This document shows, in pieces, positions 1-64,000 of a stretch of DNA of 64,000 nt; positions within the stretch are counted from its first letter, which is position 1, and the number at the start of each line of letters is the position of its first letter. The stretch covers positions 310,001 to 374,000 of the forward strand of contig CANNCL010000001.1 of the NCBI GenBank assembly GCA_947503155.1, given 5' to 3'. Below the pieces are notes generated by a model. The model saw only the letters and a list, made by a program, of their open reading frames with translations, was not told where the DNA came from and did no database searches. Source of the DNA: an uncultured Erythrobacter sp. (GTDB lineage Bacteria > Pseudomonadota > Alphaproteobacteria > Sphingomonadales > Sphingomonadaceae). The translations under genes and the position numbers were made by a program.

Positions 1-7
1 TTATGCC

Positions 8-931
8 ATGCCCTCCACTGCGCTCGACGAAGTGCGATCGGTGCCCGGTGTGGAATGGGCGGTTCCGCATTTGCGCGCCGCGGCGTCGGTGCGGACATCA
101 TCGGGCGATCTTGAAGGTGTGGCGATTATTGGGGTCGATGATGCGACGCTGATTGGTTTGCCAGAACGCCTGATTGAGGGCGAGAAGTCCGTCCTCTCGC
201 GCCCTGACACAGTTATCATTGATGATGGCGGCGTGATAAACCTGTTCGAAGAGGCGCAAGACCCGATAGGTCAACGGCTTGAGCTCAATGACCAAAGGGC
301 GGTCATTCGCGGGGTCGCCGATTCGATCCCTGCCTTCACCAGCCAAGTCGTGCTCTACACCAAATACAGCCAAGCATTGAATTACGTCCCGGGCACACGC
401 AACCGCCTGACATTCGTACTTGCCGGGGTCGCGGATGGTTTGAGCGCGGAGGAGGTTGCCGCGCGGATTGAAGAGCAAACCGGGCTGAAAGCGGAGACGC
501 GCGCCGAATTTGCGCAAGCCGGGGTCGATTTCATTATCCAGAACACCGGTATTCCAACCAATTTCGGTATCACCGTTGTGCTCGGCTTTGTCGTCGGGGT
601 CGCGATTGTCGGCCTCACATTCAGCCTGTTCATTCGCGACAATATAAAACAATTCGGAGCGCTAAAAGCCATTGGCGTGACCAATTCCAAAATTGTCCGC
701 ATGGTCGCGGCGCAGGCCGGATTGGTCGGGTTTGTCGGATATGCGCTGGGCATCATGGGGACGGTTTTGTTTCTTTGGAGTTTCTCAGGCAATCCGTTCT
801 TCAAGGGCTTCTATATCCCGTGGCAAATCCCGCTCATCAGCTTGGGCGCGGTCATTATCATTCTCGCGATCACGGGCTGGCTTGCGCTGCGCAGCGTGCT
901 CAACACTGAACCTGCGTCGGTGTTCCGGTGA
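8..931 (+). CDS. ABC transporter permease (FtsX/MacB/DevC-like), probably 5'-truncated by the window edge
   Basis: 307-aa ORF with C-terminal FtsX-type membrane helices (LFIRDNIKQFGALKAIGVTNSKI...); overlaps the downstream ATPase by 4 nt. Confidence 0.85.
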   Translation: MPSTALDEVRSVPGVEWAVPHLRAAASVRTSSGDLEGVAIIGVDDATLIGLPERLIEGEKSVLSRPDTVIIDDGGVINLFEEAQDPIGQRLELNDQRAVIRGVADSIPAFTSQVVLYTKYSQALNYVPGTRNRLTFVLAGVADGLSAEEVAARIEEQTGLKAETRAEFAQAGVDFIIQNTGIPTNFGITVVLGFVVGVAIVGLTFSLFIRDNIKQFGALKAIGVTNSKIVRMVAAQAGLVGFVGYALGIMGTVLFLWSFSGNPFFKGFYIPWQIPLISLGAVIIILAITGWLALRSVLNTEPASVFR

Positions 932-1638
932 GCGGAAACGAAACCGCCATTTGCGCGCGCGGCATTGTGCGCGACTTTAAAGCCGGGCAATCGGTGATCC
1001 GCGTCTTGCACGGGATCGACACCGATATCAGGTCGGGCGAGATGACCTATGTGGTCGGAGAAAGCGGGTCCGGCAAAACCACGCTGATCTCAATAATGTG
1101 CGGTATCCTGTGGCCGACCGAGGGCGATGTGACGGTGTTTGGGACCGATATTTATCGTCTCTCGGACACCGAATTGGTCAATTTCCGTCTCAAGAACATC
1201 GGTTTCATTTTCCAACAATACAATTTGATCCCCTCGATTGATGCCGCGGCGAACGCAGCCGTTCCGCTCATCGCTCAAGGGATGGCGATTGGCCCTGCGC
1301 GCGAAAAAGCGATCGAATTGCTCGAAAAGCTCAATATCGGCGATCAGGCGAGCAAATTGCCCAATCAACTATCCGGCGGTCAGCAGCAGCGCGTCGCGAT
1401 TGCCCGGGCCTTGGTTCACGAACCGCGCCTGGTCGTCTGCGATGAGCCGACTGCCGCGCTTGATGCGAGTTCGGGCCGCCGCGTCATGGACTTGCTGCGC
1501 GAAGTTGCGGTTGCACCGGACCGCGCATGCATAATCGTTACGCATGACAACCGTATTTTCGACCTCGCAGACCGTATTTTAGTGCTGGAGGATGGGCGGA
1601 TCACCCATGACGGCACAGAGATGCCGGATGACCACTAA
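928..1638 (+). CDS. ABC transporter ATP-binding protein (MacB/DevA-like)
   Basis: Walker A GESGSGKTT, signature LSGGQQQRVAIARAL, Walker B LVVCDEPT. Confidence 0.95.
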   Translation: MSGNETAICARGIVRDFKAGQSVIRVLHGIDTDIRSGEMTYVVGESGSGKTTLISIMCGILWPTEGDVTVFGTDIYRLSDTELVNFRLKNIGFIFQQYNLIPSIDAAANAAVPLIAQGMAIGPAREKAIELLEKLNIGDQASKLPNQLSGGQQQRVAIARALVHEPRLVVCDEPTAALDASSGRRVMDLLREVAVAPDRACIIVTHDNRIFDLADRILVLEDGRITHDGTEMPDDH

Positions 1639-1675
1639 TCGCTCTTAGACCCCTCGAAGAAACTCAGAGAACACA

Positions 1676-2677
1676 ATGTCACTCTTGCCTTCAAACATAA
1701 GCTTTTCGCGCCAAATCCTGCCGGTCCTTGCGGTCGTCGGGATCATTTTTGCGGGGTTCTATATCTTCGGTGACCTGCCCGACCGGCAAGTGAGCGAGCC
1801 AGAGCAGCAACCTGCCAAAGCCACGGGCGCGCTCGCCGATTCTGCGCGGGTCGCTGGTGCTGGGATCGTTGAGCCCGCAAGCGAGATCATCAATATCGGC
1901 TCTGCACTCTCTGGGCTGGTAACCGATTTGCGGGTTGAGCCCGGTGACCGGGTGGAAAAGGGGCAGCCCCTGTTCCAAGTCGATGGCCGCGCCGTTCGCG
2001 CGCAGCTCACAGAAGCAAGGGCCGCCATTGGCGAAGCGCGCGCGGCCATTGGTGAGGCGCAAACAGCGCGTTCAACCGCTCAGCAACAGCTTGCCTTGTA
2101 TGAAGGCCTAACGGACCCTGCTGCTGTTAGCCGTAGCGAAGTGATCCGCGCCGAGGGCGAAGCGCAGGCCGCCGCCAGCCGCCTTTCAGTGGCACGGGCG
2201 CGGCTAAACGCAGCTCAGGCACAGGCCGCTAGCGCTCAGACAGAATTGGAGCGCTTGACCGTGCGCGCGCCGATTGCCGGGGAGATATTGGCTGTCAATA
2301 TTCGGCCCGGTGAATTTGTCGCCACACAAGGCGGCGGCAATGCGGAGCCATTCATTCAAATGGGCGAGACCAACCCATTGCATGTGCGGATTGATATCGA
2401 TGAGAATGAGGCCATCCGCGTTGAACTTGGCGCGGCCGCGATTGTTTCCCCGCGCGGCGGGGCGCAGGTGCAAGTCGAAGCCACATTCGTGCGCGCCGAA
2501 CCGCAGGTCGTGCCCAAGCGTTCGCTCACCAACAGCGCCGCAGAACGGGTCGATGTCCGCGTGCTCCAATTGATATACGCCCTGCCGCAAAACGCACAGA
2601 GCGACGCGTTTCGCGTCGGCCAGCAAGTCGACGCCTTCATTCCTGCGACCGAAAACGCACCGGATGAGGGAGAATAA
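1676..2677 (+). CDS. HlyD/DevB-family periplasmic adaptor (membrane fusion) protein
   Basis: N-terminal TM, biotinyl-lipoyl-like halves (VTDLRVEPGDRVEKGQPLFQVD / LTVRAPIAGEILAVNIRPGEFV) flanking Ala-rich coiled coil. Confidence 0.92.
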   Translation: MSLLPSNISFSRQILPVLAVVGIIFAGFYIFGDLPDRQVSEPEQQPAKATGALADSARVAGAGIVEPASEIINIGSALSGLVTDLRVEPGDRVEKGQPLFQVDGRAVRAQLTEARAAIGEARAAIGEAQTARSTAQQQLALYEGLTDPAAVSRSEVIRAEGEAQAAASRLSVARARLNAAQAQAASAQTELERLTVRAPIAGEILAVNIRPGEFVATQGGGNAEPFIQMGETNPLHVRIDIDENEAIRVELGAAAIVSPRGGAQVQVEATFVRAEPQVVPKRSLTNSAAERVDVRVLQLIYALPQNAQSDAFRVGQQVDAFIPATENAPDEGE

Positions 2678-4154
2678 GGCGATGCCCCGCTTTTCCTTTC
2701 GCGCCTTGGTGCTGGGTCTGACCCTGTCGTTAGGCGCTTGCGCCGGAGGGCCTCCGCCCGAGATTGCTACGCCTGCGCCCGAATTGTCTGACACGTTTTT
2801 CTATCAGCCTGACCGCACGACCAGAGCGGCGCTCAACATATTGCTGCCGACGGACGACATCGCCTTTTTGGAGCTGACCGGCGGCGCCCTAGCGGATGCG
2901 CCAAGCCTTGCCGAAGCGCTTGCCCGAGTGGATGCAGCCCGCGCCAATGCACGTCGCTCTGGGGCAGAGCGACTCCCGAATATCACCGCAGATGGGTCAG
3001 CGACCGGCACGCGGATCAACCCCAATCAATTCGGCGATGGAGCGGCGCAAGGGGGCTTCATAAACACAGAGCAAATCGCTTACGGCGCCAATCTCGTGGC
3101 CAGCTGGGACGCCGATCTGTTTGGGCGTTTGCGGGCACAGGAACGCGCGGCCATCGCACGGATCGATGCGGCAAATGCATCTGCGTCCGCCGTCCGCAAT
3201 GCCATGCTCGCCGAAATTGCAGGCAGCGTCGTGGATTGGCGCGTCCTAGAAGCGCGAGCAAGCGCGATTGAAAGCGACGTGAGCGCCGCAAGCCAGCTCG
3301 CCCAATTGGCATCAGCGCGCGAGGAAGCAGGCATCGCCCCCGGATTCGACCGTGTCCGCGCACAAGCGGCGGCCAGCGCCTCCCAATCTCGGCTTGCGGC
3401 ATTGGAAAGTGAGCGGGTGCGGATTGTCGGCAGGCTCGTCACCCTTACCGGACAGAGCGGCGCATTTGTTTTTGCAGCGCTGGATCAAGGAGGCCCCGCG
3501 CTTCGCCCTCGGACACCGCCAGCCAGCTTGCCATCCCAGCTTTTGGCAAACCGTGCCGATGTAGTGGCGGCGGCTTCCCAGCTCGCCGCAAGCGACGCGG
3601 ACCTCGCGGCCGCTGCACGCGCGCGTTTTCCTCGGCTTACCCTATCCGCCGTCTTGGGTATTCTGGCATTTAACCCCGGCGACCTGCTTGATGAGGATTC
3701 CATTGTTGGGACGCTGACCGCAGGTATTGCGGGGCCTCTGCTCGACTTCGGGCGGCTTGAGGCAGAGATTGATGGCGCGGCAGCGAATAAAAGAATCGCG
3801 TTTCAAGTCTATCGCGGCGCAGTGTTTCAAGCGTTAGGCGACGCCGAAGCCGCCTATGGCTTGATCGCCGCTTCCGACAATGAGGCCACGCTCGCGATAC
3901 TCGAGCGCGATCAATTGCAACGCGCCGCGAGCCTTGCCAATGATCGTTACCGCGCGGGTCTTGCCAGCTTTCTCGAAGTGCTCGAAGCGCGCCGTGCCGC
4001 CGACGCCAGCGGCGAACGCGCTGCGGCAGCAATAGGCAGGTCAGAACGCGCACGCATATTGCTTTGGCAGGCACTCGGCGGGGAGCCGATAGAAGAGAAC
4101 GCCGGGGAGCCGATAGAAGAGAACGCCGGGGAGCCAACCGAAAGTGGGGACTAA
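2664..4154 (+). CDS. TolC/NodT-family outer-membrane efflux lipoprotein
   Basis: Lipobox LSLGACAGG; repeated Ala-rich helices typical of outer-membrane efflux proteins; same operon as the ABC/MFP genes. Confidence 0.9.
   Translation: MRENKAMPRFSFRALVLGLTLSLGACAGGPPPEIATPAPELSDTFFYQPDRTTRAALNILLPTDDIAFLELTGGALADAPSLAEALARVDAARANARRSGAERLPNITADGSATGTRINPNQFGDGAAQGGFINTEQIAYGANLVASWDADLFGRLRAQERAAIARIDAANASASAVRNAMLAEIAGSVVDWRVLEARASAIESDVSAASQLAQLASAREEAGIAPGFDRVRAQAAASASQSRLAALESERVRIVGRLVTLTGQSGAFVFAALDQGGPALRPRTPPASLPSQLLANRADVVAAASQLAASDADLAAAARARFPRLTLSAVLGILAFNPGDLLDEDSIVGTLTAGIAGPLLDFGRLEAEIDGAAANKRIAFQVYRGAVFQALGDAEAAYGLIAASDNEATLAILERDQLQRAASLANDRYRAGLASFLEVLEARRAADASGERAAAAIGRSERARILLWQALGGEPIEENAGEPIEENAGEPTESGD
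4081..4135 (+). repeat. 24-bp tandem repeat (2 full units plus partial), encodes EPIEENAG repeats
   Basis: gggagccgatagaagagaacgccg x2 + gggagcc. Confidence 0.95.
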
Positions 4155-5152
4155 CCGATCACTCGTTCGATCAGCCAAAAACTCCCAGTTGCCCCAATCG
4201 CATAGCCCGCGAACCGAATGGCCGGCGTTTCAACCTTTGGCGCAGCGCGGATAAGCAGCGCAAGCGACGCCGCCAAGCCAGCAATGACAAGCAATTGGCC
4301 TGCCTCCACCCCGAGGTTGAAGGCCAGCAGAGCAATCGCAATCTCGCCTTGCGGTAAGCCGATCTCTGACAATGCGCCTGCAAAACCGAAACCGTGAAAT
4401 AGGCCGAAGCCAAAGGCCACGAGCCACGGAAATCTCCGCGTGAATGTCTGCCGCTCTGGTTCGCGCAACACCAATGCAATTTCGACCGCGAGGAAAACGA
4501 TGGAGAGCGCGATCAGTGCTTCGACTGGGCGGCTGGGCAGACCGGCATAGCCCAACGTGGTTGCAACAAGCGTGATCGAATGCGCGACCGTGAACGCCGT
4601 GGCCGCTTTCACCACCGGCCAAGGCGCCCGAACCAGCAAGACCAGCGCGATCACAAATAGCAAATGGTCCCAGCCGAACAGGATATGCTCTGCGCCAATA
4701 ATGAAATAATCTTGCAACACCTGCGCCGTGCTGGCTTCTGCGAGGATGGTCGCTGTCGGCGCAGATGCGGTTAGCCGAAAAGTCTGCACGCCCCTGTCGA
4801 GCGGTACGAAGCGAGCAATCGCGTCGGAATTGCCGATCAATCCGTTTAAGCCAAATACCTCGCCCGCCATCGCCCCATCACAGCGCAATTCAGCCCGCCC
4901 CAATAGTGCCAATGATGCCGCCCGTTGAACTGGCGGGGACAGCGTTTCACAGGCGTCTGGCAACACTGGCTGCGCATTTGGGGCAGCCGATTGCCCGCGC
5001 GTCGCCGCAACCGGCAGCTTCCATTCTATCACCCAGCGCCCTGGCTCACGCTCCGTCAATTCAATAATAGCCGGGCGCAATTCATCGGCATTGGCCGGAA
5101 CACAAAGCAATGCCAGCAACGCCGCGCATACGGCCCGCAGCGCATTCGTCAT
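4151..5152 (-). CDS. HupE/UreJ-family membrane protein
   Basis: C-terminal multi-TM with FIIGAEHILFGWDHLLFVIALVLLV and GFGLFHGFGFAGAL. Confidence 0.85.
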   Translation of the reverse strand: MTNALRAVCAALLALLCVPANADELRPAIIELTEREPGRWVIEWKLPVAATRGQSAAPNAQPVLPDACETLSPPVQRAASLALLGRAELRCDGAMAGEVFGLNGLIGNSDAIARFVPLDRGVQTFRLTASAPTATILAEASTAQVLQDYFIIGAEHILFGWDHLLFVIALVLLVRAPWPVVKAATAFTVAHSITLVATTLGYAGLPSRPVEALIALSIVFLAVEIALVLREPERQTFTRRFPWLVAFGFGLFHGFGFAGALSEIGLPQGEIAIALLAFNLGVEAGQLLVIAGLAASLALLIRAAPKVETPAIRFAGYAIGATGSFWLIERVIG

Positions 5153-5931
5153 CGGTCTATCTCTATCCGGTAAGCGCTGCGCAAGACTTCGAAAGCTTTG
5201 TCCTTACGCGAAGCTATCTCCGCGCTGCGCCAATCGTTTTCGACCCGGTCTCGCACGGCTTCGAAAGAGGCAGTTTCTGTTTGCCGCTCGCGCAATTTGA
5301 CAAGATGCCAGCCAAAACCAGAAGGGACCGGTCCTTGCCAATCTTCTCCAGCATCTAGCGAGAAGACAGCGCGGGCAAAAACCTCGCCAAAGCGGCTTTG
5401 AACATCGCTCAGGGGAGAGCCATTTACCTCAGCAGGTAGGCTGATTGCCTCGCCAGAGACGTCTGCCCGCCCTAAACTTTCCTCTGCATCCGCCTGTTCT
5501 GAAAAATAGACTTGATCGAACGAAAGCAGTGTTCGTCCAGCGTAGCGTTCGGGATTGGTCTCATAGAATTCTCGCAAGATCGCCTCGCCCGGTTCCGCCG
5601 TCTCCGCAGCGGCACTGGCCGACATATCCATTTTTGCGACCATGCGCTGCCGAACCACTGCATCGCCTTGATCGAGGCCTAACCTCAAAGCTTCGCGGTA
5701 CAACACCTCATCGCGCACAAATTGCTCGATCCGCGCATCCAGTTCGGCATCGGTCGGCGCGCGGCCCATAACCCGCTCGAATGCGAGCGAAAGCTGCGCC
5801 TGATCCTGAGCGCTAACATCGATGGAACGCGAAGCGGGGTCCACGGGATCGCCCGACCATGTCAGGGCAATATAGACAATCGCGCCTAGGGCCAAAAAGT
5901 GGACGAGCGGCTCTCGGGTCCAACCGGGCAT
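5149..5931 (-). CDS. Parvulin-type peptidyl-prolyl cis-trans isomerase (PpiC/SurA-like), membrane anchored
   Basis: N-terminal TM plus C-terminal parvulin-like DVQSRFGEVFARAVFSLDAGEDWQGPVPSGFGWHLVKL; start set at MPGWTREP to avoid overlap with the upstream gene. Confidence 0.82.
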   Translation of the reverse strand: MPGWTREPLVHFLALGAIVYIALTWSGDPVDPASRSIDVSAQDQAQLSLAFERVMGRAPTDAELDARIEQFVRDEVLYREALRLGLDQGDAVVRQRMVAKMDMSASAAAETAEPGEAILREFYETNPERYAGRTLLSFDQVYFSEQADAEESLGRADVSGEAISLPAEVNGSPLSDVQSRFGEVFARAVFSLDAGEDWQGPVPSGFGWHLVKLRERQTETASFEAVRDRVENDWRSAEIASRKDKAFEVLRSAYRIEIDR

Positions 5932-5941
5932 AGTCAAAGCT

Positions 5942-7867
5942 TCACCCGGCGGGTTTGAGCCAGATCGGCGATGTGTAAGCCCGCTCTTGCGCGACCGCGT
6001 CAGCCTGCGCTTCCTCTGACAATTCAATCCCAAATCGCACCGCATCGAATAGCGGCCAGCGCGGCGTAGGGATTTCCAGCACGCGGACATAATAGAATGC
6101 GCTTTGCCCGCTCACATAATCGGGGTCGCTCCACGTCGTGCGCAATTCAGCCGCACCGATCGAATTGGTGTATGTCGCATCCGCGCGGTTCACCGTGTCT
6201 CCGACCGCTGGTACCCGACCGCCAATGCGGGCGCGCGTGTCCATATCGCTCCACACGACGTCATAGATGCGCTCTTGAGTCTCACCCGATCCGTCGACCC
6301 AACCTTTGACGATCTGCACCCGGTCGAGGTTTGCGCCATCGGGATCTTTGAGAGCGCTTACGAGGAATGTTGGCGCGGTGCCTTCATCGGCAAGTTCCCC
6401 GCCCATTGGCACGCCGCGCGTATAACCGGCGCGGACCCAATCATTGTCCCAATCCTCAGCAGTGAAATCGAAGCCGCCGAAAATCCGCACGCTCATGCGC
6501 GGGCCGGTGGTTGCGTACACTTCGCGCCGGGCAAAAGCGTCAAAGATTTCCGCGCGCGTATTGCCCCGCGCCCATGCCGCCGCATAGCCGCCCGCTAAGT
6601 AGTGCCAGCTGAACCGCCCGATGCGGGTACCCATGTTTTGTTCTGTTAACGCGCGTTCTTCGTTGGCCGGTTCGTTACCAGTGTGCTTGCCCCAGAAATT
6701 GTCCTCATCTCCGGTCGCCAATGAAGTATGACTATCAGTCGCGCCGATCATGCCAAATGAGTACGGGTTCACGCCCAATTGCTGCTCAAGCGACAGCCCG
6801 CGCAGCAAAGCTGAGCGCGCGTAGGAACCTGCGAGCATTTCCGGTTCGGTTTTTTGACTTAAGGTCAGGTTGCCCAATTCCCATCCGCCGACCCCGAAAC
6901 CCGCCATTTCGTCGTTAGGAGACAGGAAGGGGTGAGTCTCGCTATCGCCCTTGATCTGCGTCACTTCGACCACGGGTTCAGCAGCCGCGCGCTTCGCAGC
7001 ATATTCCGCAGTCATAGGCGACCCATCAGGCATCGTCATTTCGAACATCATGCCGTTCGAAAGGTTTGAATTGTGAGGGATCGCCAGCACCTGACCACCA
7101 GTCGCGTCAGAGTAATTCGACATGTAATCCCACAATTGTTCCGCGGTGCTGGACAGGCCGGGGAATGGAATTGTTTGGCTGGTTCTGTCGCTGCCATCTC
7201 GGAACATGACGACCCGGTGAAGATTGTTGCCGCCCGGCATCCGGGTCCATTCAAACCCTGCAAGCGCACTGAAAGTGCCCGGCTCATTGTAGCGGTCGAG
7301 CAGGCCCAACTGAGCGTTCCAGATGTCTCTTGTTCCCTCCTCCGCGGCCTCTGGATCGCTGAGACTTTCTGGCGCCGTGCCAGCTCCGGCTGCCGTGACC
7401 AGCTCAGCGATTGCGCGCTGCGATTGCTCAGGGCTTTCATGCATCATGTCATACCAGCGCAAAACGGTCTCATCACCGATGACCCAATTCACGTACCAGC
7501 GCGGCGTATCATACAGGCGGCGGGTCGCACCCAGCGCATCAGAGTGATCAGCAATGACAAGAAAATCGAGCGGGCGTGCAAGTTGAGCCTGCGCTCCGGT
7601 CGTTGCTGTCACTTCTTCGCCCCGCGCAAACCGCAAGGCTGCCTCTGGCCCTAGGCGAGTGCCAAAGCCGAACGCATCAACCGAATTGTCCGTGTGGAGA
7701 TGAGTGTCGCCCCAATACGGGCGATCCGGAAATTCTGCGAGCTCAACCGTGTCCGTGCCATCGCCCGTTTGCACGGCGTCCAATGCAGGCTCGCTGCTAC
7801 AAGCCGCAAGGGCCATTGCCGATGCCATGATTCCCGAGGTTGCGACCGTATTCCATGGCTTGCGCAT
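5942..7867 (-). CDS. DUF3604 domain-containing lipoprotein (PHP-like putative metal-dependent hydrolase)
   Basis: Lipobox LAACSS; YWGDTHLHTDNS...DFLVIADHSDALG motifs typical of DUF3604. Confidence 0.9.
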   Translation of the reverse strand: MRKPWNTVATSGIMASAMALAACSSEPALDAVQTGDGTDTVELAEFPDRPYWGDTHLHTDNSVDAFGFGTRLGPEAALRFARGEEVTATTGAQAQLARPLDFLVIADHSDALGATRRLYDTPRWYVNWVIGDETVLRWYDMMHESPEQSQRAIAELVTAAGAGTAPESLSDPEAAEEGTRDIWNAQLGLLDRYNEPGTFSALAGFEWTRMPGGNNLHRVVMFRDGSDRTSQTIPFPGLSSTAEQLWDYMSNYSDATGGQVLAIPHNSNLSNGMMFEMTMPDGSPMTAEYAAKRAAAEPVVEVTQIKGDSETHPFLSPNDEMAGFGVGGWELGNLTLSQKTEPEMLAGSYARSALLRGLSLEQQLGVNPYSFGMIGATDSHTSLATGDEDNFWGKHTGNEPANEERALTEQNMGTRIGRFSWHYLAGGYAAAWARGNTRAEIFDAFARREVYATTGPRMSVRIFGGFDFTAEDWDNDWVRAGYTRGVPMGGELADEGTAPTFLVSALKDPDGANLDRVQIVKGWVDGSGETQERIYDVVWSDMDTRARIGGRVPAVGDTVNRADATYTNSIGAAELRTTWSDPDYVSGQSAFYYVRVLEIPTPRWPLFDAVRFGIELSEEAQADAVAQERAYTSPIWLKPAG

Positions 7868-7932
7868 GGCTCTCTCCTTGTCTCTCTCACCGCGGATTGT
7901 GCCCCGGCGACTGACCGCTCGTCAAATAGAGC

Positions 7933-8385
7933 TTACCCAGAAGCCCGGCTTAGCAATGCAGAGCGTTCGCAGCGGCACACAATTTCATCGCGCTGGTTCA
8001 GCAATTCGTGCGTGAACGTGACAATCCCTGCCTCAGGGCGAGACTTGCTTTCGCGTAATTCCTTCACCTCGCTCTGCGCCCGCAAAGTGTCACCGATAAA
8101 CACAGGTTTTGGCGTCACCACTTTGTCGAAACCAAGATTGGCCACCAAAGTGCCAAGCGTGGTGTCGCCAACCGACAGACCAACAAGCAAAGCGAATGTG
8201 AAGGTGGAGTTCACCAATATCTGCCCAAATCCGCTTTCTTTGGCGGCCTCGATGTCCAGATGCAGCGGCTGCGGGTTGTGAGTCATGGTCGAAAACAACA
8301 GATTGTCGGTCTCGGTCACCGTGCGGCGAATGTCATGCTCCATCCGGTCGCCAACCTGCCACTCGTCAAAGAATTTGCCTGCCAT
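7933..8385 (-). CDS. MaoC-family dehydratase
   Basis: Hot-dog-fold MaoC-like sequence, ...[38 protein letters not shown]. Confidence 0.9.
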
Positions 8386-8391
8386 CGCGCT

Positions 8392-9471
8392 CTACCCCTT
8401 CGTCCATGCGGCGACCACTTCGGCCCCGTCATTTTGGCTAGAGCGAATGGATCCCGGTGTGCGATCAAAGCGCGGCGCAGGCGCGGGCTGCCATTCGCCC
8501 TCGTGCTGCGTATAGGCACCGCGCGCTTTCATGTGCGGATGGTCGCGCGCTTCATCAATATCCAGCACCGGCGCGAAACACGCATCCGACCCTTCGAGTA
8601 GCGCGGTCCATTCTGCCTGGGGTTTGGTTTTGAACAAAGCCGCCAATCTGTCTGCGTAATCGTCCCAATTGCCAGGATTCATCTGCGCTTCGGAAAGTTC
8701 CGCCGGGGCACCCGACTTTGCGAGCAGCTCAGCATAGAATTGCGGTTCAATCGCGCCGACAGACACTTCTTTGCCGTCCGCACATTCGAAACAGCGATAG
8801 AAATGCGCCGCGCCGCTCAACATTCCTTTCCCGCGCTGCGTGGTCAGAAACGGTTTGTCACGGACACCGAAAAAGAAGCTCATCAAACTGGTCGCGCCAT
8901 CGACAATCGCCGCATCGACAACTTGGCCTTTGCCCGATTGCTCTCGCTCATAAAGCGCGGCCATGATGCCAAATGCGCAATACATTGACCCGCCGCCAAA
9001 ATCGCCGACGAGATTTTGCGGGGGTGTTGCCGTTTCTGCGGCCTTGCCAACTGCGGATAGAGCGCCAGTGATCGCGATGTAATTGATGTCATGCCCTGCA
9101 GCCTGAGCCATCGGTCCGTCCTGTCCCCAGCCGGTCATCCGGGCATAGACGAGCCGCGGATTGACAGCGAGCAATTCACTTGGCCCCAGACCCAAACGCT
9201 CCATCACGCCGGGGCGAAACCCCTCGATCAGCACGTCCGCCTTGGCCGCAGCATCGAGACAAAATGCTTTGCCTTCAGCGGTTTTGAGATCGGCGCTGGC
9301 GCGGTGCCGCGCGCGTTCGACAACAGGGTTTGAAACCCCGCCGCCCGGCCGGTCGATCCGCACCACATCCGCGCCAAGGTCAGCGAGCAACATCGCGACG
9401 TGAGGCCCCGGTCCAATCCCTGCAAACTCAATGACTTTTAGACCAGTAAGCGGCCCTGACTTCTCACTCAT
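8392..9471 (-). CDS. CaiB/BaiF CoA-transferase family protein (racemase-like)
   Basis: GLKVIEFAGIGPGPHVAMLLADLGADVVRIDRPG ... LIEGFRPGVMERLGLGP; start at MSEKSG. Confidence 0.93.
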   Translation of the reverse strand: MSEKSGPLTGLKVIEFAGIGPGPHVAMLLADLGADVVRIDRPGGGVSNPVVERARHRASADLKTAEGKAFCLDAAAKADVLIEGFRPGVMERLGLGPSELLAVNPRLVYARMTGWGQDGPMAQAAGHDINYIAITGALSAVGKAAETATPPQNLVGDFGGGSMYCAFGIMAALYEREQSGKGQVVDAAIVDGATSLMSFFFGVRDKPFLTTQRGKGMLSGAAHFYRCFECADGKEVSVGAIEPQFYAELLAKSGAPAELSEAQMNPGNWDDYADRLAALFKTKPQAEWTALLEGSDACFAPVLDIDEARDHPHMKARGAYTQHEGEWQPAPAPRFDRTPGSIRSSQNDGAEVVAAWTKG

Positions 9472-9599
9472 TGCAATGTCTCCCTTGCGCGCCTCTGTGC
9501 CGATAGGACCATAGTAGAGCAAGCCCGATTGACAGTTTGCAGAGATCGGCAATAGGGCCAGCGAAGGTCTTACGCAGCACAAAGGAGCGGCGATCAAGC

Positions 9600-10103
9600 A
9601 TGACAAAATCCAACCGCGCCAGCCGCGCGAGCCGCCCCAGCCGCCCAAGCCGCCCAAGCCGCAGAGTGCTAGCCGTCGCATCGGGAGGCGGCCATTGGGA
9701 ACAGCTGATGTTGCTGCGTCCTAAGCTCGAAGAATACGACGTGCGCTTCGCCACAACCGATGCGGACATCGCGCTTCAAAGAGGAATCGCGAAGGCGGAG
9801 ACCCTACCCGACTGCAATCAGAACAAGCCTTTCAAATCGGCGCTCTGCGCATTTGTCGCCGCGTGGGTCGTGGTAAAACATCGCCCGCATGTGGTGATCT
9901 CCACTGGCGCGGCACCGGGATTTTTCTGTCTCATGGCGGGCCGCATGATCGGTGCGCGGACGCTTTGGATCGACAGCGTTGCCAATGGTGAACAGCTGTC
10001 CATGTGCGGGAAATTATCAAAGCGCTTTGCCCATCAATGCCTGACCCAATGGCCCGAAGTCGCTGACGAACCGCGTGTCAAATATCGCGGAGCCGTGCTG
10101 TGA
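9600..10103 (+). CDS. PssD/Cps14F-like polysaccharide glycosyltransferase subunit (Alg14-like)
   Basis: VLAVASGGGHWEQLMLLRP..., followed by an overlapping PssE/Alg13-like gene; N-terminus carries a 9-bp repeat array. Confidence 0.87.
   Translation: MTKSNRASRASRPSRPSRPSRRVLAVASGGGHWEQLMLLRPKLEEYDVRFATTDADIALQRGIAKAETLPDCNQNKPFKSALCAFVAAWVVVKHRPHVVISTGAAPGFFCLMAGRMIGARTLWIDSVANGEQLSMCGKLSKRFAHQCLTQWPEVADEPRVKYRGAVL
9615..9659 (+). repeat. 9-bp tandem repeat array encoding (R-A/P-S)5
   Basis: cgcgccagc cgcgcgagc cgccccagc cgcccaagc cgcccaagc. Confidence 0.95.
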
Positions 10104-10582
10104 TCCTTGTAACAGTCGGAATGCAATTGGGCTTTGACCGCCTAATAATGGCGATGGATCAGCTCGCCCCGACCCTCAATATGGAAGTCATCGCGCAGAC
10201 CGGGCGCGGGACTTACCAGCCGTTAAACATGACTGCCCGCGCAAAAATCGGACCGTCCGAATTCGAAGAATTGGTTCAGAAAAGCCGCCTTATTGTCAGC
10301 CATGCAGGGATCGGAACCGTCCTGACCGCTCAACGATTTACGACCCCGATAGTCCTGTTCCCCAGACGCTTTGATCAAGGTGAACACCGCAATGACCATC
10401 AGGCGGCGACCGCAAACAACCTAGATGGCAGGCCGGGCGTATTGGTCGCCATGACGGTGGACGACTTAGCCAGCACTATCGCCAAAGGTCTATCGATGGA
10501 AAAGCCCGATACGGCCCTGTCGCCCACTGCGCGGCAACTGCACGAAGCGATCGGTACATTTATCGAGACCGGCGAGCTTTGA
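10100..10582 (+). CDS. PssE/Cps14G-like glycosyltransferase subunit (Alg13-like, GT28 C-terminal)
   Basis: MILVTVGMQLGFDRLIMAMD ... LIVSHAGIGTVLTAQRFTTPIVLFPR. Confidence 0.9.
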   Translation: MILVTVGMQLGFDRLIMAMDQLAPTLNMEVIAQTGRGTYQPLNMTARAKIGPSEFEELVQKSRLIVSHAGIGTVLTAQRFTTPIVLFPRRFDQGEHRNDHQAATANNLDGRPGVLVAMTVDDLASTIAKGLSMEKPDTALSPTARQLHEAIGTFIETGEL

Positions 10583-10699
10583 TGCACTCGGGACGTTCGC
10601 CCAAATGCGAAGGTTAAAGAAAACAACTTAGCCTAACGCGATATTTACCCCTGCACGTCCATATCTTCGCGCGACAAAGCCCGTGAGGAATATGAGACT

Positions 10700-12004
10700 A
10701 TGAACGCCCCTTTCGATGCAACCACCGCCTTTGGGCCGGACGCAGCGACACAGCCCGCCCCTGATCACCAGATTGCGGTCATCGGGCTTGGCTATATCGG
10801 CTTGCCAACGGCGGCGGTGCTGGCCAGCTATGGCTGGGATGTTTGCGGAGTTGATGTCTCGCAGCACGTGGTTGAGACGGTTAACGCTGGCGGCGTGCAT
10901 ATCGAAGAACGCGATCTGGACAGGCTGGTGGGCGAAGCGATCAGTTCCGAACGGCTAGTCGCTTCCACGAATGTCCCTGCTGCACACTATTACATGATCG
11001 CTGTCCCGACGCCGCTGGGCGCGGACAATGCACCTGATATTTCCTACGTCGAGGCCGCCGCGCGCTCAATCGCTCCCAATGTCCTCCCCGGCGCGTGCAT
11101 CATTGTTGAAAGCACGTCTCCGGTTGGCACAACCGAGCGTGTCGCTGAGATCATCGCGGGAATGCGCCCTGATCTCATCATGCCCCAATTTGGCGCTGAA
11201 ACGGGCGGCGACATTGCGATCGCCTATTGCCCGGAACGGGTGCTGCCGGGGAAAATTGTGCAGGAATTGGTCAATAATGACCGTGTGGTCGGCGGAATGA
11301 CGCCCGATTGCGCCGAAAGCGCAGCGGCGCTCTATAGAAGCTTTGTGAAGGGCGATTGCCTGCTCACCAATTCGCGCGTCGCAGAGACCGTAAAATTGGT
11401 CGAAAACAGCTTTCGCGACGTCAATATTGCATTCGCCAATGAGCTTTCGATGATTGCTGACGAAATTGGTGTCGATGTGTGGGACGTAATTCGGCTCGCC
11501 AACCGCCACCCACGCGTCAATATTTTGCAACCCGGCCCCGGCGTAGGCGGACATTGCATCGCGGTGGACCCGTGGTTCTTGGTCGCCGGAGCGCCCAAAT
11601 CGGCGCGGCTTGTGCGTACAGCGCGTGAGGTGAACGACCACAAGGCTGTCCATACCGAAAACCGTATCCGCGCGCTGATCAGCGCTGCCCCCGATGCCAA
11701 AGTCGCTTTGCTCGGCCTTGCGTTCAAGCCTGACATTGACGATTTCCGCGAAAGCCCCGCGCTTGAAATCGCCGAAAGCCTTTGCGCGGATTTGGGTGAC
11801 CGGGTGCTAGTCGTGGAACCATTCACCGAAGAACTCTCCGCCGGTTTCTCTGGAACGGGTGCGGTGCTGGCCGGGCTTGACGACGCGCTGGCAGTAGCGG
11901 AGATTGTTGTCGTGTTGGTCGATCACACTGCGTTCAAACAACTTACCCCTGCCGATCTGGCGGGCAAGCTGGTGTTTGATACGCGCGGCATGCTCAAGAA
12001 ATGA
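10700..12004 (+). CDS. wecC: UDP-N-acetyl-D-mannosamine dehydrogenase
   Basis: IAVIGLGYIGLPTAAVLA..., NDL-type UDP-sugar dehydrogenase motifs incl. GPGVGGHCIAVDPWF; followed by wecB. Confidence 0.93.
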   Translation: MNAPFDATTAFGPDAATQPAPDHQIAVIGLGYIGLPTAAVLASYGWDVCGVDVSQHVVETVNAGGVHIEERDLDRLVGEAISSERLVASTNVPAAHYYMIAVPTPLGADNAPDISYVEAAARSIAPNVLPGACIIVESTSPVGTTERVAEIIAGMRPDLIMPQFGAETGGDIAIAYCPERVLPGKIVQELVNNDRVVGGMTPDCAESAAALYRSFVKGDCLLTNSRVAETVKLVENSFRDVNIAFANELSMIADEIGVDVWDVIRLANRHPRVNILQPGPGVGGHCIAVDPWFLVAGAPKSARLVRTAREVNDHKAVHTENRIRALISAAPDAKVALLGLAFKPDIDDFRESPALEIAESLCADLGDRVLVVEPFTEELSAGFSGTGAVLAGLDDALAVAEIVVVLVDHTAFKQLTPADLAGKLVFDTRGMLKK

Positions 12005-13164
12005 GTGATGCTAGCGCGCTTCCGCGCATACTCGTGACTTTCGGGACGCGGCCCGAGGCTATTAAAATGTTTCCGGTCGTCACCGCCTTGCGCGAAAGCG
12101 GGCGTTTCGATGTGCGAGTTGCCGTTACTGCGCAACACCGCGAGATGCTGGATCAAGTCCTAGAGCTTGCGGGAATTGAACCCGATATCGACTTAGATTT
12201 GATGCAATCGGGCCAAAGCTTAGATGCGCTTGCCGCGCGGATCGTGACCCGATTTGGCGAGGCGCTGGATACTGAAAAGCCAGACCGCGTTCTGGTGCAT
12301 GGCGACACATTGACGACGATGATGGCGACGCTCGCTTGCTATTTCCGGCGCATTCCGGTGGGTCATGTCGAAGCCGGCCTGCGCAGCGGGGACATTTATG
12401 CTCCGTGGCCAGAAGAAGTGAACCGTAAAGTGACCGGCGCAGTCGCTGATCTGCATTTTGCACCGACACAGGGCGCAGCAGAGGCATTGCTTGGCGAAAA
12501 TGTTCCCCAAGACGTGATCCACGTTACGGGCAACACGGTGATTGATGCGTTGCTGGACACGCGCGCCAAGATCGCCGCCAACCCCGCCCTCAGCCCGGTC
12601 GTAACCGACCTCAAAAAACGCTTTGAAGGGCGCCGGATCATCTGCGTCACCGCGCATCGCCGCGAGAATTTTGGCGAAGGTATGCGGCAGATCGCTTCGG
12701 CTCTGACCACCCTGTCACGGCGGGATGATGTCGCGATCATCTACCCGATGCATCCCAATCCAAACGTTGCCGAAATCATGCGCCCGGCTCTTTCTGAGAT
12801 CGACAATGTCGCTCTTATTGAGCCGCTGGATTATCTAAATTTTGTCGCAATGATGGAAGCGTCTGAGATCGTTTTGACGGATTCTGGCGGCATCCAAGAA
12901 GAAGCGCCGAGCCTTGGCAAGCCAGTTTTGGTCATGCGCGATACAACTGAACGCCCGGAAGGCGTAGCTGCGGGCACCTCGCATCTGGTCGGCGCCAATA
13001 CGAACAACATTGTTCGCGAAGTCACCAACTTGCTTGATGATCAGTCAGCCTATGACGCGATGGCCCATGCCCACAACCCTTACGGGGATGGCACAGCCAG
13101 CCGCCAAATTGCTGAAATCATTGCCGCCATTCATGCACCTGCAAATGACAAAGCAGCGAGCTAG
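12001..13164 (+). CDS. wecB: UDP-N-acetylglucosamine 2-epimerase (non-hydrolysing)
   Basis: LVTFGTRPEAIKMFPVV ... GHVEAGLRSGD ... TAHRREN ... LTDSGGIQEEAPSLGKPVLVMRDTTERPE. Confidence 0.96.
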   Translation: MSDASALPRILVTFGTRPEAIKMFPVVTALRESGRFDVRVAVTAQHREMLDQVLELAGIEPDIDLDLMQSGQSLDALAARIVTRFGEALDTEKPDRVLVHGDTLTTMMATLACYFRRIPVGHVEAGLRSGDIYAPWPEEVNRKVTGAVADLHFAPTQGAAEALLGENVPQDVIHVTGNTVIDALLDTRAKIAANPALSPVVTDLKKRFEGRRIICVTAHRRENFGEGMRQIASALTTLSRRDDVAIIYPMHPNPNVAEIMRPALSEIDNVALIEPLDYLNFVAMMEASEIVLTDSGGIQEEAPSLGKPVLVMRDTTERPEGVAAGTSHLVGANTNNIVREVTNLLDDQSAYDAMAHAHNPYGDGTASRQIAEIIAAIHAPANDKAAS

Positions 13165-13751
13165 CGCATTCTTGGTCGTTTTGACCGCGTAGATTTTGAC
13201 TCTGTTGGCCTAGGCTGCCGGATCAGCCAGACGTAATAGACCGCCGCTGCAATCACTGCGGCGCTTGCTCCAATATCACCGACCCAATTCAATTTGAGCG
13301 GGCCGTAAAGCAGCTGGTCCATCGCATGAAGCGAGATCGTGCGAAGAGCGATAAGGATTAGCATAACAACGCCGCTTCCGCCCGCAATGGCGACCGCAAT
13401 ATTGCGCCGCCCTTCTATCCTACGCGAAACCCAATAAACCGCATACAGACCCGCTGCGGCGAAGGCGGCTATTGTACCAGCGATAATGACACCTTGAACC
13501 GAACGCCGGTCATCAACCATATCTTCGGATTGCAGCCATTCGCGCAAATCGGCGCGCAAGATTTCTTCAAGATTGAAGACTCGCGAAACAATGAGCGCGA
13601 CGAACAAAACCGCTACCGCAACCCAAATCTTGAAATGCCAGCTTTGTTGCCGCCCGGCTCGCGAAACATACGCAGCGCCGAAGCATGACAAGACCACGAG
13701 CGCGTAGAAACCCGCAGCCGCAAAACTCAGCATTGATGGTGCCGCTGGCAT
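13161..13751 (-). CDS. Hypothetical multi-TM membrane protein
   Basis: 196-aa ORF with about 5 hydrophobic segments; converges with wecB end. Confidence 0.6.
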   Translation of the reverse strand: MPAAPSMLSFAAAGFYALVVLSCFGAAYVSRAGRQQSWHFKIWVAVAVLFVALIVSRVFNLEEILRADLREWLQSEDMVDDRRSVQGVIIAGTIAAFAAAGLYAVYWVSRRIEGRRNIAVAIAGGSGVVMLILIALRTISLHAMDQLLYGPLKLNWVGDIGASAAVIAAAVYYVWLIRQPRPTESKSTRSKRPRMR

Positions 13752-14045
13752 CTGAAGCGAATCCCTTGGTTATTTGCCGCAACTGGTCGGAAATTGCGCA
13801 CGCCCCATTGAATAGTGCTTCGGAAATATCCTGCAAGTCAGCTCGTCACCGCCGATTATACCGCATTGCACCATTCGTATCGCGATAGCCCATCACTTCT
13901 TTGCTTTCGCCAGCGGGTGGATCAGGCGAATTGCTGTCTCAATTCGAAACAAAACCTTACAAGTTCGCCCATTCGATAGGGCGGGAAGGCGGTTGCACAT
14001 CATAGAAGCGCGGTTTAAAGAGACCTGCAAAATAAGGGGGACCAC

Positions 14046-14786
14046 GTGGCCTTGAAAATCTCTATCAGCAAACGTCTCGGAATGATCAGCATGTCAGCTG
14101 CTGTCGCACTTGCGGGATGCGCATCGACACCTGAACCAGTAATTGGCGCAGCCGCTACTCAGCCGCGCACCGATTTGGGTCAGGCGAATTATAGCCATGT
14201 GCCTGCAACCACTTATGCGCTGCGGCCATCGGACAAGGTTTCGGTGAATGTGTTCCGTGAACCTGAACTTTCCGTAGAGAATGTCCGCCTTGGCGTTGAC
14301 GGCGCGGTTTCGCTTCCGATGCTTGGATCAATCCCTGCAGCAGGGATGACCACCAAACAATTTGAGCAAGATGTTGCTCGGCGTTTGCTGGCAGCTGGCC
14401 TGCGCACTCCGATGGTCAGCATTAACATTTCCGAATATGCGTCGCATCTTGTGACCGTCGAAGGCGCGGTTGAAGATCCCGGTGTTTATGCATTCCAACC
14501 GGGCTCACGCTTGTCATCGGCTATCGCCATGGCTGACGGTCCAACAAACGTCGCCAACGAACAGCAAATCGCGGTATTCCGTGAAAGTCCGCAAGGCGTA
14601 CTGATTGCGAAATTTGACTATGGTCAGATCAGCCAAGGCACGATGCTCGACCCGATCTTGCAGCCTGGTGACCGCCTCGTGATGGGCACTGATGGTTTGT
14701 CGGTGTTCTATCAAAACCTTCTTCAGGCATTGCCGGCATTTGGCGTGTTTGGAGTTGCTGCGATCAACAGCAGCAGCAGCAATTAA
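14046..14786 (+). CDS. Polysaccharide export lipoprotein (Wza-like)
   Basis: Lipobox ALAGCAS; Poly_export/SLBB-like YALRPSDKVSVNVFREPELSVENVRLGVDGAVSLPMLGSIPAAGMT. Confidence 0.93.
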   Translation: MALKISISKRLGMISMSAAVALAGCASTPEPVIGAAATQPRTDLGQANYSHVPATTYALRPSDKVSVNVFREPELSVENVRLGVDGAVSLPMLGSIPAAGMTTKQFEQDVARRLLAAGLRTPMVSINISEYASHLVTVEGAVEDPGVYAFQPGSRLSSAIAMADGPTNVANEQQIAVFRESPQGVLIAKFDYGQISQGTMLDPILQPGDRLVMGTDGLSVFYQNLLQALPAFGVFGVAAINSSSSN

Positions 14787-14798
14787 AAATCTGAACCA

Positions 14799-17012
14799 AT
14801 GAACGAACGCTCAATTATTGACCCGTCCGAACCGGATGGCCGTGGCACTTGGCTTGAAACCTATCTGCCTGAGAACGAACTGGCACGCCCCAATCAGGGT
14901 GTTCAGCTCATCAGCCTTGCGACTGTCCGCGGCGTCCTGTTCCGGCAGAGGTGGCTGTTTGCGGGTGTAATCCTTGCTGCACTCACAGTCGGCTTGATCG
15001 TCACTTTGCTCGCGACGCCAATGTATCAGGCGACAGCAAAGGTCAGTGTAGAGCCCTATGGTGCGTTCATTCTTGAAGGTCAGGATGTCGAGCAAGGCAT
15101 CGCCAGCAACCAAGTCGGCGATTATCTTGCGACGAAGGTTGAGCTGATCGGCAGCCGCAGCTTGGCTGAGGTCGTTGTCGCTGACCGCCAACTTGGCGAG
15201 CGTTACGATTTGCTGGGCCAGAATATCGACGAAAGCCGGTCACCTGACATGACCGACGAACAATGGCTAGAAACCAAGAATTCGATTGCTGCGTCAATCC
15301 TTGTGGGCGGTGTCACAGCAGAAGTTCCCGATATTAGCTGGGTGATCCCGATCGGCTTCCGCTCTGACAATCCCGCATTGGCCGCCGAAATGGCGAATGC
15401 TTATGCAGACGCCTTTATTTCGTCAGATTCCCGCGATTCAATCGAGGGCAATGAATATGCAATCGAATATTTGCGCGATCAGATCGAAGTGGTTCGCGGA
15501 CGGCTAGAAGAAGCCGAGCGGGATACCAATGCCTATGCCCGCAACAGCGGCATCATTGTCCAACCGTCGACTGGCGAAGAAGGCGGAGCCGGCACAACAC
15601 TGACGAATTCAAGTCTCGCCAACATCAGCCAACGCTTTGCTGATGCGCGTGCGAACCGTATTGCTGCGGAACAAAAATGGCGGTCGATTCAGAACTTACC
15701 GGCGGCCCAATTGCCAGAGGTCCAGAACAATCCTGTCCTTCAAGGACTCGTCACTGATCGCACAGGCAAGCTCGCGGAACTCGCGGAACTGCGCCAACGT
15801 TACAGCGATGAATTTCCGCAGATCACCAACTTGCTTGCGCAAATCGAAATCCTCGACACGCAAATTGAACGCAGCAGCGCCGACGTCAAAGCGACCGTGC
15901 GCAACGCCTATATCGTCGCTCGCAATCAAGAGCAGGCGCTTCAAGGCGAACTGGGCTCGCTCTCGAACGATTCGCTCGCAGAACAAGATGAGATGGTTCA
16001 GCTTACCGTGCTTGAGCGTGAAGCTGAGGCCCTGCGTCAGCAATTGCGCTCGCTGCTTGAACGGTTCAACCAGATTAGCAGTGCTGCGAACGTAAACAGC
16101 GGCACTATGACGAAAATCGAAGGCGCGCTGGTTCCCGGATCGCCCTATGCACCGAGCTTGCTGCAAAATTTAGGGCTCGCTTTGGTTCTAGGCATCGGCC
16201 TTGCTGCCGGCCTCGCAGTCTTGCGTGAAATGTTCGACGACCGCGTCCGGTCGCTGGATGAAGTTGAGCAGAAAATCGATCTGCCACTCATCGGCCACAC
16301 GCCGCATGTCAGCGAAAAAGACATCGATGTGGAAAGCTCGAACAACTTTACATCTTTGATGGAGGCCTATGCCTCGATCAAAGCGGCAATCGAGTTCTCG
16401 CTCCCACGCAACCGTAATGTCCTGCAACTGACCAGCACCCATGAATCTGAGGGTAAATCGACAACCGCCGTCGTCTTGGCTGAGCTCTTTGCGCGTTCGG
16501 GTCGAAAGACACTCTTGATTGACGCCGATTTGCGTCGTCCGTCAGTGGCACGGTTGCTCGAACTGGAACGCCCTAAGATCGGCCTCATCGAAGTGCTGCT
16601 GGGTCATGCCAAGCTTGAGGACGCAATCGTCAAAGGCGTTCACGACAATCTCGAAGTTCTGCCAATCGGTGCCATTCCGCCAAATCCTACGGAAATTTTG
16701 GCGGGAGATGAGATCGCGGAATTCATTGCGAAGTACCGCGAAGAATACTCGCTCATCATCTTCGATTCTTGCCCAGTCTTGGGCCTTGCTGATGCGCCGC
16801 TGCTCGCTCGCCTTATGGATGGAACAATCTTCGTTCTCGAAGCCAACAAAGTTCCGTTTGCTCAGGCGCGTAATGCGGTCAAACGCCTCAGAAGCTCTGG
16901 CGGCAACGTCCTTGGTTTGATTCTCACCAAATACCGCGCTTTGGAAGCGGGCCAAAGTTATGGCTATCAGTACAGCTATTACGAATATGGCGGCTCAAAC
17001 GCCAATCGGTGA
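14799..17012 (+). CDS. Polysaccharide co-polymerase / BY-kinase (Wzc-like)
   Basis: Wzz domain with two TMs, BY-kinase Walker motifs (HESEGKSTTAVVLAE; LLIDADLRRPS), C-terminal Tyr-rich tail GYQYSYYEYG. Confidence 0.95.
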   Translation: MNERSIIDPSEPDGRGTWLETYLPENELARPNQGVQLISLATVRGVLFRQRWLFAGVILAALTVGLIVTLLATPMYQATAKVSVEPYGAFILEGQDVEQGIASNQVGDYLATKVELIGSRSLAEVVVADRQLGERYDLLGQNIDESRSPDMTDEQWLETKNSIAASILVGGVTAEVPDISWVIPIGFRSDNPALAAEMANAYADAFISSDSRDSIEGNEYAIEYLRDQIEVVRGRLEEAERDTNAYARNSGIIVQPSTGEEGGAGTTLTNSSLANISQRFADARANRIAAEQKWRSIQNLPAAQLPEVQNNPVLQGLVTDRTGKLAELAELRQRYSDEFPQITNLLAQIEILDTQIERSSADVKATVRNAYIVARNQEQALQGELGSLSNDSLAEQDEMVQLTVLEREAEALRQQLRSLLERFNQISSAANVNSGTMTKIEGALVPGSPYAPSLLQNLGLALVLGIGLAAGLAVLREMFDDRVRSLDEVEQKIDLPLIGHTPHVSEKDIDVESSNNFTSLMEAYASIKAAIEFSLPRNRNVLQLTSTHESEGKSTTAVVLAELFARSGRKTLLIDADLRRPSVARLLELERPKIGLIEVLLGHAKLEDAIVKGVHDNLEVLPIGAIPPNPTEILAGDEIAEFIAKYREEYSLIIFDSCPVLGLADAPLLARLMDGTIFVLEANKVPFAQARNAVKRLRSSGGNVLGLILTKYRALEAGQSYGYQYSYYEYGGSNANR

Positions 17013-17082
17013 GCCAATCTGAATGGTTGCTCATGGTTGCTATGATGGGCCGGCTCAAACAGACTGATGGACCACTAGCCAA

Positions 17083-17958
17083 TTGAGCAAACCGCTGCCT
17101 TTTACGCTGATCATTCCCGCTCATAACGAGGAATCCGTTATTGGCCGGTGCCTAGAAACTGCGCTTGCAGGGGCGCCGGATACGGGCAGTTTCGACATTA
17201 TTGTTGCGGCAAATGGTTGCGACGATCGCACAGTCGACATTGCCAAAGCGGCGGCTCCTCACGCCACGGTCTTGGACATCCAAGCCGGCTCAAAGACCGC
17301 GGCGATCAACGCTGCCAATGCAGAGGCGAAACACTTCCCCCGCATCTATCTCGATGCTGATGTGGAGTGTGATTATCGGTCACTGGCCGCCATTGCTGCA
17401 GCCATGACCGAGGATGGTGTGATGGCCGCTGCGCCCGCCATTCGTCTAGAACTGGGCCACTGCAACTGGTTTGTCCGATCCTATTACTCCGCTTGGATGC
17501 AGCAACCTTTCGCCAAAGCGGGCAAAGGCGGTTCGGGATGCTACGCCTTGTCAGAGCCGGCGCTCAGCATTGTTGGAGAATTTCCCGATATTATTGGTGA
17601 TGACATCTGGATTCACACTCGTTTCCCGGACGATCAGAAACGTCTGGTGGAAAGCGATATTGATGGCAATCCGGTGTTCTCAACTGTCCGCCCGCCAGCC
17701 ACCGCCCGGCAGCAAGTAAAAGTTGAAGCGCGCCGGATGATCGGAAACGCCGATGTGAAGCGCGATCACCCCAGCCCCTATCTCGCATTAGCAAGCAAGG
17801 GCGGAGGTTTCCTTGGGTCGCTACGCAGTGGTACTTCGCCAGTGGATCTGTTTGTGTTTTATTGTGTGAAAGCCCTTGTTCGTATCGAGGTGCGGCGTAG
17901 CCAATGGCGCGGAAAAGCATCAACATGGACGCGCGATATGAGCTCGCGTCAGTCTTGA
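17083..17958 (+). CDS. Glycosyltransferase family 2
   Basis: FTLIIPAHNEESVIGRCLETAL..., IYLDADVECDY. Confidence 0.88.
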   Translation: MSKPLPFTLIIPAHNEESVIGRCLETALAGAPDTGSFDIIVAANGCDDRTVDIAKAAAPHATVLDIQAGSKTAAINAANAEAKHFPRIYLDADVECDYRSLAAIAAAMTEDGVMAAAPAIRLELGHCNWFVRSYYSAWMQQPFAKAGKGGSGCYALSEPALSIVGEFPDIIGDDIWIHTRFPDDQKRLVESDIDGNPVFSTVRPPATARQQVKVEARRMIGNADVKRDHPSPYLALASKGGGFLGSLRSGTSPVDLFVFYCVKALVRIEVRRSQWRGKASTWTRDMSSRQS

Positions 17959-17979
17959 CCAAGCGGGGTAATAGCGATT

Positions 17980-18960
17980 GTGAATGACCTCAATTCAGAA
18001 GGCCCGGGTAAAGAACCAGACGTCAGTATTCTGATCGTTGGCTATAATTCTGCTGATCTGATCGCCCGCTGTCTTGGATCGATTGCGCCGGCCTGTATGC
18101 GCCACACTTATGAGACCATTCTGGTCGATCAGGGCGATGGCTCAACTCAAGCAGTCACTGAAAGCCTGTTTCCGAGCGTCACCGTCATTCCAAGTCAAGG
18201 AAATCTAGGCTTCGCTGGCGGAAACAACCTGCTCGCTGCGCGCGCTTCGGGCCGCAATTTGTTACTGTTGAACCCTGATGTTGAACTCAAATCAGGCGCT
18301 GTCGATGCGCTGCTCGATGCCGCTCGGAAGCATTCTGACGCATCCGCTTGGGGAGGCGTTACGCTAGACCGCAATGATCAGCCTGACATTGGCAATACCG
18401 TGCATATTCCGACCCTGAGCGAGATGGCCAGCCGAGTTGTCGGACGCTCAAATGTCGCTTTGCGACCGGGGCAAAGTTTCGACGCAGATGAAAAAGTCGA
18501 CGTCCTCAGCGGAGGCTTTGTCCTCATTACACGCAGCGCGTGGGACGAAGCGGGCGGCTTGGATGATCGGTATTTCTTATATTGCGAAGAGGTCGATTTC
18601 TTTTATCGATTGGCCAAGAACGGTCACACATTCTGGCGCATAGCCGATGCACGCGCGCATCATGACATTGGTCACGGCGAAGTCGCATCACCGATGAGAA
18701 CCCTGTACGGCGCCGCAGGCGTCATGCAATTTGCTCGGCTACATTGGTCATCTCTGCGGGAGAATTCCGCCTTCATCCTAATCTGGCTTGGCGCGTTGCA
18801 GCGTTACACAATCGGCAGTTTACTCGGCCTCTGGCATCCGCGTTTTAGAGCGTTGGCCAAGGCGAATAGGCCGCTTGCCATGCGGCCCGGAGATTGGAGA
18901 TACGGCTATGACCCTAAGCGCGGCCTGCTCGCTAAACTGAACCACAAGTCCAAGGCGTAG
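17980..18960 (+). CDS. Glycosyltransferase family 2 (rhamnosyltransferase-like)
   Basis: VSILIVGYNSADLIARCLGSI ... GNLGFAGGNNLLAARASGRNLLLLNPDVEL; start may be GTG/ATG near 17980. Confidence 0.9.
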   Translation: MNDLNSEGPGKEPDVSILIVGYNSADLIARCLGSIAPACMRHTYETILVDQGDGSTQAVTESLFPSVTVIPSQGNLGFAGGNNLLAARASGRNLLLLNPDVELKSGAVDALLDAARKHSDASAWGGVTLDRNDQPDIGNTVHIPTLSEMASRVVGRSNVALRPGQSFDADEKVDVLSGGFVLITRSAWDEAGGLDDRYFLYCEEVDFFYRLAKNGHTFWRIADARAHHDIGHGEVASPMRTLYGAAGVMQFARLHWSSLRENSAFILIWLGALQRYTIGSLLGLWHPRFRALAKANRPLAMRPGDWRYGYDPKRGLLAKLNHKSKA

Positions 18961-18998
18961 TTTTCGAGGTCAGGCGGGCTTGCTGCTGCTCGCGAATA

Positions 18999-20378
18999 TT
19001 ACCTGCGGCGCGGTGGGAGCAGTCGATTTTCCTCGGTTTGTCCGGGGGCTTCGCGAGAGGAGACGACCCGCCGTATTGCGGTGCGCGGGATCTCTCGTTT
19101 GAGGTTGACCCCAAGGCTGACCGAAATACCCACCAAGACAAAAAACCAGACGAGCACCGATAGCCAAAGCGAAACCGAGACCGCGCCTAGTGCGAATACG
19201 GCCAGCGAAATTGCCAGCCCGCGCATCAATCGCGCATCTTGCTTACGATATGTCGATGACTTGATCGCCAGCAATATGATTCCCGCGACGGTCGCACCGA
19301 TGAGCAGCATCGACGCCGGAATTCCAAACCGGAGCGCCATGATCAGCCAGAAATGGTCAAACGAACCCGAATGCATCCACGAAGGCCGAACCCAGTCAGC
19401 ATAACCGAGGCCAAACCAAGGGTGTTGAGCGATATTCTCTGTGCCGTAATTCCAGATCAAGACACGGTTATAGGCTGAGGTCGTATTGAGCGAGGCATAG
19501 CGGATCATCAGGCCATAAAAACCCGAGTTACTCGTCATCTCGACCGTGGTAAAAAGGATGCCAGATGCAAACAGGAATATGCTCCAGGTCACATTGCTGA
19601 TCTTTTCGGTGAGCCAGTCATAGCACCATAGCAGGCCGCCCATGAGTAGCCCGAGTAGAGCGGCGGAACTCATCGAAAAAAAGCCGCCAAAAGAGGCCGC
19701 TATGCCCAAAGTACGCGGCCAACCGCGCAGCCCGGATGCGAGGTAGATGGGCAGGAAACTGGACAGAAAAATGCCCGCCAGAATTGGGTGAGGAAATGGC
19801 CCGGTGCCGCGCATCAGGCCAAGCCGAATGTCATCGCGCAAGCGGTAAGGGGAGCCGGTGATGTCCGCGGCCACGCGTTGCAGCACCCGTGTATGGGTGA
19901 CTGCCTCTTGCACCACGAACAAGCTCATCAGGGCAATCCCAGGGGCGACTAGGACCAAGAAAAGCCGGAGATCTCGGGGCGTTTGAATAGCAGCGCGTGC
20001 CAAGAAATAGGCGAACGCGATGTCCAAAGTATGCGCTCCACCTTGGTTCATCGCGGTCGAGATTTCGCCGCTCGTCATATAGGAAGCGAGCCAAATCCAA
20101 GCCGCAGCAAGCGCCACCAGCAAATCGGGCCAGACAAACCGCAAACGTCCGCCGACTGCGCTAGAAAGCAAGTACAAGGTCGCAGGGAACATGAAAATTC
20201 GGTACGGCGGCAGGTACAAACCAACCGCGCGGACGTGGAGCTGTTCTGGAATGAAGAGCAAATATATTAGTGTGGCGGCCAAATAGACCGGCACCAAGCT
20301 GCGCGATTGCGCGCTAACTGGCCGTATAGCTCTACGTGGAGCGGGTGCAGGACGGTAGGTTGTTGCCACGCAGGTCAA
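18999..20378 (-). CDS. O-antigen/EPS polymerase-like membrane protein (Wzy-like)
   Basis: Multi-TM 459-aa protein with RVLIWNYGTENIAQHPWFGLGYADWVRPSWMHSGSFDHFWL. Confidence 0.82.
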   Translation of the reverse strand: MTCVATTYRPAPAPRRAIRPVSAQSRSLVPVYLAATLIYLLFIPEQLHVRAVGLYLPPYRIFMFPATLYLLSSAVGGRLRFVWPDLLVALAAAWIWLASYMTSGEISTAMNQGGAHTLDIAFAYFLARAAIQTPRDLRLFLVLVAPGIALMSLFVVQEAVTHTRVLQRVAADITGSPYRLRDDIRLGLMRGTGPFPHPILAGIFLSSFLPIYLASGLRGWPRTLGIAASFGGFFSMSSAALLGLLMGGLLWCYDWLTEKISNVTWSIFLFASGILFTTVEMTSNSGFYGLMIRYASLNTTSAYNRVLIWNYGTENIAQHPWFGLGYADWVRPSWMHSGSFDHFWLIMALRFGIPASMLLIGATVAGIILLAIKSSTYRKQDARLMRGLAISLAVFALGAVSVSLWLSVLVWFFVLVGISVSLGVNLKREIPRTAIRRVVSSREAPGQTEENRLLPPRRR

Positions 20379-20568
20379 TTAGACTTTTTTGCACAGCAAT
20401 CAAAGCCGCAATTTATGAAGCGAGGCGGTAAGTGTGTGAGATTGGGATTTGCGCGGTAATAGATGAAAACGCCGCAACAAATGGCTGGTTCAACCGAGAA
20501 AACACTTTCCTATATCTAACCTTTTTGGTTCACTGTCCTAGTTCCTTTCATCAAATAGGATTTTCATT

Positions 20569-20832
20569 ATGAGTGACCCATTCGGTTCTGCCAGTGACAG
20601 TGTCGTCGCCCCAGCCCGCCATGCCTTCGCGATTACGCCTAGCAACAACGACCTCGCCAGTTTCACCAAGGCAATTTATGTTGGAACCGGTGGGACTATC
20701 GTGCTGCGCCCTATTGGATCTGACGCAGACGTGACCTTCACCAATGTTCAAGATGGGTCCATTCTCGACCTGCGTTGCAAGGCGATTCGCGCCACCGGAA
20801 CGACCGCTTCTGGCATCGTGGGACTTGCCTAA
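20569..20832 (+). CDS. Spike-base-protein-like (RCAP_rcc01079/GhsA-like) small protein
   Basis: MSDPFGSASDSVVAPARHAFAITPSNNDLASFTKAIYVGTGGTIVLRP...VTFTNVQDGSILDLRCKAIRATGTTASGIVGLA resembles GTA/phage head-spike base proteins (family recognised from memory). Confidence 0.7.
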   Translation: MSDPFGSASDSVVAPARHAFAITPSNNDLASFTKAIYVGTGGTIVLRPIGSDADVTFTNVQDGSILDLRCKAIRATGTTASGIVGLA

Positions 20833-22391
20833 TGGCAGGGTTTGGCTTTGGCTATGCGCGCAGCGGCCGCCGAGCGCGTAGTAGCGGCTCAACCGGCGGC
20901 CCCGGACCGGGTCCATCCACCAGCGAAACAATCGGTGCCTTCACTCGCCATCAATTCGGCGCCGGTCTGCCTGTATCCGCAAGTGCGATCATTGCGGGAG
21001 ATGCTGGCGATCACTGGACCGTTTCTGGCGGCCGCCTTTACCCAAGCGCCGCCGGTGATGCAGCCGATTTGAATGCGGGGCCTTACGCATTGGAGTTCAA
21101 TGACGGTTCGAGCATAAACGTTACCATTGAACCTGACACTTGGGATGTAACCGACCAAAGCGAATGGGATTTTGTCGCACGGCAATCTTCGGCCACATTG
21201 GCAGGCAAAACCATCGCTCTCAGGAACACCGGTACTTTAACGCTCGGGATAACCGGCGGCTTTGGCACACCGTTCCGGCGTGCCGATCTGCGCGATGGGT
21301 CGAACAACCCATTGGTCGTCAAAGGGCGGTTGGGCGAGGTCGGCGAATGGGATAACTATTGCGAGATCGACCGCGTGCAATTCATGCGCGGTGCGCGCGG
21401 TTTGACATTCCGTCATCTAAAAACCGAAGCCACAAACGTCGCAAAATTTACGATTGTTGGTGAGGGTTCGAACAATGCCGACGACATCACAATCGACGAT
21501 TGCTGGGTTAGAGGCGAAGTGGGTGACCCGAATGGCGACTATTCTTCGTCTTCCAACTACCCCAACCTTAACCGCGACCTGATCAACACCACTGGTTCCG
21601 CGATTGGTGCAGTTGGCAACGTCACAGTGACAAATTGCAAAATTGAATGGGGCGACAGTCTCGTCAATATCCGGGTCGACCGGCCCGGAGGCCAATCAAT
21701 TATCACAGGCAATGAATGCGCCTATTTCTACGGTGATGCGATTGCGGTTACGATGGCGCCAGCCAACCCATTGCCAACCACAATCAGCGACAATTTTATC
21801 CATGACACCGTTGGTCTTGCAACCGACAGCGCCAACCCGCACGTCGACGCATTGCGTCTTCAGGGCAGTACAACGGCTGTGGCGGATTGGGATAACATCG
21901 TGATCGAACGCAATGTCATTCTTCAAGGGAATGCACGCGGCGATATGCAGGCGATCTTCCTCGATGATATGAAGACCAGCAATGGTGATAGCGGGCGCTA
22001 TTTTGAAGCGGTGATCCGTAACAATATCATCGCTATCGATTTTTCGGTGCACGGGATCACCGTGATCCAAGCCAAGGATTGCCTAGTCGAAAACAACACC
22101 GTCATGTCATGGGGTCAGGGCTCCAACAACTCGCCTTCGATCTTCATCGCGAGCAGCGGCCTAACCACGGCCACCAGCGGCGGGGGCAACACAGTCAGAG
22201 ATTGTATCGCTGATAATATCGGTGACAGTTTGGGCGCAAGTTCGCAGAGCAACAATTTCGAGGCCGGCCTGAATGGTTCTGTGATTGCTTACTCCGAGCT
22301 TTTCGATGGCCCGACATATGCGCCAGAGACCGTTGCCGAAGCCAAGGTCTTGCTCAATCCCAAGGTTTCAGCGGGAGCAATTATTCCCTGA
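20832..22391 (+). CDS. Right-handed parallel beta-helix protein (putative spike/pectate-lyase-like)
   Basis: Repeated N/D-V-I/L-x-N-N beta-helix coils (VIRNNIIAIDFSVHGITVIQAKDCLVENNTVMSWG); start codon overlaps upstream stop (TAATG); no signal peptide apparent. Confidence 0.8.
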   Translation: MAGFGFGYARSGRRARSSGSTGGPGPGPSTSETIGAFTRHQFGAGLPVSASAIIAGDAGDHWTVSGGRLYPSAAGDAADLNAGPYALEFNDGSSINVTIEPDTWDVTDQSEWDFVARQSSATLAGKTIALRNTGTLTLGITGGFGTPFRRADLRDGSNNPLVVKGRLGEVGEWDNYCEIDRVQFMRGARGLTFRHLKTEATNVAKFTIVGEGSNNADDITIDDCWVRGEVGDPNGDYSSSSNYPNLNRDLINTTGSAIGAVGNVTVTNCKIEWGDSLVNIRVDRPGGQSIITGNECAYFYGDAIAVTMAPANPLPTTISDNFIHDTVGLATDSANPHVDALRLQGSTTAVADWDNIVIERNVILQGNARGDMQAIFLDDMKTSNGDSGRYFEAVIRNNIIAIDFSVHGITVIQAKDCLVENNTVMSWGQGSNNSPSIFIASSGLTTATSGGGNTVRDCIADNIGDSLGASSQSNNFEAGLNGSVIAYSELFDGPTYAPETVAEAKVLLNPKVSAGAIIP

Positions 22392-22406
22392 CGCTGAAAC
22401 AGCCGA

Positions 22407-23195
22407 CTAAAGGTCTAGTTCACGCACCAATTCGCGCGGATTAACTTGCGAATTGGTTGCCCGGGCGAGCCTGCGTTTAAGCGAGCGCCATAAGCGCAAG
22501 CGGGCGCGCAGCAACGGGAACACAGACCGAGTAAGCGGAACCGTCAATGTCGGCACAGGCAGAAAGTCCTGCCATTTCTGACGCATGTAAAACCATGCAT
22601 CGGAGTACCCACCGCTATAGGTGCGAACGGGCTTGCTGTTATGGATTGCGGGGATGTCGGCGACATAGGCCTTCATTCCCGCTTTTCGTGCGGAAAGCAC
22701 AATGTCCGCTGCGTAGAGATGAAAGCCCGGTAGCGCCTCGTCAAAGCGAAGGCCGCTGCCGCGCCGCAGGATAATCACAAACTCATCGATACAACGGGTC
22801 TCGACCGGGGCATCGAAGCGCGCGCCCAGCCTAAGGCTAAGGCCCGAGGACCATGCATGACCAGAATACTCACCGGTATCATCAATGCCCCACGCCCCGA
22901 TTACGGCCCAATCCGGGTCATGTGCCTCGATGGCAGCGACGGACTTGGCCAATGCCTCGCCCCAATTATCCGGCAGAAACACGTCTTGATGCGCGAACAC
23001 GATGATACCCGCTGAAGTGTCATCGATCCCCTCATTGTAAGCCTGCGATGCCGTTACCGCGCCGCGATAACAGTTCAGCTCGACTTGGCCTTCAGCGATC
23101 AATGCCGACCGCATCAGATTGTTTTGCAGGACTTCCTCGTCATTGACCGCCGCGACGATATGAATATCTGCGATGAGATCACGCGCTTCCGTCAC
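22407..23195 (-). CDS. Glycosyltransferase-like protein
   Basis: IHIVAAVNDEEVLQNNLMRS ... AYNEGIDDTSAGIIVFAHQDVFLPDNW (GT2-like fold). Confidence 0.78.
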   Translation of the reverse strand: MTEARDLIADIHIVAAVNDEEVLQNNLMRSALIAEGQVELNCYRGAVTASQAYNEGIDDTSAGIIVFAHQDVFLPDNWGEALAKSVAAIEAHDPDWAVIGAWGIDDTGEYSGHAWSSGLSLRLGARFDAPVETRCIDEFVIILRRGSGLRFDEALPGFHLYAADIVLSARKAGMKAYVADIPAIHNSKPVRTYSGGYSDAWFYMRQKWQDFLPVPTLTVPLTRSVFPLLRARLRLWRSLKRRLARATNSQVNPRELVRELDL

Positions 23196-23884
23196 GTCTT
23201 GCGCCCTTCGATGCAGACCTGTCGCACCGTCAGGTGTCGCAAGCGGCCAAGCGTCAACAGATTGAACGCCCGCGCACCCGGCCCTGGTTCTGCCATCGCG
23301 CGGACAGTGTCCACCTGTATGCCTGCTTCTTCGAACATTCGGCGATAGCTACCGGCGGTAAACCAACGCAAATGCGTGCGGTCCATCACGCCTGTTTCGG
23401 TGAGTTCCCAGCGGTCCTTTAGCAGCCCGCTGAGCACAGAAAACTGTGCCACATTCGGAGAGCTGGCCAGCACGGTAGCGCCCGGCTTCAACTTAGCGGC
23501 GACCCGTTCAACAACCGCCCATGGATCGATAAGATGCTCCAACACCTCGCTCATCAATACGGCATCGAATGATTGATCTGCCCACGGCAATTCAAGCTGC
23601 TCAACATTCCCCTCAAGCACTTCGGTCAGCCGAGTACGGGCAACCTTTGCGGCTTGCGGCGCGATTTCGACGCCGTGATAGCTTTCGCAAAGACCAGCCG
23701 CGATGGCGGCCGCTCCAGTCTCGCCCGCGCCGCAGCCAATCTCCAAAATACGCGCCGATCCGCTTGGCGAAAGCAAGTCCAGAAAGTCCCGCCGCACGCC
23801 GGCAAAATAGCCGTCCGACTTGCTGCCATACGCTTGCAGACCGAGATCGTCGCCGACTGCCGAATTGGAATGTTTGTCTGTCAT
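23192..23884 (-). CDS. SAM-dependent class I methyltransferase
   Basis: RILEIGCGAGETGAAAIA ... FDAVLMSEVLEHLIDPW. Confidence 0.9.
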   Translation of the reverse strand: MTDKHSNSAVGDDLGLQAYGSKSDGYFAGVRRDFLDLLSPSGSARILEIGCGAGETGAAAIAAGLCESYHGVEIAPQAAKVARTRLTEVLEGNVEQLELPWADQSFDAVLMSEVLEHLIDPWAVVERVAAKLKPGATVLASSPNVAQFSVLSGLLKDRWELTETGVMDRTHLRWFTAGSYRRMFEEAGIQVDTVRAMAEPGPGARAFNLLTLGRLRHLTVRQVCIEGRKT

Positions 23885-25332
23885 CTTTGGTGTCTGTAAA
23901 CTTTCTGAGCGGCCATAACCAAGAGCGCCTTCAACCTTTCGCGCAAGTCCTTGGAGACCAACAAAGCAGTGATAACGCCGGGCGCGCTTATGACGACCGC
24001 CAAGATGAATGTCACCAGCAGGTTGGCAAACGGATCAATGCTGGAATTCACCGCGATCAGTACGGCCGCCAAAACTGCAAATACCAACCCATAGGTTAGA
24101 CATGCGGACGCAGCGGCCGGCGCTCTGCGGCTGACTTGGAAAAGGGCCAAAAATGTCGCCGCGACATCTCCTGCGCACATGCAGGCGGCCACCCAGACGA
24201 TGCCCTGGCCTGATGAAAGCGCGAAATACGCACCAATGAGGCCCGTCACCCGAAAGATGTTCGCCGTTAGAATATCGCTGGTGCCGCCTCGACTAAGCGA
24301 AATGACCACGCACCATGCGCGCAGCACCGTCGCAGCCGCTAGGATAGAGAGAAATGTCACCAGCAATGGCGGGGTCACGAAACCCGCCCCAAAGAGCAGG
24401 AAAACCACCGGCGCACCCAGCGTGGCCAGCGGGAAAAGCACGCCAGACAGCAGCAACAAACATGCAGCACCTGTTGTTCGGCATCTTTCCTTATACAGCT
24501 CTGAATTGTCGCGCGCCTCAGAAAGCAGGGGCAAAAACAGATTGCCGCATAGCCGCGCAAAGAACACGCTTGCCCCGCCGGTCAACGCAGCAACAGCGGC
24601 ATAGCCAGCAAGGTCGAGCATCCCGCCCATCGTGCCGATCACAATGCGGTCACCTTGGGTCGCCAGAAAGATCACAATCCCGTTGAGTAATAATGGCCAG
24701 CCGAAGGTAAAAACGGCTCTCGCTGCTATGTTGTCAAACCCCAACCGATACGGCGTCCTTGCAAGAATATGCGACAGAGCCACCGATATGACCGAGGTGG
24801 CTACGCAACCAAAAGCAATCGCTACGAAATTCTCAGTCGCGACCGCCAATGCCACTGTCAAAAGAACCCCCGGCAACAATCCGCCCAACTGCATTTTGAC
24901 ATAGGCACCAAAATTCATCTGCCGCTGCTGAGCGAGCGGGTCGAGGTGACGAAAACCTTCGATAACCGGAATGATGGCGGCGCAGGCGTAGAACCAGCCC
25001 AGCTCTGGATTGCCAAATTGCCCTGCGATCCAATCCGAAAACAGAAATATGGCGGCGCCCATCAACACCCCTCGTGCGAGCAGCACCGTCGCCATTGTCG
25101 GCATAGCGGACGCGACATCGCCATCGCGGGCCTGAATGAGGTATTTCTCAATCCCAAGGTCACTGATCAGCGCAAAAGTGCTGACCACGAGCAAAAACGT
25201 GACGCTGATCCCGAAATATTCGGGTCCAAGGAACCGCGCGACGAGCAATACGCGCAGAAACAGCAAAGCGTGCTCACCCACATAGCCAAGGCCGAGCGTC
25301 GAGCTTGCTTTCAAGAACCGGCCTTTTGCCAC
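23881..25332 (-). CDS. Oligosaccharide flippase (Wzx/MOP superfamily)
   Basis: Multi-TM protein, LGLGYVGEHALLFLRVLLVARFLGPEYFGISVTFLLV. Confidence 0.88.
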   Translation of the reverse strand: MAKGRFLKASSTLGLGYVGEHALLFLRVLLVARFLGPEYFGISVTFLLVVSTFALISDLGIEKYLIQARDGDVASAMPTMATVLLARGVLMGAAIFLFSDWIAGQFGNPELGWFYACAAIIPVIEGFRHLDPLAQQRQMNFGAYVKMQLGGLLPGVLLTVALAVATENFVAIAFGCVATSVISVALSHILARTPYRLGFDNIAARAVFTFGWPLLLNGIVIFLATQGDRIVIGTMGGMLDLAGYAAVAALTGGASVFFARLCGNLFLPLLSEARDNSELYKERCRTTGAACLLLLSGVLFPLATLGAPVVFLLFGAGFVTPPLLVTFLSILAAATVLRAWCVVISLSRGGTSDILTANIFRVTGLIGAYFALSSGQGIVWVAACMCAGDVAATFLALFQVSRRAPAAASACLTYGLVFAVLAAVLIAVNSSIDPFANLLVTFILAVVISAPGVITALLVSKDLRERLKALLVMAAQKVYRHQR

Positions 25333-25336
25333 GTTT

Positions 25337-26593
25337 CTACCCTGCCCTCTGCCGGGTCAGCAATCTGCGCAAAGTGCCGAGCATACTGCGCAGGCTTTCT
25401 TTCACGCCGAGCATGCGCGTATTGCGCGCCAGCTCCAAATTCTCAAAACGAGGCCGCTGCCGTCCGACCATTGCCATCGCCGCCAATCGCGGCAGGACCA
25501 ACCCTTTGCGCTTGGCCTGGAATGGCTGCATGTGCGTTATGGCATCGGTAGAAAGAGGCTCGGTCAGGATAGCCCCGCTCTCCATCGCGCGCATCAGCGC
25601 AGCTTCGCCTTTTGCGGTCCGCGTCAGAACGATGCTGCGGCCCTCCTGCTCATCGAATAATGGCTCACCATTCTCATCGCAGTGCCAGCCATCAGCGCAC
25701 ACGATGTCAGCGAATTCTCCGATACCGTCGGGGCAAATTTTGCAGCGGAACTGAAGGTGACGGTTGAGAATGTTGCCCCAGCTTGTGTCGTAATCCATCC
25801 TGAAACTGCGACCGTCCGCCAATTGCGCAGTCGCAAATCCGGGCCAGCCGTCCCCGCGATAGCGAAACGCAGCAATCTCGCTTTCATCCTCAACGCCCAT
25901 TTCTGCGAGCAAAGCCGATGTGCCGCGATAGCTGGGAACGCCAGCACACATAAAGGCGAGCATATAGGGCACTTTTTCGTCCACCCGCGCGTCATGCCGG
26001 GCCAGTTGGCGCAGGCCAGCAACGTCGCAAGGCTTGCCCACAAACGCAAAGCGCCCCGGCGCATTCAAGCGAGAAGCAATATCTTCAAGCGGCGAAGACG
26101 GCGCATAACGCGATCCTGCTGCATGAAACACATCATCGCGGCCGGTGCTGATCGTTAGCGCGTTGCGTACCGGCGAGTCTGGAGAGACCGCAGTTTGCAC
26201 TACATAGTCGATTTCGCCAGTGGCCAGCAGATGAGTCAATATCGCCGATAATCCGCCGCCCGACGAAGCATTCTGGCGAAGCTCAGCATCGCTGCTCCAC
26301 CCCAGCCGCGCGGTAATAAGCGGGCCCCAAACAGGATGATACTCCGCCTCAAAACTCTCCGGCTCGTGGCGAATATTCGCCCCCGGGCACACGGCGTCGA
26401 TCACTGCTGCTTGGTTATGCGGAATCGCTCGGACCGCTTCTGGTCGCCGATATCCATCCGCCGTATCGCGCATTACGATTGCGGGTTCAGCGCCCTCTGC
26501 GCCCTCTGCGCCCTCTGCGCCCTTTCCAATGCCCGCACACAGGCCGCAACCTGAACACAATCCGTTGGCTTTGATCGCTTCAATATCAAGCAT
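25337..26593 (-). CDS. Coenzyme F420 hydrogenase/dehydrogenase beta-subunit-like Fe-S protein
   Basis: NGLCSGCGLCAGIG Fe-S motif; C-terminal FrhB-like region; start at MLDIEAIK overlapping the pyruvyltransferase. Confidence 0.85.
   Translation of the reverse strand: MLDIEAIKANGLCSGCGLCAGIGKGAEGAEGAEGAEPAIVMRDTADGYRRPEAVRAIPHNQAAVIDAVCPGANIRHEPESFEAEYHPVWGPLITARLGWSSDAELRQNASSGGGLSAILTHLLATGEIDYVVQTAVSPDSPVRNALTISTGRDDVFHAAGSRYAPSSPLEDIASRLNAPGRFAFVGKPCDVAGLRQLARHDARVDEKVPYMLAFMCAGVPSYRGTSALLAEMGVEDESEIAAFRYRGDGWPGFATAQLADGRSFRMDYDTSWGNILNRHLQFRCKICPDGIGEFADIVCADGWHCDENGEPLFDEQEGRSIVLTRTAKGEAALMRAMESGAILTEPLSTDAITHMQPFQAKRKGLVLPRLAAMAMVGRQRPRFENLELARNTRMLGVKESLRSMLGTLRRLLTRQRAG
26492..26527 (-). 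repeat. 9-bp tandem repeat encoding (GAE)n
   Basis: gccctctgc x3 + gccctttcc. Confidence 0.95.
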
Positions 26594-27791
26594 GACCCGC
26601 GACCAAATCCGCGATCGCGCCGTCCAAAAATGCTGTGTAATTCCCCAATCTTCGCTGGGCTTCGGCGTTAGCGGCGACAGCCTGAGCGCGCAGATTTGGC
26701 AAATCGGCCAGCGCTGCGTCAAAGCGCGTCAGCACGGCATCATTGCTTTCGCTCGTCAGGTCAGCGTTCCACCCATAACCAAGGGAATCGAACAAGCCGC
26801 TGAACTTGCGGCTATACCCAAGCGGCACGACCGCCGTGCCAGAAGAGATCGCAGCAATTGTCGAATGCATCCGGCTGCCTGCAAACAAATCAAGCCCGGC
26901 AATATAGCTTTTCGCCTGAGACGGCCCGGAAAAACGCGGCGGCAGAACAGCGTTCGGCACACGCTTTTTCAATTCTTCGGCAAGCGCGTAATCGTCCTCA
27001 TACGGCGTCGCGGCGGCCAAGACATGCGGAACAAGGTGCAGCTCAGCGCGCGGCTCATTCGCCACACGCTCAATCAGGCTGTCGACCAAGGCCGGGTAGT
27101 CCACCGTCAATTTGATCCGATCGCTGGCGGCAATATCGCGGCGATACAGCAGAGCGGAGATGTTCAGGCCGACTTTGATCGGACCCTTGGCGAGATCGCG
27201 GCTTTGTTTGTCAGCCGCCGCCTCGAACGGCAATGCGAAGGCGACATCTGTTGTAAGCGCCGATTTGCCCTTCATTCCCAAAGTTTCGAGCACAGAAAGC
27301 GATTTTTCATCGCGGGCGAAAATTCGGCTGGCCATGTTCATCACGCCGACCGCTGCGTGCCGGGCAATGCCGGTGTGAAAAGGGCCGATTGTCTGGGGGC
27401 TTAGAATCAAGGGGCCTTTGCTGCGCTGTGCAGCAATTTTTGTCCCGATTATCAGCCAAAAACGGCGGGCAGCATAAATATCCGAAAAACTATCGCCGCC
27501 GCCAATATCGAACACAATATCACAGCGTTTAAGCTGGCGATGCAGGTTGGACACCGGGTTCGCCAGCGCCTTATATCCGACATTCTCAAAGTCGTTTTCG
27601 AACGCGATTTCATGGCTGTAATCAAACGCACCGCGCACGCCCATAAGGTGAAAAATGGGCCTATGTCCGGCTTTTTCTACGGCCGCGCCAATCAAATTGG
27701 CATTGGCCACCGTCAGCGCCCCCACCCCGAGGTTCTCTGACAAAAAAGAATGCCACAAAAGGCCGATATGTAAGGGGGGCAGATCGTTCAT
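26586..27791 (-). CDS. Polysaccharide pyruvyl transferase family protein
   Basis: Start HIGLLWHSFLSENLGVGALTVANANLI and late GSRMHSTIAAISSGTAVVPLGYSRKFSGLF. Confidence 0.88.
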   Translation of the reverse strand: MNDLPPLHIGLLWHSFLSENLGVGALTVANANLIGAAVEKAGHRPIFHLMGVRGAFDYSHEIAFENDFENVGYKALANPVSNLHRQLKRCDIVFDIGGGDSFSDIYAARRFWLIIGTKIAAQRSKGPLILSPQTIGPFHTGIARHAAVGVMNMASRIFARDEKSLSVLETLGMKGKSALTTDVAFALPFEAAADKQSRDLAKGPIKVGLNISALLYRRDIAASDRIKLTVDYPALVDSLIERVANEPRAELHLVPHVLAAATPYEDDYALAEELKKRVPNAVLPPRFSGPSQAKSYIAGLDLFAGSRMHSTIAAISSGTAVVPLGYSRKFSGLFDSLGYGWNADLTSESNDAVLTRFDAALADLPNLRAQAVAANAEAQRRLGNYTAFLDGAIADLVAGHA

Positions 27792-28496
27792 TTATCCCTC
27801 CCGCACCGCGATCAATGATTTGGCAAAGATCAACGCAAATCGCTCGCTCGAATGCGCAGCATCCGGAAACAGCGCGCGCATGTAACGGCGGCTGATCATG
27901 CGGCAATTATCCATACGCGACACAGCGCTGGCAAAATCCGACTTTTTCGCCAATCCAAGTGAGAAATGGGTATGCGCAAACAGCCGGATTGGATCGGGCA
28001 GCCAATGCAGAAAAGGAAATGCCGTATGCGGGTCAATCGGGAACCAGAAATTGGGCGTCTGCACGTAATAAGCCTTGGCTACGCGCCGTATCTCCGCCGC
28101 AAAATCCTGCATATTGGCGTAAAGACCAACATGTTCGATCACAGAATTGGAATGGACCAGATCGAAACTACCATCCCCGAATTCTGGCATCGCGCAAGCA
28201 TTGCCTGAGGCGTTTTCAAAGTTCAGCCCCCCCTCAACCTGTTGTGAATAAGCGGCCAATTCCTCGCCATAATTTAGCAAGGTGAGATGCACGCGCCCGC
28301 GCAAATGCGCAGGCAGCATGTTCCAATATTCGGCGCGCCCGCCGACATCGAGGATCCGCAAGGTCTGCCCGTCCTGAAGCAATCCCTCGATCATGGCCTC
28401 AATCTTAGCGAAGCGTCGTTTGCGGAATCGCTGTTGGAGTGACGTAAAGAGCTTGCCTTCGTCACGTCTCCGGATTGGATTGGAACCCTGCGCCAC
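27792..28496 (-). CDS. Class I SAM-dependent methyltransferase
   Basis: LRILDVGGRAEYWNMLP ... SFDLVHSNSVIEHV. Confidence 0.87.
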   Translation of the reverse strand: MAQGSNPIRRRDEGKLFTSLQQRFRKRRFAKIEAMIEGLLQDGQTLRILDVGGRAEYWNMLPAHLRGRVHLTLLNYGEELAAYSQQVEGGLNFENASGNACAMPEFGDGSFDLVHSNSVIEHVGLYANMQDFAAEIRRVAKAYYVQTPNFWFPIDPHTAFPFLHWLPDPIRLFAHTHFSLGLAKKSDFASAVSRMDNCRMISRRYMRALFPDAAHSSERFALIFAKSLIAVREG

Positions 28497-28506
28497 GTCC
28501 TTGCAG

Positions 28507-29565
28507 CTACTTCGCGTCAGGCAGCAGCGGTCGCCACCAATCTTCGTTGGTTAGATACCAACGCAAAGTTTGCCTCAAACCTTCTTCAAACGTACGCTGC
28601 GCCGCATAATTCAACTCAGCGCGCGCCTTAGTCTCGTCAATCGCATAGCGGCGATCATGACCCGCACGGTCGGTGACGAAAGTCTTTAGCGTATCACTCT
28701 TTTTGCCCTTAGCTGCCGGTGCATCGGGATAGCGCTCAGCAAGCCCATCAACCTCTTCAAATGCCAGATCAGCTTCCCGGCAAATCGCGTCGATCACTTC
28801 CATATTGGGGAGCTCCGCGCCCCCGCCAATATTGTAAGTCTCACCCGGCTCGCCCTTTTCAAGGCACGCCTCAATGCCGCGGCAATGGTCTTCGACATGC
28901 AGCCAATCACGCACATTCATCCCGTCACCATAAATCGGCAGCGCGCGGCCTGACAAAGCATTGAGCAGGAATAGCGGGATCAGCTTTTCTGGATATTGGT
29001 AGGGACCATAATTGTTCGAACAATTGCTGGTCGTGACGTTCAAACCATATGTGTGGTGGTAGGCGCGAACCAAGTGATCAGACGCGGCCTTTGATGCTGA
29101 ATAGGGCGAATTGGGCGCATAGGCCGTAGTCTCGCTAAATGCTGGATCATCATCGCCCAGCGAACCGTAAACCTCATCGGTGGAGATGTGGTGGAACCGG
29201 TGGTCTGTCCCATCGCCGTCTAGCCACACCGAACGTGCGGCTTTTAGCAAACTGTTGGTGCCAAGGATGTTGGTGTCGATAAATGCATCAGGGCCAGTGA
29301 TTGACCGGTCGACATGGCTTTCAGCGGCAAAGTGTACGATGGTCGCAATGTCTCGTTCGCGCAGCAGTTTTTCAACCAGCTCCTGATCGCGAATGTCGCC
29401 TTCTACCAGTTCCGCGTGCGGCGCGCCGGCAATGGTCGAGGCATTGCCGGCATAGGTCAGAGCATCCAGCACGATGAGGTGGTCGCCGGGATGATGTTCG
29501 TTCCAATAATGGACGAAGTTGCCGCCGATAAAGCCGGCCCCTCCGGTGACGAGTAAATTAGCCAA
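28507..29565 (-). CDS. rmlB: dTDP-glucose 4,6-dehydratase
   Basis: NLLVTGGAGFIGGNFVHY ... YSASKAASDHLVRAYHHTYG; part of rmlBDCA; start codon (TTG near 29565) is provisional. Confidence 0.94.
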   Translation of the reverse strand: MANLLVTGGAGFIGGNFVHYWNEHHPGDHLIVLDALTYAGNASTIAGAPHAELVEGDIRDQELVEKLLRERDIATIVHFAAESHVDRSITGPDAFIDTNILGTNSLLKAARSVWLDGDGTDHRFHHISTDEVYGSLGDDDPAFSETTAYAPNSPYSASKAASDHLVRAYHHTYGLNVTTSNCSNNYGPYQYPEKLIPLFLLNALSGRALPIYGDGMNVRDWLHVEDHCRGIEACLEKGEPGETYNIGGGAELPNMEVIDAICREADLAFEEVDGLAERYPDAPAAKGKKSDTLKTFVTDRAGHDRRYAIDETKARAELNYAAQRTFEEGLRQTLRWYLTNEDWWRPLLPDAK

Positions 29566-30415
29566 GTGCCGCTTCCTCTTTGAGCATTTCGCGCAAGTTC
29601 GCGCGCCAAGGGACCGGAGTATCGCCAAGCAATGCGCGCGTCGCGCTGCAATCGAGCAGCGAATAGGCCGGGCGCGCGGCTGGGGTTGGATATTCGGCGG
29701 TCGTAATGGGATTGATTGTCGGTATTTTGGGGATCAGCCCAAGCGTATGTGCCTCTTCGGCAATCGCGGCGGCGAAATCATACCAGCTGACCTCGCCTGC
29801 ATCGCTGTGGTGGAATGTACCTGAGGCGTCTTTTTCGATCAGGCCCCAAATTGTTCGCGCAAGGCCGCTCGCCCAAGTCGGAGAGCCGATCTGATCGGCC
29901 ACCACGCTGATCTCGTCACGCTCCTTCATGAGGCGGATCATGGTGCGGACAAAATTCGCGCCGCCTGCTTCGTAAACCCAAGCCGTGCGCACCAGAATAT
30001 CGCTCGCCCGCACGTGATCCTCGCCCTCAGCCTTAGTGCGGCCATAGACGCTGATTGGCCCGCGCGCGTCGCCCGGTTTATAGGGCTGAGACGATTTGCC
30101 ATCGAACACAAAATCGGTGGAGACATGGACCAGCTTGCCGCCCTGCCCCTCCATTGCCTGGGCCATGATTGCAACCGCATCAGCGTTGATCGCTCTTGCG
30201 AGTTCTTCATCGCTTTCGGCCTTGTCCACTGCGGTATAGGCGGCGGCGTTGATGAGCACGTCGGGCGCCTCCGCACTGAGCCGTGCGAGCAACATGCCGG
30301 CGTCGGTCAGATCAACATCGTCAACATCGATAGCACTCAGATCGGCATAAGGCGGCGCAAGACGCTGAAGCGCACCGCCCAGCTGTCCGCCAGCTCCGGT
30401 GATCAATACCTTCAT
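29558..30415 (-). CDS. rmlD: dTDP-4-dehydrorhamnose reductase
   Basis: [16 protein letters not shown] ... YGRTKAEGE ... RTAWVYEAGGANFVRTM. Confidence 0.95.
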   Translation of the reverse strand: MKVLITGAGGQLGGALQRLAPPYADLSAIDVDDVDLTDAGMLLARLSAEAPDVLINAAAYTAVDKAESDEELARAINADAVAIMAQAMEGQGGKLVHVSTDFVFDGKSSQPYKPGDARGPISVYGRTKAEGEDHVRASDILVRTAWVYEAGGANFVRTMIRLMKERDEISVVADQIGSPTWASGLARTIWGLIEKDASGTFHHSDAGEVSWYDFAAAIAEEAHTLGLIPKIPTINPITTAEYPTPAARPAYSLLDCSATRALLGDTPVPWRANLREMLKEEAALG

Positions 30416-30957
30416 GAGAACGCCATCACATCGGCTAGTTCGAGACCCACCGTGTCTTTGTCAGAGATGATCGGATCAAGACCTTTTATGGGCCAATCAA
30501 TACCGACAGCCGGATCATCCCATGCCAGTGTATGCTCTGATTGCGGCGCATAAGGGGCGGTGCATTTATACAGGAAATCGGTGTCGTCACTGAGCGTCAA
30601 GAAACCGTGCGCAAACCCTTCTGGCACCCAGAACATCCGCTGATTTTCGGCTGAAAGTTCGACACCGGTCCATTTACCAAAATGGTCTGAAGATTTGCGC
30701 AAATCCACCGCTACATCAAACACCGCGCCGCGCGACACGCGGACCAATTTGCCCTGAGGGCCCGGATTTTGGAAATGCAGACCGCGCAGCACACCCTTTT
30801 GCGAATGGCTATGGTTGTCCTGCACCCAATTGAGATCAAGTCCAGCATCGCGAAACCCGGCCTCACTCCACGTTTCCATAAAGAACCCGCGTGCATCGCC
30901 GAAAACGCGCGGCTCGATAATTTTCGGGCCGGGAATATCGGTTTCTATGATGTTCAA
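30412..30957 (-). CDS. rmlC: dTDP-4-dehydrorhamnose 3,5-epimerase
   Basis: [33 protein letters not shown]. Confidence 0.96.
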
Positions 30958-31859
30958 GGCAGCACCGGACGCTCTAGCAAGCTGAGCAAATATTCGCCGT
31001 AACCAGACTTACGCAGCGGCTCGGCAATCTTTGCAAGCTGCTCATCATTGATGAAACCCTGATGCCACGCAATCTCTTCGGGGCATGCAATCTTGAGGCC
31101 CTGACGCTCTTCTGTGATCCGCACATAAGTTGCGGCGTCGAGCAAGGATGAATGCGTCCCGGTATCCAGCCAAGCAAAACCCCGGCCCATTATCTCGACC
31201 GACATGGCGCCCTCATCCAGATACAACCGATTGAGATCGGTAATCTCAAGCTCTCCGCGAGGCGAAGGCGCGAGATCGCGCGCCCGGTCAACCACGGTTT
31301 CGTCATAGAAATAGAGACCCGTCACGGCATAATTGGATTTGGGCACAGGCGGCTTCTCTTCGATAGAGACTGCCTTTCCGCTGTCATCAAATTCGACCAC
31401 GCCAAAGGCTTGCGGATCGGTCACACGATAGGCGAAAACGGTCGATCCTGTATCGCGTTCATCCGCGTTTCTCAGAAGGTCCGGCAGGCCGTGCCCGTAA
31501 AAAATATTGTCGCCAAGGATCAGAGCGCTCGGCCCGCCAGCGACGAAATCCGCGCCGATATGAAACGCTTGCGCGAGCCCTTCTGGCTTTGGTTGTTGAG
31601 CGTAGCTGAGGTTGACCCCAAAATCCGAACCATCACCCAAAACGCGCTGAAATTGAGCGGCGTCTTCGGGTGTGGTGATGATCAGGATATCCTGAATGCC
31701 CGCCAACATCAGAGTGCTAAGCGGATAATAGATCATCGGCTTGTCGAAGATCGGCATAAGCTGCTTCGATACGCCCTTGGTCAAGGGGTAAAGCCGGGTG
31801 CCTGATCCCCCCGCAAGAATGATGCCTTTGCGTGGTTTTGCCACTGATCCCGCCCTCAA
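30954..31859 (-). CDS. rmlA: Glucose-1-phosphate thymidylyltransferase
   Basis: [45 protein letters not shown]. Confidence 0.97.
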
Positions 31860-32064
31860 ATATACATGCCATTTAGCAGTCCATTTCGCATTGCAGCATG
31901 GCTAATTGCGGTCAACACCTAATCTCCCATTGGCGAGAGCGCAGACACGCCGCATTGGCGCGGCTCTGGTCAAAGCGGCGCAATTGGCCCATTACGGTAC
32001 AAAGCCGCGCATTATGCGCGAAAATTCGTCGCCACACAGGTCCGGATCAGCCACTGCAAAACAT

Positions 32065-33222
32065 ATGATGGACACGTCGTCAGTTGATGGATTTCTGGCT
32101 AGAGCCCTGCGCAATCTGCGCGCGGGCAAAGCAGCCAATTGGCCGTTAGATAGCGCCGCCAATTGGCAAAGCGTATGGTCGCGGATCGAATATCATGGGA
32201 TCCCGCTTGCGTTGCACCAGCACGCCGGGAATCTGGGTGATTGGCCGCAGCCACTGCTCAGCCGAATTGCGGAAGAGGCGCGCCTAATCGTGCTTTGGGA
32301 AACCACCCATCACGACGCCATCGCAAAGGTATTAGAGCAATTGCAGACGGCTGAAATCGAGGCGGTTGTTATGAAAGGAACCGCTCTCGCATACTCCTTC
32401 CACGATGAACCTGCGACGCGGCGGCGCGGTGACACGGATCTGTTGGTTCGGCCCCACAATCAAGCGCGAACACGCGCAATATTGTCGCAGCTCGGCTGGT
32501 ACCGCAAAGATGATCCGCACGGGCTGTATTATCAGGAAGGCTGGCTGCACGATGCCGCTGGATTCTTCGTCCATTCCATAGATTTGCATTGGGAACCGTC
32601 GGACCGGCCCGTCTTGCACTCTATCTTGCCAATCGAGAATTTCTTCGCGCGAAAGCAGCCAATGCCGCGATTTGGCGAAGCGGCATTTCGGCCAGATACC
32701 GCGACAATGATTTTGCATGCGGCGACCAATCAGAAATGGCATGCGCAGCACGGCTACGATGCCGAAGACGGGCGCTTGACCAGCCCAAAACGATTGATCT
32801 GGTCAGTTGATTTTGATCTGATGACCGCGAGCATGGATAGCGAAGATTGGGACCGCCTAACCGAGCATTGTACGCGCGAAGGCGCTGGACCGCTCGTGGC
32901 TGAGGCTTTGCGCGGGGCGCAGGAAGACTTGGGCACTGCCTTGCCCGAAGGTCCGCTGGCGAAGCTAGAAGGCGCGCGCCTGAGCCGGGATCTTGAAACC
33001 TATTTTTCCGACGCTGACAGCCTGAGTCAGTTCTGGCTCGACCTGCGAAAGACCAAGGGTCTGGCCAAGAAAGGTCGGCTGATCGCTGCGCGCGGATTGG
33101 CGCCGCGCGATCATTTGGTCGAAAAATACCCTTCTGCCAAAGGCTGGCCAACCGCCGCGCTTCAGGTGCGCTTGTGGCTGGCAACGACAGGGCGCTTGCT
33201 TCGCCGCATGGTGTCGTCATGA
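32065..33222 (+). CDS. Nucleotidyltransferase family protein (lasso-cluster associated)
   Basis: VVMKGTALAYSFHDEPATRRRGDTDLLV (NTP_transf_5-like); 4-nt overlap with the ABC exporter; start chosen at MMDTSSVDG. Confidence 0.82.
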   Translation: MMDTSSVDGFLARALRNLRAGKAANWPLDSAANWQSVWSRIEYHGIPLALHQHAGNLGDWPQPLLSRIAEEARLIVLWETTHHDAIAKVLEQLQTAEIEAVVMKGTALAYSFHDEPATRRRGDTDLLVRPHNQARTRAILSQLGWYRKDDPHGLYYQEGWLHDAAGFFVHSIDLHWEPSDRPVLHSILPIENFFARKQPMPRFGEAAFRPDTATMILHAATNQKWHAQHGYDAEDGRLTSPKRLIWSVDFDLMTASMDSEDWDRLTEHCTREGAGPLVAEALRGAQEDLGTALPEGPLAKLEGARLSRDLETYFSDADSLSQFWLDLRKTKGLAKKGRLIAARGLAPRDHLVEKYPSAKGWPTAALQVRLWLATTGRLLRRMVSS

Positions 33223-34889
33223 CCGCCGGATTTTGGCTTGAATGGGCGCGGCGGTTCCGCTGGCAATTGGGATTGATCAGCGCGCTAACCGTGCTCAGTT
33301 CGGCCGCGACATTGGTGGTGCCGTGGCTGGCCGCGCAAATACTCGGCGGAGTGGTCGCGCCGGATGCGGCTGGCTCAACCCAAATCGATTTTTCGCAGAC
33401 TTTGGCGCTGTTGGTGGCTGCCTTAATCGCCCTCACGGCGCTCAACATTCTTGCAGCGATCTTGTCTGAGCGCGCCTCGACCACGATCCTCACCGAATTG
33501 CGCAAGCGGATTTATAATCATGTCCAAATGATGCAATTGGGCTTTCACGATGCCGCGCGGCGCGGCGATGTGCTTGCACTGACATCCTACGAAGTCGGCA
33601 ATCTCAGCGATTTTCTGGCCAACACAATCGCCAACGCGCCAGCGATGATTTTGACCGCCTTAGGCGCGACGATTGTACTGTTCTGGATTGACCCGGTCAT
33701 GGCGGTGATCGTGCCGCTGATCATCCCCGTCTTCCTCATAATGATGAAACTAGCGGGTCGGCGTCTTCGCACAGTCTCCGCCGACGTTCGCGCCGCAGAA
33801 GTGGAACTGATCGCTATTGCAGAGCGCGATCTGGAGATGCTGCCCGCGATCAAAGCCTATGCAACCGAAGCGCATCACCGCGCAGAATTCGCAGAAGCCG
33901 CCGAAAATTCGCGGCGGTTGGCGGTTCGTCAGGCTCAGCTTAATGCCGCTATCGGTCCGGTCATTGCGCTGCTCGCGGCGCTGGCGGCGATTGCGGTGAT
34001 AATCGTCGGCAGTGAACAGCTTTCGCAAGGGGACAATTCGCCGAGTGAGCTGTTCGCATTCCTGCTTTATGCCGCACTTCTGACGCGCCCCGCTGGCGCG
34101 CTCGCCAATATGTATGGCGCCTATCAAATGGCGCGCGGCACATTGGGGCGGCTGGAGGATGTACTCGCGCTTGAGCCGGAGCCGGGACATTCGAGCGGTA
34201 TTCGTTTGGAGCGGGCTCGCGGTGCCATCGGCTTTGAGCAGGTGCAATTTGGTTACCCTGCGCGGCCACCGGTTTTCACGGATCTCAATCTCCAAATTGC
34301 TCCTGGCGAAATTATCGCGCTGACGGGTGATAACGGCGTGGGGAAATCCACTCTCGTACGGCTGCTTCTGCGGTTCTACCGGCCCAGCGCCGGGACCGTG
34401 ACGCTCGATGGAACGGACATTGGCGATTTTCAGGTTCAGGATTTGCGCCGCCAGTTTGGCTATGTGCCGCAGCGCGCCTTGCTGTTTAACGGAACCATCG
34501 CGGACAATATCGCCTTTGGCCAACCCTCAGCCGACCGGGATCGCGCTGTCAAAGACGCCGCAAGATTGGCCCAGGCGGACAGTTTTATCGCGGCATTGCC
34601 GGATGGGTTCGAGACCGAAATTGGTGATCACGGCGTGCGCCTTTCGGGCGGACAGCGGCAACGGATCGCGCTGGCAAGGGCGCTGTTCCGCGACCCTCCG
34701 ATCTATATCCTCGATGAAGCGACCAGCATGTATGACCTCGAAAGCGAGGCGGCCTTCGTCGAAAGCTGTGTCGATTCGTTAAAAGGGCGCACTGTCATCA
34801 TCATTACCCACCGGCCAGCAAGTCTGGCGCTGGCAGACAGAGTGCTCAAACTTTCAGCAAACGGTGTCTTCGACGAAAGTGTTGGCTAG
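33219..34889 (+). CDS. ABC transporter, fused TM-NBD (candidate lasso-peptide exporter)
   Basis: Six-TM exporter domain plus Walker A GDNGVGKST, LSGGQRQRIALARALF, Walker B IYILDEATS. Confidence 0.9.
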   Translation: MTAGFWLEWARRFRWQLGLISALTVLSSAATLVVPWLAAQILGGVVAPDAAGSTQIDFSQTLALLVAALIALTALNILAAILSERASTTILTELRKRIYNHVQMMQLGFHDAARRGDVLALTSYEVGNLSDFLANTIANAPAMILTALGATIVLFWIDPVMAVIVPLIIPVFLIMMKLAGRRLRTVSADVRAAEVELIAIAERDLEMLPAIKAYATEAHHRAEFAEAAENSRRLAVRQAQLNAAIGPVIALLAALAAIAVIIVGSEQLSQGDNSPSELFAFLLYAALLTRPAGALANMYGAYQMARGTLGRLEDVLALEPEPGHSSGIRLERARGAIGFEQVQFGYPARPPVFTDLNLQIAPGEIIALTGDNGVGKSTLVRLLLRFYRPSAGTVTLDGTDIGDFQVQDLRRQFGYVPQRALLFNGTIADNIAFGQPSADRDRAVKDAARLAQADSFIAALPDGFETEIGDHGVRLSGGQRQRIALARALFRDPPIYILDEATSMYDLESEAAFVESCVDSLKGRTVIIITHRPASLALADRVLKLSANGVFDESVG

Positions 34890-34916
34890 GCCGGCGCGGC
34901 CTAAGCTTTTTGACAC

Positions 34917-35198
34917 TTAAGCTGCATCAGCGGCGATCAATTCCTGATCCTGCAATTGCTTCGCCAGAGCCATCAAATCCGCTTCGATCCGCTCTCGCGG
35001 GGCGTCGAATTCGGTTTCGATCTGATCGCACAATTCGCTCAGATGATGCGGGCGCTCTGACAGCAATTCCCAAATCCGGCCGCCAATTGTGTCGAGCCCG
35101 AAATACTGTCCGCTCGAAAGGTCGAGCAAGACCGTCTCGCCGCCCACTTCGCGGGCGACAACATCATCAGAAACAGTGAAACGATCGCTTAATTGCAT
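34917..35198 (-). CDS. PqqD-like peptide chaperone / RiPP recognition element (lasso B1)
   Basis: MQLSDRFTVSDDVVAREVGGETVLLDLSSGQYFGLDTIGGRIWELL - typical PqqD/RRE; start at 35198 avoids overlap with the kinase. Confidence 0.9.
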   Translation of the reverse strand: MQLSDRFTVSDDVVAREVGGETVLLDLSSGQYFGLDTIGGRIWELLSERPHHLSELCDQIETEFDAPRERIEADLMALAKQLQDQELIAADAA

Positions 35199-35247
35199 GC
35201 GCAAATCCGGTTTTTCCCAAAGCAGTCCGCCAGAGCCTCCAAAAACG

Positions 35248-36126
35248 TCAAACGCCCTGACAATTGTCCAAGATTGCGGCCCGAACACGCGGCAATTCCG
35301 CGTAGTCGCGGGTAAAGTCAAGGGAGTAGCACTCAATGTCCTGAGACAGGTCAGCCATGCGCGCAAAATGCGCCTTTAGCCGCGGCTTATCCTCCACATC
35401 GAGAATAAAGGCGTGCGGCATCAAGGCACTGAGCGCTTCTTGCATGGAATATCGGCGGATCGACAAAGGCGCGCTGTGATCTGTGCCGAGCACATAGATT
35501 TGCTGCAATGGCACGGCGCGATCGGCAAATGGCAGAGTGCTGCCTGCTTCAACATCTTGCTTCATATCAGCGTCTTCGATGGGAGTGTTCTCCCCAAACA
35601 GATACCGCGCGCTATCGGCAAACAGCCTCAGTTTCGACCGTTTTGGCTGAAGGAGATAGTGCCCATCATTTAACCGCAAATCGATTACATCTTCGGTCAA
35701 GAACGGGTTGCCAGAGAGTGCAAACGATCCAGCCAATGTCGTCTTTCCCCCGCGCGACAGCCCCAAAAAGGCGATCGCGCCCGGCACCGCTTCGGCATCT
35801 GAACCCTCGCAACCAGCCATAACTGCGCTGCCATGAAGGAACAGCCCGCCTGTGTGATTGCCAAGGATCGGTTGAATCGCATTATGAAACAAGTTGATCG
35901 CGGTCTTGTCATCGCATTCGGGCGCTGACCAGCCGATCACGTCGAAATCAAAACCGTTTTGCGGCTCTTTGATCAAAAAATCGGCTTGGCCCGGGAAACG
36001 GATCAGAAAACCCGCATCCGCTTTATGAAACTCTGCCTGACAATATCCCTCTGGCGAGACCCAGCGATCATAGGGCTGCGTCGGCAATAGCTCTTGTGAG
36101 CGCGGTGGTTCGAGTTTCAATTCCAT
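35248..36126 (-). CDS. HPr kinase-like protein (lasso-associated / HprK-related kinase)
   Basis: GLFLHGSAVM...IAFLGLSRGGKTTLAGSFALSGNPFLTEDVIDL: P-loop with HprK-type context; next to B1. Confidence 0.82.
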   Translation of the reverse strand: MELKLEPPRSQELLPTQPYDRWVSPEGYCQAEFHKADAGFLIRFPGQADFLIKEPQNGFDFDVIGWSAPECDDKTAINLFHNAIQPILGNHTGGLFLHGSAVMAGCEGSDAEAVPGAIAFLGLSRGGKTTLAGSFALSGNPFLTEDVIDLRLNDGHYLLQPKRSKLRLFADSARYLFGENTPIEDADMKQDVEAGSTLPFADRAVPLQQIYVLGTDHSAPLSIRRYSMQEALSALMPHAFILDVEDKPRLKAHFARMADLSQDIECYSLDFTRDYAELPRVRAAILDNCQGV

Positions 36127-36611
36127 TGCGCCGATCCCCTAGCGCCATACGGCACCCTCCGCCAACAGCCAGTTTTCCGATGAGTCGGACCGATACAGTT
36201 CGCACCGCACACTAACGCCCAACAACCGATGCACCGCTAGAAACGTGTAAAAACAAGTAACAACACGCCAAACATGGTGAAAGCGCTTCGCCGCATCGGT
36301 CGTTAATTATATTTCGAAGTGATTCGCAGACCACTGAGCAAAACACGATTCGCGTTGATTCGATCATGGCCAATGCTGACCTTGCTGGCGGGGTTCGGGT
36401 GAATCGGCATGGCCCCGTTTATTCAGGGCAATTGATTGCTCCGGCCGCTCAGCAAAGCCGCGTCAAAACGCCAAAACGCACCATCATGAATGCCGAGCCT
36501 GCTCTGACAACTTGTCCATTCTCACGGCACAATTCATCATTCAAAGCGCCGGCTGCATCCATGCCAACCCCCCAAAAGGCCAACATTTTGAAAGCTTTAC
36601 GCCGCAAAAAC

Positions 36612-36638
36612 AAAAAGGCACCCCGTTTGGGGTGCCTT
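36612..36638 (-). terminator. Rho-independent terminator downstream of the lasso precursor
   Basis: Perfect 10-bp stem AAGGCACCCC-gttt-GGGGTGCCTT followed on the minus strand by a T-tract; 50 nt downstream of the precursor stop. Confidence 0.85.
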
Positions 36639-36688
36639 ATGTTTTGCAGTCCAACGCGCCGCCATTAAGCGACGCAGAGACTAACAAA

Positions 36689-36817
36689 TTAGAAGCGTGA
36701 GTCAGTCACCGCACCATCACGGAAACGTGTACCGCTACCGCCGGTCAGGTTACGAACAGAACCAAAAACAGTCAGCTTAGGAGCTTCGTATTTCGCTTTT
36801 TCAATAGTCTTAGTCAT
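36689..36817 (-). CDS. Lasso peptide precursor MTKTIEKAKYEAPKLTVFGSVRNLTGGSGTRFRDGAVTDSRF
   Basis: 42 aa; leader has YxxPxLxxxG (YEAPKLTVFG) and Thr at -2; ATG overlaps cyclase stop (ATGA); flanked by lasso biosynthesis genes; absent from the supplied ORF track because it is short. Confidence 0.88.
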   Translation of the reverse strand: MTKTIEKAKYEAPKLTVFGSVRNLTGGSGTRFRDGAVTDSRF

Positions 36818-38730
36818 TCTCGGATCCTGTCCTGTTGCACCCCAGTGGCAGGGTTAATCTGTGTTACGCAGTTATCCTGATACAAAAATGCTGCGGATGC
36901 GTAAAGACCCCAAATTTCCCAAGCCCAATAATCTCCTTCGGGAGCATCAAAATCGACCGACAAGACGGGCGCCAGCGCCTTCACATCACACAATTGCGCG
37001 AGCTGCTTATTGGCATTTTCGCGCACATAATCGGCAAATTGCCCGTCAATCTTTGTGTTAGTGAAGTTAGCCTTACTTTTGCGCTCCAGTATGACCGGCG
37101 GCAAAATCCCTGCCATCGCCTGCCTGTGCAGAGCCTTCGATACGCTGCCCTTGCGTTTGATTTCAGCAGGCGTTTGCATCGAAAATTCGATGAATGACCT
37201 GCTGAGCATAGGATGACGCGATTCGAAACCGATCGCAGAACGTTGACGCCGCATCAGCGAATGAGAAAGATCGCCGAATGGTGACGTCGCTATATTGTGC
37301 TTGGACCAATGAACCGCGTTTTCCGGGAGTTCAGCCTCATAAGCCTCCTCCGCCTCTATCATCGCGTCGCGCAATTCAGGTGACAACCAGCTCAGCGGCG
37401 GATCGCTGCGCCGGCGCCGCTCTCGCAAATGTCTGCGAATTGCTCGGCGGACGGGTTCTGGCATGATTTCACCGCCAGTATGCCGCAATGCCTGTTTCAG
37501 CGCCGCGGGCCAACCGAATGCCTGGCTGTCACGGCGCAGCGCGCGCCAATATCCGCCAAAATCGCGCTCTGACACAAATTCCCGGTAATATTGGCTATTG
37601 CCCTGCAACCATTCATCCCCGCCGCCGCCATTGATCATGACGCGCGAACCATCCGCGACGACGCGCTTTTCCATCCCCAACATCATCGCACCATTTGATG
37701 GGATCGGAATACCGCGATGCCACGCGGCATCTTGCGTGTACCAATTGATATCGGGATCGAACAAAGGCACTTCGGTCAATTCGCGCCCGATATGTTCGGC
37801 GACCGCACGGGCATAGGGCAGCTCAAACGCGTTGCCCCCTTCTTCCGCAGCAAGCGAATATCCCTTGAAACCGGGCGCTAGCAACTGTCCGGATTTCTCA
37901 AGCCGGTCCGCAACACAATAGAGCGAGGACGAATCGAGCCCGCCGCTAACCGCGATGCCGACTGGCTGGTCGCAGCGGGATGACCTGCGGACACAATCGA
38001 ACAACATCTCCCGGTAATGCTCGGCATATTCGGCGTCGGTTTTGTAGCGAATCGTAATGTCGGTCGGCGGCACCCAATATTTTCGCGTCGAAAGCTTTTC
38101 GCCATCATAGCTAAGCGTATGCGCGCGGGTCAGGCGCTTCACACCTTTCCACGGCGTCGTATCGCGCAGAAACCAACGCTTCGTAATCACCTGCGCCAAA
38201 TAACGGTGATCCGGTTCTAGCGGAGCGGCGCTAAGCGCGGAAATCGTGCGAAAATCGGACGCTATGATGAGGCGGCCATACTCTTCTTTATAATAGAGCG
38301 GCAAAAACCCCATGTGATCACGGGTCGCCCACAAGCGTCCAGAACGGCAATCGGCGATCACCAGCGAATATTCGCCGTGCAACCTATCGGCGCAATCTTC
38401 GCCCCATGTTTCATAGGCGCGGCGCGCAATCTCGACGTCTGATCGGCTGCGCAAACGAACGCCTCTTGCCTCTAGGTCGGCGGCGATTTCGGACGGATTG
38501 AGCAAATGACCATCGAAGATAGCGGCTATTCGCCCGTCGCCGCTAACATCAGGCTGAGGGCATTCGCGCGATTCGGCATTGGTGTGCAGCGTGCAAGCCG
38601 CCAATCCGATGCGCTCAGATATCCATGTCGCGCAATGGTCATGAGGAACTTGGCCAAGCACCGACGCCATCGCATCAACTTCATCACCGCATACGCCGCT
38701 GGCCGCAAAAATGGCTCCGATTGCAGACAC
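36814..38730 (-). CDS. Asparagine synthetase-like lasso cyclase (C protein)
   Basis: AVSGGLDSSSLYCVAD PP-loop; N-terminus MSAIGAIF lacks the glutaminase Cys2; next to precursor and B2. Confidence 0.9.
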   Translation of the reverse strand: MSAIGAIFAASGVCGDEVDAMASVLGQVPHDHCATWISERIGLAACTLHTNAESRECPQPDVSGDGRIAAIFDGHLLNPSEIAADLEARGVRLRSRSDVEIARRAYETWGEDCADRLHGEYSLVIADCRSGRLWATRDHMGFLPLYYKEEYGRLIIASDFRTISALSAAPLEPDHRYLAQVITKRWFLRDTTPWKGVKRLTRAHTLSYDGEKLSTRKYWVPPTDITIRYKTDAEYAEHYREMLFDCVRRSSRCDQPVGIAVSGGLDSSSLYCVADRLEKSGQLLAPGFKGYSLAAEEGGNAFELPYARAVAEHIGRELTEVPLFDPDINWYTQDAAWHRGIPIPSNGAMMLGMEKRVVADGSRVMINGGGGDEWLQGNSQYYREFVSERDFGGYWRALRRDSQAFGWPAALKQALRHTGGEIMPEPVRRAIRRHLRERRRRSDPPLSWLSPELRDAMIEAEEAYEAELPENAVHWSKHNIATSPFGDLSHSLMRRQRSAIGFESRHPMLSRSFIEFSMQTPAEIKRKGSVSKALHRQAMAGILPPVILERKSKANFTNTKIDGQFADYVRENANKQLAQLCDVKALAPVLSVDFDAPEGDYWAWEIWGLYASAAFLYQDNCVTQINPATGVQQDRIRE

Positions 38731-38833
38731 CTAAGTCAGTCCCATCCCTTGTCAGCTAATTCGGCTTGCCTCATGCGGCGTTTTGCACGGGCGCCGCGCC
38801 TGTGCCAATGAGCGGGCAAGTCATAGGCACATC

Positions 38834-39382
38834 ATGAATTCGGCGCAATCTCCTCACATTCCGGCACCCGGCCAAAAACCAGGTTGGAAAGACATCGCTT
38901 GGTTGGCGCGATATTGCGCGCGCGGATTGTGGGAATTGGTGCGCGCTAGGATCGTCTTTGCCCGTTTGCCAGCAAAGGCAATTCCCGAACGCAATCGCGC
39001 ATCAAAGAGTGCGGCTGATCCGACAACGACCATCACACCTGCGGCGCTGGCGCGGATCACCTATGTTCTACCGCGCCTGTCTGACCGTCTTCCTTGGCGA
39101 AGCGATTGTTTGGTTCAGGCAATCGCGGGTCAAGACTGGTTGTCTGCATTGGGGGGCGCCAGCGAGATTCAGATCGGGGTGGAGCACCCAAAGGATGGGG
39201 ACTTTGGCGCCCATGCATGGCTGTTATATAACGACAAAGAGCATGGCGACCACATTGTGACAGGGGGGGATATTGATCAGTATCACCTGATTCTCTCCGA
39301 TACGCGGCTGGCCGATTCGCGGTTGGATGGCGATTCGCAGGCTGAAAATGTTGGTGAGAGCGGGGAGTCCGGACGAAACTAA
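38834..39382 (+). CDS. Lasso peptide biosynthesis B2 (transglutaminase-like leader peptidase)
   Basis: Cys-His-Asp triad context: RSDCLVQAIAGQDWL / FGAHAWLLY / TGGDIDQYHLIL; start at MNSAQSPH. Confidence 0.88.
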   Translation: MNSAQSPHIPAPGQKPGWKDIAWLARYCARGLWELVRARIVFARLPAKAIPERNRASKSAADPTTTITPAALARITYVLPRLSDRLPWRSDCLVQAIAGQDWLSALGGASEIQIGVEHPKDGDFGAHAWLLYNDKEHGDHIVTGGDIDQYHLILSDTRLADSRLDGDSQAENVGESGESGRN

Positions 39383-39522
39383 CCGCGTTAGCACGGTAAA
39401 ATTCGACAATTTCGCCCGTAATCAGGCTTCGTTTACCCTTTTTTCGTAACCCAAGGTTGTCAAGCTTGCTGCACTGCACTAGGGATTGTCCCGTAATCAG
39501 GTGCAATTAAAAGGTTAATTCG

Positions 39523-39795
39523 ATGATCAACAAGATGTCTCGTCTGATGGTGACCGCCGCTGCGGCCAGCATGGCCTTCGCGCCAATCGCTGCTCAGGCT
39601 AACACTCGCGCAAGTGACAGCGCTCCAGTTTATACCAGCTCGGCTTCGCAGCCTGGCTTGGCTCGTTCCGCTGATGGTGAAGAACTTCGCGGCACTCCAG
39701 GTATCCTCATCGCGCTTCTCGCAGCTGCTGCTGCGATTGCCGGCGTAATCGCTGTCAGCAGCGGTGATGATGATGGCCAGTCGCCAGGCACCTAA
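39523..39795 (+). CDS. Small secreted/membrane hypothetical protein (signal peptide plus C-terminal TM)
   Basis: MINKMSRLMVTAAAASMAFAPIAAQA signal peptide; C-terminal GILIALLAAAAAIAGVIAVSSGDDDG. Confidence 0.7.
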   Translation: MINKMSRLMVTAAAASMAFAPIAAQANTRASDSAPVYTSSASQPGLARSADGEELRGTPGILIALLAAAAAIAGVIAVSSGDDDGQSPGT

Positions 39796-39841
39796 GTCTG
39801 ACGCAGTCTGACCGACATCACGTTGGTTTGGAAAAGAATAA

Positions 39842-39872
39842 GCGCGCGGTTTTGCCGGGCGCTTTTTCTTTG
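39842..39872 (+). terminator. Rho-independent terminator after the small secreted protein gene
   Basis: agcgcgcgg-ttttg-ccgggcgct stem (one mismatch) followed by tttttcttt. Confidence 0.65.
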
Positions 39873-39897
39873 TCCGCAATATATCTATTGATAGGAA

Positions 39898-41334
39898 ATG
39901 TCCTTGGCTGAGCCTGCTCCTTCATACCGCCGTGTACCGCAACGTACCGATCCGCGTCATTTTGATGTGATCGAAAGCCTTGCCAGTGGCAGCAGCACAT
40001 TCTGGGCAATTGCTGCGATTGTCGTTTTCGCAGTGGCGTTTGGTGGGGGCGGCTCGAAATATGGCCTTGCAAATCTGATCGTGCAGATCGCCGCGCTGTT
40101 CGCGCTTTCATTCCACCGCCGCGCCTTCTTCGACTTTTGGAAATCCGCACCAGCTGCGATGACCGTGCTGATCGGATTGTCGCTCTTGCTGCCCCTCGCC
40201 TTCCTGATACCTTTGCCAGAAAGCGTCTGGACAGCGTTGCCGGGCCGCGAATTGATGGCTCAATCTTTCGATCTTATCGGCGGGAAAAGCTGGGCAACCG
40301 CGAGCGTTGATCCGATCCGGACGCTTCTTGCTTTGAGCGCGTTGATCGTACCGATTGCGCTATTGAGTATCGGTTGGAGCGCGCAGCGGCCGCAGCTGAT
40401 TTTGCTGGGTTGGGTCGTCGTTGCTCTGGGTCTTGTGAATTTCTTGATCGGCATTCCTCAGGTTCTTTCAAACAGCGAGACAGGGGTGATCTACCCCGAA
40501 AATCCGATGCCAGGCGTGCTGTTTGGTAGCTTTGCAAATCGCAATTCCGCTGGCCTGTTTCTGGTTGGCGCGCTTGCATTGGCCGCCTTGCTTCCGGCGC
40601 CCAGTCAGTTTGGTAGAGCCACCCTTGGCATTCGCATCGCCGCATGTTTGCTGTTGGTTGTTGCCATCATCCTGACCAAGTCGCGCACAGCGCTCGTCTT
40701 GGCATTCCTTCCGATTGGCCTCGTTGCCCTCAATATGATTTTCACCCTGCGCGTCCGATCCGGCCCGCAACAGGGCATCACAAGCCGCAAAGCTCTGTTC
40801 GTTTTGGTGCCCGTTGCTCTAATCGCTGGCACCCTCGCGCTGACGCTTTTCGCAGCCCCCGGACGCATGAATGATGTGATCGAGCGGTTTGACGATTCGG
40901 ATGACGCGCGGGCCTATATTTGGGAAGATGCCGTGTATTCGGCGGATCGCTACTGGCCCATCGGTTCGGGCACGGGCACTTTTGACGATGTGTTTCAGGT
41001 TGACGAGTCGTTGGAAAATATGACCCCGCGCCGTGCTGGCCGCGCGCATAATGACTATCTTGAAGTCGCGATTGAGGCAGGTTTGCCTGGTACCGTGTTA
41101 ATCGCGGCATGGCTCATACTTCTCGTATGGCTCAGTTGGCGCGCCCGCAAATCGCAAGATCGCTGGATCGCGTGGAGCGGTGCGGTGATTTTGCTCACTA
41201 TCGCTTTGCAATCCATCACCGATTACCCGCTGCGCAATATGACGATGTTGGCTTTCGGTAGCTTTGCGCTGCTCATTCTTGCTCGGTTCGGCGCGCCGAA
41301 GCCCGAAACTGCAAACCAAGAGGTGTCGCCATGA
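39898..41334 (+). CDS. O-antigen ligase family protein (Wzy_C)
   Basis: Multi-TM with AYIWEDAVYSADRYWPIGSGTGTF ... RAHNDYLEVAIEAGLPGTVLI. Confidence 0.9.
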   Translation: MSLAEPAPSYRRVPQRTDPRHFDVIESLASGSSTFWAIAAIVVFAVAFGGGGSKYGLANLIVQIAALFALSFHRRAFFDFWKSAPAAMTVLIGLSLLLPLAFLIPLPESVWTALPGRELMAQSFDLIGGKSWATASVDPIRTLLALSALIVPIALLSIGWSAQRPQLILLGWVVVALGLVNFLIGIPQVLSNSETGVIYPENPMPGVLFGSFANRNSAGLFLVGALALAALLPAPSQFGRATLGIRIAACLLLVVAIILTKSRTALVLAFLPIGLVALNMIFTLRVRSGPQQGITSRKALFVLVPVALIAGTLALTLFAAPGRMNDVIERFDDSDDARAYIWEDAVYSADRYWPIGSGTGTFDDVFQVDESLENMTPRRAGRAHNDYLEVAIEAGLPGTVLIAAWLILLVWLSWRARKSQDRWIAWSGAVILLTIALQSITDYPLRNMTMLAFGSFALLILARFGAPKPETANQEVSP

Positions 41335-42050
41335 TTTCGGGGATTATTTGGCGAGTTGTGCTCGTTGTCATCGCTGTGGTCACAATTGGCCTGCAATTCG
41401 ATCGCCAGACACGGCGCAGCGCGGCTATTGCCGAAAACGTTCCGGAGCTTTTCCGGTCCGCGGCTCAGTTCCCTGTGGCGGCTCGTGCATTGGCAGGTGA
41501 CGATCCGGCATTTGCTCTGGCAGAGGCGGAGCGCTTGATCGAGCGGCGTCCGCTTCCGGCTGAACATTTGCGGATCTTGGCGCAGGCACAGTTTGCGGCA
41601 GGGCAAGTTGAAGAAAGTTCGCTTTCTATCCAATACGCGGCTCAGCGCGGTTGGCGTGATCCCTTGGCGCAAGAATCCATGTTGCGGCTCGCGCTTGCAG
41701 CAGGCAACGCCCCCGAAGCGGCAAGGCGCTATGCCGCGCTGTTCCTTCGCCGCGACACCGAAGACGCTTTGCTCGAAGAACTCGGCCCTGCCGTGCTGGA
41801 CGAAGCAGGCGGCGAGGGTCGCCAGACCTTGATCACGATCGTGGGCGGTGGCGAACGTTGGCACAGCCAATTCCTCGGCCGCGGGGCTAGGGTTATGCCG
41901 ACCGCTGCATTTGCCGAGATTATCACCGCCACTACGGCGAACGGCACACAATATGATTGCAGGTTGCTTGAGCAAACCGAACGCGCCGTCCGCGCGCGCG
42001 ATGAAGCGGCAGCGGATACGCTTTCAGTGATTTTGGAGGCCCAGTGCTAG
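41331..42050 (+). CDS. Hypothetical TPR-like protein coupled to the O-antigen ligase
   Basis: N-terminal TM, helical repeat-like sequence (AEHLRILAQAQFAAGQVEESSLSIQYAAQRGW); 4-nt overlap with upstream gene. Confidence 0.6.
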   Translation: MISGIIWRVVLVVIAVVTIGLQFDRQTRRSAAIAENVPELFRSAAQFPVAARALAGDDPAFALAEAERLIERRPLPAEHLRILAQAQFAAGQVEESSLSIQYAAQRGWRDPLAQESMLRLALAAGNAPEAARRYAALFLRRDTEDALLEELGPAVLDEAGGEGRQTLITIVGGGERWHSQFLGRGARVMPTAAFAEIITATTANGTQYDCRLLEQTERAVRARDEAAADTLSVILEAQC

Positions 42051-42083
42051 CCCAGTGCTAACCCAGTGCTAACCCAGTGCTAG
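42040..42083. repeat. 11-bp tandem repeat, 4 copies, spanning a stop codon
   Basis: cccagtgcta[g/a] x4. Confidence 0.95.
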
Positions 42084-42090
42084 CTCTGCG

Positions 42091-42888
42091 TTAGCGACCT
42101 TTGAACTGAGGTTTGCGTTTCTCTAGAATCGCATGGACCGCCTCTTGATGGTCTTCCATCTGCTGCAACACGCCTTGCGTGGTTGCCGCTTTTGCCAAGC
42201 TATCCTCCAGCCCCATTCGCTGCGCCGCGATCATTATCTCCTTGCCCTTGCGAAGCGCGAATGGCGGGTTTGAGACAACTTTTGCCGCGAGCGCGCGCGC
42301 CGCATCCATCAGGTCATCGGGCTGCGTCACTTGACTGACCAACCCCCATGCCAGCGCCTTATCCGCATCAATCGCTTCGGCGGTGTAAAGCATTTCAGCA
42401 GCGCGGGCATAGCCAACAATGCGCGGCAAGAACCACGCCCCGCCATCACCCGGTATGATACCGACCTTCAGAAAACTCTCCGCGAACCGCGCCTTGCTCG
42501 ATGCGATCCGCATGTCGCACATAGTGGCCAAGTCATTGCCGGCACCGATGGCGGGGCCGTTCACTGCCGCGATCACGGGCACGGTCAGTTTTTCCATCAT
42601 TAACGGCATCCGCTGAATACCGGTCTTGTACCAATTCTCAATATCGAGCGGGCTCATCGCCTGTTCCGCTGTCATTGCGCCAATATCACGCAGATTTCCG
42701 CCAGAGGAGAATGCCTTGCCCGCACCGGTCAGGATCACACAACTGATCGACGTATCGCCCTCAGCCATAGCCATCGCATCGAGCAATCCTTCAATCACTT
42801 CATCGGTTAGGGAATTGCGCGTTTCATCACGGTTGAGCGTGACGGTCGCAACGCTGTCTTCGCGGGAATAAAGGACGGGATCGGACAT
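42091..42888 (-). CDS. Enoyl-CoA hydratase/isomerase family protein
   Basis: AFSSGGNLRDIGAM...NGPAIGAGNDLATMCDMRIAS crotonase motifs. Confidence 0.93.
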   Translation of the reverse strand: MSDPVLYSREDSVATVTLNRDETRNSLTDEVIEGLLDAMAMAEGDTSISCVILTGAGKAFSSGGNLRDIGAMTAEQAMSPLDIENWYKTGIQRMPLMMEKLTVPVIAAVNGPAIGAGNDLATMCDMRIASSKARFAESFLKVGIIPGDGGAWFLPRIVGYARAAEMLYTAEAIDADKALAWGLVSQVTQPDDLMDAARALAAKVVSNPPFALRKGKEIMIAAQRMGLEDSLAKAATTQGVLQQMEDHQEAVHAILEKRKPQFKGR

Positions 42889-42897
42889 TTGTGTCTC

Positions 42898-43914
42898 CTA
42901 AAGAGGTTGGCTGATGCGAGGCCACAGGCTGGGTTCGGCATCGCCCAGCACGCCGCGCCCTAATAACGCCGCCCACTCGGTCTCTGAACCAAATTCATCC
43001 TGCCATTGCCAAAGGCGTCTTGTGTAGCGGCCCAGCGCATATTCGCGGGTAAAGCCCATCGCGCCATGCGCTTGATGTGCGCAGGCAGCGACCTTCGATG
43101 CGGCCTCACCGCAGCGGGTTTTGGCGATGGCGATTTCATCCAAAACGCCTGACCCGCAAATGGGGTCTGCACGCAGAGCATCGCCTGCCATTTCGACCGC
43201 CGCGATTGATGCGGCTGTCTCGCACGCAATGTCTGACAGGTGGTGCTGGATCGCCTGAAACTTGGCGAGCGGGCGGCCAAATTGCTCGCGCTCCTGAGTA
43301 TAGGTCAGCGTCATAGACAGGACCGATTGCATTGCGCCCGCCATCTGAGCCGCGCGAAACAATGCTGCGAGCCCGCGGAATGCTTGAGGCGTTAGCCAGC
43401 GCGGTGCCGCGTGTTCCGCTATCACGTCGGACGGCGGACCGTGCAAACGCGCCGTGCCGTCTTCTGCTTTCGCAAGAACGGTGTAATCATCCGGGGTCAA
43501 TTTTGCGCAGATCAGGCGGTCATCAGACAAGAAAAGCACGGCCCCGGCCTGCGCAGCATGAGGGACAGGCGAGGCCGGATCGAGTGGGTCAGCAATTGCG
43601 ATGCGCATATCGGGTGCTTCGCATCCTGCCGCTGACATCAATCCCGCCGCAAACACCGTATCAGCCAAAGGCAGCGCAGCGGCGTGCCGCGCTGTGATCG
43701 TCGCGAACTCCAACCCATCGGCAAGCGCAGCTCCAAAGCCGTTATACGCCTCCGCTGCGCACAGTTTGGGATAGCCATTTTCCGCAAGCGCAGCCCAAAG
43801 CGCATCGGCATCAGCGCCCAGCCCCCCGGCCCGGTCTATCGCTTCAAGCGGTGCATCACTAAGGATACGCTCCAAGCCTTCGGTAATCAGCGTAAGGGTT
43901 TCGCGTTCCATCAC
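42898..43914 (-). CDS. Acyl-CoA dehydrogenase family protein
   Basis: MTLTYTQEREQFGRPLAKFQAIQHHLSDIA ... AHQAHGAMGFTREYALGRYTRRLW. Confidence 0.92.
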   Translation of the reverse strand: MMERETLTLITEGLERILSDAPLEAIDRAGGLGADADALWAALAENGYPKLCAAEAYNGFGAALADGLEFATITARHAAALPLADTVFAAGLMSAAGCEAPDMRIAIADPLDPASPVPHAAQAGAVLFLSDDRLICAKLTPDDYTVLAKAEDGTARLHGPPSDVIAEHAAPRWLTPQAFRGLAALFRAAQMAGAMQSVLSMTLTYTQEREQFGRPLAKFQAIQHHLSDIACETAASIAAVEMAGDALRADPICGSGVLDEIAIAKTRCGEAASKVAACAHQAHGAMGFTREYALGRYTRRLWQWQDEFGSETEWAALLGRGVLGDAEPSLWPRISQPL

Positions 43915-45059
43915 CGCATCCCCATTTCGCGCGCGATTATACCGCGCAGGATCTCTGTCGTGCCGCCGCGCAAAGTGTTGGACGGCAGGTGCAGCACCGC
44001 CTCGCGCAGCAGGCTCTCAAGTCCAACGGGCCATTCGCTTTTGGGAATACCCGCCAGCATTGCGCGCAATTTGGCAACGATGTCATTCTCCAGCCGGTTG
44101 CCCATTTCCTTCACCACCGCAGCGGCCGTCGCGGGGCTTTCGCCTTGCTCCAACATCTGCGCCACGCCCAGCGACATCCGGCGCAGCACGCGCAGATTGG
44201 CGAGGATTGAGCCGGTCTCAGCCGCGCGCCGCTCATCGGCATGACGCGCGATCAATGGCAAGGCGTGTTCAAGGGCGATCAGCGAGGTCAGGAACCGTTC
44301 GGGACCAGACCGCTCCAGTGCCAATTCGCCCATACATTGCGCCCAGCCATTACCCTGTGTGCCCAGCAAAGCCTCCGGCGGAAGCGCCACATTCTCGAAC
44401 AACGTCTCATTGAAATGCGGTGTTCCGCCAAGGTCTTCGATGCCCGAAATGTCGATCCCCGGCAGAGACAGATCGACCAGGAATTGCGAAAGGCCAACCT
44501 GGCGGTTGCGCCCTTCTGCTGGCGAAGTGCGTGCGAGCACGATCATGTAATGCGAATAATGCGCGCCAGTGGACCAGATTTTGCGGCCTGACAGCGTCCA
44601 CCCCGTTTCCGTGCGCGTCGCCGAGGTTTGGATCGCGGCGAGGTCCGATCCCGCCTGCGGCTCGCTCATTCCGATAGCGGTAAAGCACTCACCCGCTGCG
44701 ATCCGGGGGAGGATGCTGAGCCTTTGCTCTTCCGTCCCGTAACGCAGGATATGGTTGCCAGTCTGACGATCAGCGATCCAGTGCGCCGCAACCGGCGCGC
44801 CCGCCGCCAGCATTTCCTCTGTGACCACAAACCGATCTGCAACTGGCCGGTTATGCCCGCCATATGCCTTTGGCCATGTCATACCGAGCCAGCCCCGTGC
44901 CCCCATCTTGCGGCTAAATTCGGGGTCAGCGGCAGAGACCCAGCAATCAGCCGCCGGGACGAACCCGCCGGTCGCCCGCTCCGAGGCGAGGAACGCACGT
45001 ACGTCCTTGCGCAGGGCACCGGCTTCTTCGCTGAATTCGAGACGGGGAAAATGGAACAT
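43911..45059 (-). CDS. Acyl-CoA dehydrogenase family protein
   Basis: FTAIGMSEPQAGSDLAAIQTSATRTETGWTLSGRKIWSTGAHYSHYMIVLART; start MFHFPRLE. Confidence 0.93.
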   Translation of the reverse strand: MFHFPRLEFSEEAGALRKDVRAFLASERATGGFVPAADCWVSAADPEFSRKMGARGWLGMTWPKAYGGHNRPVADRFVVTEEMLAAGAPVAAHWIADRQTGNHILRYGTEEQRLSILPRIAAGECFTAIGMSEPQAGSDLAAIQTSATRTETGWTLSGRKIWSTGAHYSHYMIVLARTSPAEGRNRQVGLSQFLVDLSLPGIDISGIEDLGGTPHFNETLFENVALPPEALLGTQGNGWAQCMGELALERSGPERFLTSLIALEHALPLIARHADERRAAETGSILANLRVLRRMSLGVAQMLEQGESPATAAAVVKEMGNRLENDIVAKLRAMLAGIPKSEWPVGLESLLREAVLHLPSNTLRGGTTEILRGIIAREMGMR

Positions 45060-45282
45060 TGAAACTGATTGCCTTCTTACCGGCGATTTGGGGAGGTCTT
45101 TCGCAATTTCGGTCGCCAATTCCTAGCCGCATTAGTGCCAGTAAGCCTGCGGATCGCAATAGGGAAAGGAGCCGGAAACGGCACAACCCAAGCCAATTCT
45201 ACGCAACCGCCCCTCTTGCCCCGGCGCGCATGTTGACGCATGGCGCATCTCATACGCAACATGCTCTTAAGGGATGCGAGCA

Positions 45283-46290
45283 ATGGCCAACTCCTCATCG
45301 AATTCTCACGCATTGTCTGATGCTCTGGTCACCGTTTTTGGCGGCGGCGGCTTTGTTGGCAATTACGTTGTCCAAAGCCTGCTCTCGCGCGGGGCCCGTG
45401 TTCGCATCGCAAGCCGTAATCCGTCGAGCGGGTTTGCTTTGAAACCGCTCGCCAATCTTGGCCAGCTGCAATTTGCGCATTGCGACATCACCAAAGATGA
45501 CAGCCTCGCCGCTGCTCTCCATGGCGCAACCCATGTCGTGAATCTCGTCGGCGGCTTTTCCGGCGACCTCACCGAACTGATGGGCGAAGCGCCCGGCCGA
45601 ATGGCGGCGATTGCCAAAACGAACGGGGCGAAAGCCTTCGTCCAAATCAGCGCCATCGGACCCGATGCAGACAGCAGCGCGGAATATGCGCGCGGCAAGG
45701 CATTGGGCGAAGCACGCGTCCTCGAAGCGTTCCCGTCTGCCACCATTCTGCGACCTTCTATCGTTTTCGGCAAAGACGACGGTTTCCTCAACATGTTCGG
45801 CGGCATGATCGAGATGCTGCCTGTCCTCCCGGTATTCGGCCCTGATGCCAAACTGCAATTGGTCTATGTCGATGACGTGGCTGATGCAGTTGTCGTCGCT
45901 CTCGAAAACCCAGCCTCTCATGGCGGCCACACTTACGAACTCGGCGGACCAGAACAGCTGACCATGATGCAAATCAATCAGCGAATTGCCGCCGCTCAGG
46001 GCCGTGATCGCCGCTTCATTGCGATGCCCGATAGTCTGTCCGGCCTGTTCGCCAGCCTGCCCGGCACACCGATGAGCAAAGACCAATGGACCTTGCTGCG
46101 GCCCGGCAGCACCGTCTCCGATGGCGCGCTCACCTTTGCCGACCTCGGCATTGAACCACGCGCGCTGGGCCTGTTCCTCGACAAGTGGATGACGCGTTAC
46201 CGCAAATTTGGGCGCTTTGGCCTGTCGAATGAACGCTCCAAATCGCGTGAGAGCGCCCTTTCTGCCCCCCTTTCTGCACCGCCCGCCTGA
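45283..46290 (+). CDS. NAD-dependent epimerase/dehydratase, complex I NDUFA9-like
   Basis: LVTVFGGGGFVGNYVVQSLLSRGARVRIASRNP ... AFVQISAIGPDADSSAEYARGKALGE. Confidence 0.9.
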   Translation: MANSSSNSHALSDALVTVFGGGGFVGNYVVQSLLSRGARVRIASRNPSSGFALKPLANLGQLQFAHCDITKDDSLAAALHGATHVVNLVGGFSGDLTELMGEAPGRMAAIAKTNGAKAFVQISAIGPDADSSAEYARGKALGEARVLEAFPSATILRPSIVFGKDDGFLNMFGGMIEMLPVLPVFGPDAKLQLVYVDDVADAVVVALENPASHGGHTYELGGPEQLTMMQINQRIAAAQGRDRRFIAMPDSLSGLFASLPGTPMSKDQWTLLRPGSTVSDGALTFADLGIEPRALGLFLDKWMTRYRKFGRFGLSNERSKSRESALSAPLSAPPA

Positions 46291-46447
46291 CACACCTGAC
46301 ACACAGTCTAGGGGCAAGAATCGCGGCGCAAAATTGTCGGCGCAAAATTTGGACCCGTCACGGCCATCCGCCCGATCTAACCGCGCCGGCTGATGTAGGA
46401 AAATCTAAAATGGCGGCGCGCGCTTGGCCGCCTCCTGACCCAGGCGC

Positions 46448-47347
46448 CTACAAGTTCGCCGCATACAGCTCCAGCAAATCGGCATAGGCCTGTTCCGCCG
46501 CTTCTTCTGCATAAGATGGGCTGTCGGGCACGGTCCAACCGTGATCGCCCGCATAGACTTCCACTGTCGCCGGACGTCCGGCCAGTTCCGCCGCTTCGGC
46601 AAAGGCCCCCTTCACTTCCGGCGCGGCGGCATCGTCATCGCGTGCCACCGCAATTAAGAACGCGGCCTGCGTCCGGTCCAATACGCGGTGCGGGCTGAGC
46701 GGTTCGTCTTCGCTCACGAGGCCGCCGCCGTGGAAACTGGCCGCCGCCTTGATCCGCTCCGGCACTGCTGCTGCGCTCCACACGGTAAACGGTCCGCCCA
46801 TGCAATATCCCTGCGTGCCGATACCGCGCGGGCTATCCACCGCATCTTGCGCATCCAACCACGCTGCTGCTGAAACCGCATCGCTCCCGACCGCATCGGC
46901 ATTCAGTTTCCCGCGCCACGGTCCGACCTGCGCAAATCCGTCCGCGCCAATAAATTCAGCGAAATCGGCAAATTGTTCGCCCGCTACATCGCGGTAATAG
47001 GGGTTGAGGACGAGGACGGCATATCCTTCGCCCGCCAGCCGCCGCGCCATATTGCGTTTGGATTCGCGCAGGCCCGCAATGTCGGGCCAAAATATCACGC
47101 CGGGATGCGCGCCCTCGGTAGGGGCGACGAAGAAACCATCCATGGTGCCATCTGCGACCGTGAGGTTAAATGGGCGTTCGGTCAGATCGGCCAAACTTAG
47201 ATTCTCCTCCGCGTCACTCTCGCCAGAACTGCCCGGTGCGCAGGCCGTCACTGCTGCGGCTCCTGCGGCGGCTCCTGCCAAAACGCCAAACCGGCGGCGG
47301 CTCACCGCGTCTGCGGCCCATGTTTTGAGTTTCGCTTCATCACACAT
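46448..47347 (-). CDS. Dienelactone hydrolase family protein with Tat-type lipoprotein signal
   Basis: SRRRFGVLAGAAAGAAAVTACAP; GTQGYCMGGPFTVWSAA nucleophile Cys; DHGW His. Confidence 0.9.
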   Translation of the reverse strand: MCDEAKLKTWAADAVSRRRFGVLAGAAAGAAAVTACAPGSSGESDAEENLSLADLTERPFNLTVADGTMDGFFVAPTEGAHPGVIFWPDIAGLRESKRNMARRLAGEGYAVLVLNPYYRDVAGEQFADFAEFIGADGFAQVGPWRGKLNADAVGSDAVSAAAWLDAQDAVDSPRGIGTQGYCMGGPFTVWSAAAVPERIKAAASFHGGGLVSEDEPLSPHRVLDRTQAAFLIAVARDDDAAAPEVKGAFAEAAELAGRPATVEVYAGDHGWTVPDSPSYAEEAAEQAYADLLELYAANL

Positions 47348-47476
47348 TGCGGCTTTGCTCCTGCGCTTCACACCAAATTCTTGCGCGCATCCTGCGCCCA
47401 CCTTTACCGATGGGCAAGTGGATGATGGACAATCGCGACATTCGTCGGCACGATGGCAACTGAGAGTGAGGGATCC

Positions 47477-49651
47477 ATGAACAAAGCAATTTGGGGAGTA
47501 TCAGTTTTGATGCTCAGCGCGCTTGGTGTTGCATCATGCAATGAAGCGGAATTTTTGAACGCATTCGGCGACGGGGACGGCATCACCGCCACCATGTTGA
47601 CCAGTGCGGGCGAAGACCATGCAAACTGGATCACCCACGGGCGCACTTATTCCGAACAGCGCTTCTCTCCGCTGGACGCGGTCAACACCGAAAACGTCGC
47701 GGAGCTTGGCCTTGCATGGTCCGCCGATATGGACACGGCCCGGGGGCAAGAAGCGACGCCGTTGGTCATGGACGGCAAATTGTATGTCACCACCGCGTGG
47801 AGCAAGGTGAAGGCATTTAACGCCGCCACTGGCGAGCCGCTGTGGGATTACGATCCTGAGGTACCGGGCGAAACCGCCGTGCGGGCCTGCTGCGATGTGG
47901 TGAACCGGGGTCTGGCGACTTGGGGCACATCGCTGTTTCTGGGCACGCTGGATGGCCGCCTCATCTCTCTCGACCGGGATACCGGCGCGGTTCAATGGAC
48001 GGTGCAGACCACCGATCCCGACCAAAGCTACACCGTCACCGGCGCGCCGCGCGTGATTGATGGGAAAATCATCATCGGCAATGGCGGCGCGGAATTTGGC
48101 GTGCGCGGATATGTCGCTGCCTATGATGTTGCAAATGGCGAGGAACTTTGGCGTTTCTACACTGTGCCAGACGGGAATGAGGGCGGCGAAAGCCCAGAAT
48201 ACCTGCAAGCGGCGGCGGAGACATGGAACACCGAAGTGTTGGCCGGATCAGACGCGATTGGCGGCGGCGGCACCGTGTGGGATTCGATGGCGTATGACGC
48301 CGATTTGGACCTGCTTTATATCGGCGTAGGCAATGGTTCGCCGTGGAACCGCGCCTATCGTTCGCCGGGCGAAGATGGGACCGGCGAAGGTGACAACCTT
48401 TACCTGTCCAGCATCGTCGCGATCCGGCCCAGCACCGGCGAATATGTCTGGCATTATCAGACAACGCCGGGCGAAACATGGGATTACACCGCGACGCAGC
48501 ATATCATTCTGGCGGATATGGAAATTGGCGGCGAAGAACGTCAGGTTCTGATGCAGGCACCCAAAAACGGGTTTTTCTATGTCATCGACCGGGCAACCGG
48601 AGAATTCATTTCTGCTGAACCCTATGTGGCGGTGAACTGGGCAACCGGGATTGGCGAAGATGGCCGCCCGATTGAAAATCCAGAGACGCGGATTGATAAG
48701 ACGGGCCAGCCGGCGACGGTAACGCCGGGCGCGCTGGGCGGGCACAATTGGCATCCGATGGCCTATCACCCGGAAGAAAACCTCGTGTTTATCCCGGCGT
48801 TTGAGGCTGCGATGGTGTACGCACCAGAAGAGAATTGGAAGCCAGACCGGGCACGCGGATTTAACGTGGGCTTTGATTTGGCCGCAGGCGATTTGCCAGC
48901 GGATCTGGGTATTCGCCGCGAAGTGGCGGGAACATTGCGCGGCATGTTGGTGGCGTGGGACCCTGTGGCGCAGGAACCGCGATGGACCGTGGAACACCCC
49001 GGCCCATGGAATGGCGGCTTGCTCGCGACCGGCGGCGGCTTGGTTTTCCAAGGGACCGCAGGCAGCGAGTTTAACGCTTATGATGCGAGCTCTGGCGAGA
49101 AACTATGGAGCTTTGCCGCGCAGACCGGCGTGGTTGCGCCTCCGATCACTTACACGGTGGATGGCGAGCAATATGTCGCTGTGCTGGCCGGGTGGGGCGG
49201 CGCCTATTCTTTGGCGGTCGATGGGTCGCTGATCGACGACAAAGCGCCGGTGCGCAATGTGTCGCGATTGCTGGTGTTTAAGCTGGGCGCAGACGGCGAA
49301 CTACCGGCGGAAATGGAACTGGCGGCGCTGCCGCTCGATCCGCCGCCTAGCCGGGCTTCGGCTGAGGTGATTGCATTGGGCGGCGAAAAATATGCGCGCT
49401 ATTGCTCCGTCTGCCATGCGCCTGCTGCGGTGGGTTCGACGGTGCTGCCGGATCTGCGCCGGTCGGGAACTTTGGGCAATGCCGCATCGTGGGCCGCCGT
49501 GGTGCATGACGGTATCCTCAAAGATAACGGCATGGTCGGATTTGCGGATTCGATGTCCCGCGAAGAGATCGAGGCGATCCGCGCCTATGTGATCCAGCGC
49601 GCGAATGAAGATAAGGCGATGGAACCTTCCGGAAACGTCGCGCGGCGTTAA
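47477..49651 (+). CDS. PQQ-dependent quinohemoprotein alcohol dehydrogenase
   Basis: NWITHGRTYSEQRFSPLDAVNTENV...; vicinal Cys (RACCDVV); C-terminal cytochrome c CSVCH. Confidence 0.94.
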   Translation: MNKAIWGVSVLMLSALGVASCNEAEFLNAFGDGDGITATMLTSAGEDHANWITHGRTYSEQRFSPLDAVNTENVAELGLAWSADMDTARGQEATPLVMDGKLYVTTAWSKVKAFNAATGEPLWDYDPEVPGETAVRACCDVVNRGLATWGTSLFLGTLDGRLISLDRDTGAVQWTVQTTDPDQSYTVTGAPRVIDGKIIIGNGGAEFGVRGYVAAYDVANGEELWRFYTVPDGNEGGESPEYLQAAAETWNTEVLAGSDAIGGGGTVWDSMAYDADLDLLYIGVGNGSPWNRAYRSPGEDGTGEGDNLYLSSIVAIRPSTGEYVWHYQTTPGETWDYTATQHIILADMEIGGEERQVLMQAPKNGFFYVIDRATGEFISAEPYVAVNWATGIGEDGRPIENPETRIDKTGQPATVTPGALGGHNWHPMAYHPEENLVFIPAFEAAMVYAPEENWKPDRARGFNVGFDLAAGDLPADLGIRREVAGTLRGMLVAWDPVAQEPRWTVEHPGPWNGGLLATGGGLVFQGTAGSEFNAYDASSGEKLWSFAAQTGVVAPPITYTVDGEQYVAVLAGWGGAYSLAVDGSLIDDKAPVRNVSRLLVFKLGADGELPAEMELAALPLDPPPSRASAEVIALGGEKYARYCSVCHAPAAVGSTVLPDLRRSGTLGNAASWAAVVHDGILKDNGMVGFADSMSREEIEAIRAYVIQRANEDKAMEPSGNVARR

Positions 49652-49665
49652 AACTCAAGCAAAGC

Positions 49666-50067
49666 TCAAGCGGCGAAGAAATTGAGTTCCAGCAGCACAT
49701 TGTTCGGGTCTGCGGTAAATATCTGCCGCAGACCGATCGATGGCACATCATTGACTTGATAATCAGCCGCGCGCGCATCCAGCCGGGATTTCACATCGTC
49801 AAAATCGCCGCAACGCAGCGCAACATGATGGATCGCGCCGGTTTCGGCACCGGGGCTGACATCGCGGTCAAACAGGCGCGGGAAATCCGCTGAATTGAGA
49901 TGCAGGATCGCATTGCCGCCGCTGTCATACATCCAGCGAACTTGGTCTGGCTTCATCGGCGGCGGACCATCGCGCTCTTCTAGATCGAGCAATTCAGCAT
50001 AGAAACGCGCTGTCTGTGCGAGATCGTCGGTGATGATGTTTACGTGATCCAGCCGTTCGACAATCAT
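49666..50067 (-). CDS. VOC/glyoxalase family protein
   Basis: RLDHVNIITDDLAQTARFYAELLDLEE ... IHHVALRCGDFDDVKSRL. Confidence 0.9.
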   Translation of the reverse strand: MIVERLDHVNIITDDLAQTARFYAELLDLEERDGPPPMKPDQVRWMYDSGGNAILHLNSADFPRLFDRDVSPGAETGAIHHVALRCGDFDDVKSRLDARAADYQVNDVPSIGLRQIFTADPNNVLLELNFFAA

Positions 50068-50072
50068 ATTAG

Positions 50073-50927
50073 CTACCCTCTAAAAATCACTGTCCGCTTG
50101 CCGTTCATCAGCACGCGTTCACCCGCAAATAACCGCACCGCTTCGGCCAAAACGCGGCGTTCAATATCGCGGCCTTTGCGCACCAGATCGCTAGGCGTGT
50201 CAGTATGGCTAATGCGTTCCACGTCTTGATGGATGATCGGCCCTTCATCGAGATCCGCAGTCACAAAATGCGCGGTCGCGCCGATGATTTTGACCCCGCG
50301 ATCATGCGCCTGATGATACGGGCGAGCGCCCTTGAAACCGGGCAAGAAACTGTGATGGATATTGATACAGCGCCCGGCAAAATGCGCGGATTGTTCATCG
50401 GAGAATATCTGCATATACCGCGCCAAGATGATCAGTTCGGCATCACATGCCGCCGCAATCTCGCGCAATTTGGCCTCGGCCTCAGGCTTTGTTTGCGCCG
50501 TAACGGGAATGTGGTGGAACGGAATATCGCCAATTTCGGTGTGAATAGCGACATCGCGCGGATGGTTCGAAACCAGCGCAACCGGCTCCACATTCAATTC
50601 ACCTGTGCGGCACCGATATAGCAGATCGACGAGGCAATGATCCGCCTTGCTCACCATGATCAACACGCGGCGGCGGCGGTCCCCTGATACGATCTTCCAA
50701 TCCATCGCAAACGGCTGCGCAAACTTGGCAAAAGCCGCTCTCAAATCGTCCGCTGATGTGCCCGCCGGGTCAAAGGACACCCGCATAAAGAACCGATCCG
50801 ATCCGCGGTCATTATACTGCTGCGCGTCGAGGATGTTGCAACCGCGCTCAAACAGAAATGCGGTAACCTGGGCTGTGATCCCCGGCCTATCGCTGCAATC
50901 CAGTGTGAGTATTAGGGCGCCGTTCAA
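50073..50927 (-). CDS. purU: Formyltetrahydrofolate deformylase
   Basis: N-terminal ACT domain plus formyltransferase core [44 protein letters not shown]. Confidence 0.96.
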
Positions 50928-51757
50928 AGCGGGCGAACCGTCAGGCTGGCAAACACTGTGAGATAGTCCGCTCGCGTGTCATGCGGTGCAGGCACGCCCC
51001 AAACAACCGAATACAGCATCGCCGATCCGTTTTGCGCCGGGATCGTCACCGAACCATCGGCATCCGTGACATAGGTGGTGATTTCACCGGTGCCATCCAG
51101 AGCGGACGCTTCCAGTTTTGCCCCGGCCAGCGGCTCCCCGCGCCACATAACGAGCAACGGCAATTGCTCCCCCTCGCCCATCGAAAATGGGTTTTCGGTT
51201 GGCACGATCTCTAGTGTCTGGCCGATCGGCATCGCTGCATTGCGCGTATGCACATCGCCGACCTGCAAAATGGTTTTCGCACGGCGGGAATAGATTTCGG
51301 TTCCGCTTACCCCGGTTAGGCCGCGCGCTTCGCGGTGGGCGGCGATAGCGGTTAGACCGACATGTTCCAGATACCGGTTAAATCGCTGCGCTTCGAGGTC
51401 GCTGAAACTTGGATTACTTTCAAACGCGAGCACATAAGTACCCGGACCCGGCACAGCCATTACCGCGCTACCTGCTTCGCGCCCATTTTCGCCCGAACCC
51501 GTGATGCGCACTGCGCTTTGCTGATCGGTCACGCCCTCTGGCCCGAACAGGCGGAGCGATACGATCCGTTCCCAATAAAGCCCCCAATCATTCGCGGCAT
51601 TGTCGCCGCTGCCGACATCACCGACCTTAAACTCGACCAGCAATTCCTCGCCCGCCTCTGGCGTGTAGTCTGCGGGTTGGAGCCAGAAGGAATGCGCCGC
51701 AGCAGCGGCAGGAATGGTCAGAGCGAGCGCGGCAAGCGCAATGCGAAACATGGTCAT
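50924..51757 (-). CDS. DUF4198 domain-containing periplasmic protein
   Basis: Signal peptide, [29 protein letters not shown]; Ig-like C-terminal. Confidence 0.82.
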
Positions 51758-51764
51758 CTTTCCC

Positions 51765-52808
51765 TTATGTCCGGCCTGTCAGCGCCGCTTCACATTGGCC
51801 CATCAGCTCAGCGATAATATCGGCGACCGGTTCTTCTTCCTTCACCATGCCGACGGATTGACCAGCCATGATCGATCCGTTTTCAATATCTCCGTCGATC
51901 ACCGCGCGGCGCAGCGCGCCTGCCCAAAATTGTTCAATCTGCAATTGTGCTTGCATCATATCGACCTCTTTACGGTCGAGCATCCCAGCCACTTCGATCT
52001 GCTTGGCGGTGAATTCTTCGGTGCCCTTGTTCTTCAACGCGCGCACCGGGATCACCGGCAGACGCGGGTCAACTTGGACGCTGGCATCGGCATCGCGGGC
52101 CTTTGCGCGGAAAAATGCCTTTTTGAAATCGGGATGCGCAATGCTTTCCGTCGCGCAGGCAAAGCGGGTGCCCAATTGCACGCCGCATGCGCCCATCTCT
52201 AGATAGCCGGCGATCGATTCGCCCCGGCCAATGCCGCCGGCGACAAACACGATGTGGCTTTCAGCGAGTTCAGGCAGGAATTCTTGTGCCAGCACGCTGG
52301 TGGCGACCGGGCCGATATGACCGCCTGCCTCCATCCCCTCAATAACCAAAGCGTCGCCGCCCGAACGCAGCAATTTCTTCGCCAGCGCCAATGTTGGCGC
52401 AAATACGATGACCTTGCCGCCAAATGCCTTGATCGCTTCGACGCTGCCCTTGGGCGGGATGCCGCCTGCCAGAACAACGTGTGTGATCTTATGCTTTGCG
52501 CACACCGCGATGAGGTCGATCAATTGCGGGTGCATGGTAATCAGGTTCACGCCAAACGGTTTATCGGTGCGCGCTTTGGTTTCGGCAATTTCCGTGTCGA
52601 GCAGGTCGGGCGTCATTGCCCCGCAAGCGATCACACCAAATCCGCCCGCGTTCGAAATCGCAGAGACAAGGTTCCGCTCAGACACCCAGCTCATCGCTCC
52701 GCAAAGGATCGCATGTTCACAGCCGAGGAAGTCGATGCCGCGCTGCATAAGGCGCGCGCTCTTTGAATATGTGCTCATAGCCACTGCGATTAGTGGGCGC
52801 GCCGCCAA
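51765..52808 (-). CDS. Nitronate monooxygenase family (FMN) protein
   Basis: CEHAILCGAMSWVSERNLVSAISNAGGFGVIACGAM ... MEAGGHIG ... VFVAGGIGRG. Confidence 0.9.
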   Translation of the reverse strand: MAARPLIAVAMSTYSKSARLMQRGIDFLGCEHAILCGAMSWVSERNLVSAISNAGGFGVIACGAMTPDLLDTEIAETKARTDKPFGVNLITMHPQLIDLIAVCAKHKITHVVLAGGIPPKGSVEAIKAFGGKVIVFAPTLALAKKLLRSGGDALVIEGMEAGGHIGPVATSVLAQEFLPELAESHIVFVAGGIGRGESIAGYLEMGACGVQLGTRFACATESIAHPDFKKAFFRAKARDADASVQVDPRLPVIPVRALKNKGTEEFTAKQIEVAGMLDRKEVDMMQAQLQIEQFWAGALRRAVIDGDIENGSIMAGQSVGMVKEEEPVADIIAELMGQCEAALTGRT

Positions 52809-52815
52809 AGATCAA

Positions 52816-53994
52816 TCAGTCGCGATAGGCAATGCGCAGCGTGCCCGCAGCCTCCGCCGCCAGTGCGCGCGCGTCATCTGTATCTTCGCTGACGGCCAGA
52901 GCGACCGCCATTCTGCGATAGGGCCGCGTGGTCGGCTTGCCGAAAATACGGATATCGACATTGGGGCTTAGGCCGAGCGCGTCTGCCAGTCCCTCATAGC
53001 CGAAATCCGCGCTGTCACGGTCTGCCAGCACAACCGCCGATGCCGCCGGACATGCAGGTTCATCGCCCATAATCGGCATTCCGAGCACCGCGCGGGCGTG
53101 AAGATCAAATTCGGAGAGGTCTTGCGAGATCAATGTCACCATGCCGGTATCGTGCGGGCGCGGAGAAAGCTCGGAGAAAATCACCTCATCGCCCTTCACA
53201 AAGAACTCCACACCAAACAGCCCCCAGCCCCGGCCATTCCCTTCCAGCGCTTCCACGACTTTGGTGGCCATCGCCTGAGCCTTTGCCAAAGCGCCATCTG
53301 ACATAGCGGCAGGCTGCCAGCTTTCCTGATAATCGCCGCGTTCCTGACGGTGGCCGATGGGCGGACAAAAGGAAAAGCCGTCTCTGTGCCGCACGGTCAG
53401 CAATGTGATCTCATAATCGAAATCGATAAACCCTTCGGCGATCACCCGGCGGCGATCGCCGCGCATATTGGCGCAGGCATATTCCCAAGCGGCTTCTAAT
53501 TCCCCCTCGCTATCCACCTTGCTTTGACCTTTGCCAGACGATGACATCACCGGCTTTATCACGCAGGGGAAACCGGCATGGGCGGCGCCTTCGCGCAATT
53601 CGGCTAAGGTTTCGGCATAGCGATAGCGCGATGTTGTTAGCCCCAATTCTTGCGCTGCCAGATCGCGGATTGCGTCGCGGTTCATGGTCAGCTGCGCCGC
53701 GCGGGCAGAGGGGACGACATTAAAGCCCTCCTCCTCCAGATCGGCGAGCACTTCGGTGCGGATCGCCTCAATTTCGGGCACAATGTGATCGGGCCGATGT
53801 TTAAGCACGGCGGCGCGCAAAGCATCTGGGTCGAGCATCGAAAACACTTCGGCGGCGTCCGCGACTTGCATCGCCGGGGCATCTTCATACGCATCGCAGG
53901 CGATGACCCTTGCGCCTAAGCGTTTGGCAGAAATGGTGAATTCGCGGCCTAACTCGCCAGAGCCCAGCAGCATGATTGTGGATGTGAATGGCAT
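52816..53994 (-). CDS. purT: Formate-dependent phosphoribosylglycinamide formyltransferase
   Basis: ATP-grasp MLLGSGELGREFTISAKRLGARVIACDAYEDAPAMQVAD ... CVIKPVMSSSGKGQSKV. Confidence 0.96.
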   Translation of the reverse strand: MPFTSTIMLLGSGELGREFTISAKRLGARVIACDAYEDAPAMQVADAAEVFSMLDPDALRAAVLKHRPDHIVPEIEAIRTEVLADLEEEGFNVVPSARAAQLTMNRDAIRDLAAQELGLTTSRYRYAETLAELREGAAHAGFPCVIKPVMSSSGKGQSKVDSEGELEAAWEYACANMRGDRRRVIAEGFIDFDYEITLLTVRHRDGFSFCPPIGHRQERGDYQESWQPAAMSDGALAKAQAMATKVVEALEGNGRGWGLFGVEFFVKGDEVIFSELSPRPHDTGMVTLISQDLSEFDLHARAVLGMPIMGDEPACPAASAVVLADRDSADFGYEGLADALGLSPNVDIRIFGKPTTRPYRRMAVALAVSEDTDDARALAAEAAGTLRIAYRD

Positions 53995-54041
53995 AGAGGC
54001 GGCCTAGCGGTTGGACGGCGCGAGTCCAAGCCAGCGGCTGG

Positions 54042-55112
54042 TTAAACCTGTCTTTGCTCGGCGCGCCTCACGGCCTCCCCCATTGCGCGTTCAACGGCTG
54101 CTCCGCTGGCTACTGCACGAGCCGGGCGGCTACACACGCCGACCTGCATTCCGCCGCCAGCCCGCGCCATCACAAGGCCTAGCTCCGCCTGGCGCATGGT
54201 CCAATCGACCGTGACCTCCACCGGAGCAAGCCCGGCACTGGCCGTCAATTCTGGCGCGCGGCGAGACGACGTGACGGTCAGGCCAGAGAAGGTTTTGAGG
54301 ACATCCTGCGTCCAAAGACGCGCCTGTTTCACCGACATTCCAGGCAGGAGCACGGCAAAGCGTTCGCCATCAAGCTGCGCCAATTCATATCCTGGACCAG
54401 CCCCGTTGCCTGCCCCGTTGCCTGCCCCGCTACCAGCCGCGTTAACCGTCATAGTCTCAAGGAATTTTGCAAAGCCCCACTGAATTTCATCGGCGGTGCG
54501 CTGGCCATATTGCATCAGCACGGCGCGCAAGCTGTCTACCGCCAGAACGGCCATCGCCTGTTCGCGGCCTTCGTTTATACCCCGGCGCAGACAGGCATAG
54601 AATGTGTGCCGATTGGCAAGACCTGTGCGCGGATCGGTTTGCGCGCGAATATTGATCTCCCCTTCTAGGGCATGTTTTTGCTGAACCGAACGAAGCAGGC
54701 CGATTGCGCCTTGCGCGGCACCATCATCGGGCTCGATCGGCTTGAGGCTAAGCGCATACCAACGCTGGCATTCGGCTGCGGTGCAAATTTGATTCTCAAT
54801 ATTATTGCTATCATTACTGGCGCAGCGATCGGTGCAGATGCGGACCGGAAATTCAACCCAGCCGCGCCGCGCCTGACCCGCGAAAACCTGCGCCACATGG
54901 CGGGCGACCTCAGCGACATGATCAGCCTCTGCGAAATCGGCGATATGCGGCATGAGCAGCAATGACGATAGGTCCATGCCAAGCTCGGCGGCGTTTTGCG
55001 ATGCGTGAACTATGAACCCCGCGGGATCGAGCCTGACGACGATATCGCCCGACGCATCCTCTAGAAGCCCGTGCAACACGCGCCCTTCTTCTACACTGAA
55101 ACACATTTCCAT
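54042..55112 (-). CDS. PAS plus degenerate GGDEF domain protein
   Basis: PAS-like N-terminus; DPRTGLANRHTFYACLRR then active-site signature replaced by AQLDGERFAVLLPG. Confidence 0.85.
   Translation of the reverse strand: MEMCFSVEEGRVLHGLLEDASGDIVVRLDPAGFIVHASQNAAELGMDLSSLLLMPHIADFAEADHVAEVARHVAQVFAGQARRGWVEFPVRICTDRCASNDSNNIENQICTAAECQRWYALSLKPIEPDDGAAQGAIGLLRSVQQKHALEGEINIRAQTDPRTGLANRHTFYACLRRGINEGREQAMAVLAVDSLRAVLMQYGQRTADEIQWGFAKFLETMTVNAAGSGAGNGAGNGAGPGYELAQLDGERFAVLLPGMSVKQARLWTQDVLKTFSGLTVTSSRRAPELTASAGLAPVEVTVDWTMRQAELGLVMARAGGGMQVGVCSRPARAVASGAAVERAMGEAVRRAEQRQV
54400..54435 (-). repeat. 12-bp tandem repeat encoding (GAGN)n inside the GGDEF-like domain
   Basis: gccccgttgcct x2 + gccccgctacca. 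Confidence 0.9.
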
Positions 55113-55350
55113 GCCGATTGCCCCCGGCTTTTGACGACCACTCAGTCAAGCCATTTTCGGTCAGAATCATGTTTAGCTAACTTAATAAGTAAATACAGTC
55201 GCAGAAATCCCTAGTTTCCGATATACTGCAATAAATAAAGTTAGTTAAGTATGTTTACGTGACTAAAAAACGAATCAACCTTAAGTGTTGTTTACCATGT
55301 TTTTCAGAATGTGGGGGCGATTTATACGTAGCTATTACTGGTTAAACGAC

Positions 55351-56070
55351 TCAGACCTCGATCATGATACGTACGTTTTTCGGACTCGTTCCATATGCAG
55401 ACGCAATGCGCAGGCGGCAATCTTCGACCAGTGCAGGCCCTTCGCCTTGCCCGCCGCTTTCAGTGAGCTCGGCTTCGCTTACGCCCAAAACCTTGGCAAT
55501 TGCGGTGATCCGTTCGGGCAAAGGCCGGGCCTTGCCCTTCTCCCACGCCCAAACGGTCGGCTTGCTTACGCCCAGTCGGGCGGCGACTTGCGCCAATGTC
55601 AGCCCGCGTTCCCGCCTGAGCCGATTGAAGCGGACGCCAAGAACATCGCCGGAGCCTTTACCGAAACTTTGAGGTGGGGATTGCAGCGGGCCAGTGTCTT
55701 GATGCGGTGCATTCCCGCGGAGCTGCGCCGCCGCCAGTGCCGCCTCGCCCAATGCTTGCTGAAATGCACAGCCGAACAGATGCCCGCTTTCCCAAACGAC
55801 CTCCGCACCGACCGGACCCACATTTGGCAGATCGACCGCCAGCACCTCTCCTACGCCAAGTCCCAGATCAGTTTCGAGCAATAGGCCAGCGGCGGACAAA
55901 TTGTGGATTGTGACATTCGCCTCCGCACCGCTTTCTTTTAAAGCGCCGCTTGTTTCGAGCAGCAGCGTCCGGCGCGATTGGCGGCGCGGTTCAATCTGAT
56001 GCGCGCCAGAATGCGGACCTGTTTGGGGCGAAGAGGCGGGTTGAGATGCGAGATGGGCTTTTAGCGCCAT
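55351..56070 (-). CDS. PilZ-XRE fusion regulator
   Basis: PilZ RRQSRR...NLSAAGLLLET; C-terminal HTH RFNRLRRERGLTLAQVAARLGVSKPTVWAWEKGKARPLPERI. Confidence 0.85.
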   Translation of the reverse strand: MALKAHLASQPASSPQTGPHSGAHQIEPRRQSRRTLLLETSGALKESGAEANVTIHNLSAAGLLLETDLGLGVGEVLAVDLPNVGPVGAEVVWESGHLFGCAFQQALGEAALAAAQLRGNAPHQDTGPLQSPPQSFGKGSGDVLGVRFNRLRRERGLTLAQVAARLGVSKPTVWAWEKGKARPLPERITAIAKVLGVSEAELTESGGQGEGPALVEDCRLRIASAYGTSPKNVRIMIEV

Positions 56071-56187
56071 TAGGGACGACTCCTAGGTAAGAGCCTCACA
56101 ATTTGGCGAGAAGGGTTAAGAAGGAGTTAGCAAGCGGCCTATAACGCGGCGAGTTGTTGCAGGAATGATGTGGCCCGCAGCGGTCCC

Positions 56188-57459
56188 TCAATCCTCCGCA
56201 TCTAACCCGTAAGCCGTGTGCAAAACCCGCACCGCCAGCTCTGTCTCGTCTTCGTCGATCAACACGCTGACTTTAATCTCTGAGGTGGAGATAGCCTGAA
56301 TATTGATGCCGCGATCCGACAATGCCCGGAACATCGTGCTGGCAACACCGGCATGGCTTTTCATGCCGACACCAACGACGCTGATTTTGGCGATGTGGCT
56401 GTCGGTAATGATACGGTTGAACCCGATTTCTTTGGCGCGATCATCGAGCAATGCCTGCGCCCGCGCCAGATCCGCCTGAGGCACAGTAAAGGTCACGTCG
56501 GTTTCGCCTTTGTCACGGCCAACGTTCTGAATAATCATATCGACATTGATCGACGCATCGGCCAGCGGCGCGAAAATATCGGCCACCGCGCCGGGTTTAT
56601 CCGGTACGCGGGTGAGGATAATTTTCGCTTCGTTCTTATCGTGCGCAATGCCTGTCACATGTTGGCGTTCCATCAGGCCACTCTCCACCAATTCGTCCAT
56701 TTCTTCATCCGACACGATCAATGTGCCGGGCAACTCATCCGCTGAAACCGCATCATCGCCGACAAAGCTGGACAGCACTTGAATACGCACGCCCTCTTTC
56801 ATCGCAAGGCCGACAGAGCGCGTTTGCAGCACTTTCGCGCCGACCGATGCCAGCTCTAGCATCTCTTCATAGGTCACCGCTTTCAGTTTGCGGGCTTTGG
56901 CCACGATGCGCGGGTCTGTGGTGTAGACCCCGTCAACATCGGTGTAGATATCGCAGCGATCCGCCTTAACCGCCGCCGCAACGGCAACCGCAGACGTGTC
57001 GGACCCGCCGCGCCCCAACGTCGTGATGCGGCCTTCGTCTGAAATACCCTGAAAGCCGGGGACGACAGCGATTTCGCCGCTTTCCATACTGGCGCGCATT
57101 TCCGGCGCGTCGATTGTGGCCACGCGCGCTTTGGAATGCGCCTCCACCGTCTTCACCGGCATTTGCCAGCCAAGCCAGCTGCGCGCTTTGCATCCCAGCG
57201 ATTGCAGGGTCAGCGCAAGCAGGCCGCTTGTAACCTGTTCGCCGCTGGCAACGACCACGTCATATTCGGCCGGGTCATGCAGCGCGTTGGCCTCGCGGCA
57301 GAAATTGATCAGCCGGTCGGTCTCGCCCGCCATCGCGCTAACAACGACCGCGACTTCGCTTTCGACGCCATCCGCGTTTGGCGCGGCTTGCGCGCGCACG
57401 ATATTGGCGACGCGGCGAATACGCTCCGTCCCGGCCATCGACGTGCCGCCGAATTTCAT
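56188..57459 (-). CDS. lysC: Aspartate kinase
   Basis: MKFGGTSMAGTERIRRVANIV ... TTLGRGGSDTSAVAVAAAV; tandem ACT domains. Confidence 0.97.
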   Translation of the reverse strand: MKFGGTSMAGTERIRRVANIVRAQAAPNADGVESEVAVVVSAMAGETDRLINFCREANALHDPAEYDVVVASGEQVTSGLLALTLQSLGCKARSWLGWQMPVKTVEAHSKARVATIDAPEMRASMESGEIAVVPGFQGISDEGRITTLGRGGSDTSAVAVAAAVKADRCDIYTDVDGVYTTDPRIVAKARKLKAVTYEEMLELASVGAKVLQTRSVGLAMKEGVRIQVLSSFVGDDAVSADELPGTLIVSDEEMDELVESGLMERQHVTGIAHDKNEAKIILTRVPDKPGAVADIFAPLADASINVDMIIQNVGRDKGETDVTFTVPQADLARAQALLDDRAKEIGFNRIITDSHIAKISVVGVGMKSHAGVASTMFRALSDRGINIQAISTSEIKVSVLIDEDETELAVRVLHTAYGLDAED

Positions 57460-57564
57460 GACAATTCTTTGCTTTGGTCTCTGCTTAGCCTGCGCCAAGG
57501 TCTGCATACTCTTGCTGGGTAGGTAACACTGGTTCGTCCTTGGCAGCGCTGCTAACGGGGGTGC

Positions 57565-58314
57565 ATGGGAAACGCAAACACTACGGCCACACCTGATAGC
57601 GTAACTATCCGTCCTGAAGAGGCGGAGTTCTTCGCTGATCTTGCAAAAGATTGGTGGAACCCGAAAGGTAAAATGGCGAGCCTGCATCAGGTGAACCCGG
57701 TGCGGCTGGAATTTATTCGCAGCAGTGTGGATACGCATTTCGATGCTGATCGGCTGAGCATTCGCCCGCTAGAAGGCAAAAATGCGCTCGATATTGGTTG
57801 CGGCGCGGGATTGGTTTGCGAGCCTTTGTCGCGGCTGGGCGCGGCGGTGACCGGCGTTGATGCAGCGGCAGAGAATGTCTCTGCGGCGGCGGCGCATTCA
57901 AAAGCAGGCGGGCTGGATATTCGCTATATGGCGGGCGAAGTCGCATCGCTTGATATTGGCACATTCGATCTGGTCACATGCTTAGAAGTGATCGAGCATG
58001 TTGCTGACAAAACCGCATTCCTGAAAGACGTGGCGGACCGGCTTGCGCCCGGCGGGCTGCTCGTCCTGTCCACCCCCAATCGCACAGCGGCTTCTCGTTT
58101 GCTGCTGGTCGGAGCGGCGGAAGCGGTTGGATACGTGCCCAAGGGGACGCACCACTGGGACGAGTTTGTAACGCCCGAAGAGCTGGAAGCATTGCTATCC
58201 GATGTCGGCCTCGAAGTGACCGAGCGGCGCGGCATAGCGTGGCGGCCCAGCAAGGGGCTGTGCCTATCGGACGACGAGGCGCTCAATTATATCCTGAGCG
58301 CGCGGCGAGCATGA
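57565..58314 (+). CDS. ubiG: Ubiquinone biosynthesis O-methyltransferase
   Basis: DWWNPKGKMASLHQVNPVRLEFI ... LDIGCGAGLVCEPLSRLGAAVTGVDAA. Confidence 0.96.
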   Translation: MGNANTTATPDSVTIRPEEAEFFADLAKDWWNPKGKMASLHQVNPVRLEFIRSSVDTHFDADRLSIRPLEGKNALDIGCGAGLVCEPLSRLGAAVTGVDAAAENVSAAAAHSKAGGLDIRYMAGEVASLDIGTFDLVTCLEVIEHVADKTAFLKDVADRLAPGGLLVLSTPNRTAASRLLLVGAAEAVGYVPKGTHHWDEFVTPEELEALLSDVGLEVTERRGIAWRPSKGLCLSDDEALNYILSARRA

Positions 58315-58315
58315 T

Positions 58316-58687
58316 TTACCCGCAATGCGCGAATTGGATTGCGGGCAGTTCTTTGCCAAAGTTCGAGACGAATTCCAGGCGCACTTTCCCGCCCTGTTCG
58401 ATCAACTTGCCGCAGCTATCCGCGTTGCAGACTTCTGGACGGAGCGCCGCGCGAATGGGATTCGGGTCAAAAGTCCGCGTGCCGTACGGAACATTGGTGA
58501 CCTTGAGCACCAGCGTATCGCCATTTTCGACCCGCGCAGAAACCTCCGCGCCTGGAATATCCTCGAATAGATAATCCGCCGAACCGTTGTTCACGGCCGC
58601 CACCACAGCGGGAAGATTATCCCTGGAAACACCCGGGCTACACGCTGCAATCGCAACAGCAGCAGCAATCAAAAACCAATACTTCAT
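58316..58687 (-). CDS. Small hypothetical lipoprotein
   Basis: Signal peptide with lipobox AVAIAACSP. Confidence 0.7.
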   Translation of the reverse strand: MKYWFLIAAAVAIAACSPGVSRDNLPAVVAAVNNGSADYLFEDIPGAEVSARVENGDTLVLKVTNVPYGTRTFDPNPIRAALRPEVCNADSCGKLIEQGGKVRLEFVSNFGKELPAIQFAHCG

Positions 58688-58755
58688 AGCGGCGCCCCTA
58701 TTGAATTTAGGGCCTTCTTAGATTGGATTGGTGAATCTTGGTTAAACCGGCGCGC

Positions 58756-59178
58756 TCACAGAATGCGCGAAGCTTGCTCCCGTGTGGGCACCCAGCATTG
58801 TTCGCGCACGCCGAACCATTTGTAGCGATTACGCGCGATCAGCCGGTAGATCGGGTCGCGAAGCGCGCGCGGGATAATCTTGAACACCGCGCCTGCGCGC
58901 CACGGCCAGCCAAGCTGCGACCACATTTGCAGCACGGCATCGCTGTTCATCCAGATGCGCCCACCCCTATCCGCGGCATCAAGCAGGACGAAACTTTCCG
59001 GGTCCAGCGGATCAAGCCCGCATTCTCGCATGATCTGCGCGCCCACTTCGCTTTGCATTGTGGTTAAGCGAAACCTGCCCACGCGGTCATGTTCCAAGAC
59101 GAACCGCGCATTGGCCGTGCAGAGCACGCATACGCCATCAAAGACGATAATCGGATGGTCGCGCGGTATGGGTGCCAC
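58756..59178 (-). CDS. DCC-family thiol-disulfide oxidoreductase (DUF393)
   Basis: HPIIVFDGVCVLCTANARFVLEHDR. Confidence 0.92.
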   Translation of the reverse strand: MAPIPRDHPIIVFDGVCVLCTANARFVLEHDRVGRFRLTTMQSEVGAQIMRECGLDPLDPESFVLLDAADRGGRIWMNSDAVLQMWSQLGWPWRAGAVFKIIPRALRDPIYRLIARNRYKWFGVREQCWVPTREQASRIL

Positions 59179-59188
59179 AATAGCGATC

Positions 59189-60265
59189 TTATTCGCTGTC
59201 TGCGTCCATCAGCGCGATCAATTCGCGGGTGTTATCGGTAAAAAACCCGTCCGCGCCAGTCGCAATCGCGGCATTCCATAACCGCAGATATTGGCCGTCA
59301 CCCGACGGTCCGCCTTCCCCCTGCAACGAAGCTGGCAAAAAGCCGTTTTCTTTGCGCAGGGTCCACGGATGGACCTGCAACCCGGCCGCATGGGCATCCG
59401 CCACCAGCGCCGACGGCTGCAATGTGTCGGTGTCGAGAACATGGCCCAGCCACGGTCCGATGCCGTCGGCATATTCGGCAATCTCCCCAAGACCAGTTGG
59501 CGTCAACATATCAGCCCAGCGCATATCAGGCTCGTCATAGGGGCCGCCAGTTGGCGCGATGAGCAGGACCAGCGGTGTGTCGACACGTTGATTGAGTCGC
59601 TGAAGCGGGCCAACCTCGAAAACTTGCACGAATACCGGCGCATCCGCCCGGTCGAAACCAAATTGCCGCAGCTGCGTGACCATGAGGTCGACCATATCGA
59701 TCCCCTCCTGCTCTAAGATCAGCGTGGGATGTTTCAGTTCTGGATAGAGTCCAATTGTGCGGCCTGTCTCCGCCTCTTTGACGCGGACCAATTGCACGAT
59801 TTCGGCAAAAGTGGGAACTTGATAGAGGCCGTTATAGGCGGCGCTATCAGGGCGGATATTGCCGACCCGCTCACGCGCGCGCAAAGTGCGCAGCTCCGCC
59901 AGTGTAAAGTCCTCTGCGAACCACCCGGCAACTTGGCGTCCGTCAATCGTCTTAGTCCGGTGAAGGGCTTCGAATTCCTCGCGGCTGGCAACGTCTGTGG
60001 TGCCGGACAATTCGTTTTCGTGGCGCGAGACGAGGTGCAAATCTTTCGTCACCACCAAATCCGGCTCAATAAAATCCGCGCCCAATTCAATCGCCAATTC
60101 ATAAGCGGCGAGCGTGTGTTCGGGACGTTCGCCCGATGCGCCGCGATGGGCGATAATCAGTGGGCGATCCATGATGGATGCTCCTTCGGTATGGCTGTCA
60201 GCAGCAGCAGGGGCCGCCACAAACAGCGCCCCTAGGGCGAGACTTACAATAACGCGGCGGACCAT
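59189..60265 (-). CDS. glpQ: Glycerophosphodiester phosphodiesterase
   Basis: PLIIAHRGASGERPEHTLAAYELAIELGADFIEPDLVVTKDLHLV; signal peptide. Confidence 0.93.
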   Translation of the reverse strand: MVRRVIVSLALGALFVAAPAAADSHTEGASIMDRPLIIAHRGASGERPEHTLAAYELAIELGADFIEPDLVVTKDLHLVSRHENELSGTTDVASREEFEALHRTKTIDGRQVAGWFAEDFTLAELRTLRARERVGNIRPDSAAYNGLYQVPTFAEIVQLVRVKEAETGRTIGLYPELKHPTLILEQEGIDMVDLMVTQLRQFGFDRADAPVFVQVFEVGPLQRLNQRVDTPLVLLIAPTGGPYDEPDMRWADMLTPTGLGEIAEYADGIGPWLGHVLDTDTLQPSALVADAHAAGLQVHPWTLRKENGFLPASLQGEGGPSGDGQYLRLWNAAIATGADGFFTDNTRELIALMDADSE

Positions 60266-60594
60266 TCTTCTTCCTTAAAACCGACGAGGATACCGCCGGG
60301 ATGTTCAACCACTGGCCGTTTAATCATTGAAGTGTGCTGAACCAGCAGCGGCACCGCACGATCATTGTCAGCCGCATCGGCTTTTTCAGCATCGCTCAAT
60401 TTCCGGTATGTCGTGCCGCGTTTATTCAGCACAATTTCCACACCCTTATCCGCGATCCACGCGGTCAGCCTGTCCGCATCCGCGCCTTCTTTCTTATAGT
60501 CGTGAAACGTATAAGCGACGCCGCTGGCATCAAGCCATTTGCGCGCCTTTTTCACCGTGTCGCAACCCGGAATGCCATAGAAGTCGATAGCCAT
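60244..60594 (-). CDS. ArsC/Spx-like reductase family protein
   Basis: FYGIPGCDTVKKARKWLDASGVAYTFHDYKKEG ... IKRPVVEH. Confidence 0.9.
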   Translation of the reverse strand: MAIDFYGIPGCDTVKKARKWLDASGVAYTFHDYKKEGADADRLTAWIADKGVEIVLNKRGTTYRKLSDAEKADAADNDRAVPLLVQHTSMIKRPVVEHPGGILVGFKEEEWSAALL

Positions 60595-60646
60595 GTAAAT
60601 CCCTGTAACTTAGCGCGCGATTGGACCTTGAGGCCCGCGCCGCCGC

Positions 60647-61102
60647 GTGCCACTCCTTTGGGCACAAATTAAAGGGGATACAATGTCTATCTGGAACCCA
60701 GACCTCACCACCCGCATGGGCGCGGAAAGCGCGGCCGATATGGGCGGGCTTGGCTGCTTTGTTTATGCCGGGCTGTGCGTGCTGAGCATGGTCATTTCGG
60801 GCGGGGTTGTTGGATACACTTCTCCCGATGGCATTCTGCTCTTGAGCGTGATCGGGGCTCAGGCTGTGCTGTCGGTCATCACGGGGTTTCGAATGCGCGC
60901 GAGCAAAGGCGCGTATTGGGGCGCGGCGACATTCACAGTGATGGTGTTGGAACTGATCGGCAAGCTTATCAGCATGGCTATCGGCGCTGGCATGATTATC
61001 AGCGTCATCTTGTTGATCGTGGTGTTCCAAGGCGTTCGCGGCGCATTCGCGCTGCGCCGGGGGGACCGATTTGAGGACGAAGAAGCCGAAGCGTTCGAGT
61101 AA
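60647..61102 (+). CDS. Hypothetical membrane protein
   Basis: 151-aa multi-TM ORF between convergent/divergent genes; probable start at 60682 (MSIWNPD). Confidence 0.65.
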   Translation: MPLLWAQIKGDTMSIWNPDLTTRMGAESAADMGGLGCFVYAGLCVLSMVISGGVVGYTSPDGILLLSVIGAQAVLSVITGFRMRASKGAYWGAATFTVMVLELIGKLISMAIGAGMIISVILLIVVFQGVRGAFALRRGDRFEDEEAEAFE

Positions 61103-61116
61103 GGCTTAGCCCAAAG

Positions 61117-61662
61117 TTAGCGGCGCACCAGATGCGCATCTGCGATGGCGGCGGCCAGAGCATCGGCGGCATCCGCACCCGCAATTGTGGTGCCCGGCAA
61201 CAGCACTTTGACCATTGCGGCAACCTGTTTCTTATCCGCGCCGCCAGTGCCAACGACCGCTTTCTTTATCAGCCGCGCGGCGTGTTCGTTGACGGGTAAT
61301 CCAGATCCCCCGCAAGCCGCAAGCACCGCTCCGCGTGCCTGAGCCAGCTTGATCGTCGATTGCGGGTTTTCATTGACGAAGACCTCTTCGCAGGCGGCAC
61401 GGTCCGGCTTGTGCTCCGCGATCACCGCTGCGATCGCCGTGTGCAAATCCGCCAGCCGCTGAGCCATCGGCGTCTTTGGACTGGTTGGAAATTGCCCATT
61501 GGCAAGATGCGACAAACGCGTGCCATCGGCGCGGATCACGCCCCACCCAGTGCAGGTGAGCGAAGGGTCAAGGCCGAGAATGATCACACTCACATCAAAG
61601 CCCCACTCGCCAGCCCAATCTCCACACAATCGCGATCCCGAACGCCGCCAGCAGCGCCGCAA
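61117..61662 (-). CDS. ruvC: Crossover junction endodeoxyribonuclease RuvC
   Basis: VIILGLDPSLTCTGWGVI ... CEEVFVNENPQSTIKLAQARGAV; true start is probably an internal GTG/ATG near 61590. Confidence 0.94.
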   Translation of the reverse strand: MRRCWRRSGSRLCGDWAGEWGFDVSVIILGLDPSLTCTGWGVIRADGTRLSHLANGQFPTSPKTPMAQRLADLHTAIAAVIAEHKPDRAACEEVFVNENPQSTIKLAQARGAVLAACGGSGLPVNEHAARLIKKAVVGTGGADKKQVAAMVKVLLPGTTIAGADAADALAAAIADAHLVRR

Positions 61663-61699
61663 AAAGAGCGAGCTCCAACACTCTCACGCCTTGCGCTGC

Positions 61700-62446
61700 C
61701 TACGCGTCGAGCTTGTCCATGATCTCGTCGCTGATCTCATAATTGCCCCAGACGGTTTGCACATCGTCATCATCGTCGAGCACATCGATCAGTTTGAGCA
61801 AAGTGACCGCGCCTTTTTCATCCATATCGACTGTGATGTTGGGCTTCCACGCGAGTTTCACGTTGGACGCTTCGCCCAGTGCCTTTTCCAGATCGGTCGC
61901 GACCTGATGCAAATCATCGGCGGCGGTCCAGATTGTGTGACCGTCATCAGAACTTTCGATATCGTCCGCCCCCGCTTCCATCGCGGCCTCTAGAACGGTG
62001 TCTTCGTCGCCCGCGCTGCCGGGATATTCGATCAGGCCGAGGCGTTCAAAACCGTGCTGAACCGAGCCTTCTGTACCCAGATTGCCGCCATGTTTGGCGA
62101 ACGCAGTGCGCACGGCGGTGGCGGTGCGGTTGCGGTTGTCGGTTAGCGTCTCGACGATGATCGCGCTGCCTCCGGGCCCGTATCCTTCATAGCGGACCTC
62201 TTCGTAATTTTCGTCATCCCCCGCAGTCGCTTTGTCGATGGCGCGCTGGATATTATCCTTCGGCATCGATTGCGCTTTGGCGGTGTTCACCGCGAGGCGC
62301 AGACGCGGGTTCATATCAACATCAGGCGTGCCCATTTTGGCCGCCACGGTGATCTCGCGCGAAAATTTCGAAAACAGGTTAGAGCGTTTCTTGTCCTGCG
62401 CACCCTTGCGATGCATGATGTTCTTAAATTTGGAATGGCCTGCCAT
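61700..62446 (-). CDS. YebC/PmpR family regulator
   Basis: [39 protein letters not shown]. Confidence 0.97.
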
Positions 62447-62512
62447 TGGTACTTCCCGAGTGAACTCTTTTTTGCGTTTTTAGCTGTAATTGAGAGGCTT
62501 CGCATTAGACTG

Positions 62513-63313
62513 ATGAATGACATGCCGACAAGTCCTGTAACAGAACCCGAAGTCCCGATGACCGCTAACACCGCCATTGGTGATGCTAGCCAGCCCGGAA
62601 ATAGCCCCGCGCCAGCCGCCACAATGCGCGGCGAATGGCGGCGATTGGCCGCGTTTTTAAAGCGCCCGTCTCTGGAGGTAAGCGCGCAAAGCGGCGCGCC
62701 CTTCACCGTGTTGGCGCGCATTTATGCGCTCGATATGGCGGCGATGTTCGTTCTGATTACGCTTGCTAGTCTAGCAATTGCAGCCGGGATGGAATTGCCC
62801 AAGACCGCGCTGGCAGAGGCAGAATTCACCCCGATCATCATTCTTGCAGTTATAGTCGGCGCGCCCGTGCTGGAGGAGGTCGCTTTTAGAAGCTGGCTGT
62901 CAGGCAGGCCGGGGCATATTTTCGCGCTGCTGCTTGTCGGCGTGGGCGCTTTTGGGTTTGGCCTTACCAATGCGACTGCGCCGCTTGTGGGGGCTGGTCT
63001 ATTGCTCGCCGCCTTTGCCGGATCGTTCGCGGCGCTTATCATCTTTCGCTACCGTCCGCCCATGCGCTGGTTCGCGGCGCTGTTCCCCGGCTTTTTCTGG
63101 CTCTCCACCTTGGCCTTCGCGCTGGTGCACCTTGCCAATTTTGACGAAGGCTCGCTTGGCATATTGCTGCCGCTGGTGCTGCCGCAGCTGATATTGGGCG
63201 GATTGCTTGGCTATATTCGGGTGCGCGTCGGCCTATGGGCCGCCATCCTGCTCCACGCCGCGCATAACGCCACGGCGCTTGGGATTGCGGCGCTGGCGAT
63301 GGGGATGGAATGA
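62513..63313 (+). CDS. CPBP-family intramembrane metalloprotease
   Basis: GAPVLEEVAFRSWLSGRPGH (EExxxR) and LVHLANF / LHAAHN motifs; start at MNDMPTSP. Confidence 0.88.
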   Translation: MNDMPTSPVTEPEVPMTANTAIGDASQPGNSPAPAATMRGEWRRLAAFLKRPSLEVSAQSGAPFTVLARIYALDMAAMFVLITLASLAIAAGMELPKTALAEAEFTPIIILAVIVGAPVLEEVAFRSWLSGRPGHIFALLLVGVGAFGFGLTNATAPLVGAGLLLAAFAGSFAALIIFRYRPPMRWFAALFPGFFWLSTLAFALVHLANFDEGSLGILLPLVLPQLILGGLLGYIRVRVGLWAAILLHAAHNATALGIAALAMGME

Positions 63314-63318
63314 ACGGC

Positions 63319-63666
63319 CTAAACCGAAACAGCCGTCCCGCTTGCCGACACCATCAACATTGATCCAGTGTCACCAATCACTTCGTAATCGAGGTCAATC
63401 CCGACAACCGCATTCCCGCCGCGCGATGCGCATTCGGCCTGCAATTCGGCGATTGCTTCATCGCGGGCTTTCTTCAAAATCCGTTCGTAACTGCCCGATC
63501 TTCCGCCGACCATGTCGCGAATACCGGCCAGAAAATCGCGGAAAATGTTTGCGCCAAGGATGACCTCTCCAACAACGATCCCGTGATATTTCTGGATCGG
63601 ATGCCCCTCAATAGTGGGTGTGGTGGTGACGGTAATCCCGCTCGCATCTTTCCAGTTTTCGGCCAT
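63319..63666 (-). CDS. YbjQ/UPF0145 family protein
   Basis: [45 protein letters not shown]. Confidence 0.93.
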
Positions 63667-63719
63667 GAATTTCGTTCCCTTGTTGCTGTGTTATACACAT
63701 AACACACAGAGCGGGTAAT

Positions 63720-63977
63720 TCAAAGCATTCCGAGCGCGTTCTTATACGTGTCGAGGATCATTTCCTGCTCGCTGCGGTCGTCAGGCTTCATTTTACGAAG
63801 ACGCACGATCTGGCGCATAATCTTCGCATCATAACCGACCGCTTTTGCTTCGGCATAGACATCGCGAATATCGTCGGCGGTGCCCTTTTTCTCTTCTTCC
63901 AGCCGTTCAACGCGCTCGATCAAAAGGCGCAGACGGTCATCGGTTGCGTTGGCATCAGTGTCGGTGGCTTCGGCCAT
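63720..63977 (-). CDS. gapR: DUF2312/GapR-family chromosome-structuring protein
   Basis: [50 protein letters not shown]. Confidence 0.93.
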
Positions 63978-64000
63978 GTTTTCGGTGCTCCAAGAGAATC

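Follow-up and report, generated by a model that had tools for sequence, protein, structure and literature searches.

Gene pair and genomic setting

The window (the whole 64-kb stretch of DNA analysed here; its genome is referred to as G000) contains a two-gene unit on the plus strand, an 87-aa base ORF at 20569-20832 and a 519-aa fiber ORF at 20832-22391. The base stop and the fiber start overlap as TAATG at 20830-20834, so the genes are coupled. A gene transfer agent (GTA) is a domesticated virus with which bacteria send DNA to their kin. A sequence-only reading had taken the pair for a GTA- or phage-like spike module in an EPS locus, and the coordinates, strand and coupling that it gave were borne out, as were the flanks that it named, a minus-strand Wzy gene and a glycosyltransferase gene. 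Past the glycosyltransferase gene come a methyltransferase gene and then the Wzx, FrhB, pyruvyltransferase and Rml genes. Twelve GTA marker families searched across the 64-kb window gave no matches, in agreement with the earlier statement that no other phage or GTA genes lie nearby. The features of the locus are:

14046-17012, plus strand: Wza and Wzc, the export/copolymerase genes in this EPS locus (ORFs, marker matches)
about 18999-20378, minus strand: Wzy polymerase (Wzy_C, PF04932), divergent neighbour upstream of the base
20505-20514, plus strand: element CTTTCCTATA, one substitution from the consensus CTTTCCTACA, lying about 60 bp ahead of the start codon of the base
20518-20530, no strand assigned: palindrome AACC-N5-GGTT beside the element, also present in EPS-type and holin upstream regions
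20569-20832, plus strand: head spike base protein (RCAP_Rcc01079 / GhsA family), 87 aa (NF048002, PDB 6tb9_E3, structure model)
20832-22391, plus strand: head spike fiber, 519 aa, with a plausible right-handed beta-helix body (TAATG coupling, N-terminal anchor)
20832-20858, plus strand: fiber N-terminal anchor MAGFGFGYA (hydrophobic-Gly-hydrophobic pattern)
22407-23195, minus strand: glycosyltransferase (PF13712), convergent neighbour downstream of the fiber
23881-25332, minus strand: Wzx flippase (PF13440)
25337-27791, minus strand: FrhB-like protein and polysaccharide pyruvyltransferase (PF04432, PF04230)

Spike base and fiber

The base scored 102.2 bits against NF048002, the RCAP_Rcc01079 family, where the cut-off is 28, with residues 3-87 aligned to positions 1-85 of 85. 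Its sequence also matched the spike base of the Rhodobacter capsulatus GTA (RcGTA; PDB 6tb9) with an E-value of 3e-9 and 39.9 bits. The base is thus a genuine member of the family and the assignment is no chance match. A structure model with a pLDDT of 89.4 had 6tb9 as its top PDB match in Foldseek (TM 0.81-0.84, E 1.5e-6) and recovered the jelly-roll fold of the RcGTA spike base. The likeness of the 87-aa protein to rcc01079, proposed from the letters alone, therefore held in sequence family and in fold. As in RcGTA, the base would form jelly-roll pentamers that attach to capsid vertices by their N-termini. Phages encode homologous bases as well, as judged by sequence or fold matches to Carin1 (8cjz) and to the RcapNL tail fiber protein.

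The fiber starts with MAGFGFGYA, which resembles the peptide that anchors the RcGTA head fiber in the base pentamer. In RcGTA, the N-terminal hydrophobic-Gly peptide of the fiber occupies five pockets of that pentamer (PMC7296036), and the window base would likewise hold one fiber through its hydrophobic-Gly-hydrophobic-Gly peptide. A hydrophobic-Gly-hydrophobic N-terminus was found in 51 of 66 fibers from EPS loci of relatives (EPS-type loci, defined below) and in 84 of 754 other predicted proteins.

The body of the window fiber had no match in Pfam, NCBIfam, PHROG or PDB sequences. Its model was of low confidence (pLDDT 43.5) and built on two sequences only. The top PDB matches of the model were nearly all right-handed beta-helix proteins, with E-values of 0.02 or worse. 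The right-handed beta-helix described earlier is consequently a plausible but weak assignment, favoured by the fold matches and accompanied by no Pfam match. By eye, the fiber has no hydrophobic N-terminal stretch, which accords with the earlier remark that it lacks a signal peptide. With neither such a stretch nor a Pfam family in the window fiber, a secreted EPS lyase or hydrolase was set aside. Among relatives, the fiber bodies that did match Pfam contained beta-helix, GDSL/SGNH-like or Ig-like domains, and many fibers matched none. Fiber bodies split into many unrelated families, whereas the bases remain alignable.

Location of the pair among relatives

The spike base was present in 54 of 301 genomes of the same family. 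Forty loci from this set, together with 80 named loci found by scanning genome-wide, gave 111 distinct loci, the window included. Marker genes placed 66 of these in Wzx/Wzy EPS loci (EPS-type), 32 inside GTA clusters and 13 elsewhere, and no locus of the 111 carried both marker sets. The EPS placement of the pair recurs across many genera, so the location with EPS genes that was first read from the window is no accident. GTA-located pairs had the order MCP-base-fiber-g6. In 13 EPS-type relatives, a GTA cluster at another genomic site ran unbroken from terS through the late tail genes, and its MCP and g6 matches were about 100-300 bases apart, leaving no space for spikes; these are GTA clusters without spikes, of the kind that the sequence-only reading had proposed to look for in the genome of the window. 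The base gene was usually single per genome.

A tree of the bases, which rests on few columns, had nine location changes for EPS and five for GTA, compared with about 35 and 28 in shuffles; EPS-located and GTA-located bases were largely distinct lineages in it. Related fiber bodies occurred in both homes (L034, L035 and L042 with L037, L052 and L152). Such sharing is evidence of movement, or of shared ancestry, between EPS- and GTA-located pairs.

The GTA capsid gene was detected in 19 of 26 EPS-type genomes and in 168 of 259 genomes without the base (p 0.52, not significant). Five of the seven EPS-type genomes without the capsid bear GTA deletion scars or remnants. A detectable base was absent from most GTA-bearing relatives in the family. 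Because the capsid is not enriched in EPS-type genomes and most GTA-bearing relatives have no base, head spikes are optional among these relatives. GTA-bearing genomes without a spike base would make particles either without head spikes or with unrelated ones.

A few relatives have base copies outside both GTA and EPS markers, for example L063 and L126. Sphingobium sp. SYK-6 and its relatives (L048/L110, L066/L118) have the pair and the upstream element without EPS or GTA markers, adjoining a conserved gene block (families f32-f36) that in other genera borders the GTA cluster. In SYK-6 (G146), the GTA capsid gene lies away from the pair.

A promoter element shared with the GTA holin

GTAGGA/TCCTAC was found upstream of 65 of the 66 EPS-located pairs, mostly as CTTTCCTACA near -60, and an exact AACC-N5-GGTT in 10 of the 66 upstream regions. 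Across 1.3 Mb of EPS loci, CTTTCCTACA had six copies at other places. The element was absent upstream of in-cluster pairs and from the stretches around GTA clusters, so it is not the main cluster promoter. The sequence GTTC-N7-GTTC, which we take to be the alphaproteobacterial LexA box, was near the spike promoter in 23 of the 66 EPS-type loci (e.g., L033, L035, L096, L136, L160, and L170). Such sites would link spike expression to DNA damage.

Genome-wide, G000 contains 12 copies of the 10-mer, against three of a reversed control; many of the 12, which lie inside genes or far from them, are probably chance occurrences. One copy precedes a PF11351 GTA_holin_3TM protein (102 bits) and another a PF20057 DUF6456 protein (132 bits). 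The holin was followed in 30 genomes, and its start could be determined in 24. The element was at -53 to -77 upstream of it in 22 of the 24, G000 included, and AACC-N5-GGTT followed just downstream in 12 genomes, again including G000. At -90 to -40 of other genes in the fetched loci, the element occurred in 0 of 806 cases (Fisher p 2e-41 for holin vs. control genes, a nominal value that overstates independence, as the genomes are related). We infer from this sharing with a GTA lysis gene that the spike pair belongs to the late GTA regulon and would be expressed along with the other late genes.

In R. capsulatus, GafA and CtrA jointly activate the head spike, tail fiber and lysis genes, and homologs of GafA bear the DUF6456 annotation (PMC9638019). 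CTTTCCTACA was found upstream of a DUF6456 protein (GafA-type domain) at L224, L235 and L190, in G000, G182 and G043. This protein may be a sphingomonad GTA regulator that controls itself. A short helix-turn-helix-like family without a Pfam match follows CTTTCCTACA in three genomes (L226, L202, and L247) and is possibly a further late GTA gene.

Covariation of the fiber with EPS genes

Across EPS-type loci, the similarity of fiber bodies was predicted by Wzx/Wzy similarity after Wzc and/or Wza were removed (p 0.0006-0.002), and Wzc/Wza added nothing significant once Wzx or Wzy was known (p 0.08 or more). With Wzc and the base both removed, the fiber still tracked Wzx (p 0.003) and Wzy (p 0.016). 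These thresholded and regression tests were chosen after rank Mantel tests across the EPS-type loci had been seen to be weak or null, with fiber vs. Wzy not significant; the signal resides in close pairs. Base similarity also tracked Wzy, so linkage contributes to the covariation; some of the association between fiber and EPS genes could arise because they share a locus.

The window itself is one clear instance. Among 401 genomes, only G049 has a close relative of its fiber (56% identity), and the only close relative of its Wzx is in G049 too (normalised score 0.61, next 0.09). The FrhB-like and pyruvyltransferase genes are also part of the G049 cassette (gene order of L032), and the nearest relatives of the window Wza, Wzc and Rml genes are in other genomes. 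The covariation expected from co-evolution of particle tropism with capsule type, as earlier proposed, is thus seen between fiber and Wzx/Wzy beyond Wza/Wzc (p about 0.001); the fiber would bind this EPS, and linkage may explain part of the signal.

Loss of the GTA cluster in the window genome

Targeted searches, on which all genome-wide statements rest, found the window base to be the only base in G000 and detected no GTA capsid and, by Pfam, no HK97 capsid. They recovered no functional RcGTA-type GTA, which would have its capsid, portal and tail genes together in a head-tail cluster. PF13547 (GTA_TIM) was tried as a GTA marker and misses sphingomonad GTAs; its absence from G000 was dropped as evidence. 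At about 460100-461400 of contig C1, terS, a terL fragment (residues 15-169) and a DUF2793 remnant, derived from the last gene of the GTA cluster, are joined directly. The GTA leftovers of G000 are terS, the terL stump, the DUF2793 remnant, the holin, the DUF6456 gene and the spike pair. An internal deletion has removed the head-tail cluster and left the spike pair behind; since the cluster is a deletion scar, the pair is orphaned and serves no particle of its own. The sequence-only reading had implied a particle made by this genome, and that part did not stand. A full prophage or GTA cluster with its own spikes, which together with a lack of association with EPS loci would have told against that reading, was also not found by the targeted searches.

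Comparable scars or remnants were found in G043, G081, G104, G290 and G295. The junctions of G000 and G081 fall at nearly the same point, running from terL GPQHSHA to DUF2793 GQAQKE despite a DNA identity of only 68%, and terL of G104 is broken in the same codon region, which suggests a recurrent breakpoint in the three deletions. Large internal GTA deletions were seen at L074:100-1404, L093:1107-2338, L094, L095, L089 and L090, where terS and part of terL (or more) are fused to later genes. Because the same-genus genomes G123, G182, G225 and G262 retain capsid-bearing clusters, the loss in G000 looks lineage-specific. Intact spike ORFs persist despite cluster deletion in G000, G043, G081, G104 and G290. 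In G000 the cluster may have been lost so recently that the spike has had no time to decay, and the orphan pair may be a relic or have a second use.

Interpretation of the spike pair

We consider it very likely that the pair is an alphaproteobacterial GTA head spike that is kept in an EPS locus, is driven by a late GTA promoter and was orphaned in G000 by deletion of the cluster. Most sphingomonads with a pair outside the cluster keep it among the Wzx/Wzy genes for the polysaccharide that is the most likely target of the fiber, and a shared locus combined with a late GTA promoter would let the spike and the surface sugar change together. Several observations count against this explanation: the window copy of the element deviates from the consensus at one position, EPS-type genomes are not enriched for the GTA capsid, most GTA-bearing relatives have no detectable base, and the rank Mantel tests of fiber vs. 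Wzy were not significant.

The persistence of intact spike ORFs in five genomes that have lost the cluster would also be expected if base pentamer and beta-helix fiber had been exapted as a surface or EPS-tailoring complex that serves the host in EPS modification or biofilm release, with no particle involved. The GDSL/SGNH-like hydrolase or beta-helix domains of some fibers fit such a role, as does the report that the RcGTA tailspike degrades biofilm (PMC13420450). However, the window fiber has no signal peptide, the promoter element is common to the pair and the GTA holin, and most EPS-type genomes still have the GTA cluster; the survival of the ORFs in G000 may simply reflect recent loss. 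We regard exaptation as improbable, though for the orphan copy in G000 the alternative given by the sequence-only reading, a repurposed EPS-modifying enzyme, may apply. Far less probable still is that the pair is a remnant or cargo of an unrelated prophage that uses this spike fold, as phages RcapNL and Carin1 do. Homologous bases do occur in phages, and a few relatives have bases in loci without GTA or EPS markers, but targeted searches of G000 found neither an HK97 capsid match nor a second base, and no phage structural genes lie near the pair. Moreover, the EPS-locus placement is conserved across many genera with a single shared promoter element, and EPS-located copies group together in the base tree with few changes. 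On these grounds an unrelated prophage origin was set aside.

A GTA head spike is compatible with a further alternative that concerns the recognition step only, namely that the covariation reflects hitchhiking with EPS cassettes and no sugar specificity. The base, which is not expected to touch sugar, tracks Wzy too, as hitchhiking would predict. Yet the fiber still follows Wzx and Wzy once the base is accounted for, its body falls into unrelated families whereas bases stay alignable, and the spikes of R. capsulatus bind capsule (PMC10218006). Hitchhiking as the whole explanation seems rather unlikely.

Comparison with known systems and significance

Spike genes of R. capsulatus lie beside capsule genes and are co-regulated with them (PMC10218006), so co-location and co-regulation of spike and capsule are already established, for this one species. 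The window pair resembles RcGTA GhsA/GhsB (rcc01079/rcc01080) in having a homologous base predicted to fold alike, a fiber gene coupled to it and a hydrophobic-Gly anchor (PMC7296036), in its ectopic site beside capsule genes (PMC10218006) and in the co-regulation with GTA lysis genes reported there (PMC9638019). It differs in its fiber body, which is unrelated as far as tested (a probable beta-helix of 519 aa, compared with a 325-aa protein modelled as lectin-like), in its place inside a sphingomonad Wzx/Wzy locus and in the deletion of its own GTA cluster, and we found no description of the CTTTCCTACA element for R. capsulatus. The in-cluster spikes of sphingomonads (MCP-base-fiber-g6) share the base family, the coupling and some related fiber bodies; they differ in location and in having no CTTTCCTACA upstream. 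Phage bases (Carin1 8cjz, RcapNL) have the same fold or belong to the same sequence family but are encoded in phage genomes, and there are no phage genes at the window pair. Overall, the earlier idea stands as a GTA spike with a recurrent home in EPS loci, fails for a particle of its own genome and is of a kind already known in R. capsulatus. The open-access literature searched gave no report of spike genes located in the EPS loci of sphingomonads, nor of the shared element, the covariation or spikes orphaned by GTA deletion.

When the genes for a spike and for its likely receptor share a locus, particle and receptor can stay matched by simple means, and the arrangement yields directly testable fiber-EPS pairings. 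CTTTCCTACA provides a sequence tag for finding more late GTA genes in sphingomonads. The repeated head-tail deletions that leave spike, holin and a possible regulator capture natural stages of GTA loss. Such loss has been suggested to be a sign of cheater lineages that make no particles (PMC10883770). We tentatively suggest, as a possibility well short of the confidence placed in the spike itself, that GTA tropism in sphingomonads is a swappable cassette and that lineages which delete the cluster while keeping EPS and spike genes are non-producing recipients, that is, cheaters. If the cassette reading is true, exchange of a capsule locus would also swap the spike that recognises that capsule. 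The arrangement bears on how GTAs stay confined to kin and on how they are lost.

Follow-up and report, generated by a model that had tools for sequence, protein, structure and literature searches.

The lasso cluster and its precursor gene

The window, a 64,000-nucleotide stretch of DNA from an uncultured Erythrobacter sp., contains a complete lasso peptide cluster in the order N, D, B1, K, A, C, B2, and its lasso enzymes all look intact. The precursor gene, lasA (36689..36817, minus strand), translates as MTKTIEKAKYEAPKLTVFGSVRNLTGGSGTRFRDGAVTDSRF followed by a stop codon, in exact agreement with the 42-aa ORF described in an earlier note on this DNA, and its ATG overlaps the stop of the upstream 638-aa cyclase gene lasC (ATGA). 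A 26-aa leader (36740..36817, minus strand) precedes the core GSGTRFRDGAVTDSRF (36692..36739, minus strand), for which conservation over 69 distinct precursors predicts a Gly1-Asp8 ring and a phospho-acceptor at Ser2. A terminator-like hairpin of 10 pairs followed by a T run lies 3' of lasA (36615..36638, minus strand); its position after the gene is right, although the terminator scan gave no more sites in the region than expected by chance.

The surrounding genes supply the expected enzymes. LasC (36814..38730, minus strand) is an asparagine-synthetase-like macrolactam cyclase (PF00733, 4.1e-41; GATase_7; SGGLDSS motif) that matches the lasso cyclase model NF033535 at 5e-67, yet falls below the cut-off of that model, which is cyanobacterial. 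LasB1 (34917..35198, minus strand) is a PqqD-type leader-binding protein (PF05402, 4.6e-18) whose closest solved structure in a PDB search was the lasso protein TbiB1 (2.9e-14), and lasB2 (38834..39382, plus strand, in an ORF that opens at 38783) encodes a transglutaminase-like leader peptidase (PF13471, 5e-17; NF033537 lasso_biosyn_B2, 53.9 bits against a cut-off of 33). The HPr-kinase-like precursor kinase gene lasK (35248..36126, minus strand) lies next to lasA. On the plus strand, lasN (31906..33222, start uncertain) encodes a nucleotidyltransferase of the NTP_transf_5 family (PF14907, 6.2e-28) and overlaps by an ATGA with lasD (33219..34889), the gene for an MsbA-like ABC exporter (PF00664, PF00005).

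An ORF as short as lasA could have arisen by chance, or could encode a leader-like peptide without a mature product. Both readings are refuted by synteny in 16 genomes, by a dN/dS of about 0.10 (about 0.07 in the leader and 0.15 in the core; 15 intact lasA genes, with synonymous sites near saturation) and by a family-model match: the leader scores 26.4 bits (E 4.4e-6; curated cut-off 19) against NCBIfam NF033521 lasso_leader_L3, the kind of HMM check that the earlier note had called for. That model covers the leader only and is silent on core, ring and tailoring; as lasA passes it, PGAP would probably call the gene. Counted from Gly1, the leader has Tyr-17, Pro-14, Leu-12 and Thr-2, with the spacing found in BsfA (PMC10368454). 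From its sequence we regard 36689-36817 as confirmed to be a genuine lasso precursor gene. With a YxxPxL and Thr-2 leader, Gly1 and Asp8 in the core, and B1, B2 and C genes all present, the cluster is a lasso system by every gene-level feature tested, ring closure being predicted.

Precursor matches occurred in 40 of the 114 genomes of the genus, the named relatives including Erythrobacter (among them E. longus DSM 6997 and strain NAP1), Aurantiacibacter, Alteraurantiacibacter and others. The core design GS..FRDG....RF is nearly identical, and the gene order the same, in 16 genomes including that of the window. The Arg-rich ring and C-terminal Phe, previously noted as unusual, are traits common to a close clade and not a peculiarity of the strain. 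One of these 16 (G003, locus L046) has stop codons in both A and K, and the system is seemingly decaying there. None of the 69 distinct precursors of the lasA leader type departs from Gly1; 63 have Asp8 as ring acid and the remaining 6 Asp9, while ring positions 3-7 and the tail vary. This pattern supports the earlier prediction of a leader cut after Gly26 and a Gly1-Asp8 ring of eight members. Ser2 is present in 67/69, and the two exceptions have Thr2 in one case and Met2 with Ser3 in the other.

The kinase and its predicted acceptor

LasK had no match in Pfam, and a sequence search of the PDB returned nothing useful. An AlphaFold2 model built from 53 homologues (pLDDT 94.4) matched PEPCK and HPr kinase/phosphatase structures in Foldseek (E 1e-6 to 1e-4), and as modelled lasK has the PEPCK/HPr-kinase fold. 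In a motif alignment the protein retains the His (H98), the Walker A Lys (GLSRGGKTT) and the second acidic residue (E145-D146) of lasso kinases; the first residue of the acidic pair is Glu in the lasK family and Asp in the characterised lasso kinases (PMC10368454).

Known kinases of this kind act at two places. The paeninodin kinase, SyanK and PsmK modify a C-terminal Ser (reviewed in PMC9266682), and BsfK of Bradymonas sediminis phosphorylates Ser3 of BsfA (PMC10368454). We rejected C-terminal Ser as the acceptor in the lasA family: only 2 of 59 cores end in Ser, most ending in Phe, Pro or Met, and the window core ends in Phe. In seven of the 69 precursors neither Ser nor Thr follows the ring acid, and together with the rarity of C-terminal Ser this leaves Ser2 as the sole shared hydroxyl. 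Because Ser2 is so nearly invariant while the paeninodin-type C-terminal Ser is absent, in-ring Ser2 is the best-predicted acceptor, and on balance we favour its phosphorylation by lasK.

The distribution of kinases in the family is consistent with this assignment. At seven loci from other genera of the family, where the kinases are distant and SyanK-like, the precursors carry a terminal Ser together with Gly or Ala at position 2. In a second lasso type of Erythrobacter, core position 3 is Ser or Thr. When the acceptor classes (ring2, ring3, C-terminal) were read off the precursors, groups in the kinase tree followed where the acceptor is presumed to lie (96/97 for the ring2 clade, 100/98 for the C-terminal one), although the ring3 rows did not form one clade and BsfK was a very long separate branch. 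As whole clusters, precursor and kinase together, descend as units, this match is a correlation and not proof, and Ser2 may likewise be conserved partly through common descent, or because B2 or C demands it. In the strongest form of the latter explanation, Ser2 is retained as a small P2' residue for B2 or C and lasK modifies Thr4, Thr12 or Ser14 instead. The leader residues by the cut (LTGGS) are equally invariant, as such a demand would predict; however, both exceptions at position 2 retain a hydroxyl, either in place or shifted to position 3, the tail hydroxyls are unconserved, and other lasso systems of the family combine homologous enzymes with Gly or Ala at position 2. We consider a P2' demand with modification elsewhere somewhat unlikely.

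Its predicted acceptor site sets the lasA system apart from both the paeninodin and the Bsf types. It shares with the paeninodin, pseudomycoidin and SyanK group an HPr-kinase-like K, and with pseudomycoidin also an N (PMC9266682), but differs from them in lacking the C-terminal Ser on which their kinases act. The Bsf cluster has the same A, B1, B2, C, K, N and D set, the same Y-17, P-14 and L-12, a Gly1-Asp8 ring and an in-ring acceptor, which in lasA is predicted. Nevertheless, BsfA has phospho-Ser3 and Ile(-2), whereas lasA has Gly3, and hence no hydroxyl at core position 3, together with Thr(-2) and the conserved Ser2. The LPP phosphopeptides of Bacillota also resemble the lasA system in having an HprK-like kinase, an RRE, an NTP transferase, an MsbA-like exporter and nearby polysaccharide loci, and the LppK acceptor, Ser3, lies near the core N-terminus, as does the predicted Ser2 of lasA; unlike the window, LPP clusters have an SpI-like leader peptidase and no cyclase, in place of B2 and C (PMC13381572).

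These observations bear on the expected product. The masses given previously for the core stand on recalculation (linear 1727.834, cyclised 1709.823, [M+H]+ 1710.831), but the untailored 1709.82 Da peptide is unlikely to be the final form, given the genes for an HPr-kinase-like K and a nucleotidyltransferase N in the cluster and the near invariance of Ser2. The calculated [M+H]+ is 1790.797 with added HPO3 and 1952.850 with HPO3 plus hexose.

Unlinked and Peptidase_S74-fused precursors

The genome of the window holds a second precursor gene (L067; G000:C1:173181-173300, minus strand) with the core GSGTVGRDGAVGFRNTPGGGGAR, for which the calculated [M+H]+ after cyclisation is 2085.033, and no lasso genes within 6.5 kb. 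The same site, between genes for a sodium:solute symporter and a TauD-family dioxygenase, carries an unlinked precursor in 12 genomes (this one and 11 others), and only in genomes that have a lasso cluster. Where the precursor is missing the two flanking genes overlap by 1-3 bases; where it is present they are mostly separated by about 220-460 bp. With the weak G096 match set aside, unlinked precursors are present in 15 of the 35 genomes that have the cluster and in 1 of the 79 that lack it (Fisher 2e-8, uncorrected for kinship). Unlinked precursors most likely use the enzymes of the cluster in trans. Precursors of a further unlinked kind (GSANRGSDGALGMTMNP and similar) were seen at L062, L065 and L069 (G110, G093), where the surroundings, judged by eye, comprise ssb/COQ9 genes twice and recombinase-looking genes once.

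In 10 distinct relatives the same leader and ring are followed by a Peptidase_S74 domain. Six of these fusions lie in lasso clusters (L186:7989-8345, L189, L194, L204, L206 and L208) and four are unlinked, at the symporter site (L074, L076, L078 and L079); the window's own genome had no Peptidase_S74 match. The Ser and Lys of the SDxRxK motif of the fusions, five positions apart, are both invariant; in the fusion of Aurantiacibacter sp. D1-12, for instance, self-cleavage would fall before SDPRAK. A profile search matched the self-cleaving domain of MyRF and a phage fibre, and a structure model, weak overall (pLDDT 63.9), had the MyRF S74/ICA domain as its best fold match (E 0.016). The distance from Gly1 to the predicted cut is 16 residues, the length of the window core, in 4 of the 6 in-cluster fusions. 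Self-cleavage by the S74 domain may set the end of the tail, before or after cyclisation. Text searches of the literature found no paper describing orphan or S74-fused lasso precursors, and the leader and core strings of lasA occurred in none of the main texts searched; the core may already be listed in silico in RODEO-type supplementary tables.

The slot in the surface-polysaccharide locus and a proposed role

The cluster is embedded among genes for a UDP-sugar dehydrogenase, an epimerase, Wzz, glycosyltransferases, a flippase, a pyruvyl transferase, the dTDP-rhamnose genes and two Wzy_C proteins. Its conserved borders are rmlB, rmlD, rmlC and rmlA (28507..31859, minus strand) on one side and on the other a Wzy_C gene of the O-antigen ligase/polymerase family (39898..41334, plus strand; PF04932, 1.4e-20), so that 31859-39898 forms a slot in which the lasso module of relatives is found again. 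Beside Wzy_C, 39523-39795 (plus strand) encodes a 90-aa exported-looking small protein without a Pfam match, and a similar ORF occurs in the slot of L280, which otherwise holds D alone.

The gap between rmlA and Wzy_C measures 6977-9538 bp in 26 genomes with the lasso type of the window; in further genomes with this type rmlA lies elsewhere on the contig (3) or was not found on the same contig (4). For the second lasso type the gap is 8561-9596 bp in all 11 genomes. In 6 genomes that lack a full module it is 842-2666 bp, and their slots are empty or contain only D, a remnant of B1 or an integrase. In G015 and G009 the same Wzy_C is flanked by a third lasso type, more distant than the other two. 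Between the first and second types D is about 57-61% identical and C and K only about 23-32%, as if the peptide-making part had been swapped and the exporter retained. In G046 the system is split (L212, L073), with B1-K-D-N-B2 in the slot, while C lies elsewhere together with two A genes, whose precursors contain Cys.

Many proteobacterial lasso peptides have no tailoring, and the window could likewise specify an ordinary unphosphorylated secreted peptide, antibacterial or signalling, with K and N acting elsewhere or persisting as relics. The slot would then be a cargo hot spot, and its conservation may indeed mean no more than a favoured site of integration, given that several lasso lineages and, in one case, an integrase have been accommodated there. 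However, K is intact, near-universal with the lasA type and co-varies with the acceptor position, and G046 kept the kinase and its neighbours in the slot though A and C had moved. An unphosphorylated product is, in our judgement, unlikely. Taking genes, families, conservation, selection, the fold of K and the slot together, lasA is probably the precursor of a kinase-modified lasso peptide.

In the pathway we propose for this kinase-modified peptide, B1 would bind the YEAPKL leader, K would phosphorylate core Ser2 while the leader is still attached, B2 would cut after Gly26, and C would close the Gly1-Asp8 linkage around the tail GAVTDSRF. The phosphate may then be the target of N, in the way proposed for PsmN in its addition of hexose; this chemistry is put forward tentatively, by analogy, and LppN was inactive in a heterologous host (PMC13381572). 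D would export the product, which would act at or on surface polysaccharide. As the place of the cassette within a rhamnose/Wzy polysaccharide locus is fixed, that is the most likely place of action, and the slot makes a polysaccharide role for the product a good possibility, short of probable. In Bacilli, a 2026 study reported that paeninodins and LPPs co-localise with capsule loci (PMC13381572).

This alphaproteobacterial family shows the same polysaccharide link as the Bacilli, with synteny tight enough for testing, since one rmlA/Wzy_C slot holds different lasso types or stands empty. The conserved Ser2, the unlinked precursors presumed to be matured in trans and the S74-fused precursors are undescribed for lasso peptides in the papers searched, and all three features can be tested in the culturable E. 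longus and Erythrobacter sp. NAP1. The fixed surface-sugar slot, the extra precursors elsewhere and the S74 fusions raise the possibility that the peptide functions together with surface sugars and is not simply an antibiotic. It is conceivable, though we advance this more cautiously than the individual steps, that a lasso peptide phosphorylated on Ser2, and probably sugar-modified as well, functions within a surface-polysaccharide system in Erythrobacteraceae, and that one enzyme set would mature cluster, orphan and S74-ended precursors alike.
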